A DNA stretch of 36,010 bases from contig JAFGFW010000184.1 in assembly GCA_016930875.1 (NCBI GenBank), forward strand, positions 1 through 36,010. The letters are read 5' to 3'. The notes under the pieces are model-generated. The model did no database searches and was not told the origin of the DNA. It saw nothing but the letters and a program-made list of their open reading frames with translations. This DNA is from Deltaproteobacteria bacterium. Its GTDB lineage: Bacteria; Desulfobacterota; Desulfobacteria; Desulfobacterales; C00003060. This document shows, in pieces, positions 1 through 36,010 of this stretch; positions within the stretch are counted from its first letter, which is position 1; the number at the start of each line of letters is the position of its first letter. The position numbers and the translations under genes were made by a program.

Positions 1-89
1 AATTGTTTGATATTTGTAATGTGATATTTGTAATTTCAATAATTCAATGAACTTCCAACAAAGCAAATCCCCTCTGGGGATAACCAAAG

Positions 90-114
90 CCTGGTCCTCT
101 GGGCCAGGATTTTT
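90..114 (+). terminator. Intrinsic terminator-like hairpin at window start
   Basis: An 8-bp stem (CCTGGTCC pairing with GGGCCAGG, one G-U) closes a 3-base loop and is followed by ATTTTT. It could end a + strand gene lying left of the window. The rest of 1-382 has no convincing gene. It holds this hairpin, a second pair of hairpins at 233-274, and the ribosome binding site of the next gene. Confidence 0.45.
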
Positions 115-232
115 ACGAAATCCTGCTTGACCATACGGTCGGTTCTGTGCCAGCTTTGTCGCCGCCGGCGTTCTACCCGAGTCTGTTGGCATTGTGAGCA
201 AACAAAAATGTTGCTTTATCCGAAAAAAGCAT

Positions 233-274
233 GCAAAAGTGTCTCTTTTGCGGGACCTAGGAGTAGGCCCTCCC
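233..274 (+). promoter_or_regulatory. Two adjacent hairpins in the leader of the first operon
   Basis: A 7-bp stem GCAAAAG/CTTTTGC (233-251, 5-base loop) is followed at once by a stem GGGaCCTA/TAGG-CCC (252-270). They lie 110-150 bases before the first gene of the large Glt/Hdr/Met operon and could form a structured leader. No known riboswitch consensus was recognised, and there is no U-run. This is a weak call based on pairing only. Confidence 0.25.
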
Positions 275-382
275 AGTTAACGTCCTGAAATAGCTAGATG
301 TGCTTCACCGGCACGGCTTTTGCTGGAAGTATCTTTCGCTGAAAAGAGCCTATCAAAAGGAAACAAACCAGAAAGAGTGACC

Positions 383-784
383 ATGGCAAAGTCTTCGCTC
401 AGGATTATCTGCTTTTGCTGCCAGAATGTTCTCACGGGGGAACAAGATCTGGCCGGCAGGGGGCGAATTTCATTTGAGCCAACCATCAAGATCGTTGCGC
501 TCCCCTGTAGCAGCAAAGTAGAGACCCTTGCCATTATCAAGGCCTTTGAATCGGGAGTAGACGGCGTAATAGTCCTCGGATGTCCGGACGGTAAATGCCA
601 TCTGTTGGGAGGAAACGAGAGGGCACGGAGAATCGTCAACTACACGAAGGCGCTGTTGGAGGAGATAGGTATTGAAACCGATCGCCTGGAGATGTATCAG
701 CTCGGAACACCCGAATGGCAAGGATTTGATCAGGTTTTCGAGACCATGATCAAGAGAATAGATGCCGAAAAAATACCACATTGA
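383..784 (+). CDS. mvhD: MvhD/FrhD-type hydrogenase iron-sulfur subunit (first copy)
   Basis: A small cytoplasmic [2Fe-2S] electron-transfer protein of 133 residues, the usual size for MvhD. In known complexes MvhD passes electrons from a hydrogenase or dehydrogenase to HdrA. Conserved family segments are visible: FCCQNV near the N-terminus, LPCSSKVE in the middle, and GCPDGKCH followed by GGNERA. The ATG at 383 is preferred over an in-frame codon at 320 because GAAAGAGTGA lies just upstream and family alignment begins here. It opens the ten-gene run and overlaps the next gene by 23 bases, so the two are probably translationally coupled. A second MvhD lies at 11153; having two copies in one operon, one beside the glutamate synthase genes, is unusual. 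The family call is secure, but its partner protein is inferred. Confidence 0.9.
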   Translation: MAKSSLRIICFCCQNVLTGEQDLAGRGRISFEPTIKIVALPCSSKVETLAIIKAFESGVDGVIVLGCPDGKCHLLGGNERARRIVNYTKALLEEIGIETDRLEMYQLGTPEWQGFDQVFETMIKRIDAEKIPH

Positions 785-2156
785 AACAGAGACGGCAGCG
801 CCGCGATTCGTTCCCATCGGGAAAAGCACGATCCTTGATTGGGAAGCGGGATGCCTGCGTTGCTTCAAGTGCGTCAAACGTCAGTGCATATATGATGCAT
901 ATAACAAGCGGACGTTTGACGTCAGACAGCTCTCTGACACAATCGACAATATCTGCAAGAACTGCCTCACGTGTGTTCAGTCGTGTCCGGGGCAGGTAAT
1001 CACCAAGATCATTAACCCGGAATACATGGCCATGGGCGATTCCTACTGGACTCCGGATATCATATCCAGACAGTGGGACCAGGCTTCGACCGGGAGCATA
1101 CCTGTATCTGGCGCCGGCTATTCAGGCCCTTTTTCCGGCCCTGGGTTTGATGACATGTGGACGGATATGTCTGAAATCGTCCGCCCCACCCGGGATGGAA
1201 TTCACGGCAGGGAATACATAAGTACATCGGTGAGCCTCGGAAAAAAGCTCACATCCCTGACATTCGACGATCATGGAAATCCTATCCTTGATACGCCCAA
1301 AAACATCGAGATCCCCATTCCAATAATATTCGGGCAACTTCCCTTCGGCAGCCTGAGCAAGGACGTCTATATTGCTATGGCAGAGGCCGCCATGGAGTTG
1401 AATACTCTTATCGAGATTCCTGTGGAGGCATGGGATGACCATCTCCAAGCGTTCAAAACCCATGTGATACCCGTAATGTCTCCGGGACAAGTGGAGACTC
1501 ACGGACATCTGATTGAGACGGCACAGGTCATCGAGATCCTGGACTCGGGTAAAAGTGAAACTGATGTGGTCCTCAAAAAGCTAAGGGGAAAACATTCTGA
1601 TGCAATGCTGATGCTAAAGACCCCTCTGAACGAAACATGCGGAAAACGCGTTGAAGCGCTGACAGATGCCGGAGCCGACGTTATCCATATTTTTGCTGAC
1701 AGGAATGGAAAGGTGAACGGCGCAAACAAGCCCGGCTTTATGAAGGACATCGTAAGACGGGTGCATAACCATCTGGTCGATAAGGGTATCAGAGACAGCA
1801 TAACGATTGTGGCCAGCGGGGGCATTGCCATGGCCGAGCACGTAGCCAAGGCAATCATATGCGGGGCCGATGCTGTCGTAGTCGACATCCCCCTTCTTCT
1901 GGCCCTTGAGTGCCGTATCTGTTTGCGGTGCGAACAAGGCCTCCCCTGCCCGGTTGAGATAGAGAATGTCCACCCCAAATGGGGTAAGACCCGTATCATG
2001 AATCTTATGGCAGCGTGGAGGAATCAATTATTAGAAGTACTGGGCGCCATGGGGCTTCGCGAGGTGAGGCGCTTGAGAGGAGAAGTTGGACGAGCCATGT
2101 TTTTTGAAGATCTTGAGGCACAAACGTTTGGCAAAATCTTTGGATTGAAAAATTGA
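762..2156 (+). CDS. Ferredoxin/GltB2-like protein with degraded glutamate synthase core
   Basis: 464 residues. Residues 31-80 carry two [4Fe-4S] ferredoxin motifs (CLRCFKC and CKNCLTCVQSCP). The rest resembles the FMN-binding central domain of glutamate synthase. The C-terminal part of that domain is well kept: TIVASGGIAMAEHVAKAI, then the CRICLRCEQGLPC cluster site and the MNLMAAWRNQ helix. The middle has lost the hallmark residues present in the neighbour at 2212 (GEGGYPEE, KPGLGG, SPFPFHS, DGSYGGTGA). FMN phosphate binding and Fe-S clusters may therefore persist while 2-oxoglutarate chemistry probably does not, which suggests an electron-transfer or structural subunit. The start lies inside mvhD and overlaps it by 23 bases. 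Family membership is clear; the role is inferred. Confidence 0.82.
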   Translation: MPKKYHIETETAAPRFVPIGKSTILDWEAGCLRCFKCVKRQCIYDAYNKRTFDVRQLSDTIDNICKNCLTCVQSCPGQVITKIINPEYMAMGDSYWTPDIISRQWDQASTGSIPVSGAGYSGPFSGPGFDDMWTDMSEIVRPTRDGIHGREYISTSVSLGKKLTSLTFDDHGNPILDTPKNIEIPIPIIFGQLPFGSLSKDVYIAMAEAAMELNTLIEIPVEAWDDHLQAFKTHVIPVMSPGQVETHGHLIETAQVIEILDSGKSETDVVLKKLRGKHSDAMLMLKTPLNETCGKRVEALTDAGADVIHIFADRNGKVNGANKPGFMKDIVRRVHNHLVDKGIRDSITIVASGGIAMAEHVAKAIICGADAVVVDIPLLLALECRICLRCEQGLPCPVEIENVHPKWGKTRIMNLMAAWRNQLLEVLGAMGLREVRRLRGEVGRAMFFEDLEAQTFGKIFGLKN

Positions 2157-2211
2157 GGAATCAAGGAATTGCAAACATTTACAGGGTGTTGGAGTAGTGG
2201 GGTGATGGATT

Positions 2212-3744
2212 ATGCAAAGCAGTGAAAATCCAGAACCCGAGAGCAGTATCGAGCCTCACAGTGCTCCAGTACTCCAGGACTCCAACGCTACAGTTTTCCC
2301 AGAGGTCAGGAGAACGCCGAGCCGATTCAGAAATGCCATCGGAAAGTACAGGCTCCGCAGAAGCAGCGCGTGCGTGGCCTGCGGCAAATGCGCTGAGGTC
2401 TGCCCCTACGGCGTACACAAAAAGCGCAACAACAAGATGGCCAAACCCAAGGACTACCTGTGCATCGGATTTAGCTGCAACAAATGCGTGACCGAGTGCC
2501 CGGAAAACGCACTTTCCATGGAAGAGAATCCTCTGGCCGGAGTGATTGGAGACCGGAGGTGGACGCCGGACCTTCTGATCAGTAGCTGGTACATGGCAGA
2601 GACGGGTGAGGCGCCGCCGGGAGACATAGAATATAAGATCGGAGATTCAGGTGGCGGATTTGACAAGCTCCGCTTTCACTATACGAAGGAACCCACAAAA
2701 GAGCTAGATGAAACCGGGTTTTCAACAAAGATCCCGCTCAACAGGCTGAACGACGGACGCGCTGATGTTCAAATCGACATTCCTGTTTACGGCGGAGGGA
2801 TGTCTTACGGATCGATCAGCCTGAAGGTAATGGTTGCAAGAGCAAGGGCCTGGAAGGCCTGGAACTCGTTTACGTGCACAGGAGAGGGGGGCTATCCCGA
2901 AGAACTCTACCCCTATGACGACCACGTCATAACCCAGGTGGCGACAGGGCTCTTCGGCGTACGGGAGGATACGATACAGCGGGTCAAGATCGTTGAATTC
3001 AAATATGCCCAGGGAGCCAAGCCGGGTCTTGGCGGACACCTTCTGGGAGACAAGGTGACCGCTAAAGTGGCAAAGATGAGGGAAGCGGTCCCGGGAAGCT
3101 CTCTCTTTTCTCCCTTTCCGTTTCACAGCGTCTATTCAGTGGAAGACCACAAGAAGCATATCGACTGGATCAAGGAGATGAACCCGGAGGCTCTGGTATC
3201 GGTAAAGGTCTCAACACCGACTGACGTGGACATGGTGGCCGTGGGGAGCTACTATGCCGGCGCTCATATCATACACCTTGACGGAAGTTACGGAGGCACG
3301 GGCGCGGCCCCTGAAATCGCAAAGAAAAACATCGCCATGCCCATAGAATATGCCATCGTTAAGGTTCACAACTTCTTAAAAGAAGAAGGCATACGCGATA
3401 AGATAACGGTCATTGCAAGCGGCGGCATCCGCACTGCCCATGATGTTGCAAAGGCGATCGCCCTTGGGGCGGATGGCATAGTCACAGGGACATCAGAGAT
3501 GGTAGCGCTTGAATGTATCCGCTGCAAGAATTGTGAAAGTGGTCGCGGATGCGCCCGTGGGATTGCCACAACAGATCCTGATCTGACCGAGCTCATTGAC
3601 GTGGATTGGGCGACTCAGAGGCTTGTCAATCTCTTTGCCGCCTGGCGCAAGCAGCTTGTCGGTATATTGCAAAGGCTCGGGATGCGCGACATCAGGGAAT
3701 TGGTGGGCAGGACAGATTGTTTGAGGCATCTGGATTATGGTTGA
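2212..3744 (+). CDS. gltB2: Glutamate synthase FMN domain protein with N-terminal ferredoxin (GltB2 type)
   Basis: 510 residues. Two [4Fe-4S] motifs occur near residues 54-64 and 84-96 (CVACGKCAEVCP, CNKCVTECP). They are followed by an intact glutamate synthase central domain: GGGMSYGSIS, GEGGYPEE, YAQGAKPGLGGHL, SPFPFHSVYS, DGSYGGTGAAPE, ASGGIRTAHDVAKAI, and the cluster site CIRCKNCESGRGC. This is the catalytic unit that should convert 2-oxoglutarate plus ammonia to glutamate using electrons from its clusters, as in archaeal-type split enzymes. The ATG at 2212 is the only usable start. The first 40 residues look like captured intergenic sequence (repeated ACTCCA-type words in the DNA) and are unlikely to be conserved. 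The GATase part is supplied by the next gene. Confidence 0.9.
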   Translation: MQSSENPEPESSIEPHSAPVLQDSNATVFPEVRRTPSRFRNAIGKYRLRRSSACVACGKCAEVCPYGVHKKRNNKMAKPKDYLCIGFSCNKCVTECPENALSMEENPLAGVIGDRRWTPDLLISSWYMAETGEAPPGDIEYKIGDSGGGFDKLRFHYTKEPTKELDETGFSTKIPLNRLNDGRADVQIDIPVYGGGMSYGSISLKVMVARARAWKAWNSFTCTGEGGYPEELYPYDDHVITQVATGLFGVREDTIQRVKIVEFKYAQGAKPGLGGHLLGDKVTAKVAKMREAVPGSSLFSPFPFHSVYSVEDHKKHIDWIKEMNPEALVSVKVSTPTDVDMVAVGSYYAGAHIIHLDGSYGGTGAAPEIAKKNIAMPIEYAIVKVHNFLKEEGIRDKITVIASGGIRTAHDVAKAIALGADGIVTGTSEMVALECIRCKNCESGRGCARGIATTDPDLTELIDVDWATQRLVNLFAAWRKQLVGILQRLGMRDIRELVGRTDCLRHLDYG

Positions 3745-3787
3745 GTTGTTGAGTAGCTTCAGGGATTCGACTACTTGACTGCTCAAC
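3740..3787. repeat. Imperfect 17-bp inverted repeat
   Basis: Two 17-base arms, 3740-3756 and 3771-3787, match at 13 positions as reverse complements around a 14-base centre. The repeat fills most of the gap between the two glutamate synthase genes. There is no U-run, so it is more likely an intergenic repeat remnant or RNA processing site than a terminator. Confidence 0.35.
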
Positions 3788-3826
3788 TGATCGACCGATA
3801 GACGACTAGACTATATTCATAGACAG

Positions 3827-6448
3827 ATGAAAACGTCCTTTGCAGACAAAATCACTTGCTCTCGCAAGAAGCTCTACCCCGTGCCTCTGCCCCCACGATA
3901 CAAGGGAGCAGAAGAGGGGGGCTGCGGCGTTACAGGCTTTGCCTGTTCGGTCCCCGTGGGAGGCAAACACATCTTTGAGCCCTCTCGTCTGATGCACAAC
4001 CGCGGAAATGGAAAAGGTGGCGGCATAGCGGCTGCCGGGTTGAGTGCCCAAGACATGGGAGTTGCTGATGATGTGCTCGATAATTGTTACCTTATCCAGA
4101 TCGCCCTTTTGGACCCCGGTGTACAGCGGAAAGTTGAAGGACAATTTATCGCCCCTTTCATGGAGATTGCCGCCGGCCAAAGGATTCCCACGGTCGATGA
4201 TTACCGTGACGTCAAAGGTCTCGAGGTCAAACCCCCGGATGTGTGGCGATACTTTGTGAGAGTCAAACAGGATGTTCTGACAACCTTTGCCGAAAAAAAC
4301 GAGCTGGATGAGATGGAGCCAAGAAAGGTGGAGGATGAATTCATCTGGCAAAACACTATCCAGCTCAACCGTGCCTTCTACGAGACCCTGGGGGACAAGC
4401 AGGCCTTTGTTCTTTCTCAAGGCCGCAACATGATGATTTTAAAGATCGTGGGATATGCGGAACAGGTGGCAGAATACTACCAACTGGAGGACATAAGGGC
4501 ACACGTGTGGATTGCTCATCAACGCTACCCCACCAAGGGACGGGTATGGCACCCTGCAGGCGCCCATCCCTTCATGGGCCTGGATGAAGCCCTTGTGCAT
4601 AACGGTGACTTTGCCAACTACTCTTCCGTGGCAGAATATCTGAAACAGAAAAACATCTATCCCCATTTTCATACAGACACTGAAGTCAGCATATTAGTCT
4701 TTGACCTCCTGAATCGCGTCTATGGCTATCCATTAGAGTACATCATCGAAGCCCTTGCTCCGACAACCGAGATGGATTTTGATCAGCTTCCACCTGAAAA
4801 ACAGGAGGTCTACCACCTGCTTCAGTCCATGCACATCCACGGTTCCCCTGATGGTCCCTGGTTTTTTATCATCGCCCGAAATCATTTCTACCGCAAGATG
4901 TTCCAGTTGATCGGCATAACCGACACCGCCATGCTCCGTCCGCAGGTCTTTGCATATCATGACGGCGAGGTTCAGGTGGGTCTCATATGTTCGGAAAAGC
5001 AGGCCATAGACGCAACGCTTGCGAGCCTTGCCCAAGAAGACAATCGTATCGGCACGGTTGCCGATAAATACTGGAATGCACGAGGGGGGAGCCACACGGA
5101 CGGAGGGGCGTTTGCCTTCAGCATAACGGATGATCCTGAGAATCCGGGACAAAAGCGCATGGTGTGCACGGACAAGTTTGGAAATGAGGTAGCAATACCA
5201 AAAAACCGGCTTGCCTGTGACGTGAGTCTGGCGATAAGCACACCGGACGACTCGGATACGCTGGCAGACAAGATCGCCGAACACCTCGGTCAAGGAGATG
5301 CAACCGGGCTCTATAACTTTGTGAGAAAACAGATTCCCACAACAGATTTTGATACACTCCGATGGTGCTGCAAGCGGATAGGCGAAGAGGCCGAAAAGGA
5401 CGACATAGGAAGACAAGCAGCCATTGACGCTCTTACACTCCTTAACGACATGCAATATGCCACCGGAAAACTGAAGAGAAGTTCTCTGCTGCGTATCATA
5501 AGAAGCACGCTAAAAGAGATATTCGGAGCTGTCGCCCCGATAGGTTCTGATGACAAAAGCACCTTTCGTTTGATCACCTGGCATACCAGGGACAAGCTGA
5601 TTGCGCCTGCAGGCAAGCAGGCCACCCTCGTCTTAAACGCCAGCGGCTTCCCTCCGGAGGGGGATGAGTGCGATGCCCGGCTGGTCTGGGCTGCCTATGC
5701 CATGGGGTGGAAGCGATTTGTTTGCTACGGATATCGGGGACAACGATTCCTCGGGTGCGGGTTGGGTCCCGGAACCGAAGGTGTGCAGATAGATGTCTAC
5801 GGGAGTTCAGGTGACTACCTTGCATCAGGGATCGACGGTCTGACAATCAGCGTACACGGAAACGCCCAGGATCAGCTCGGCCAGATACTGAAATCCGGCA
5901 AGTTGGTCATATACGGCGATGTGGGGCAGACATTCATGTACGGCGGAAAAGGAGGGGACGTCTATGTCATGGGAAACGCTGCCGGCCGCCCCCTGATCAA
6001 TGCCGTGGGCCGACCAAGGGTGGTTATAAACGGAACCGCACTGGACTATCTGGCGGAATCCTTTATGGCAGGCGACGCCCTGAAGGGTGGCGGATTTGTC
6101 ATAGTCAACGGCATAGAATTCGATCACCAAGGCGCCGTCCGGCCGCAACCGACGCCTTATCCGGGTTCCAACCTCTTCTCGCTCGCTGCCGGAGGGGCCA
6201 TATATGTCCGTGATCCACATGGAATGCTGGTAGAGGAACAATTGAACGGGGGCGCTTTTGGCGAATTAACCCGAGAGGACTGGCGACTAATACTGCCCTA
6301 TCTTAAGGAGAACGAGCGCCTTTTCGAGATATCCGTTGAGGATGCCCTCCTTACGGTGGACGGCAAGAAGAAGCGTCCGGAAGAGGTTTACCGCAAGATT
6401 GCTCCTCTCAAGATGAAAGAACTCGCCAAGGCGACAGTAGTGGAGTGA
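3827..6448 (+). CDS. gltB1: Fused glutamate synthase subunit: class II GATase plus GXGXG domain
   Basis: 873 residues. The class II glutamine amidotransferase has its catalytic Cys at residue 33 (GGCGVTGFACS), so a propeptide of about 32 residues must be removed, as in bacterial GltB. Other GATase residues are visible: RYPT near 232, HNGDFANY near 256, then HTDTEVS. Residues of roughly 580-790 form the GXGXG beta-helix domain (YGDVGQTFMYGGKGGDVYVMGNAAG). The central FMN domain is absent and is supplied by the neighbour at 2212, so the gene equals a GltB1-GltB3 fusion with GltB2 split out. No GltD-type NADPH subunit lies nearby. No clear Shine-Dalgarno sequence precedes the ATG. It overlaps the earliest possible GTG of hdrC. 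Confidence 0.9.
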   Translation: MKTSFADKITCSRKKLYPVPLPPRYKGAEEGGCGVTGFACSVPVGGKHIFEPSRLMHNRGNGKGGGIAAAGLSAQDMGVADDVLDNCYLIQIALLDPGVQRKVEGQFIAPFMEIAAGQRIPTVDDYRDVKGLEVKPPDVWRYFVRVKQDVLTTFAEKNELDEMEPRKVEDEFIWQNTIQLNRAFYETLGDKQAFVLSQGRNMMILKIVGYAEQVAEYYQLEDIRAHVWIAHQRYPTKGRVWHPAGAHPFMGLDEALVHNGDFANYSSVAEYLKQKNIYPHFHTDTEVSILVFDLLNRVYGYPLEYIIEALAPTTEMDFDQLPPEKQEVYHLLQSMHIHGSPDGPWFFIIARNHFYRKMFQLIGITDTAMLRPQVFAYHDGEVQVGLICSEKQAIDATLASLAQEDNRIGTVADKYWNARGGSHTDGGAFAFSITDDPENPGQKRMVCTDKFGNEVAIPKNRLACDVSLAISTPDDSDTLADKIAEHLGQGDATGLYNFVRKQIPTTDFDTLRWCCKRIGEEAEKDDIGRQAAIDALTLLNDMQYATGKLKRSSLLRIIRSTLKEIFGAVAPIGSDDKSTFRLITWHTRDKLIAPAGKQATLVLNASGFPPEGDECDARLVWAAYAMGWKRFVCYGYRGQRFLGCGLGPGTEGVQIDVYGSSGDYLASGIDGLTISVHGNAQDQLGQILKSGKLVIYGDVGQTFMYGGKGGDVYVMGNAAGRPLINAVGRPRVVINGTALDYLAESFMAGDALKGGGFVIVNGIEFDHQGAVRPQPTPYPGSNLFSLAAGGAIYVRDPHGMLVEEQLNGGAFGELTREDWRLILPYLKENERLFEISVEDALLTVDGKKKRPEEVYRKIAPLKMKELAKATVVE

Positions 6449-6462
6449 CGAGAAGGAATACC

Positions 6463-7041
6463 GTGCAAGTACAAAACGACATAACAAAAATCGAATCGGG
6501 TTTTGCAAGACAGGTGGTCCTGGATAGCGGCGTGGACCTCTTTGCCTGCTACCAGTGCGAAAAATGTACCAACGGATGCCCGGTCACATTTGCCATGGAT
6601 TATGAGCCCCATCGGGTCATCAGGATGGTTCAACTCGGCCTCAGACAAGAGATTGCCCGGGCAAATACTATATGGGTCTGTGCTTCTTGTGAGACCTGCG
6701 TTACCCGATGTCCGCACGGGATTGATATACCAAAGCTCATGGACTACCTTAAGCAGTCGGTATTGAGTCAAGGAGACAAACCGGCTGAAGGGGCTGTCGC
6801 GGCCTTTCACCAGGTCTTTTTGGAAAACATCAGAAGGTTCGGTCGTGTCAGTGAAGCCTTTTTAATGGGCGCTTATCAATTAGAGAGCGCAAAGGCTGAA
6901 AAGAAGATTGATGTAAAGGAGATGATAAGTAATCTCAAACTCGGCATTGAGATGCTCAAGAGGGGTCGTCTCGGGTTCATGCCGAAAAAAACCGGGGCAA
7001 AGGAAGCAGTAAAAAAACTCTTTGCAAACGAGAAAATTTGA
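6463..7041 (+). CDS. hdrC: Heterodisulfide reductase subunit C-like protein
   Basis: 192 residues, a cytoplasmic protein with two [4Fe-4S] sites (CYQCEKCTNGCP and CASCETCVTRCP) in the HdrC arrangement, followed by a helical tail rich in Lys and Glu. HdrC relays electrons between HdrA and HdrB. The GTG at 6463 is chosen because AGAAGGA sits five bases upstream. An in-frame GTG at 6445 overlaps the upstream stop codon but has no good ribosome binding site. The gene order hdrC-hdrB-hdrA-mvhD-metV-metF matches the MetFV-HdrABC-MvhD complex known from Moorella. It is probably translated from the same mRNA as the glutamate synthase genes, given the 14-base spacing. Confidence 0.9.
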   Translation: MQVQNDITKIESGFARQVVLDSGVDLFACYQCEKCTNGCPVTFAMDYEPHRVIRMVQLGLRQEIARANTIWVCASCETCVTRCPHGIDIPKLMDYLKQSVLSQGDKPAEGAVAAFHQVFLENIRRFGRVSEAFLMGAYQLESAKAEKKIDVKEMISNLKLGIEMLKRGRLGFMPKKTGAKEAVKKLFANEKI

Positions 7042-7075
7042 ACTTTGAACTATATCGGAATTTTCGATTTGTTTA

Positions 7076-7150
7076 CGGCTGACGCCTTGAGGACAGCACG
7101 GACTTCGATGTTTGGATGTGCGGCTCGCGCCTTGAGAACAGCACGGATCT
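7076..7150 (+). repeat. Two 30-base imperfect direct repeats between hdrC and hdrB
   Basis: Copies at 7076-7105 and 7121-7150 share the form CGGCT-x-x-CGCCTTGA-G-x-ACAGCACGGA with a 45-base offset. They sit in a 190-base gap that is wide for this otherwise compact operon. No gene or terminator was seen here. They could be protein binding sites for an internal promoter or a tandem duplication relic. Confidence 0.5.
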
Positions 7151-7231
7151 ATTCAGAGCGGCTGAATATCATATGAATAGGCCGTTATTGATGAGCAAAT
7201 TCGATTTTATGAGGTATTGACGGTTAACAGT

Positions 7232-8053
7232 ATGGACGTAACGTATTATCCGGGTTGTTCTTTAGAGTCTTCAGCAAGGGACTATGACGAGTCAACAAGG
7301 GCTGTGTGCGCCTCCCTGGACATACATCTGCACGAACTGCCCGACTGGACTTGCTGTGGAGCCACCTCAGCACACAGCCTGGATGAGGAACTGGCGGTCA
7401 TGCTTCCCGCGCTGAATCTGTCAGGAGCCGAACGGTTGGGGAATCACATGGTGGTCCCCTGCCCGCTTTGTTTCAACCGTTTGAAACGGGCACAAAAAGA
7501 GGTCAAATCCAGTCTCCGCATATATGACCTGGCCTCGTTCATAGGGCAAGCTGAGTGGCTGGAGAAGATACGGTCACGTCTCAAGTTTCCTCTCGATGCC
7601 ATAAGAGCTGTCTGCTACTACGGCTGCATGGCAAACCGTCCTCCCAAGGTGACAGGGAGCGTTGATTATGAAAACCCCTGTGACATGGATAACATTTGTG
7701 AGGCCCTTGGGGTTGATGTCAGGCCGTGGTCGTATAAGACGGACTGCTGCGGCGCAAGCTTTTCCGTGTCTCGCAAGGATATCATGTATAACTTAGTAAA
7801 GAAGCTTTATGACAAAGCTCTGGAAGCAGAGGCGGAGTGTATCGTTGTCTCCTGCCAGATGTGCCAGGCAAATCTCGATTTATACCAGAAAGATATCTCG
7901 ATGCATTTTATGGAGAATTACAATATCCCGGTCTTTTATTTTACCGAACTGATCGGACTGGCCCTCGGACTCAAAGGAGCTACCACATGGCTCAAACGCC
8001 ACATGGTGGATCCGATACCGTTTTTGGAGAAGAAAGAGCTGTTGAGGCAGTGA
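7232..8053 (+). CDS. hdrB: Heterodisulfide reductase subunit B-like protein
   Basis: 273 residues with two CCG domains, the hallmark of HdrB: YYPGCSL...WTCCGATSAHS in the first half and CYYGCMANRPP...DCCGASFSVSR...VVSCQMCQANLD in the second. In characterised enzymes these cysteines bind two non-cubane [4Fe-4S] clusters that carry out the disulfide (or alternative acceptor) chemistry. In MetFV-linked sets the acceptor is unknown. ATG 7232 is chosen because family proteins start a few residues before YYPGCSL; a TTG at 7217 is possible but lies only two bases after GAGG. The end overlaps hdrA by 67 bases. Confidence 0.9.
   Translation: MDVTYYPGCSLESSARDYDESTRAVCASLDIHLHELPDWTCCGATSAHSLDEELAVMLPALNLSGAERLGNHMVVPCPLCFNRLKRAQKEVKSSLRIYDLASFIGQAEWLEKIRSRLKFPLDAIRAVCYYGCMANRPPKVTGSVDYENPCDMDNICEALGVDVRPWSYKTDCCGASFSVSRKDIMYNLVKKLYDKALEAEAECIVVSCQMCQANLDLYQKDISMHFMENYNIPVFYFTELIGLALGLKGATTWLKRHMVDPIPFLEKKELLRQ
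7973..7979 (+). promoter_or_regulatory. Ribosome binding site that fixes the hdrA start
   Basis: AAAGGAG lies seven bases before ATG 7987, inside the end of hdrB. It supports this start over the GTG at 8050 that overlaps the hdrB stop codon, and implies coupled translation of hdrB and hdrA. Confidence 0.6.
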
Positions 8054-11000
8054 CAAATACGAAGACAAAAGAGCCAACGGGCGCAGTAATGGTGGTCGGC
8101 GGCGGGATCGGCGGCATGCAGGCATCCATTGATCTGGCTGAAGCAGGATACCTGGTTTATCTCGTGGAGCGAAAGAGCTCTATTGGCGGCAGGATGAGCC
8201 AGCTCGACAAAACCTTCCCTACTAATGACTGCGCCATGTGTATGCTCTCTCCAAAGCTCATCGGTTGCGCGAGCCATCCCAATATAAATATCATAACCTT
8301 GGCAGAACTTATCGGGCTGGAAGGATCAACGGGGAATCTGACTGCTCACGTTAAAAAGTACGCCCGTTACGTGGACGAGGATAAGTGCGTTGGATGCGGC
8401 ATATGCGCACAAAAATGTCCGGTAAACGTTGATGATGAATACAACGAAGGATTACAAAGTCGCAAGGCGATCTATCTGCAATACCCTCAAGCGGTCCCGC
8501 TCGTATACGCAATTGACCGGGAGCACTGCATTTACTTCAAGAAGGGGAGGTGCCGGGCCTGCGAGAAGTTCTGCAAGACCAGCGCGATCGATTTCAACCA
8601 AACCGATGAAGAGATCTCAGTGAAGGTGGGATCGCTCATACTTGCGCCCGGCCTTGATCTCTTCAAAGCAGAAAGAGCGCAGGAGTATGGCTATGGAAGA
8701 TATCAAAACGTTGTCACCGCCATGGAATTCGAGAGGTTCATGTCGGCAACCGGCCCGTCGGATGGGCACATACTACGCCCTTCAGACAGAACAGTGCCGG
8801 AAAAGGTTGCATGGATACAGTGTGTCGGTTCCAGGGAATCTATCAGAAGCGGCCGAGAATTTTGCTCCTCGATATGCTGTGTGGCTGCCACAAAGGAGGC
8901 TGTCATGGCAACGGATCATCATTCGGGACTCAAGGCCACTATCTTCTATATAGACTTGAGGGCCCAGGGCAAGGGATTCGACGCTTATTGCGAGCGTGCA
9001 AGGAAACAAAGCAACGTTCGTTATGTAAGATCAATGATATCACGCGTGGCGGAAAATCCAATAACCAAAGATCTTGTCCTTTCATACCAGAATCCCGAGA
9101 CAGGTGAAAAACGAGAAGAGACGTTTTCCATGGTAGTGCTTTCCGTCGGCCTTGCTCCATCTTCTGAAGCCGGCCCTCTTGCAGAACGACTCGGGATCGA
9201 TCTTAACCCCTTTGGGTTTGTCAAGACTCAAACGGGAGATCCCCTGAGCACGTCACGAGAAGGCGTTTATGTGTGCGGGGGGTTTGAGGGCCCCAAGGAC
9301 ATACCCGAGACCGTGACCCAGGCAAGCGCTGCTGCTGCGCGGGCAACGCTTCCCATTGCTTCTGTTCGGGGATATGAAATCACCTTTCCTTCTCTTCCTC
9401 CGGAGCGTTCTCTCTTTGGGCGCGAAACGCGAATCGGCGTGTTTGTCTGTTGCTGTGGAACAAACATTGCCGGAGTCGTTGACGTGGAGGCCGCAGCTAA
9501 ATATGCCCGGCAACTACCGGGCGTGGTTCTGTCAGACGTTTTCCTCTTTGCCTGCTCCACCGATTCCAAGGTGCGGCTCAAAGAACTTATTGAAGAACAT
9601 GATCTCAACCGCGTGGTGATCGCATCGTGTTCCCCTAAAACCCATGAACCACTTTTCAGGGCTACCATGCGGGAAGCCGGTCTTAACGCCTATCTCCTGG
9701 AAATGGCAAATATCAGGAACCAGTGTTCGTGGGTACATGCAGCCGCACCGGCATTGGCCACACAGAAAGCCAAAGACCTGATTCGAATGTCCGTTAAGCG
9801 CGTTGCCCTTCAGAAACCGATTACGAGCAAACGCGTTCCCGTGATACCTGCAGGTCTTGTGGTAGGCGGAGGCCTTGCGGGTCTTACAGCGGCACTTACA
9901 CTGGCTGATCAAGGGTTCGAAACCCATGTTGTGGAGCAATCTGATCACCTCGGAGGTCGTCACATTGACAGCCCGCTGACCCTTGAGGGATTTGATGCGG
10001 CAAAACATCTCAGGGAACTCATACAAAGGGTAGAAGAGCATTCGCGTGTCACCGTGCATACCAGGGCCGTGGTAGAGGCATTCACCGGACATGTGGGAAG
10101 CTTCCTTACCAGTATCCAGAAAGGTGACGGAACACGAGTATCTGTCCGGCACGGCACGGCGATTATTGCTACGGGAGCAGAGGAATACCGGCCCGGCGGC
10201 TATCTGTACGGAAGGAATTCTCATGTCATTACACAGAGTGAGCTAAATAGTGACATTGAAAAGCAGCCGGAGCTTGTAAGGTCTTTCCGCTCGCTGGTCA
10301 TGATACAATGTGTCGGCTCAAGGACCGAGGAACATCCATATTGTAGCCGCGTATGTTGTAGCCAGGCTATCGCGAATTCCATAAGGCTTAAAAACTCAAA
10401 CCCGGATATGGATGTGATCGTCCTGTATAGAGATATTCGATCATTCGGGTTCAAAGAACTCTTCTACAAGGAGGCCCGCAAGCGGGGGGTTATCTTCGTC
10501 AGGTACGAACAGGAAAGGCCCCCCGAGGTCTTTGAAAATGAGGGCGCCCTGAAGATCAGTTTTCTTGAACCTTCGCTGAGACGCAAGGTGATTCTCATGC
10601 CTGACCGTATCGTGCTGAGTGCGGCGCTCAGGCCTCATAGCATGGCATCTCAGATCGCAGGCATCTTCAAGGTTGCGCGTGATGATCAGGGATTCTTGCT
10701 CGAGGCGCATGTCAAGTTGCGACCGCTCGATTTTGCCACGGACGGTATGTTCCTGTGCGGGGACGGACATAGCCCCAAGTTTCCAGAGGAAACAATAGCC
10801 CAGGCCGCAGGCGCAGCAGGCAGGGCCATGTCGATCCTTTCAAAAGACGCTATGTATGTGGGGCCGTCCTCGGACGTAGATCCGGATCTGTGCGCGGCCT
10901 GCATGACTTGTGTGCGCACGTGCCCCTATCATGTCCCCTTTATCAACGAGGACGGCGTCTCTCAAATCGATCCTGCCCGTTGCAAGGGGTGCGGAATGTG

Positions 11001-11121
11001 TGCGGCCGAATGCCCGGCACAGGCTATTACGGTCCACCACTATACAAGCGAACAGATTGAGGCAAAAATACAAGGGTTGTTTGAGAAAAAAATGACCAAG
11101 GTTCAAAGTGCTTTGAGTTAG
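7987..11121 (+). CDS. hdrA: Double-FAD HdrA-like flavoprotein
   Basis: 1044 residues, longer than the usual HdrA of about 650. Domain order: Rossmann FAD site (GGGIGG, 38-43); KTFPTNDCAMC cysteine motif (near 75-85); [4Fe-4S] CVGCGICAQKCP (134-144); a second Cys-rich segment (181-200); then from about 480 a complete HdrA start (VFVCCCGTNIAGVVDVEAA, SCSPKTHEPLF, NIRNQCSWVH); a second FAD site (GGGLAG, 627-632); and two C-terminal [4Fe-4S] motifs (969-979, 999-1009). It looks like an HdrA-type FAD module fused in front of a full HdrA. HdrA is the flavin electron hub (bifurcating in several complexes) that accepts from MvhD and feeds HdrBC. The second FAD half lacks the TNDCAMC motif, so the two flavins probably differ in role. 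Confidence 0.9.
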   Translation: MAQTPHGGSDTVFGEERAVEAVTNTKTKEPTGAVMVVGGGIGGMQASIDLAEAGYLVYLVERKSSIGGRMSQLDKTFPTNDCAMCMLSPKLIGCASHPNINIITLAELIGLEGSTGNLTAHVKKYARYVDEDKCVGCGICAQKCPVNVDDEYNEGLQSRKAIYLQYPQAVPLVYAIDREHCIYFKKGRCRACEKFCKTSAIDFNQTDEEISVKVGSLILAPGLDLFKAERAQEYGYGRYQNVVTAMEFERFMSATGPSDGHILRPSDRTVPEKVAWIQCVGSRESIRSGREFCSSICCVAATKEAVMATDHHSGLKATIFYIDLRAQGKGFDAYCERARKQSNVRYVRSMISRVAENPITKDLVLSYQNPETGEKREETFSMVVLSVGLAPSSEAGPLAERLGIDLNPFGFVKTQTGDPLSTSREGVYVCGGFEGPKDIPETVTQASAAAARATLPIASVRGYEITFPSLPPERSLFGRETRIGVFVCCCGTNIAGVVDVEAAAKYARQLPGVVLSDVFLFACSTDSKVRLKELIEEHDLNRVVIASCSPKTHEPLFRATMREAGLNAYLLEMANIRNQCSWVHAAAPALATQKAKDLIRMSVKRVALQKPITSKRVPVIPAGLVVGGGLAGLTAALTLADQGFETHVVEQSDHLGGRHIDSPLTLEGFDAAKHLRELIQRVEEHSRVTVHTRAVVEAFTGHVGSFLTSIQKGDGTRVSVRHGTAIIATGAEEYRPGGYLYGRNSHVITQSELNSDIEKQPELVRSFRSLVMIQCVGSRTEEHPYCSRVCCSQAIANSIRLKNSNPDMDVIVLYRDIRSFGFKELFYKEARKRGVIFVRYEQERPPEVFENEGALKISFLEPSLRRKVILMPDRIVLSAALRPHSMASQIAGIFKVARDDQGFLLEAHVKLRPLDFATDGMFLCGDGHSPKFPEETIAQAAGAAGRAMSILSKDAMYVGPSSDVDPDLCAACMTCVRTCPYHVPFINEDGVSQIDPARCKGCGMCAAECPAQAITVHHYTSEQIEAKIQGLFEKKMTKVQSALS

Positions 11122-11152
11122 TGGAACACGGGGACCTCAGAAACGTCAGACT

Positions 11153-11572
11153 ATGACTGAAAAATTTGAACCACAGATTATTGCATTTTGTTGCAACTAT
11201 TGCTCATATGCCGCGGCAGACCTGGCAGGGTCGATAAGAATGTCCTATCCTTCGAACATAAAGGTCATTCTGGTCCCGTGCTCCGGACGCGTGGACCCCG
11301 TTTATCTGCTTCGCGCACTCGAGGAGGGGGCAGACGGTGTTTATGTGACCGGTTGTATGGAAGGTGATTGCCATTTTCTTACCGGGAACTTCAAGGCAAA
11401 GAAGCGGGTTTCATATATCAGAAAGATGCTCGATGAAATAGGCATTGAACAGGATCGCGTGCAGATGTTCAACATGTCCGCCTCTGATGCCCCCGAATTT
11501 GCTCGGGTGGCAAAAATGATGACAGAAAAAATCCGGGCGTTGGGGCCGAACCCGATAAAGCAGAAAGATTGA
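11153..11572 (+). CDS. mvhD: MvhD-type iron-sulfur subunit (second copy)
   Basis: 139 residues, with the same family signature as the first copy: FCCNYCSY, LVPCSGRVD, GCMEGDCHFLTGNFKA. It follows hdrA by 31 bases and precedes metV, the position of MvhD in the Moorella MetFV-HdrABC-MvhD set. It should pass electrons to HdrA. This copy begins CCNYCSYAAADLAG, the usual MvhD form, whereas the first copy has CCQNVLTGEQDLAG. The two are therefore diverged paralogues and may serve different partners. The downstream 85 bases hold a 12-base direct repeat (GAATCCCTAAAT at 11613 and 11629) and the AGGAG ribosome site of metV. Confidence 0.92.
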   Translation: MTEKFEPQIIAFCCNYCSYAAADLAGSIRMSYPSNIKVILVPCSGRVDPVYLLRALEEGADGVYVTGCMEGDCHFLTGNFKAKKRVSYIRKMLDEIGIEQDRVQMFNMSASDAPEFARVAKMMTEKIRALGPNPIKQKD

Positions 11573-11657
11573 GAATTGAGGAATTAACGCAACTATGATT
11601 ATTCTTATCCCCGAATCCCTAAATTCCTGAATCCCTAAATCTATAGGAGTTTTTGCC

Positions 11658-12332
11658 ATGATTGTAGGAGAACACAAGCCCATCAGAGAACTCGTTGCAA
11701 TGATCGAGGGATACGACAAGATCCTGATGGTCGGTTGCAAGGGGTGTGTGACGGTCTGTAACGCCGGCGGCAAAAAAGAGGTGGCCATACTTGCGTCTGC
11801 CTTGAGGATTGCGCGTCGTAAACAGGGCAAACCAATAACTATTGACGAACTTACCCTCGACCGCCAGTGTGAACCCGAGTTTATCGCATGGCTGGATGAT
11901 CCCATCAAGAAAAACGACTACGACGCCATCATATCACTCGCCTGCAGCATAGGACCTCAATATATTGCTGAGGCATTCGACACAATGGTTGTTCTTCCCG
12001 GGCTCAATACGAGTTTTATGGGAGGAACGATTGAACATGGGATATGGGGAGAATATTGCGCTGCCTGCGGGAGTTGCGAAATCCAAAATTTCGGCGGGCT
12101 GTGCCCGATTACCCGTTGTGCGAAGGGGCTTCTTAACGGGCCTTGCGGCGGCTCCGTGGACGGGAAATGCGAGGTGAACAAAGATCTGGATTGTATTTGG
12201 GAGCTTATCTATAAGCGCATGAAAAAGCTGGGACAGCTTGATCGACTGGGACAAAAAATCGCCGCCAAGGACTGGTCAACAAGCCTGTCAGGAGGCCCGC
12301 GCAAGATCATCAGAGAGGACTTGACGATATGA
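11658..12332 (+). CDS. metV: Methylene-tetrahydrofolate reductase partner MetV
   Basis: 224 residues. It matches the MTHFR C-terminal-domain family (MetV): a VGCKGCVTVCNAGGKKE start, ACSIGPQ in the middle, then a Cys-rich end (CAACGSCEIQNFGGLCPITRCAKGLLNGPCGG). The cysteines are thought to hold Fe-S and zinc. MetV is needed with MetF in acetogen-type reductases that do not use NADPH directly. AGGAG lies well placed before ATG 11658. Its stop codon overlaps the metF start as ATGA, so a 1:1 complex is likely. Confidence 0.93.
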   Translation: MIVGEHKPIRELVAMIEGYDKILMVGCKGCVTVCNAGGKKEVAILASALRIARRKQGKPITIDELTLDRQCEPEFIAWLDDPIKKNDYDAIISLACSIGPQYIAEAFDTMVVLPGLNTSFMGGTIEHGIWGEYCAACGSCEIQNFGGLCPITRCAKGLLNGPCGGSVDGKCEVNKDLDCIWELIYKRMKKLGQLDRLGQKIAAKDWSTSLSGGPRKIIREDLTI

Positions 12333-13255
12333 AGGCAGAGACAAACCTCCAAGAAATCCTTGCCCGGGGAGAATTTGCGGTCACCTGTGAGTACGACCCT
12401 CCACGCGGCGTTGATGTAGGTTCAATACTCAAGAATGCAGCCCGACTCAAGGGAAAGGTCGATGCGGTCAATGTCAACGATAATCCAACCGCCAAGGTCA
12501 GGATGTCGAGTTGGGCTCTGTCAAAAATGCTGCTCGATGTGGGATTGGAACCGATCTTCCAAATGACTACACGGGATAGAAACCGCATTGCTCTTCAGAG
12601 CGATCTTCTGGGCGCTTCTGCCCTGGGAATTCAAAATGTTCTCTGTCTTACAGGAGACCACCCGGCAAGAGGAGATCACCCCCAGGCCAAAAAGGTCTTT
12701 GATCTTGACTCCATCCAGTGGATTGCGGCAGTAAGAGAGATCCGAGATCAAGGGTGTCTGATGAATGGCACGAAGATCTCCGGAAGCCCGCGATTTTTTA
12801 TCGGAGGGGTTGCAAATCCCTTTGTTCAATCCCTTGACTTGCATATTATCCGTCTTGAGAAAAAAATCGCAGCAGGCGCAGAGTTTATTCAAACCCAACC
12901 TGTACTTGAGATGGAACCTTTCAAAAAGTGGTTGAACCAGGCAAAAAATCATGGTTTAATAAATAAATGTTCTGCAATAGCCGGGGTCATTGCGCTCAAA
13001 TCAGTCAAAATGGCTCAGTACCTGAGAAATGCGGTCCCGGGGATCATGATACCCGATACGGTCATGGATCGTCTTGGCGCTGTTGCCGAAGAGAAACAGC
13101 AAGAAGAAGGCATGAAGATCTGCATTGAGAACATAGAAGAGATCAAGCAGACAAAGGCAGTCAGGGGGGTCCACATCATAGCCATTGGGTGCGAGGAAAA
13201 ACTTCCAGAGATTATAGAACGGGCAGGGTTGCTGCCGCGACCGAATATATCTTGA
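12329..13255 (+). CDS. metF: 5,10-methylenetetrahydrofolate reductase
   Basis: 308 residues, the size of bacterial MetF. It is a TIM-barrel FAD enzyme that reduces methylene-THF to methyl-THF, the step feeding the methyl branch of the Wood-Ljungdahl pathway (or methionine synthesis). Family marks include CEYDPPRG (the catalytic Glu region), NVNDNP, a CLTGDHPARGDHP loop and QTQPV. It closes the electron-transfer operon. Coupling to HdrABC-MvhD suggests low-potential or confurcated electrons rather than simple NADH, by analogy with Moorella. The direction in vivo (methyl formation or oxidation) cannot be told from sequence. Confidence 0.95.
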   Translation: MKAETNLQEILARGEFAVTCEYDPPRGVDVGSILKNAARLKGKVDAVNVNDNPTAKVRMSSWALSKMLLDVGLEPIFQMTTRDRNRIALQSDLLGASALGIQNVLCLTGDHPARGDHPQAKKVFDLDSIQWIAAVREIRDQGCLMNGTKISGSPRFFIGGVANPFVQSLDLHIIRLEKKIAAGAEFIQTQPVLEMEPFKKWLNQAKNHGLINKCSAIAGVIALKSVKMAQYLRNAVPGIMIPDTVMDRLGAVAEEKQQEEGMKICIENIEEIKQTKAVRGVHIIAIGCEEKLPEIIERAGLLPRPNIS

Positions 13256-13281
13256 TGACAACTTATCCTGAGGGTCTAAAC

Positions 13282-14253
13282 ATGGTTCTGGCAGGCGACG
13301 TTGGCGGGACCAAGACAAATCTGGGCCTCTTTCTTAAGGGGAAAAGACGTCCTCTGCCAAAAGCAATTGAGACCTATCCCAGCCGAAAAGCGCTCAATTG
13401 CGAGCAAATCATTGAACAGTTTCTTAAAAAACATCCGGTTCCCATTAGCAGTGCGTGCCTTGCTATCGCCGGCCCTGTAGAAAACGGACGCTCTAAGGCC
13501 ACCAACCTGCCGTGGACTGTCTCTGAGAGAAAAATCAAAAACCGCTTTGGCTGGGACAAAGTGCGCCTTATCAACGACCTGGCCGCCACTGCTTGGGCGG
13601 TTCCTGTTCTGACCGAAAGGGAGTTTTTTGCACTGAATCGACAAAGGCCGGCAAGAGGCGGGAATCTGGGGCTCATTGCACCCGGCACGGGCCTTGGTAT
13701 GGCGCTTGCGGTTTCAAAAGACGGACAATATGTTCCGGTGCCTTCCGAGGGGGGCCACAGCGATTTTGCCCCCCAGAGTGAAGCTGAACTGGCCTTGTGG
13801 CTATATCTCAGCCAGCGTGTTGGTCACGTGAGTGTAGAAAGGGTGTTGTCAGGACCCGGGCTGTTTATTATTTACTGCTGGTTGAAATTTACCGGTCAGG
13901 GTGCGGAGCCTGAATGGCTAGCCGAAAAGATGAACGCAAACGATCCGTCACAGGTCATCGCCGAAGCGGCCCTTGTGGATGAGCAGCCTTTGTGCGTGAA
14001 GACTCTGGATCTGTTCGTGTCAATATTCGGGGCTGCGGCAGGAAACCTGGCGTTAACAGGGCTCACAACAGGAGGCGTTTACCTGGGAGGCGGGATACCG
14101 CCGAAGATCCTGCCCAAGCTCAGGGAAGACATTTTCATGAAGGCATTTACGAACAAGGGGAGATTTAGATGGATACTGGGGCGGGTCCCGGTTCGAGTCA
14201 TCATGAACGACAAGGCGGCCCTGCTGGGGGCGGCATGTTGTGCTTTTGAATAG
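13282..14253 (+). CDS. glk: Glucokinase
   Basis: 323 residues, like E. coli Glk. It phosphorylates glucose with ATP in the cytoplasm. Visible motifs: phosphate-1 GDVGGTKTNLG at the N-terminus, AIAGPVENGRSKATNLPW, catalytic INDLAATA, APGTGLGMA, and EGGHSDFAP before the glucose-binding region. Start 13282 is preferred because GAGGG lies seven bases upstream. An ATG at 13255 overlaps the metF stop (TGATG) but has no good ribosome site. It may share the metF transcript but is functionally separate. The 66-base gap to the convergent radical SAM gene shows no clear terminator. Confidence 0.92.
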   Translation: MVLAGDVGGTKTNLGLFLKGKRRPLPKAIETYPSRKALNCEQIIEQFLKKHPVPISSACLAIAGPVENGRSKATNLPWTVSERKIKNRFGWDKVRLINDLAATAWAVPVLTEREFFALNRQRPARGGNLGLIAPGTGLGMALAVSKDGQYVPVPSEGGHSDFAPQSEAELALWLYLSQRVGHVSVERVLSGPGLFIIYCWLKFTGQGAEPEWLAEKMNANDPSQVIAEAALVDEQPLCVKTLDLFVSIFGAAAGNLALTGLTTGGVYLGGGIPPKILPKLREDIFMKAFTNKGRFRWILGRVPVRVIMNDKAALLGAACCAFE

Positions 14254-14319
14254 CAGGTCAGACAAAAAATCTCAGCCAGCCTGTCAGATGAACGCCCCGC
14301 ATTGTCGCGTTCAATTGAC

Positions 14320-15195
14320 CTATTGTGTCCCAACAAAAAACGGCCGAAAGTAAGACTCATCCTGCTCTGATGCCTGTGTGATCTGATCCAGCAAGCGCGG
14401 TTTGTCCTCGGGAAGGCTGCCGTAAAGGTTGATGTAGTTCGTGTAGTGATCACTGGTCAGGGTCGTGGCAATGGTGAGTCCTTCAAGAAGGACCTTTGTT
14501 TCCTCCAAGACCCCGTGAGGGGTGAGCATTTCAAATCGTCCTGCCTGAACGTCTTCCAAAAGCGGTGTGTTGATCTTCGGGACAAAGGTCCGTAACCGCA
14601 AAAAATCGGGCGCGATTTCATTGATCACCCGAGCCGTTTCTTCAGCATGCTCACGAGTCCTTTCCCTCCCCCCAATGCCCAAAATCACGTACAGGCTCAG
14701 CTCAATGCCCGCGGCCATGACCCACCTGCCTGCTTCGATTTGCTGCCGGGCATGGGTTCCCTTGCGTATACGCCTTAGGACTAGGTCGTCGCCCGATTCG
14801 ATCCCGACGTGAATGCGCCCGAGGCCTGCTTTGGCCAATCGCTCAAGTTGTATTGGCCCTTTCTTGTGGATAAACTGCGAGGATCCGTATACGGTGATCC
14901 GGTCAATAGTGGGGAAAGTCATCTTGGCAAAAGAGCATACCTCAGCCAAATCCTTTGTATTCATGGCAATGGTATTCCCGGCAGGAAGAAACATGGTCCG
15001 CACGTGAGGACCGTAGATCTTTTTTGCTTCCAGCATGTCCTCCTTGATATCATCAACGGGACGCACACGGTACCTGGGGCCGTCCTTGTAGACCATGCAG
15101 AAAGTGCATCGGTTGTGAGGACATCCGATGGTTGCCTGGATCAAGAGCGAGTCGGCCTCGCTGGGCGGGCGGTATATGGGTCCTTCATAGCGCAT
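14320..15195 (-). CDS. Radical SAM protein of unknown substrate
   Basis: 291 residues. The cluster motif is CPHNRCTFC (Cys 25, 30, 33), giving CX4CX2C rather than the common CX3CX2C; this spacing is seen in a family of short radical SAM proteins that start with a YRPPSEA-like segment, as here. Other radical SAM features include PAGNT, VYGSSQFI, GLGRIHVGIESGDD and LGIGGRE (SAM-binding GGE-like loops). No SPASM, TRAM or B12 domain is present. It is transcribed divergently from ispG and convergently to glk. The substrate is unknown. Confidence 0.85.
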   Translation of the reverse strand: MRYEGPIYRPPSEADSLLIQATIGCPHNRCTFCMVYKDGPRYRVRPVDDIKEDMLEAKKIYGPHVRTMFLPAGNTIAMNTKDLAEVCSFAKMTFPTIDRITVYGSSQFIHKKGPIQLERLAKAGLGRIHVGIESGDDLVLRRIRKGTHARQQIEAGRWVMAAGIELSLYVILGIGGRERTREHAEETARVINEIAPDFLRLRTFVPKINTPLLEDVQAGRFEMLTPHGVLEETKVLLEGLTIATTLTSDHYTNYINLYGSLPEDKPRLLDQITQASEQDESYFRPFFVGTQ

Positions 15196-15245
15196 AGAAG
15201 CCCTGATTTTCCTTGAAGAAGCTGGCTTAGTTTGATAAATTTTAA

Positions 15246-15274
15246 ATTAAATACATTCGTAACAAGTCTAATAT
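15246..15274 (+). promoter_or_regulatory. Candidate ispG promoter
   Basis: TAATAT at 15269-15274 is a good -10 box, ending only seven bases before the ispG ATG. The -35 region (ATTAAA, 15246) is poor, in an AT-rich tract shared with the divergent radical SAM gene. No Shine-Dalgarno sequence precedes the ATG. If this box is used, the ispG mRNA would be leaderless or nearly so. Confidence 0.4.
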
Positions 15275-15281
15275 AGAACAC

Positions 15282-16352
15282 ATGTCATTCATTGCAAGGC
15301 GCAAACAAACTCGGCAGATATCAATCGGCGGCGTGAAGGTCGGGGGTGGCGCTCCGATTACTGTCCAATCCATGACCAACACCTTCACGCACGAGATCGG
15401 CGCCACTGTGGCGCAAATTCATCGCTTGGAGGCTGCAGGCTGTGAGCTTGTGCGGGTGGCAGTGCCGGATGCTGCGGCCGTTGAGGCTATTTCCTCCATA
15501 AAAGAGCAAATCTCAATTCCCCTCATTGCCGATATTCATTTTGATTACCGGTTGGCCCTGGGGGCTGTGAGGGCCGGAGCCGATGCCCTCCGGATCAACC
15601 CGGGAAACATTGGCGGGGCCAAGAAGGTCAAGGCCGTGGCCAAACTGGCCCAAGAGCGGGGCATTGCCATTCGCATAGGCGTTAACGCGGGGTCACTCGA
15701 AAAAGAGATCCTGAAGAGATACGGCTCTGCCACACCCGAGGCCATGGTTGAAAGCGCCCTTCGCCATATTGAATTTCTTGAGTCTTTTGACTTTCGCGAC
15801 ATCAAGCTCTCTATTAAGGCATCGGACGTAGCCCGCACTGTGGAAGCTTACAGGCTTGCCGCATCCAAGACCGATTTTCCCCTTCACGTGGGCGTGACCG
15901 AGGCCGGCACTCTGGTCTCGGGCACAGTGAAATCGGCCCTGGGCATTGGCATTTTGCTTGCCGACGGTATAGGAGACACCATTCGCGTTTCCCTCACACG
16001 AGATCCGGTCGACGAAGTGCGGGTGGGATTTGAGATCTTAAAGGCGTTGAAGATCAGACAACGCGGACCGGACATAGTTTCGTGTCCCACCTGCGGCAGA
16101 TGTGAAATCGACCTGGTGGATGTGGTGGAACGGGTGGAATCGGCCCTGATCACGAAAGCCACGCCAGTACAGCTTGCCATCATGGGATGTGTGGTGAACG
16201 GACCAGGGGAGGCGCGAGAGGCAGACATCGGCATCGCCGGGGGCAAGGGACACGGGGTTCTGTTCAAGAAAGGCAAAGTGGTGCGCAAGGTGCCGGAAGA
16301 TAGACTCGTTGAGACCCTCCTTGAAGAAGTGGAAAAATTGGAAAAGACATGA
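15282..16352 (+). CDS. ispG: 4-hydroxy-3-methylbut-2-en-1-yl diphosphate synthase
   Basis: 356 residues, close to E. coli IspG. It is an Fe-S enzyme of the MEP isoprenoid pathway converting MEcPP to HMBPP. The cluster ligands are visible as C268 and C271 (CPTCGRC) and C303 (GCVVNGPGEA), matching the E. coli pattern. N-terminal RRKQTRQISIGGV and VQSMTNT are typical. The start fits the family although it lacks a ribosome site. The stop overlaps the ATG of proS (ATGA), so ispG-proS-rel appear to form one operon. Confidence 0.95.
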   Translation: MSFIARRKQTRQISIGGVKVGGGAPITVQSMTNTFTHEIGATVAQIHRLEAAGCELVRVAVPDAAAVEAISSIKEQISIPLIADIHFDYRLALGAVRAGADALRINPGNIGGAKKVKAVAKLAQERGIAIRIGVNAGSLEKEILKRYGSATPEAMVESALRHIEFLESFDFRDIKLSIKASDVARTVEAYRLAASKTDFPLHVGVTEAGTLVSGTVKSALGIGILLADGIGDTIRVSLTRDPVDEVRVGFEILKALKIRQRGPDIVSCPTCGRCEIDLVDVVERVESALITKATPVQLAIMGCVVNGPGEAREADIGIAGGKGHGVLFKKGKVVRKVPEDRLVETLLEEVEKLEKT

Positions 16353-17863
16353 AAACAGAAAAGACAGCAGTTACGCCAACACGGCACGAAGACTACCCGG
16401 AATGGTATCAGCAAGTGGTCAAGGTATCGGATCTGGCTGAAAACTCGCCGGTGAGAGGATGCATGGTCATCAAGCCATGGGGCTATGCCCTTTGGGAAAA
16501 CATAAGAGATGTTCTCGATGACATGTTCAAAGAAACAGGGGTCAAGAACGCCTATTTTCCCCTTTTCATACCAAAGCGGTTCCTTGAAAAAGAAGCGGAA
16601 CACGTGGAGGGGTTTGCCAAGGAATGCGCTGTTGTCACCCATCACCGTTTGGAAGAAGGCGAAGATGGGAGCCTTGTCCCGGCAGGACCGCTAGAGGAGC
16701 CTCTGGTGGTAAGGCCTACATCGGAGACGATCATAGGAGAGTCTTTTTCAAGGTGGGTAACCAGCTACCGGGATCTCCCGCTTCTCATCAATCAATGGGC
16801 CAACGTGGTGAGGTGGGAAATGAGGACTCGCATCTTCTTAAGAACAAGTGAGTTCCTCTGGCAAGAAGGGCACACGGCCCATGCCAGCCCGGAAGAGGCC
16901 ATGGAGAGAACCCGCCAGATGCTTGATATCTATGCAAGGCTTGCTCAAGACTATCTTGCCATCCCTGTAGTCAGGGGCGAAAAAACCCCTGCCGAGCGGT
17001 TTCCCGGGGCGGTCAATACGTATTGTGTGGAGGCCATGATGCAGGACCGAAAGGCCCTTCAGGCAGGGACTTCTCATTTTCTGGGACAAAACTTTGCCAG
17101 GGCCTCTGAGATCAAGTACCAGTCAGCGCGAGAAAAGGAAAAATATGCATGGACCACATCCTGGGGGGTTTCCACGCGTCTGATCGGCGCTATTATTATG
17201 GCACACGGCGATGACAACGGTCTTGTTCTGCCACCCATGATCGCGTCGTCTCATGTGGTTCTCATGCCGATTGTCAAGAAAGCCAAGGACAGAAATCTTG
17301 TTATGGACTACACCCATGCCCTGGCCCTGGAGTTGAGAGAACTGAGGTGCCATCAGCGCAAAATCTCCGTGGAAATCGATGACAGGGAAACAGGGACAAA
17401 GGGGTGGGATTGGATCAAGAAGGGAATACCGCTGCGCGTGGAGATAGGGCCAAGGGATATTGCCCAGGACTCGGTCTTTGTGGGCCGAAGGGACCGTGGC
17501 CCCAGAGACAAGGAATCGATCCGGCGTGATGAGTTTGTGAAGACTATCGTCCCCGTGTTGGATGACATCCAGAAAAACCTCTTTGATCGAGCCTTGCGAT
17601 TCAGGAATGAGAACACCGTGCATATTGATTCCAAAGATGATTTCTATGATTTTTTCACACCTGATGATCCGGCAACACCTGAAATCCATGGGGGTTTTGC
17701 CCTTGCTCATTGGTGTGGAGATCAAGGCTGCGAGGAAAGGATCAAGGAGGATCTCAGTGTCACTATTCGATGCATTCCCTTTTCGGACCATACCGAGAGC
17801 GGAGCCTGCATTGTGTGTGGGGCTAACAGCAACAACCCCGTGATATTTGCCAAGGCCTATTAG
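16349..17863 (+). CDS. proS: Prolyl-tRNA synthetase, archaeal/eukaryotic type
   Basis: 504 residues. It lacks the editing insertion of the typical bacterial enzyme and carries the C-terminal zinc-type domain of type 3 ProRS (CGDQGCEE...GACIVCGANSN, ending AKAY). Class II motifs are visible: RPTSETIIGESF, WEMRTRIFLRTSEFLWQEGHTAH, and TSWGVSTRLIGAIIMAHGD. It charges tRNA-Pro in the cytoplasm. It overlaps ispG by four bases and is five bases from rel. This archaeal-like form occurs in several bacterial phyla. Confidence 0.95.
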   Translation: MKTEKTAVTPTRHEDYPEWYQQVVKVSDLAENSPVRGCMVIKPWGYALWENIRDVLDDMFKETGVKNAYFPLFIPKRFLEKEAEHVEGFAKECAVVTHHRLEEGEDGSLVPAGPLEEPLVVRPTSETIIGESFSRWVTSYRDLPLLINQWANVVRWEMRTRIFLRTSEFLWQEGHTAHASPEEAMERTRQMLDIYARLAQDYLAIPVVRGEKTPAERFPGAVNTYCVEAMMQDRKALQAGTSHFLGQNFARASEIKYQSAREKEKYAWTTSWGVSTRLIGAIIMAHGDDNGLVLPPMIASSHVVLMPIVKKAKDRNLVMDYTHALALELRELRCHQRKISVEIDDRETGTKGWDWIKKGIPLRVEIGPRDIAQDSVFVGRRDRGPRDKESIRRDEFVKTIVPVLDDIQKNLFDRALRFRNENTVHIDSKDDFYDFFTPDDPATPEIHGGFALAHWCGDQGCEERIKEDLSVTIRCIPFSDHTESGACIVCGANSNNPVIFAKAY

Positions 17864-17868
17864 GTTAT

Positions 17869-20013
17869 ATGATTCGTATCACCGACATCCTGGACCGCAT
17901 CAGCGCCTACCACCCGGAAGCAAATTTGGATTTGGTGGAACGCGCCTATGTCTATTCGGCCCGTATTCATGATGGCCAGGTCAGACTCTCCGGCGAACCC
18001 TACTTGTCCCATCCCCTTGAGGTGGCTGGACTGTTGACCCAACTGAAGCTGGACACAATCAGTGTTGCCGCCGGGCTCCTCCATGATGTCTTAGAGGACA
18101 CCAACACTACTGCCGAGGAACTGACAGAGATGTTTGGTCCACAGGTTACCCACATTGTGGAGGGGGTGACCAAGTTGAGTAGCCTGTCTTTCAGGAGTTC
18201 TGAAACACGGCAGGCCGAAAGCATCCGCAAGATGATTCTGGCAATGGCCGATGACATTCGCGTTATTCTAATTAAGCTCTGTGACAGGCTCCATAATATG
18301 CGGACACTCCAGTTCCAAAAGGAATACAAACAGGTCAGGATAGCCCAGGAAACCCTTGACATTTATGCCCCCATCGCAAATCGCCTGGGCATCTACTGGA
18401 TCAAAAACGAACTTGAGGACATCTCGTTTTTGTACCTTTTTCCCCACGAGTACCGGGAAATTGCAAACCTGGTGGACACAAAAAAAGAGGAACAACAAAA
18501 ACACATCGAGACAATGAAGGAAATCATCCGCAACAAGATGACCGAAGCACACCTCGACTGTGAAATTAAGGGCCGGCACAAGCATTTCTATGGAATCCAC
18601 CAAAAAATGATGGCGCAACAGGTGAGCTTTGAGAATGTGTATGACATCCTTGGCTTCCGCATCATCCTTGATACTGTTCAACAATGCTACGAGGCCCTGG
18701 GGGTCATACATTCCATATGGAAGCCCATCCCAAAACGCTTCAAGGATCACATAGGAATTCCCAAGCCCAATATGTATCAATCCCTCCACACCACAGTGAT
18801 CGGCCCTTTTGGCGAGCGTGTGGAGATCCAGATCCGTACGAAGGAGATGGACCGGGTGGCCAGGGACGGCATTGCAGCCCACTGGCAGTACAAAGAGGGA
18901 AATGCCGTTGATGAACACGATGGTCAGGTTTTTGCCTGGCTCCGCAAACTTGTTGAGGAGCAGAAATACGTCAAGGATCCCGACGAATTCATGGAGACCG
19001 TGCGGATTGAACTCTTCCCTGACGAGGTCTATGTTTTTACTCCCCAGGGTGACGTGTTGAATTTACCAAGAGGGGCCACCCCTGTGGATTTTGCTTATGC
19101 CATCCATTCCGAAGTGGGCAACCAGTGTATGGGCGCAAAAGTGAACGGTCGCATAGTTCCTCTGAAATATGAGCTGAAGACCGGGGAAAGGATTGAAATC
19201 ACCACATCCACAAATCACAGTCCCAGTAAAGACTGGCTCAGCTTTGTAAAAACGGCAAGAGCGCGCTCCCGGATACGCCAGCACATCAAGGCCGAGGAAC
19301 AAGAGCAGAGCCTGGCGCTCGGGCGTGAAATGTGTGACAAGGCCTTTAGGAAATACCATCTGAGCCTGAACAGGCATATCAAGTCAGGCGATATTGAAAA
19401 GGCTGTTCAGGATCTTGGCTACAAAACGGCAGACGACCTGATTGCCGGAGTAGGATACGGCAAAGTCACACCCTTACAGGTGGTCCGGTACTTTGTCCCC
19501 AAGTCTGAACTAATGGAGCCAAAAGAGAGTATTGTTGATAAGCTTAAGGAACGTATCCGCCGCCCAAAACCCAAGTCAGGCATCCTGGTCAAGGGCGTGG
19601 ACAACGTCCTTGTCCGCTACGGCAAGTGCTGTAACCCTTTACCTGGCGATCCTGTTGTGGGATACATAACCCGGGGCCAGGGAATAACGGTTCATCGCAC
19701 AACGTGCATACAAGCCCTGAACATGGATTCAGCCCGTCGGATCGAACTCCAATGGGCGCCGGACGCAGATGAACTCTACCCTGTGAAGATCCACGTGTTT
19801 TGCCAGGATAAGATGGGCCTTCTTGCCAGCATTACGGCAGCTTTAAGCGAGGTCGAGGCAAACATTCTGGATGCCAGTGTAAAGACGCGGGCGGACATGA
19901 GGGCGGAGTGCCACTTTACAATATCAGTATCAGGCGCTGCTCATCTGGACAGAATCATAAAATCAATAAAAAAGATCAAACACGTCATCAGCGTAAGCCG
20001 CATTGCAACCTAG
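17869..20013 (+). CDS. rel: Bifunctional (p)ppGpp synthetase/hydrolase
   Basis: 714 residues with the full RelA/SpoT layout. The N-terminal HD hydrolase has HDVLEDT at 72-78 (intact HD..ED). The synthetase has the motif RFKDHIGIPKPNMYQSLHTTV; the RFKD charge pattern is that of bifunctional Rel/SpoT, not monofunctional RelA (EXDD). Next come the TGS domain (VYVFTPQGDVLNLPRGATPVDFAY), a helical zone with a conserved Cys segment (VRYGKCCNPLPGDPV), and a C-terminal ACT domain. It makes and degrades the stringent-response alarmone. It follows proS by five bases. Confidence 0.95.
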   Translation: MIRITDILDRISAYHPEANLDLVERAYVYSARIHDGQVRLSGEPYLSHPLEVAGLLTQLKLDTISVAAGLLHDVLEDTNTTAEELTEMFGPQVTHIVEGVTKLSSLSFRSSETRQAESIRKMILAMADDIRVILIKLCDRLHNMRTLQFQKEYKQVRIAQETLDIYAPIANRLGIYWIKNELEDISFLYLFPHEYREIANLVDTKKEEQQKHIETMKEIIRNKMTEAHLDCEIKGRHKHFYGIHQKMMAQQVSFENVYDILGFRIILDTVQQCYEALGVIHSIWKPIPKRFKDHIGIPKPNMYQSLHTTVIGPFGERVEIQIRTKEMDRVARDGIAAHWQYKEGNAVDEHDGQVFAWLRKLVEEQKYVKDPDEFMETVRIELFPDEVYVFTPQGDVLNLPRGATPVDFAYAIHSEVGNQCMGAKVNGRIVPLKYELKTGERIEITTSTNHSPSKDWLSFVKTARARSRIRQHIKAEEQEQSLALGREMCDKAFRKYHLSLNRHIKSGDIEKAVQDLGYKTADDLIAGVGYGKVTPLQVVRYFVPKSELMEPKESIVDKLKERIRRPKPKSGILVKGVDNVLVRYGKCCNPLPGDPVVGYITRGQGITVHRTTCIQALNMDSARRIELQWAPDADELYPVKIHVFCQDKMGLLASITAALSEVEANILDASVKTRADMRAECHFTISVSGAAHLDRIIKSIKKIKHVISVSRIAT

Positions 20014-20046
20014 GAGGGAAGGCAGATTTTGGATTCAAGCTTTCCC

Positions 20047-20216
20047 AATGAAGCTCCCCGCGGCAAGCTGCGGGGTATCAAAGCGGAATCTCGCCGTAGT
20101 TCGCCTTGCCTTCGCGCAGCGCAGGCGCTTGCGCCGCGTGTCATCCCTGCAGCAAGTCGCCGACGCGCCATAGCAATGGGCGAGGGTGCGCTGCAGGGTA
20201 TTCCGGCGAAGGCGAA
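20047..20216. repeat. Palindromic fold-back element (MITE-like)
   Basis: It begins with a hairpin at 20047-20079: AATGAAGCT, then stem CCCCGC/GCGGGG, ending TATC. Further in, TTCGCCTT (20100) pairs with AAGGCGAA (20209), enclosing the 9-bp pair CCCTGCAGC (20145) and GCTGCAGGG (20190). The same end sequence (AATGAAC, CCCCG...CGGGGTATC) recurs on the - strand at 29533-29565 with different but still pairing stem bases. No transposase is present, so this would be a non-autonomous repeat lying between rel and rpmB. Confidence 0.55.
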
Positions 20217-20223
20217 TAAGGCC

Positions 20224-20415
20224 TCAGGACGGTTTTTCTACCAGCCCCGACCGTATGCACCTTGTACATACCTTAATTCGCTTGACTCGCCCATTGCGGA
20301 CAGCACGAACCTGCTGCAAATTCGGGTAAAAGCGTCGCTTAGTCGCGTTGTGGGCATGGCTAACGTTGTTGCCGGTCATTGGTTTCTTTCCACATATTTC
20401 ACAGACTTTTGCCAT
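20224..20415 (-). CDS. rpmB: 50S ribosomal protein L28
   Basis: 63 residues. It starts [23 protein letters not shown] and ends with VCTRCIRSG, the zinc-binding CxxC form of L28. The start at 20415 has GGAGG eight bases upstream; a longer reading frame to 20439 is not needed. It is a lone gene, convergent with rel and separated from it by the palindromic element. It is often found alone in this group of bacteria. Confidence 0.95.
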
Positions 20416-20571
20416 TTCATGGTCCTCCACAGAACACACATAAATTAGACCCCACCCTGAGTTGCCACAAACTTTTTATTTACTGTAAATGAATAGAGAA
20501 TGCAAATTCTTTTTGCAGATTTGTGAACCTCGATAGAATGTGACGATGCCGTGTGGATGACCTTTGAATGG

Positions 20572-20600
20572 TTGACAGGAATGGATAAATCTGTTAAATA
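20572..20600 (+). promoter_or_regulatory. Candidate promoter before RNA element A and trmO
   Basis: TTGACA (20572-20577) is followed after 17 bases by TAAATA (20595-20600) in an AT-rich tract. It would start transcription about 70 bases before RNA element A (20675). The -10 box is weak. The rest of 20416-20674 shows no gene. Confidence 0.35.
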
Positions 20601-20674
20601 ATATATTAATATTGATCAGGCATGAAGCCTGTCGCGATTTAGACCAGATTTTTTTCGCATCTGTAGAAACTGAA

Positions 20675-20727
20675 GCCACGAAGGCCATCTTTCTCTGAAA
20701 AGGAAAAGGTAACTCGTGGTTTTTTTG
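20675..20727 (+). promoter_or_regulatory. Conserved structured RNA element, copy A (attenuator-like)
   Basis: The outer stem CCACGA/TCGTGG encloses a conserved AAGGC segment and a variable inner hairpin, and is followed by T7. It shares the GCCACGAAGGC...CTCGTGG-T7 layout with the copies at 28343, 29167 and 33514. No + strand gene lies upstream for 660 bases, so it is not simply a terminator of a preceding gene. It probably sits in the 5' leader of the trmO transcript and could be a riboswitch or attenuator, or the end of a small RNA. No known riboswitch class was recognised. Confidence 0.6.
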
Positions 20728-20807
20728 TTTTTTTGGCTTGGACGAGCGAAAAGGCCCTGCGAGCGGCTGTTCGGACTATCAAACATCATTTGTTTAAAAG
20801 GGGCCTT

Positions 20808-20873
20808 ATGCCTGAAACGACTCTGAAGATCTCTCCGATCTATCGGCTTGACCTGCTTCGTATGGTGGCATAA
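20808..20873 (+). CDS. Possible 21-residue leader peptide
   Basis: A short frame (MPETTLKISPIYRLDLLRMVA) lies between RNA element A and the trmO-like gene, preceded by AAAAGGGG four bases before its ATG. It ends 22 bases before the trmO start. It could be a leader peptide or a small protein. There is no family match that I recognise, so the call rests only on position and the ribosome-site-like sequence. Confidence 0.25.
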   Translation: MPETTLKISPIYRLDLLRMVA

Positions 20874-20895
20874 TTCATACCAGAGAGCATACATT

Positions 20896-21381
20896 ATGAA
20901 TGAAATAAAGTATGAGCCAATTGGAATCATTCATTCTCCGTTCAAAGAACCCCAGGGAACCCCAATACAACCGGCAGGCGCCAAGGGTATCGATGGAAGG
21001 GTTGAGGTGTTCCCGGAATATGCCGAGGGCCTAAAAGACGTTGAAGGGTTTTCTCATATTTTCTTGATATACCACTTTCACTTGTCCAAAAAGACCTCAT
21101 TGAAAGCGAAGCCATTCATGGATTGCAAAGCACGCGGGGTCTTTGCAATGCGAGGCCCGAGCAGGCCGAACCCCATAGGGATCTCAGTGGTGCGTCTTGT
21201 CAGGATTGAAGGCAACATACTGCACATTCAAGATGTAGATATTGTAGATGGAACGCCCCTTTTGGATATCAAGCCGTATGTGCCGAAATTCGACATAAGA
21301 GAAGTAGAGAAAATAGGATGGCTTGAGGAAAACGTGCGCAAGCTTTCAACATCAAAGGATGATGGAAGGTTCGTAGAATGA
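20896..21381 (+). CDS. trmO: TsaA/TrmO family protein (putative tRNA t6A37 methyltransferase)
   Basis: 161 residues, a SAM-dependent methyltransferase of the YaeB/TrmO beta-barrel family. Conserved parts: YEPIGIIHSPF at the start, DVEGFSHIFLIYHFH, the signature RGPSRPNPIGIS, and LDIKPYVPKFD. E. coli TrmO methylates t6A at position 37 of tRNA-Thr. It lacks the C-terminal extension of E. coli TrmO, as do many short homologues whose substrates are untested. The start at 20896 fits the family; the ribosome site is weak. The gene end overlaps the longest form of the next frame as ATGA. Confidence 0.85.
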   Translation: MNEIKYEPIGIIHSPFKEPQGTPIQPAGAKGIDGRVEVFPEYAEGLKDVEGFSHIFLIYHFHLSKKTSLKAKPFMDCKARGVFAMRGPSRPNPIGISVVRLVRIEGNILHIQDVDIVDGTPLLDIKPYVPKFDIREVEKIGWLEENVRKLSTSKDDGRFVE

Positions 21382-21398
21382 AAAAGGAGAAGACTCAC

Positions 21399-21644
21399 AT
21401 GGCAGAGAAAAACGAACTTGTTCTTGACGACTTCACGGATGTTACGGACTACATTTTCAAGGCTCTCGAAAAAATCAACACCCTCTTTGCCTCCTCATCT
21501 CTCACTGAAGAAGAGAAGTCCAAGCTGGGAAGGCTCGGCCGGTCAATACACTCGGCAAGTCACGAGATGGATCACCTTTTTCTCTCCTTGGAATCAGTTC
21601 CAAACGAACTCAAAAAGGCGCTCCAAGCACATTACGGCCACTAG
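21399..21644 (+). CDS. Small helical protein of unknown function
   Basis: 81 residues, acidic and predicted all-helical from its sequence, with no signal peptide, membrane segment or Cys motif. AAGGAG lies nine bases before ATG 21399, which is preferred over an ATG at 21378 that overlaps the trmO stop codon. It is likely co-transcribed with the trmO-like gene. I do not recognise a family. Confidence 0.55.
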   Translation: MAEKNELVLDDFTDVTDYIFKALEKINTLFASSSLTEEEKSKLGRLGRSIHSASHEMDHLFLSLESVPNELKKALQAHYGH

Positions 21645-21687
21645 ATCAAAGCTTCGCCTCCACAAGACTCCATCAGACCTTATGAGG

Positions 21688-22158
21688 TCATGTCTCGAGC
21701 CTCGCTCTGCCTTTCTTCCCCCTCCACCAAAACAGAACCCCACAACCCCCAAAGATAATACAAACCCCCATCAAAGCCTTTTCGTATCTGCAAAAAGTGC
21801 TTTTGCTTGTTTCTCCGGGTTGCTCCTTTTCTCGCCACACCAGTTGCTCGTTGACCGGCACGTTGACGTCAAGCCGATGCCCCATCTCATCGTCCAGCAA
21901 GACTTTCCAATCACCCGGGACATCAGGAAAGAAACAGAAACGGCCGTTCCTATCTGTCCTGCCGGTCTGAAAAGCTAGCTTAGCGCCGGGCGCCGAAATC
22001 CTCACCTTGGCGTAACTCATGGCTTCGTCCGTGTCATACCGGGCAGTCACCACCAGGCCACCCTCTCTCACCGCACCCTTAACGCCATGAGCGTAAAGTG
22101 GCATCCGGCCTATGAAGACCATAAGTACAAGCAAAATAATCATCCCACTATATTTCAC
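21688..22158 (-). CDS. NikL-like membrane-anchored periplasmic protein
   Basis: 156 residues. A signal-type N-terminus (KYSGMIILLVLMVFIGRMPLYA) ends just before HGVKG. An extracytoplasmic beta domain of the carboxypeptidase-regulatory or DUF4198 kind follows (YAKVRISAPG, GRTDRNGRFCFFPDVPGDWKV), then a C-terminal membrane helix (ALMGVCIIFGGCGVLFWW) and a positive tail. This layout resembles NikL-type accessory proteins of nickel/cobalt ECF transporters. GTG 22158 is preferred since AGGAG lies upstream and translation begins right at the signal peptide; ATG 22143 is an alternative. It overlaps the permease end by 11 bases. Metal specificity is inferred. Confidence 0.65.
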   Translation of the reverse strand: MKYSGMIILLVLMVFIGRMPLYAHGVKGAVREGGLVVTARYDTDEAMSYAKVRISAPGAKLAFQTGRTDRNGRFCFFPDVPGDWKVLLDDEMGHRLDVNVPVNEQLVWREKEQPGETSKSTFCRYEKALMGVCIIFGGCGVLFWWRGKKGRARLET

Positions 22159-23539
22159 GGTCTTGTCTTCTCCTGCTACCAAAATAGAGATAGGCCAACA
22201 TACCTAAACCGATTGTTCCCAACCCGAACAGAGACGTAACGGGTCTGCTCCTGATGCAGAAATAGATAATCCACAAATTTCCCAGGATAAAAAGCAAAGG
22301 GGTTAGTGGATATCCGACCGTCCCGTAGTCTCTAACCAAGGAAGGTTGCCTTATCCTGAGTATTATCATTCCCAGGACCGTCAGCATTGCACACAATGAA
22401 AGGGTAAAGCCGATATACAAAAGCAGCTTGCCAAATGATGCCGTCAGGGCCATCATAATGGCAATCCCTGCCTGCAGTAGGATGGCATGTGCGGGCGTCC
22501 TGCGAAGGCTGTTGACCTTGCCAAAAATCTCAAAAAACATGCCGTCTTTTGCCATGGCGTAATAGACCCTCGGCCCGGCCATAATCATAGCGCTTAGAAC
22601 CGACAAAAGGCTTATGGCAATGGCCCCACTGAAATACTTGCTGATATGCTCCCCAAACAAGGAAACCGCAGATTTTGCCCCGACTTCAAGGACGCCGCTC
22701 ATCTCCTTTGCAGGCAGTGCGTAAATGAAAACAACGTTTAAGACCAAATAGAGACATATGACCAGAAGCGTGCCCGTAAAGAGAGCCAGTGGTATATTTC
22801 TACTCGGCCTCTTGATCTCGCCTCCAAGGTAAGCAGCAGCATTCCATCCACTATAAGCAAATGAGACAAATATGAGCGATATGGCAAACTTGTCTCGAAA
22901 TACGGAGTTCATCTCTAACCCTCTGGAAAAATTGGATGTTGTGCCATGCCCCACAAAAAGTCCAGCCACAACAAAGGCAACGATGAGGCCCACTTTAAAC
23001 AATGTCAACCCGTTTTGCACCCTAGTGCCGAGGAAAAGACTGTGATAATGAATCAGCGAAAAGGTGATGATGATAGCTGTTGCCAACATAGTCATTGGTG
23101 AGACTGTAAGAATAGCCACCCCAAAAAAGGGAATGCTAAAGGTAAATTCCGGGATAAGAGAGGTTGGCAACGCGCGGAAAAAATACGTTGCAAAGGCAAT
23201 GGAAGCTGCTGCGATAGGGGCGGAAAATCCCACGACCAAAGAGATCCAACCGGAAAGGAAGCCCATGCATTTCCCAAAGCTCTCCCGCAAAAACACGTAC
23301 TCTCCGCCTGCCCTGGGGAACATGGCCCCCAGTTCCCCGTAGCAAAGGGCCCCGCAGAGGGCAAATATGCCGCCAACAAGCCAGCAGAGAAGCATGGTTT
23401 GAGGATTGCCGAGCTCTTCCATAATGAAACCGGAAGTCGTGAATATTCCAGTTCCCACCATGTTGGCAACCACCAAAACAGTGGCCGAAAAAGGACCGAT
23501 TTCTCTTTTCAGCTCACTATTATTCAACGTATTTTTCAA
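22148..23539 (-). CDS. APC-family amino acid permease
   Basis: 463 residues, about twelve hydrophobic segments. The first helix carries VVANMVGTGIFTTSGF, the typical APC substrate-binding GxGIF motif, followed by GALCYGELGAMFPRAGGEYVFL and later AYSGWNAAAYLGGEIKRPSRNIP. It imports or exchanges amino acids in the inner membrane; the substrate is not clear. It sits between parts of the putative metal uptake cluster and overlaps the NikL-like gene, so it is likely co-transcribed, though a functional link is not obvious. Confidence 0.88.
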   Translation of the reverse strand: MKNTLNNSELKREIGPFSATVLVVANMVGTGIFTTSGFIMEELGNPQTMLLCWLVGGIFALCGALCYGELGAMFPRAGGEYVFLRESFGKCMGFLSGWISLVVGFSAPIAAASIAFATYFFRALPTSLIPEFTFSIPFFGVAILTVSPMTMLATAIIITFSLIHYHSLFLGTRVQNGLTLFKVGLIVAFVVAGLFVGHGTTSNFSRGLEMNSVFRDKFAISLIFVSFAYSGWNAAAYLGGEIKRPSRNIPLALFTGTLLVICLYLVLNVVFIYALPAKEMSGVLEVGAKSAVSLFGEHISKYFSGAIAISLLSVLSAMIMAGPRVYYAMAKDGMFFEIFGKVNSLRRTPAHAILLQAGIAIMMALTASFGKLLLYIGFTLSLCAMLTVLGMIILRIRQPSLVRDYGTVGYPLTPLLFILGNLWIIYFCIRSRPVTSLFGLGTIGLGMLAYLYFGSRRRQDREI

Positions 23540-23729
23540 GGCTGTCTACCGTGAACGGACCCCTTTCATTCATCAAAGATTTGCCTTCGATCCAGGTCAA
23601 GCCGGTACCGAGTGACCAATTTGCGAATATGGAAGAGGCGCTCATGTCGTCCGATGCCATATCCGTATCGACAACAGCCGAGACTTTGCAGGCATGACCC
23701 TGTGCAAGGGATGAAAAAAAGAAAAACAA
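23520..23729 (-). pseudogene. Remnant of an exported nucleoside hydrolase-like gene
   Basis: A 69-codon frame without a good start begins with the end of a signal peptide (FFFFSSLAQGHA) followed by VVDTDMASDDM, which resembles the Asp-rich N-terminal metal site of nucleoside hydrolases. The remaining residues (ending GPFTVDSLEKYVE) do not continue that fold and may be the original 3' end after an internal deletion. It overlaps the permease start. The identification is tentative because only about a dozen residues support it. Confidence 0.3.
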
Positions 23730-23736
23730 TTCCGCA

Positions 23737-23959
23737 CTACTTGAGATTTGCCTCGTGGCGCTTCATAGCCGCCTCATAGGGCTTGCCCTCCAGGAAGCGG
23801 CCAACCAACAACAGACCCATGAATCTTTCCTTTTCTTTAGATAGGCTTTCCCCCATATCAGCTACGGTTCCGCGCGGCTATAGATTGAGAAGGCCAAAGG
23901 CCTGTCGTCAAAACAACCAGGAATGCTATAAATAAAAAAATCCGCCCCTTTTGTTTCAT
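23737..23959 (-). pseudogene. Internally deleted exported tetrapyrrole methylase
   Basis: An ATG at 23959 with AAGGAG upstream starts a signal peptide (MKQKGRIFLFIAFLVVL, ending PSQSIAA). The frame then meets a stop after AARNRS. In another frame, codons up to the stop at 23737 encode GTVADMGESLSKEKERF and MGLLLVGRFLEGKP. These align with the C-terminus of the intact exported methylase at 24936 (DIKAEKENWLGMIIVGRCLAGQP). About 700-800 bases of the middle are missing, with a shifted frame at the junction. This is the scar of a second, once exported, tetrapyrrole methylase next to the first. Confidence 0.6.
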
Positions 23960-24019
23960 GGTGTGTTCTCCTTCTTGCGGTATTCGGCCACGAGATGCAC
24001 GCCGGTCATGACACAATTG

Positions 24020-24781
24020 CTATTTCACCTCAAAGGTCAGGGTGGCACAGTAATAGTACTCGTCACATTCCGCCAGGTCGGGGTAGGGGAGCTTATAGGG
24101 GACCTTCGCCAGCCAAGCGCCTTTCTTAACAAGCTTGATCTTGGCTTCTCCGTCTTTGTTCGTCATGGTTGAGAAGGCATAGGTCTCACTTTGATCCGAA
24201 AACCCAACGTAGGTAGCGTAAAGGTACTCACGGGAAAGGGGTTTCCCTTGGAAAAGGACTTTGACCGGCAGAAGGTCGCCTTCTTTCAGCCTGCCGGGAT
24301 TCTCCAAGAGTACGATCTCAAGGAGATCGTCCGCCTCCTGGCTCACGCCCTGCCTTTGTCCACCGGCACAAATCACCGTTTTTGCCCTCATGTCATAGCT
24401 GACGCACTTGAGTGCATTGTCCAATCCCTTTTTGTTTTGCCGTTTGTACCCGTCCGTGGTCTTGGTATAGACGCCGGAATTGATCTGGGCAAAGATAGGG
24501 TATACGCCCTTTTGCTTGACCGTAAGTTCATATTTGCTCATGGATACCTGCTTGAGGTCCACCGTATGCCCTGAGGGATCCAAGGCATAAACGCGTTTCA
24601 GGATCCCTTCTTTGTTAAGTTCTTCTTTTGGAAAATGATGGCCCCAGTTGATTTCTATCTGAACAGTGTCGCCTATATCAGGGTGATAGTTGTCCGCAAG
24701 GAGCCACAGCATATGGCCCCATGCGCTGGAAGCCGCTGAAACCATGATTAGAAAGCATAGAGCAGTAAACATTTTTTTCAT
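24020..24781 (-). CDS. DUF4198 periplasmic protein (NikK-like)
   Basis: 253 residues with a signal peptide (MKKMFTALCFLIMVSAASSAWG) cleaved right before HMLWLL. The body is beta-rich and matches the DUF4198 pattern: a GDTVQIEINWGHHFP segment, a PVKVLFQGKPL strand, and a late TNKDGEAKIKLVKKGAWL Ig-like part. Such proteins accompany nickel/cobalt uptake systems and TonB loci and are thought to be periplasmic metal-handling factors. Start 24781 has AAGGGG upstream; the longer frame to 24817 has none. It lies between the intact and the deleted methylase genes. Confidence 0.75.
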   Translation of the reverse strand: MKKMFTALCFLIMVSAASSAWGHMLWLLADNYHPDIGDTVQIEINWGHHFPKEELNKEGILKRVYALDPSGHTVDLKQVSMSKYELTVKQKGVYPIFAQINSGVYTKTTDGYKRQNKKGLDNALKCVSYDMRAKTVICAGGQRQGVSQEADDLLEIVLLENPGRLKEGDLLPVKVLFQGKPLSREYLYATYVGFSDQSETYAFSTMTNKDGEAKIKLVKKGAWLAKVPYKLPYPDLAECDEYYYCATLTFEVK

Positions 24782-24935
24782 ATCCCATCCCCTTTCGAGT
24801 GCCAATAAGTAATTCAATATCGCTTTGATAACAATCTAAGTAAAAACCGCAGAAGCCGTCTTTTAAAAGCCAAGAATTGAATTTCTTTCGGCGTCCCACC
24901 ACACGTGGCGCCTCCGTCTTGCTGCGGGCATCCGT

Positions 24936-25853
24936 TCACTGTGACATATGTTTGACCATTCCCCGTTGCGGTTGTCCCGCAAGGCATCGGCCAACGATGA
25001 TCATGCCCAACCAATTTTCCTTTTCGGCCTTGATATCCTCCAAGATGGTATCCAGGGCGCCTTTGACCACCTTCTCCTTTTCCGGGTACCCGGCATTATA
25101 CACCACCGCAACGGGAAGATCGGAAGGGTAGTACTTCTTGAGCCTGGCTATCAGGGTGTCTGCATGCCTAAGGGCCATATAAAAAGCCATCGTGACGGGA
25201 TATTTGGAAAGATCCTTCAATATGGCTTCATCCTCAGGCTTTCCGAACAGAAACATGGGCGCGGTGAGCATGACAAAACGGGTATCATAGGCGGGAATGG
25301 AAGATTTCTTCAACGCCGCCATGGAGGCCTGAAAGCAACCCAGGCCCGGAATGATCTCCACCTCATCCTCTCTGAGCCCTTCTATGACCCTGTGTGAGGG
25401 GCCGAAAACACAGGGGTCGCCGCTATCCAGGAGGGCCACGGTCTTCCCCTGGGCCACTTCATGTCTGATTCTGGCGGCCGTCTCATCCCAGAACCGGATT
25501 CTTTCCTCCACATATTGCTTTTTTTCTTCGGGCCCCAATTTTTCGCGGTCCTGCCAACTATGCTTAAACTTGCCCCGCCAGGGGTTGCCGAGGAGGTTTT
25601 TCCCCTTCAAATACGTGGAAAACCGTTCCAAGGTATCATTGGAGCCGAAGATGACGTCGGCCTTTTGTATACATTCTATGGCCTTGCCCGTGGCATGCTC
25701 CGGCCCTGCCGGACCCGTGCCGATGACGTAACACTTGCCTCGGCTCCCGTGTTCCGGGTGGGCAAGGGCATTTGTAATGGGAAAAAGCAACAGGGCAAAA
25801 AGCGTCAAGGCGCACAGGTTCCCTGTGGCGACAACATTATTTCGGGCTATCAT
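24936..25853 (-). CDS. Exported tetrapyrrole-methylase-fold protein (CbiE-like)
   Basis: 305 residues. Start 25853 has AAGGAG seven bases upstream. Residues 1-31 form a clear signal peptide (hydrophobic LCALTLFALLLFP, cleavage ANALA-HPEHG pattern). The mature part is a SAM-dependent tetrapyrrole (corrin/porphyrin) methylase fold: YVIGTGPAGPEHATGKAI, ADVIFGSNDTLERF, LLDSGDPCVFGP, EVEIIPGLGCFQASMAAL and a GMIIVGRCLAG end. The usual GPGDPE loop reads GPAGPE. These enzymes normally act in the cytoplasm in cobalamin or siroheme synthesis, where SAM is available. An exported member beside a TonB receptor may bind or sense a tetrapyrrole instead of methylating it; that is inference. Confidence 0.82.
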   Translation of the reverse strand: MIARNNVVATGNLCALTLFALLLFPITNALAHPEHGSRGKCYVIGTGPAGPEHATGKAIECIQKADVIFGSNDTLERFSTYLKGKNLLGNPWRGKFKHSWQDREKLGPEEKKQYVEERIRFWDETAARIRHEVAQGKTVALLDSGDPCVFGPSHRVIEGLREDEVEIIPGLGCFQASMAALKKSSIPAYDTRFVMLTAPMFLFGKPEDEAILKDLSKYPVTMAFYMALRHADTLIARLKKYYPSDLPVAVVYNAGYPEKEKVVKGALDTILEDIKAEKENWLGMIIVGRCLAGQPQRGMVKHMSQ

Positions 25854-25897
25854 TCTTAATCTCCTTCCAGCTCTAGAGCCCAATCTCCCCCCTGAGC

Positions 25898-25929
25898 CCT
25901 CCCCCCCCGCCGCAGCGTCGGGGGAGGGG
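25898..25929 (-). other. GC-rich hairpin downstream of the TonB receptor gene
   Basis: CCCTCCCCC and GGGGGAGGG arms pair around a short centre in the 160-base gap between the receptor stop and the methylase start. There is no U-run, so it may act in mRNA stability rather than termination. Nothing else is seen in the gap. Confidence 0.35.
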
Positions 25930-26013
25930 AAGGTGAGGGTCAGGGCAGAATTTCAGCAATCCAATGCACACGGCAACCTGACCCATGTAGCAGGTTCCCT
26001 GCGTGTTTACGGC

Positions 26014-28065
26014 CTAGAAATTCAGTGTTGCATTCATGCCGGCGGTCACCCCGGGCATGTCATAACCGTAATGCAACTGATAATCCTGGTCGGTGACATT
26101 ATTTACGTAACCCTTCAACGTGAACTCGCAATCATGAGGCATCTTGAAGGTGTGCTGGGCGCCCACATCGACAATAATCACGTCATTCATAGTGACGTCC
26201 TCTTGGCTGTAACGCTCCCCTATGTACTTGGCGTTGAGGTTCACCACCCCGTTTTCCCAGAGCTTGTAGTCCAAGCCCATGGTTACCTTGTGACGCGGCT
26301 GATTTTGTAACAGGTAAGAGGTGTTCTCTGTATCCATGGGGTGATTGTCGGCATTCCAGTCCTGGTAGGTGTAGGCCAGATAGCCGCTCAGATCCTGCCT
26401 GAAACTCCTAGTCAGTTCCAGCTCGACACCGTACACAAGCATGTCGATGTTATATACCAGGCTTGACGTGGCGGTTTCGTTGTAGTTGTGTTGCTGGTAG
26501 TCGCTGATGTCCGTGTAATAAAAAGCCGTCCTGAATTTTGTGTCCTTCAGGATTTCCTTGACGCCGCCTATTTCATAGGTCCAAGAAGTCTCTGTTTTAA
26601 ACTCAGAGTTTGCCGTTGCGTATGCTGCGTCGGACCCGGCCCGGGCCCATCTCCAGAGATCTCAGATTCAGGGCATACGCATTTCACGGCTGATGGAGGC
26701 ATAGAGGGACAAGCTGTCGTCCCATACGTAGTCCAGCCGGGCCTTTGGACACCATTCCCGTTCAACCCTCCGGTCCGGATTTCTGGTAATGAATTCATAG
26801 GAATCGGACGCGAATTCATACCAGCGGGTTCCAAAGGTCAACGACATGGCATCGGTGAAGGACCACACGTCTTGAACGAAAAGGGCCGTGATGGCATAAT
26901 AATCTTTATTGTCGGGGGTTCCCTGATTCCGGTAGTCCCCTCCCAGGGAAAAAGAATGATTTGGAACGAGGCTGAAATCCAGATAATCCAGGGCGATGCC
27001 CCCTGTATATTCCTCCTTGTAGTTGGAACTGTCCGTTCCGTTTGCATTGTGCATGTATCTGTCCCGTTTGGACAACTGCTTGTAAATTTGCCCCCGCAAT
27101 TGTCCCATGGGAAGAGGCTGTTCCACAAGTAGGCTCTGGTCGTTTACGGTTTTCTCCCACTGGTTTTTCCCACCGTCGTAGCCCGAAGCTTCGTAGTCGT
27201 GGCTGAACTTGTCCACATCGGAACGCACAATCGGGTAGCTCGGGTCATAGTTTGAATTCGCATCATCGGGATCATTGATCACCGCATATCCGGTGACCGT
27301 ATCCACATGGTCGATCCCGTAGGTCATTGTCCCGCCCGTGGGAAGATAGAGGGAGAAACGGCCGTTTACGTTGTCCGTGTTGTAGTCATTGCCCCGCAAG
27401 TACCCGTCGCCTTCCCTGTGGGCCGCGGCAATGGAGTAGCCGATGGCATTCAAGGCGCCGCCGCTGGCACCGGCACTGTAGCTTTGGCCCCCATAAGGGC
27501 CGAATCCCATTTTCACGCTCCCGCTAGGTGTGGGGTCATCGGTCTTTTTGCCCTTTTTGGTGATAAGATTGACCGCCCCACCCATGGAAAACGGAAAAAG
27601 GAGCGAATGGCTCCCGCGCACGATCTCAATGGTCTCGATCATATCGGCGGGAAGGGTGGTCCAGTCCATCTTGAAATACCCATTGCTCCCGTGAAGCCTC
27701 AAGGGCCTGCCGTCCATAAATATCTGGTAGCGTGACTGGTCCATACCACGGATATAGACCCCTTCATTTTGTGCCGGCGTCACGGAAGAAAAGAGGACAT
27801 TGATTCCAAGCGCGTCACCCAATATGTCCTGCACATTTTCCACCTTGCCGGCCTTTTGGTACTCATCCACATTTATGACGGTTACTTCCGGCGTCACCAC
27901 CATGGATTCATCCTTCAATGGATGATCCCGGACAATGACCTTGTCAAGCCGATAGACTTTTTCGCCCTTCTCTGAATCCGTCTCCTGTGCGGAACTGAAT
28001 GCCGTGACGGATAAGAGAAAGAGGATACCCATCAAGCCGGCAAGGCCGAACCTCAAAAACTTCAT
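26014..28065 (-). CDS. TonB-dependent outer-membrane receptor with two in-frame UGA codons
   Basis: 683 codons in one frame. A signal peptide (MKFLRFGLAGLMGILFLLSV..SSAQ), a TonB-box-like segment (DKVIVRD) and a plug domain (GVYIRGMDQSRYQIFMDG, ETIEIVRGSHSLLFPFSMGG) lead into a 22-strand-type barrel ending in Phe (NATLNF). It is of BtuB/CirA type and imports a ligand using TonB-ExbBD energy. The only defects are UGA codons 466 (26668-26670) and 468 (26662-26664), in SREMRMP-UGA-Ile-UGA-DLWRWARAGS, where receptors usually have a Ser/Thr-x-x stretch. Both flanks remain in frame with no other stop or shift. Start has AAAGGAG upstream. It is either a selenocysteine-type recoding site or a very young pseudogene. 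Confidence 0.6.
26632..26648 (-). promoter_or_regulatory. Hairpin after the two UGA codons (possible bacterial SECIS)
   Basis: Thirteen bases after the second UGA, GGGCCCG pairs with CGGGTCC (7 bp, one G-U) around a GGC loop. The loop lies about 20 bases from the second and 26 from the first UGA, within the range described for bacterial SECIS elements, and has a G at its first positions. GC-rich sequence makes chance hairpins common, so this is only suggestive. Confidence 0.25.
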
Positions 28066-28230
28066 TGTCGCTCTCCTTTCTATACCGAGAAAAAATTGTC
28101 TGATCTGTTTTTCTCAGAGATTGGTCTCGGGGCGGGCAGCCGCCATATTTGAGGAGATGGCCTTGACGGCGGGAATGATTCGGAAGTATAAATGCCTGCG
28201 AAGCATTCCCTCCACCCGAGGGGGCTTCAC

Positions 28231-28275
28231 GGGGAAGGCAGCTTGCTGCTTTTGCCGGTCGCGGCTGCCTTCCCC
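28231..28275 (-). promoter_or_regulatory. 12-bp perfect inverted repeat in the TonB receptor leader
   Basis: GGGGAAGGCAGC (28231-28242) and GCTGCCTTCCCC (28264-28275) form a perfect 12-bp stem with a 21-base loop, between RNA element B and the receptor start. No U-run follows. It could be part of a larger leader structure together with element B. The rest of 28066-28546 holds element B and a candidate promoter but no gene. Confidence 0.45.
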
Positions 28276-28342
28276 ACCCTTTCCTGTCTCTGTTTTTCAA
28301 TTGCCGTTTTTTTATCATCTCCTCGCTCACCTTGATTCGCAC

Positions 28343-28395
28343 AAAAAAAGCCACGAGGACATCTCATCCGTTCTCGGATGACAGCCTTCGTGGCC
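28343..28395 (-). promoter_or_regulatory. Conserved structured RNA element, copy B (attenuator-like)
   Basis: On the - strand: outer stem GCCACGA/TCGTGGC, conserved AAGGCTGTC, inner hairpin ATCCG/CGGAT, conserved GATGTCC, then T7. It lies about 280 bases before the TonB receptor start and about 70 bases after a candidate promoter start point. The inner stem differs in sequence from those of the other copies yet still pairs. Confidence 0.65.
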
Positions 28396-28469
28396 GGAAT
28401 TGCGTTCTTTGGTTCTAGATTGACTCCGGGCAGCTTCTACTGCCCTGTTTCAAGTTGTTTGTGTTTATT

Positions 28470-28498
28470 TAGGTAGAGGATTTTGTCACAACTGTCAA
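28470..28498 (-). promoter_or_regulatory. Candidate promoter of the TonB receptor transcript
   Basis: On the - strand, TTGACA (28493-28498) is followed after 17 bases by TACCTA (28470-28475). The -35 box is perfect and the -10 is poor. It would place element B within the 5' leader. Confidence 0.3.
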
Positions 28499-28546
28499 CA
28501 TCAAATAGCCCCCTATCCTTTTTACTTCCCTATCAGGTTGCGATAA

Positions 28547-29053
28547 TCATTGAAAGGCCCTCCAGCAAAACAGACCGACCAACGCCGAATCGCCCATCCA
28601 GAAGTGATCGCCTCGGTGAACGAACTTTTTCCCGATCTCATCCCGCTCCCAGGTATCCGCTCGACGGCCTCTATTTGCGGACCAATGCTCCAAGGCTTCG
28701 TCCTGGCTGTTGTAGGCAAAAGCGCTTCCCACCTGCTCGACCCTGGCATATTCCATGTAGTAATTGCCGGATCGCACGGGAAGCCTTATCTCAGGGGAGA
28801 AAAACTCGGTGACGATCACCACCCGTTTTGGCCTTGCAGCAAATACTTTCGCCAGGGCAGGGACAAAACCTATCTGGGTGAGATGAAGGCTGTTGCAAGC
28901 CAAAACGAGGTCGTAGCCCCCCAAGGCTTTGCACGGAACCGCCTCCCATCTTCTCCTGTCAATATGCATGCCATGAGGGCGGTCTTTTTCGGCTTTTCTT
29001 CTCAGCAGATGCCTCATGGCCTTTTCCATGATTAACTCTGATTCGATAAGCAA
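28547..29053 (-). pseudogene. 5'-truncated class I SAM methyltransferase
   Basis: 168 codons read LIESELIMEKAMRHL, then YDLVLACNSLHLTQIGF, KVFAARPKRVVIVTEFF. These match the middle and end of a class I SAM-dependent methyltransferase. The N-terminal part with the glycine-rich SAM site is missing. Upstream DNA changes at once into GC-rich repeat sequence (29060-29165, with the CGCCGTAGC and GGCGAAGGCGA words also seen near 20100). An ATG at 29029 could start a shorter product. It appears inactivated by repeat insertion or deletion. Confidence 0.6.
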
Positions 29054-29166
29054 GCCGGCAGACCGGCCAAACCGGCAAAGCCCACCCCCCTTCGCTCTAA
29101 GGAGCTCCCGCCTTCGCTGAAGCTACGGCGCGGCAAGACGGAGCGGTTCGCCTTCCGGCGAAGGCG

Positions 29167-29213
29167 AAAAAAAAGCCACGAATCCCACCTTCAGGTGGAC
29201 AGCCTTCGTGGCC
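29167..29213 (-). promoter_or_regulatory. Conserved structured RNA element, copy C
   Basis: On the - strand: GCCACGA/TCGTGGC outer stem, AAGGCTGTC, inner hairpin CCACCT/AGGTGG, short GGAT, then T8. It is the most compact copy. It lies upstream of the truncated methyltransferase and downstream of a sigma-54-type site, about 360 bases after the tonB stop. Confidence 0.6.
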
Positions 29214-29278
29214 TACACGTTATGTCTATGGGTCTGGTTTTGGGGACCCTTCAGGGGTCCATTAAGACTTTGGTATGC

Positions 29279-29294
29279 AGCAAGTAATGTGCCA
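29279..29294 (-). promoter_or_regulatory. Sigma-54 type -24/-12 promoter site
   Basis: On the - strand TGGCACATTACTTGCT has the invariant GG and GC ten bases apart and matches the consensus TGGCAC-N5-TTGC(A/T). It points toward RNA element C and the truncated methyltransferase. No enhancer-binding protein gene is in the window. A short hairpin GGACCC/GGGTCC follows near 29246-29262. Confidence 0.45.
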
Positions 29295-29459
29295 ACCTAA
29301 GTTATAATCGATATGTGCTATCTTCTTAAAGGGTTAAGATGTGAAGAGGAAAAAACGCTAGGCAAAACTTTTCATAAAAAACATCCCAGTAAGAAAACAA
29401 ATGCCCATTTTTGGCATCTTTTTAACCATATTGTTTCCAGTCGGCGCCATGCTGCCGTT

Positions 29460-29565
29460 CGCCGGTTTAATCCGCCGGAGGCGGACAAGGGGTTAATTCC
29501 CCGCCGCTTGCGGCGTCACAATGTTTTTGTAGATACCCCGTTGCTCTGCGGCGGGGTAGTTCATT
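29460..29565 (-). repeat. Multi-hairpin palindromic element, second copy type
   Basis: Read on the - strand it starts AATGAACTA, then CCCCG...CGGGGTATC, then CGCCGCAAGCGGCG, GGGGAATTAACCCC and TCCGCCTCCGGCGGA, i.e. four hairpins in a row. The first 34 bases align with 20047-20079 on the + strand. It lies just after the tonB stop codon. No transposase gene is seen. The rest of 29214-29570 contains only the sigma-54 site and the tonB end. Confidence 0.55.
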
Positions 29566-29570
29566 AGAAA

Positions 29571-30263
29571 CTAGGTGAGTTCAAAGACGATGGTGATTTC
29601 CAGGGGAATCTCCCCTTCAAAAAAACGTCGCGGGGGTTTGGAAAAGGGGACTGCGGCCTGCACGGCCTGCACGGCAGCCGCATCGAGGTCCTTGTTTCTC
29701 GAACGTTTTGTCACTTCTACTTCCCGCACGCCTCCTTCGGGCGTGATGATAAAACGTATGGTCACACGACCCTCAATGTATCTCACCCTGGCCAAGTCGG
29801 GATATTTCTTGTGTCTCTCTATCTTGAGCCTTACCATCTCGAGATAATTCCGGGCGGTCAGAAAACCTCCTCCGGTCTCCTCTAACAGTGCACCGGAGCT
29901 CCAATCAGCAACTTGAAGGCCCGGCGTGTCCGGTATGGCCGCAATGCCGATGGCTTCCATCAGACTTTCCGAAAAATTCTCTTCAGGCGGTTCCATTTTA
30001 ATGGGTTTCAAGCGCGGTATCTGCCGCTGCGTCACGTTGAGTCTTTTGAATTCTTGAACCTGAGGCGCCTTGGGCCTGTAACGGGGCCTTGGGATATCCC
30101 TTGCCGCCGGCTTGGATATATCGTGCATGGTCAGTTCGATGTAGGTCAAGACGTTGGAGTTGTAGAGGCCCGCGACATGCAGGAAGATAATCGCGTGAAT
30201 AGCCAGAGAAACGGCGATAAGACCGCAAAAGAGCCAATTTGGTTTGCTATTTTTTGTAGTCAT
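29571..30263 (-). CDS. tonB: TonB energy-transducing protein
   Basis: 230 residues. A short cytoplasmic start, one N-terminal membrane anchor (WLFCGLIAVSLAIHAIIFLH), a Pro/Arg-rich periplasmic linker (DIPRPRYRPKAPQ, RQIPRLKPIKMEPP), and a C-terminal TonB domain (YLEMVRLKIERHKKYPDLAR, GRVTIRFIITPEGGVREVEV, PFSKPPRRFFEGEIPLEITIVFEL). It links ExbBD to outer-membrane receptors. Start 30263 (MTTKNSKPNW) is chosen because it precedes the anchor; the longer frame to 30317 is encoded by a GTCTGTGTGGG-type repeat tract. No strong ribosome site is visible. It is downstream of exbD with a 190-base gap. Confidence 0.88.
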   Translation of the reverse strand: MTTKNSKPNWLFCGLIAVSLAIHAIIFLHVAGLYNSNVLTYIELTMHDISKPAARDIPRPRYRPKAPQVQEFKRLNVTQRQIPRLKPIKMEPPEENFSESLMEAIGIAAIPDTPGLQVADWSSGALLEETGGGFLTARNYLEMVRLKIERHKKYPDLARVRYIEGRVTIRFIITPEGGVREVEVTKRSRNKDLDAAAVQAVQAAVPFSKPPRRFFEGEIPLEITIVFELT

Positions 30264-30457
30264 TGGCCACAGACCCACACAGACGCACACGGACAAATCG
30301 GTCGCCGATGCGTCCACCGATTCATGTCAGGCCTTCCGGCCATATTCATGAGTTCCTTACGCCCTCCGTTACGAGGTAATCTCCCTAAAAACATGTCGAA
30401 TTCCTTGACGATGATTTGAATTCCAGAAGCGGTAGCTCTTTCTGTGCGGGTCCGTGA

Positions 30458-30865
30458 CTAAAAATCTTTTTCCGTTGCCAGGCACAGCCTTCCGGCCCCG
30501 GCGGCCTTGGCAATGTCCATGACCTTGACCGCCTTGTTCAGAATCACTTCCCGGTCCGCCCGAACCACGACCAGTTCATCTTGCCTGGAAGCGATCTTGT
30601 CCTTGATGCGATCAAAGAGCCTGGCTGGAGGAACCTCCTCGGCGCCGAGAAACGCTCGGCCTTGTCGGTCTACGTAGACCGTAATGACTTCCTCGGTCTG
30701 AGGCGCCGCGGCCTTGGCCTGAGGCAACTTGATCTTGATCCCTTCGTCTACTATGAAGTTGGTGGTAAGTAAAAAATAGATCAAAAGCAGAAAGACGATA
30801 TCAATCAGCGATGTCAAAGGTACCTGGACCTGAAGGCGTTTTCTTCGTCTGGGATGGACAAGCAT
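30458..30865 (-). CDS. exbD: ExbD/TolR biopolymer transport protein
   Basis: 135 residues. It has a basic N-terminus, one membrane helix carrying the conserved Asp of the ExbD/TolR proton channel (VPLTSLIDIVFLLLIYFLL), and a periplasmic domain (IKLPQAKAA, ITVYVDRQGRAFL, VVVRADREV). It works with ExbB to energise TonB. It starts 18 bases after exbB, so they are co-transcribed. Confidence 0.93.
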   Translation of the reverse strand: MLVHPRRRKRLQVQVPLTSLIDIVFLLLIYFLLTTNFIVDEGIKIKLPQAKAAAPQTEEVITVYVDRQGRAFLGAEEVPPARLFDRIKDKIASRQDELVVVRADREVILNKAVKVMDIAKAAGAGRLCLATEKDF

Positions 30866-30883
30866 ATAAACCCCCTTGAGCCG

Positions 30884-31546
30884 TCAATGTTTATGGGCAT
30901 GGGTATGAGGATGCGTATGGGGCTCTCCGGTGTGGCCGTGTATCCGATTACCTACGGTTTTCAAGAACACCACAGTGCCGTCCTGAAGCTGGGTCTCGTA
31001 TCGGTCCACACGAGATAACAAATAACTGTGCGCCACCATGGTGGGCAGGGCCACGGCAAGGCCCATGGCCGTGGTGAGCATGGCCTCCCATATGCCTCCG
31101 GCAAGGACTGCCGCATTCACTTTACCGCCCATCTCCTGGATGACCATGAAGGCCTTGATCATGCCCAACACGGTCCCCAGCAAACCGAGAAGCGGGGCGA
31201 TATTCCCAATGGTTGCCAGGGCTTGGAGGTAGCGGGAAAGTTCCCGCGTTTCCTCTTCAGTGGCATGCACAATGACCGTTTCCAAGGTCTCCCGGTCCTG
31301 GTCTTTCACCTCTATGGCATGGGAAAGGACGCGCCCCATAGGGGAGTCGTCTGCGCTGGCCAGATCATAAGCCTTCTGATCTTCGCCGTGCTTGAGGTGC
31401 CTGGCCACGGTTTCAATCAATCCATAGCCCCGTATCTTGACCCGGCTCAGGCGTATGAGTCGTTCAAGAAAGATGGCAAGCGCTATCACAGAACAAAACA
31501 AAATGGGCGCCACGAGGACGCCCCCCTTTGCAAGAAAATCGAACAT
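30884..31546 (-). CDS. exbB: ExbB/TolQ proton-channel protein with His-rich tail
   Basis: 220 residues with three membrane segments: GGVLVAPILFCSVIALAIFLE, the conserved region IGNIAPLLGLLGTVLGMIKAF, and TTAMGLAVALPTMVAHSY. These are typical of ExbB/TolQ/MotA proteins that form the proton channel with ExbD. GGAGG lies five bases before the ATG. The last 21 residues hold eight His (HGHTGEPHTHPHTHAHKH), an unusual extension that could bind a transition metal on the cytoplasmic side. This agrees with a metal uptake role for the cluster. Confidence 0.92.
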   Translation of the reverse strand: MFDFLAKGGVLVAPILFCSVIALAIFLERLIRLSRVKIRGYGLIETVARHLKHGEDQKAYDLASADDSPMGRVLSHAIEVKDQDRETLETVIVHATEEETRELSRYLQALATIGNIAPLLGLLGTVLGMIKAFMVIQEMGGKVNAAVLAGGIWEAMLTTAMGLAVALPTMVAHSYLLSRVDRYETQLQDGTVVFLKTVGNRIHGHTGEPHTHPHTHAHKH

Positions 31547-31717
31547 TTTTTCCTCCGAAAATTAAAGTTAGCCGGTTATGCCGGTTGGGCCCGTTGAGTC
31601 GGCTTAGCCTGGTCATCAGTCATTGGCCGCTGCTTATTCCTTTGATAGAGCTTTCAGCCTTCAGCGCTCAGGATTCAGGAAAATGGGTCCGACCTATTCC
31701 TATTAACTGTTCACTGT

Positions 31718-33493
31718 TCACCGATCACTCTTTCCCGCTTTCTCGCCTGCCATTTCCTCTATATCCGGCTCACCGTCAAAGTTCAGGTCCTTTGACCGCT
31801 TAAGCAGGGCCTCTGCCTTGTCGTATTCTTCCCAGAGGTCGGGCTTGCCGTCGCCGTTTGTATCTTCCTCCACGCTCCTAAGGCTTCCCTTGTAATAGCA
31901 ATACCAGGTATCGATCTTGCCGTCCGTGTTGTTGTCTTTTTCCGCCCGGATCGCCTCTTCTGCGTCATTATAGAACCATGTGATGGTAAAACAACCGGCC
32001 CCCTCTTCGTCCTCTTCGCTCTTCGTGAGTTTTCCCTGTGTGCTGTAATGTTCTCTCAGGTCAAGTTTGCCGTCTGCGTTTTCGTCAATTTCTTTCAACC
32101 TCAAGATGTCCTCTTTGTAGCAATAACGCCCTTCCGGCCTCCCGTCTTGATCCGTATCCAGTTCCATGACCATGGACCACGGAGCCTGGTTAAACAACTG
32201 GGTAATCTCAAAACAACCGTCGCCGTCTTGGTCCCGGATGAGCCGCTGTTTGGTCCCCTTATTATAATAGACCTTGAGATCCACCTTCCCGTTTGCGTCA
32301 TCGTCTCTTTCCGCCCGCAGCAGTTCACCGTTTCGGTAGTACTCCCAGGCATCGGTCTTGCCGTTGAAATCCGTGTCGCTTTCGATCCGTTCCTTTTCTC
32401 CCCCGGCATTGAAAAAAATCCTCACGTCCGCCTTTCCGTCTCTGTTGCTGTCCTGGATTTGCAGTGAAATTTTTCCTTCTTTGTAAAGCGTCACGGTCTC
32501 GTTATACCCATCTCCCTCGCCATCATGGATGACCTTTACGGGTACGCCGTCACGGCAAATCCTGATTCGATCAATACGCCCCGTGTGCCTGGTGTCCTCC
32601 TCCATTTTTTCTGCATACCCATTGTCATCAAAATGGATGAACACGTCTTTCTTTCCGTCGAAGTTGGTGTCCTTTTCCTGATAGGATAGGATGCCGTCCT
32701 TAAAACGGGTCAAGATATCGAAACGACCGTCGCTGTTCGCGTCCTTGTCCTGCTTAACCGGTTTCCCATCTTCAAACAGGGTGATGATCTCAAAGGCGCC
32801 GTTTTGGTCCAGGTCCTTACTTTGTTTGTAAATTTCTCCCTTGCGATAAAGACGCACGACCTCCATGTTGCCGTCTCCGTCCAGATCGTGGCGGCTCTCC
32901 TTGGGAAGACCGTCTTCGTCGTAAAAGGTGATCCTTTCGATCTTTCCGTTCCCGTCGTCATCAGTGCTTCTTTCAACAGGTTTGTCATCCCGAAAGATCT
33001 GCCGGACATTCACCTTGCCATCCCCGTCTGTATCCTTGGTGGAACGGAACAGTTTTCCGTCCTTTAAATAGTAAACCGAATCCAGTTTGCCGTCTGCCGT
33101 AGTGTCCCTTTGCATCTTCAAAGGACGCTCCTCAGAATCAAACTCAATGATTTGATCGAGAAGGCCGGTCTCAGTCGAGACCCGTTTGTGTTGTATCCTT
33201 TTTCCGTCTCGGAAATAATCCCACGCGTCCACCTTCCGGTCATCATTGGTGTCTCTTTCGACCCTTAAAACATGCTCACCCACATAATACTGGAACCGGT
33301 CCATGATCTCATCGGCATTGCTGTCGATCTCCAGCCTAATGAGTTTGCCCTTCTTGTCAAAGTGGGTTATTTGGTCAATCTTTCCGTCCTCATCGGTATC
33401 GCGCTCGACAATGTCCTCCTTGGCCAACGCCCATGGAGGCAGTGCCGGGACGACACAGGTGATCACAATCAGACAACAGATAAAGCAGATCAT
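31718..33493 (-). CDS. Secreted protein of about 23 Asp-rich (EF-hand/TSP3-like) repeats
   Basis: 591 residues. A signal peptide (FICCLIVITCVVPALPPWALA) is followed by about 23 tandem units of roughly 24 residues, most starting D-x-[DN]-x-[DN]-G-[KR]-x-[DE] (DTDGDGKVN, DTNFDGKKD, DTNGDGKPD) followed by a beta-strand pair (WDYFRDGKRI). The Asp pattern resembles Ca-binding loops of thrombospondin type 3 or dockerin repeats, so it is probably a calcium-bound rod or solenoid outside the cytoplasm. Some units are degenerate (STETGLLDQ). It is first in line with exbB-exbD-tonB; the 170-base gap to exbB holds only low-complexity intergenic repeats. RNA element D sits 20 bases before its start. The function is unknown. 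Confidence 0.85.
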   Translation of the reverse strand: MICFICCLIVITCVVPALPPWALAKEDIVERDTDEDGKIDQITHFDKKGKLIRLEIDSNADEIMDRFQYYVGEHVLRVERDTNDDRKVDAWDYFRDGKRIQHKRVSTETGLLDQIIEFDSEERPLKMQRDTTADGKLDSVYYLKDGKLFRSTKDTDGDGKVNVRQIFRDDKPVERSTDDDGNGKIERITFYDEDGLPKESRHDLDGDGNMEVVRLYRKGEIYKQSKDLDQNGAFEIITLFEDGKPVKQDKDANSDGRFDILTRFKDGILSYQEKDTNFDGKKDVFIHFDDNGYAEKMEEDTRHTGRIDRIRICRDGVPVKVIHDGEGDGYNETVTLYKEGKISLQIQDSNRDGKADVRIFFNAGGEKERIESDTDFNGKTDAWEYYRNGELLRAERDDDANGKVDLKVYYNKGTKQRLIRDQDGDGCFEITQLFNQAPWSMVMELDTDQDGRPEGRYCYKEDILRLKEIDENADGKLDLREHYSTQGKLTKSEEDEEGAGCFTITWFYNDAEEAIRAEKDNNTDGKIDTWYCYYKGSLRSVEEDTNGDGKPDLWEEYDKAEALLKRSKDLNFDGEPDIEEMAGEKAGKSDR

Positions 33494-33513
33494 AGGAAAT
33501 CCCCGACAACCAC

Positions 33514-33564
33514 AAAAAAAGCCGGGTAGACATCACAGGCTTCTTGCCCGTCAGCCTTCCTGGC
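33514..33564 (-). promoter_or_regulatory. Conserved structured RNA element, copy D (attenuator-like)
   Basis: On the - strand: outer stem GCCaGG/CCcGGC, conserved GAAGGCTGAC, inner hairpin ACGGGC/GCCTGT (one G-U), conserved GATGTC, then T7. The U-run ends only about 20 bases before the start codon of the repeat protein, and no - strand gene lies upstream. This position strongly suggests control of the gene in cis. The stem bases differ from those of copies A-C but pair. Confidence 0.65.
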
Positions 33565-33643
33565 TTTCTGTTTCTGCTCTAAAAATTAGGTTGTGTGGAA
33601 ACTAAGCTCTTTTATGAAAAGCGCACCTTCTGGATGCATTTAT

Positions 33644-33685
33644 ACTATAAAGCATGACAAATAGAAAAAGTGGTGTCAACCACTT
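33644..33685 (-). promoter_or_regulatory. Candidate promoter with overlapping palindromic operator
   Basis: On the - strand a TATAGT -10 box (33644-33649) lies 18 bases after the palindrome AAGTGGT-GTCA-ACCACTT (33668-33685), which covers the -35 zone and contains TTGACA. It would drive element D and the Asp-repeat protein gene. The palindrome may be a regulator site. The rest of 33686-34068 shows no gene. Confidence 0.35.
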
Positions 33686-34068
33686 AATGCTGCTCCATTT
33701 CTCCTGCTGCGGCTTGACATTTGCAAGCACGTTAATCAATTTTTAGTGAGCAAACATCATGCCAAGGAAGACAATTTTGACGATTCCTTTTATTGTCAAG
33801 TGGTTATACCTTGCTCCGCGAAAAACCGGTCCGCAAGAAGTGGTATTCCCGGTTATATATTGTGAAAAGAAATGCCCACTTTGAGTGTTTTCTGTGACAT
33901 ACATGCAACAGATAGGCTGCCAAGGCGACAGGCGCTTTTTTTCTGAGTCTGCACGATATTGACAGCCGCGTGCTATGGCTGCTAAGTTTATATTGATCAC
34001 AAAAACCGGATCTTGTGGCCACCAGGGCAGTGTGGCCGCCTGAGTCCCGGTTGTGAAAGGCTCTGGCC

Positions 34069-35109
34069 GTGAAAGATCTAAAAAAACTCCTTGAATCGCA
34101 TCCACTGGAGGCCTCTGCCGCTTGCCGGATTGATTGTGGCGGCACCCTTGACATCAAGACCTTTTACTATCCACTGAGTCACCTTTCTCCCTGCACTTTC
34201 AATGTGGGGTTAGGAATGAAGACCCGGGTACGACTCCTTCCTTACGAATCCGGCCTTGTGAAGGTCTCTTCAAAGGGTTTTCAAACCGAGGTGCACGAGG
34301 CCGACAGGGCCCCGTTTAATTCTCCTTTGGGTCTGATCTTTGCCGCGGCAGCCTATTTCAGGGTGGCAGGGATTCATATCCAGATCACATCCCAATCCCC
34401 GCCGCGAAGCGCACTGGGGGGTTCTTCCTCGGCGGTTGTAGCCTTGATAGCCGCGCTCTCTATGGCCTTGGATAATCGAGTGAGCCAGAGAAAAACCGTG
34501 CTTCTGGCCCATGCCATTGAGGAGGCGGTCGCGGGCGTGCCTTGCGGGATTCAGGACCAGCTTGCCGCAGCATACGGAGGCATCCATGCTTGGTATTGGC
34601 CGTCCGAGCCCTCCGAGCCCCCCTTTAAAGGGGTTGAGGTGTTGACCAAACGGGACTACAAGGCGTTTGAAAGCCGCCTTCTGATAGCCTATTCCGGTGT
34701 GCCTCACGAGTCCTGCAGTGTCAACAGCAAGTGGCTCCAGCAGTTTGTGCAGGGCGAGGAAAGGCACCTTTGGGCCGAGATTGTCAGCGCCACAAAGGCA
34801 TTTATCAAGGCCTTGGGCGTGAAGGATTGGGCATCTGCTGTGAACGCCGTGAACAAGGAAGTCGAGATCAGGAGAAAAATGACCCCTGAGGTTTTCGACG
34901 AACTGGGGAAAACGCTGCTAAGTAGCGCCCTGTCCCATGGTTGCGGGGCAAGATTCACGGGCGCAGGAGGAGGAGGATGCATCTGGGCCTTGGGTGAGGC
35001 AGAAAATATTGAGAAGTTACGTTCAGCGTGGACTGACATATTGTCCCAGAGGGAAACCGCCAGGCTCCTGGAGGCAAGGGTTGATCCAAAGGGACTTGAG
35101 GTGACTTAG
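34069..35109 (+). CDS. GHMP-family sugar kinase
   Basis: 346 residues. GHMP kinase motifs are visible: an N-terminal ACRIDCGGTLD segment, the ATP loop PPRSALGGSSSAVVALIAAL (Gly-Leu-Gly-Ser-Ser type), GVPCGIQDQLAAAYGG, and the C-terminal GARFTGAGGGGCIWAL. The set resembles sugar kinases such as galactokinase or the heptose-7-phosphate and fucose kinases; the exact sugar cannot be given. The start is GTG 34069 with AAAGG eight bases upstream. It stands alone, divergent from the Asp-repeat protein gene. Confidence 0.85.
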   Translation: MKDLKKLLESHPLEASAACRIDCGGTLDIKTFYYPLSHLSPCTFNVGLGMKTRVRLLPYESGLVKVSSKGFQTEVHEADRAPFNSPLGLIFAAAAYFRVAGIHIQITSQSPPRSALGGSSSAVVALIAALSMALDNRVSQRKTVLLAHAIEEAVAGVPCGIQDQLAAAYGGIHAWYWPSEPSEPPFKGVEVLTKRDYKAFESRLLIAYSGVPHESCSVNSKWLQQFVQGEERHLWAEIVSATKAFIKALGVKDWASAVNAVNKEVEIRRKMTPEVFDELGKTLLSSALSHGCGARFTGAGGGGCIWALGEAENIEKLRSAWTDILSQRETARLLEARVDPKGLEVT

Positions 35110-35272
35110 GTCTCGCACAAGAATAAGTTCGCATTTTCAGGAATCGAGGCGCACGCATGGCAAGGCGCGAGGAGGGCGAATAGCACAAGCTATTTAACCG
35201 ACGAGCAAGGCTGCCAGACGGGATGGGTAGGCGCATCAAAACGTGAAGTTATTTTTGCGCGAGCCCTAAGTA
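35110..35272. other. Intergenic stretch with repeat-like sequence
   Basis: No gene is seen. The stretch contains loosely repeated words such as GAGGCGCA, CAAGGCGCGAGG, GAGCAAGGC and TAGGCGCA around AGCACAAGCTATTT, resembling degenerate dispersed intergenic repeats. It ends at the tat promoter. Confidence 0.3.
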
Positions 35273-35302
35273 TTGACGGCGCTTATAATCATGGGGTATA
35301 GT
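35273..35302 (+). promoter_or_regulatory. Promoter of the tatA/B-like gene
   Basis: TTGACG (35273-35278), 18-base spacer, TATAGT (35297-35302). A start near 35309 gives a 34-base leader containing AGGAGGT just before the ATG. Confidence 0.55.
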
Positions 35303-35342
35303 AAATAAATTTTGCCAATCAGTTGTACACAGGAGGTCCATT

Positions 35343-35681
35343 ATGTTTGGATTAGGCGTACCGGAAATCCTTATCATTGCACTGATCATCCTGCTTATCT
35401 TTGGGGCAAAGCGGCTTCCGAGCATCGGCAGCGGCCTTGGCCAGACAGTGAAGGAGATTAAAAATATCAAAAAGGAGATGAAGGACGACAAGGAATCAGT
35501 AAAGAAAAAACAGATCGAGGGAAATGAAGACTCGGCATCAGAAGGCAAATCTCTTGAAGGCAAGATAGTCGACTCACTTCAAAAGAAGGTCACTGACAAA
35601 GTTGTTGGACACGTTCCCGTCATAAGGCAGGCCAGGCAACTCAAAGACAAAGCCGACAAAATAAAAAAGCTGGTCAGTTGA
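35343..35681 (+). CDS. tatA: Twin-arginine translocase subunit TatA/TatB
   Basis: 112 residues. It starts with the family pattern MFGLGVPEILIIALIILLIFG (one short membrane helix), then AKRLPSIGSGLGQTVKEIKN (amphipathic helix with the FGxxxLP hinge) and a long charged tail. TatA-type proteins form the pore of the Tat system that exports folded, cofactor-bearing proteins. The tail is longer than in minimal TatA, and the PEI start is shared by both forms, so TatA and TatB cannot be separated with certainty. AGGAGGT lies upstream. No tatC is in the window. Confidence 0.9.
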   Translation: MFGLGVPEILIIALIILLIFGAKRLPSIGSGLGQTVKEIKNIKKEMKDDKESVKKKQIEGNEDSASEGKSLEGKIVDSLQKKVTDKVVGHVPVIRQARQLKDKADKIKKLVS

Positions 35682-36010
35682 GAAAAAAATCATCCGCAAC
35701 GCCTTTTTCTGCATTCGATTGCAGGGATTACGGCCGAGGATGCCTCTGAGTGTTCCGGATATCCCCCTGCCCGTCAATGGCCAGTCGAATCCCTTTAACA
35801 CCTGCCGCCTCCGCGATGCCGCCAGACCTAAATCACACCCTTATCGGGCCTCTGACCGCACAGGAAATCAACTAAACCCTAACGTTGCAAAAGTCGAGGA
35901 TGCCGTAGCTCCAAGACGTCAAAGGTGAAGCTGTAGTAGTTTACCGCGAACCCTTGACAACGCAGGAGATGCGGTATCATCGGCTTTCCCGAAGGGTAAA
36001 CAACATGGCA
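35682..36010 (+). other. Downstream tail with outward promoter and possible gene start
   Basis: No intact gene is seen. TTGACA (35954-35959) and TATCAT (35975-35980) are 15 bases apart. GAAGGG lies eight bases before an ATG at 36005 whose frame runs off the window. One frame reads LIGPLTAQEIN-stop and later EAVVVYREPLTTQEM, which may be a decayed coding region or chance. Confidence 0.3.

Follow-up and report, generated by a model that had tools for sequence, protein, structure and literature searches.

Comparison with known twin-hairpin and metal-responsive systems

The ANTAR-target RNAs found in the eut, nasF and amiE leaders follow a consensus in which both hairpins carry hexaloops with A at position 1 and G at position 4 (PMC3369931, PMC8934654), and the targets in the Enterococcus faecalis eut operon have linkers of 5-12 nt. 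Guanidine-II (mini-ykkC) riboswitches are also built of two hairpins, with short conserved loops and variable stems and linker, and NiCo riboswitches are associated with export genes. In other delta-proteobacteria nikMQO and nikK are targets of NikR, a DNA-binding repressor with the site GTGTTAC-N13/14-GTAACAC (Rodionov 2004, PMC545781).

The element described here occurs in four copies (A-D) in the window, i.e. the whole 36,010-nucleotide stretch of DNA that was analysed, and resembles each of these systems in part. As in ANTAR targets, it lies in leaders, consists of two small hairpins (P0 and PA) with a shared loop motif, and has a second hairpin that includes the 5' arm of a terminator, so that the two structures exclude each other. 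It differs in that its loops are NGAA or ANGAA in P0 and ANGAA in PA rather than A1-G4 hexaloops, its linkers are longer (24-88 against 5-12 nt), the genes under its predicted control concern nickel and cobalt whereas ANTAR RNAs serve mainly nitrogen-related ones, and an ANTAR protein is not encoded in every genome that carries it. The guanidine-II layout of short conserved loops on variable stems is shared, but the loop sequence is another one, there is no Rfam match, and the element's second hairpin sits within a terminator. The NiCo (czcD) and cobalamin riboswitches share metal-related cis-regulation and partly overlapping gene themes with the element but adopt larger junction folds, and again no Rfam match was found at the element. 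With the NikR regulon it has the same kind of target genes in common.

Predicted terminators of the four window copies

The preliminary description, made from the sequence alone, had placed structured copies at 20675-20727 (+), 28343-28395 (-), 29167-29213 (-) and 33514-33564 (-), and these coordinates and folds were confirmed, with folding z-scores of -2.3, -4.4, -2.7 and -3.8 for copies A-D, respectively. Each terminator is laid out as an outer stem P1 (GCCANGA/UCNUGGC), a variable inner hairpin P2 and a U-run. This meets the sequence criterion for an intrinsic terminator, a G+C-rich stem followed by a U-run; termination itself is inferred, without transcript data. The sequence GCCACGAAGGCTGTC is exact in copies B and C and has one mismatch in each of copies A and D. 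A GAtGTC motif, also claimed for all copies, occurs in B and D alone and is missing from C, while copy A differs in its 3' internal loop and has a weak inner hairpin.

The terminator of copy A (20672..20727, +) lies upstream of trmO (20848..21381, +; PF01980, TIGR00104). Copy B (28342..28397, -) is in the leader of a TonB-dependent receptor of the PUIUD type (26014..28065, -; NF049944), in which two in-frame TGA codons are read as selenocysteine (U466, U468) and which is followed downstream by a tetrapyrrole-methylase-fold gene and a DUF4198 gene (24020..25883, -). The terminator and U-run of copy C (29168..29215, -) precede a 168-residue open reading frame that has no Pfam match. Copy D (33513..33567, -) lies 20 nt ahead of a gene for an Asp-repeat protein (31718..33493, -) with sub-threshold DUF6802 and Lsa25.6 matches; exbB, exbD and tonB occupy 29571..31546 (-).

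Two small hairpins share one loop

The unit proved larger than first described: the upstream hairpin P0 had been overlooked, and the full order is P0, PA and then the terminator. The invariant strand GCCANGAAGGY can itself close into a mini-hairpin PA, GCC(ANGAA)GGY, which at the same time supplies the terminator's 5' arm; through this overlap, PA and terminator are mutually exclusive. PA reads GCC(ACGAA)GGC in copies A (20675..20685, +), B (28385..28395, -) and C (29203..29213, -), and GCC(AGGAA)GGC in copy D (33554..33564, -), where the G at loop position 2 is matched by a compensating C in P1. This variable loop position covaries generally: in 18/18 cases where N is a base other than C, its partner in the terminator has changed as well. 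In folds of copies A, B and D, truncated transcripts form PA and full transcripts form the terminator; for copy C, PA does not form in the truncated-transcript fold. PA by itself is weak (3-5 bp).

P0, whose loop matches that of PA, is a hairpin in which an (A)NGAA loop caps a variable stem; it lies tens of bases 5' of the terminator and precedes all four window copies: CAGGC(ATGAA)GCCTG in A (20617..20631, +), GGGCAGT(AGAA)GCTGCCC in B (28428..28445, -), GGACCC(CTGAA)GGGTCC in C (29244..29260, -) and TGCATC(CAGAA)GGTGCG in D (33622..33638, -). Among 114 loci picked by terminator sequence alone, 52 have a strict P0 (stem >= 5), the corresponding counts being 0.16 for shuffled sequences and 1.95 for random windows; the loops are of the types AGAA, AAGAA, TGAA, ATGAA, CGAA, ACGAA and AGGAA. 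When hairpins were anchored by loop sequence alone, stem positions 2-6 were paired in 82-89% compared with 39-44% in the background, and all pair types occur. The linker from P0 to PA spans 24-88 nt without conserved sequence (one outlier at 6). Sequence analysis thus shows the architecture, the overlap-based mutual exclusion and the pairing of the variable stems; the sequence conservation of P1 in the broad set is there by construction because those loci were chosen by exact pattern.

A widespread family heading nickel and cobalt genes

A covariance-model search, which the preliminary description had proposed, was run with a model trained on 12 sequences: the four copies in the window, a fifth from the same genome and seven from other genomes. 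At E <= 0.1 every one of the 22 genomes of the genus gave matches (eight in the source genome), and at E <= 0.001 so did 187 of the order's 291 genomes, although the weak hits among the latter may include ordinary terminators. Copy number is low, at roughly 1-8 per genome, and the family reaches into several phyla, where it accompanies the same gene set. Cultured carriers of copies include Desulfobacter vibrioformis DSM 8776, Desulfoluna butyratoxydans MSL71 and strain NaphS2. None of the 4227 models of Rfam 15, including NiCo, guanidine-II and cobalamin, gave a gathering-score match over the element, in agreement with the preliminary description, which did not recognise it as a named class. 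All four copies belong to this widespread family, which has no entry in Rfam 15. The open-access literature searched yielded no description of this RNA; the closest RNA survey (PMC11109978) does not mention nickel, cobalt or TonB, and in an attenuator survey (PMC2965389) neither nickel, cobalt, TonB nor Desulf gave a match.

In 100/121 cases the element and its downstream gene share a strand, and the upstream gene is divergent in 29 and convergent in 8, the opposite of what gene-end terminators show. The first genes behind the elements (n = 88) include TonB plug (16), DUF4198 (12), CbiM (5), ExbB (4) and FmdE (4), and later genes include CbiM (9), binding-protein permease (6), CbiQ (5), PDGLE (5), Ni_insertion (2) and AIRC (2); a comparable metal-gene enrichment was not found among upstream genes. 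The downstream set as a whole comprises TonB receptors, DUF4198/NikK, CbiM/NikM, ExbB, LarE/LarB/LarC, FmdE and TrmO; trmO, FmdE, porins, a sulfatase and response regulators are targets without an obvious nickel role. Leader position and regulon are thus shown by sequence analysis, and by their downstream gene content the elements head a nickel/cobalt acquisition regulon, the metal signal being inferred. These data support the earlier proposal of a cis-acting attenuator or riboswitch regulon and narrow its "metal-like cluster" to nickel and cobalt acquisition. The outcomes named as refuting that proposal, a known Rfam class or copies that are mainly terminators of unrelated genes or random repeats, did not arise. 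A separate idea, that the hairpin marks the transcript start of a promoter at fixed distance, was rejected as no positioned -10/-35 was present.

Candidate regulators

Very few genomes of the order encode NikR (4/291), no NikR palindrome was found near any of 179 elements, and three of the four NikR genomes lack an element match at the threshold applied. This last count hints that NikR and the element exclude each other, but it rests on only four genomes. ANTAR genes (PF03861) are present in 104/194 genomes, and 48 of the 118 element-carrying genomes (41%) have none, including G006 (96% complete, seven matches) and G026 (98%). ANTAR was rejected as the trans-factor, its association with the element being merely weak (odds ratio 1.9, p 0.05). 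DUF3842 is encoded in 109/118 element-carrying genomes and its gene often has a copy of the element ahead of it. The AlphaFold model (pLDDT 79) weakly resembles Rossmann-like and universal-stress folds (TM <= 0.50) and gives no hint of RNA binding, and no paper on DUF3842 was found in the open-access literature searched. DUF3842 is a possible loop-recognising regulator; its role is untested and no unbiased co-occurrence search lies behind the choice.

Proposed mechanism and alternatives

The reading we consider likely treats every element as an attenuator, a terminator that forms conditionally in the 5' leader of a gene for nickel/cobalt acquisition. P0, with its (A)NGAA loop, would form first in the nascent RNA, followed by PA with the same loop. 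A loop-recognising factor holding both hairpins would keep the 5' arm of the terminator occupied, allowing read-through of the U-run and switching the uptake genes on; unheld, PA would unfold and the much stronger P1-P2 terminator would form over it, stopping transcription. Judged by gene content, the factor is expected to be active when nickel or cobalt is scarce. Termination, antitermination, the direction of control, the metal signal and the protein nature of the factor are inferred only, with no expression or termination data. Against this reading stand the presence of a strict-form P0 in only about half of the copies, the highly variable linker length, which is unlike that of ANTAR RNAs, the weakness of PA alone and its failure to form in the truncated fold of copy C, and the targets without an obvious nickel role.

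In a riboswitch, the two (A)NGAA loops would themselves bind a metal ion or metal-related metabolite without any protein. Guanidine-II shows that riboswitches can be built from short repeated loops with variable stems and linkers, and the family spans several phyla with one gene set. However, long linkers without conserved sequence do not suggest one compact pocket, the natural direction, in which binding would lead via antitermination to import being switched on, is hard to reconcile with the metal itself being the ligand, and no Rfam riboswitch model matches. We regard this alternative, for which ligand binding is undemonstrated, as unlikely. The repeated loops and variable stems and linkers are fitted at least as well by an ANTAR-like, protein-dependent antiterminator.

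Recognition by an actual response-regulator ANTAR protein, as with EutV, NasR or AmiR, has in its favour the same logic of twin hairpins, of which the second overlaps the terminator's 5' arm (PMC3369931, PMC8934654), and the ANTAR genes in over half of the genomes. We nevertheless hold it very improbable, as the tetra- or pentaloops and the linker lengths are unlike those of known ANTAR RNAs and so many element-carrying genomes lack ANTAR. That the copies are ordinary intrinsic terminators or dispersed repeats sharing sequence by chance can be all but ruled out. The hairpin and U-run do have every feature of an intrinsic terminator, and some copies are near-symmetric inverted repeats that match on both strands, but the leader rather than gene-end position, the divergent upstream genes, the coherent metal regulon, the P0 enrichment and the low copy number already contradict it.

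Beyond the attenuator reading, a bolder one, which we judge as likely to be wrong as right, is that the elements belong to an undescribed antitermination system that replaces NikR as the nickel/cobalt regulator throughout this sulfate-reducing order and in further phyla. Its sensor would be a new, non-ANTAR class of loop-recognising factor, with DUF3842 as one candidate, or an RNA that senses directly. If true, this would provide a nickel/cobalt regulon for a large and environmentally important group of anaerobes almost wholly without NikR, and would represent a second, non-ANTAR route to antitermination via twin hairpin loops. The element would then also help to find metal-uptake genes that have gone unrecognised, such as those for selenocysteine-containing TonB receptors and FmdE-type, TrmO-type and DUF3842 proteins.

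RESULTS

The Elements and Their Status in Rfam

The preliminary description had proposed a family of structured RNAs in four copies, and this held, as all four were found: copy A at 20675-20727 (+) in front of trmO, B at 28343-28395 (-) in front of the TonB receptor gene, C at 29167-29213 (-) in front of a 168-aa ORF, and D at 33514-33564 (-) in front of the Asp-repeat gene. Their terminator part folds significantly better than shuffled sequences and consists of P1 (GCCANGA / UCNUGGC), with a U-run after it, and an inner hairpin of variable sequence, P2. Of 114 copies, 32 have an NGAA-type loop as the best one in P2, compared with 1.15 in shuffles. The comparison with Rfam called for in that description was run, and the family is absent from Rfam 15: no family reached the gathering score in the whole window or in eight loci with homologous elements, nor did anything over the elements in 18 loci from several phyla, where the matches (tmRNA, tRNA-Sec, and cobalamin riboswitches) all lay away from them. 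A permissive scan of copy B gave matches at chance level only.

An Upstream Hairpin and a Mini-hairpin within P1

The preliminary description missed an upstream hairpin, P0. Among 114 loci picked by terminator sequence alone, 52 have a strict P0 (C(A)NGAA-G loop, stem of at least 5 pairs, within 100 nt upstream), where shuffles gave 0.16 and random windows drawn from these loci 1.95. The best upstream hairpin carries such a loop in 58 of the 114 (0.6 in shuffles). With this best-hairpin choice the recurrent loops are AGAA (13), AAGAA (11), TGAA (10), ATGAA (8), CGAA (6), ACGAA (5), and AGGAA (4). When the stem is anchored by loop sequence alone, positions 2-6 are paired in 82-89% of cases against a background of 39-44%, with every Watson-Crick pair type represented.

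The sequence GCCANGAAGGY is readable as GCC(ANGAA)GGY, a mini-hairpin, PA, that has the same loop as P0 and occupies the 5' arm of P1. We attribute to this double use both the invariance of the P1 5' strand, whose partner merely keeps pairing, and the placing of its single free base, N, at loop base 2. N and its P1 partner are paired in 183/183 places; C-G in the pattern-selected loci is so by construction, and the places with N other than C are paired in 18/18 cases (U-G 7, G-C 5, U-A 3, A-U 2, G-U 1). Each of the four copies in the window carries both P0 and PA. In folds of transcripts cut before the 3' arm, P0 forms in copies A and B and, shortened, in D, and PA forms in A, B, and D; PA was not seen as the minimum in the truncated-transcript fold of copy C. 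Full transcripts fold as the terminator.

Distribution and Position

We built a covariance model on 12 sequences: the four copies of the window, a fifth copy from this genome, and seven taken from other genomes. At E <= 0.1 it locates 8 sites in this genome, and every one of the 22 genomes of the genus has a match. The search of Desulfobacterota that had been called for gave matches in 187 of the 291 genomes of the order at E <= 0.001, an upper estimate, as weak matches at such distance may include ordinary terminators. The exact pattern (GCCACGAAGG, 18-40 nt, CGTGGCTTTTTT), searched in 84,980 species genomes, returned at least 118 stretches, mostly from Desulfobacterota, with others from Nitrospirota and a few Clostridia. 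Tandem elements or motifs within one leader were seen in the loci L066 (4556 and 4671), L069 (3904 and 3990), and L096 (3700 and 3750) and on contig C14 of this genome (85024 and 85113); these may be stacked attenuators.

Downstream genes in the genus set are mostly co-directional; the gene upstream is divergent at 19 of the 70 elements. In the broad set the next gene is on the same strand in 100/121 cases, often starting 20-60 nt after the U-run with a Shine-Dalgarno sequence, and 29 upstream genes are divergent versus 8 convergent, which is the opposite of the pattern expected from gene-end terminators.

Genes behind the Elements

The first genes (n = 88) include TonB plug (16), DUF4198 (12), class-I methyltransferases (7, with matches to NF043040, corrinoid protein-associated methyltransferase), CbiM (5), ExbB (4), FmdE (4), periplasmic metal-chelate binding (3), and DUF3842 (2). 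Following genes of the same run include CbiM (9), ABC ATPase (7), DUF4198 (6), binding-protein permeases (6), CbiQ (5), PDGLE (5), family-5 binding protein (3), nickel insertion protein (LarC family, 2), and AIRC (LarB family, 2). Judged by eye, LarE-like genes come first in two Clostridia loci (L141 and L189) and TrmO in locus L156. Upstream neighbors showed no comparable enrichment except DUF3842 (4), CbiK (3), and TonB (3), which could be operon neighbors. The established roles of NikMNQO/CbiMQO, NikK/DUF4198 (COG5266), and the Lar proteins indicate nickel and cobalt as the metals concerned (PMC11247825 and PMC545781 also bear on this link). The window carries the same theme, with exbB-exbD-tonB, the TonB receptor, DUF4198, a tetrapyrrole-methylase-fold gene, and trmO. 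The DUF6802-like Asp-repeat gene (31718-33493, -) lies behind an element in six genus-set loci, the window included, and DUF6802 matches make up 5/88 first genes of the broad set; its product is possibly a surface metal-binding member of the regulon.

The TonB receptor (26014-28065, -) is a selenoprotein with two in-frame TGA codons in the motif MRMPUIUDLW (NF049944, PUIUD type), and ordinary ORF calling cuts it short at residue 465. TonB-receptor leaders also hold a second conserved structured RNA, GGGAAGGCAGC...GCUGCCUUCCC-GGUGAAGCCCCCUCGGGGUGAGGGAUGCUUC, 150-193 nt downstream of the attenuator (about 28180-28300, -, in the window; also in loci L015, L016, L041, L116, L118, L119, L123, L144, L153, and L199). 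It has a covarying stem (L118), is not in Rfam, and may be an additional cis-regulatory element.

DISCUSSION

NikR is encoded in only 4/291 genomes of the order, a near absence that leaves room for a different regulator. Three of these (G016, G060, and G078) have neither an element match at threshold nor DUF3842, and the fourth (G286) has one weak match; mutual exclusion is conceivable, four genomes being insufficient for the claim. DUF3842 (PF12953), a highly conserved family of 140 aa with a predicted Rossmann-like fold without close relatives, occurs in 109/118 element-bearing genomes outside the genus (odds ratio 8.8, p 3e-8, genome relatedness uncontrolled) and in 10/14 genomes reached via loci labelled Clostridia, Nitrospirota, and others. 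In some ten loci (L228, L136, L203, L246, L238, L167, L174, L171, L188, and L163), a copy of the motif precedes the gene for DUF3842 by 70-200 nt. We found no paper on the family in the open-access literature searched. Given this co-occurrence and the motif before its own gene, DUF3842 can be counted as a core member of the regulon and, at most, as a candidate for an autoregulated factor.

The element appears to work like the ANTAR-target antiterminators, yet it does not satisfy the loop and linker criteria that define them, and an ANTAR protein is missing from many element-bearing genomes (present in 70/118 outside the genus; odds ratio 1.9). Direct sensing of a ligand by the RNA is not excluded, but the variable linkers speak against a compact aptamer, and we lean toward the inference that a dimeric or repeated protein reads the loops independently. 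Taking together the ANTAR-like working, the failed criteria, and the absence from Rfam, we infer, without termination, binding, or metal-response data, that the element is a tandem-hairpin transcription attenuator, not listed in Rfam and distinct from ANTAR targets.

As such an attenuator, it would be controlled by a factor that binds the (A)NGAA loops and holds PA; PA so held would block P1 and allow read-through into the genes behind it, presumably during metal shortage.
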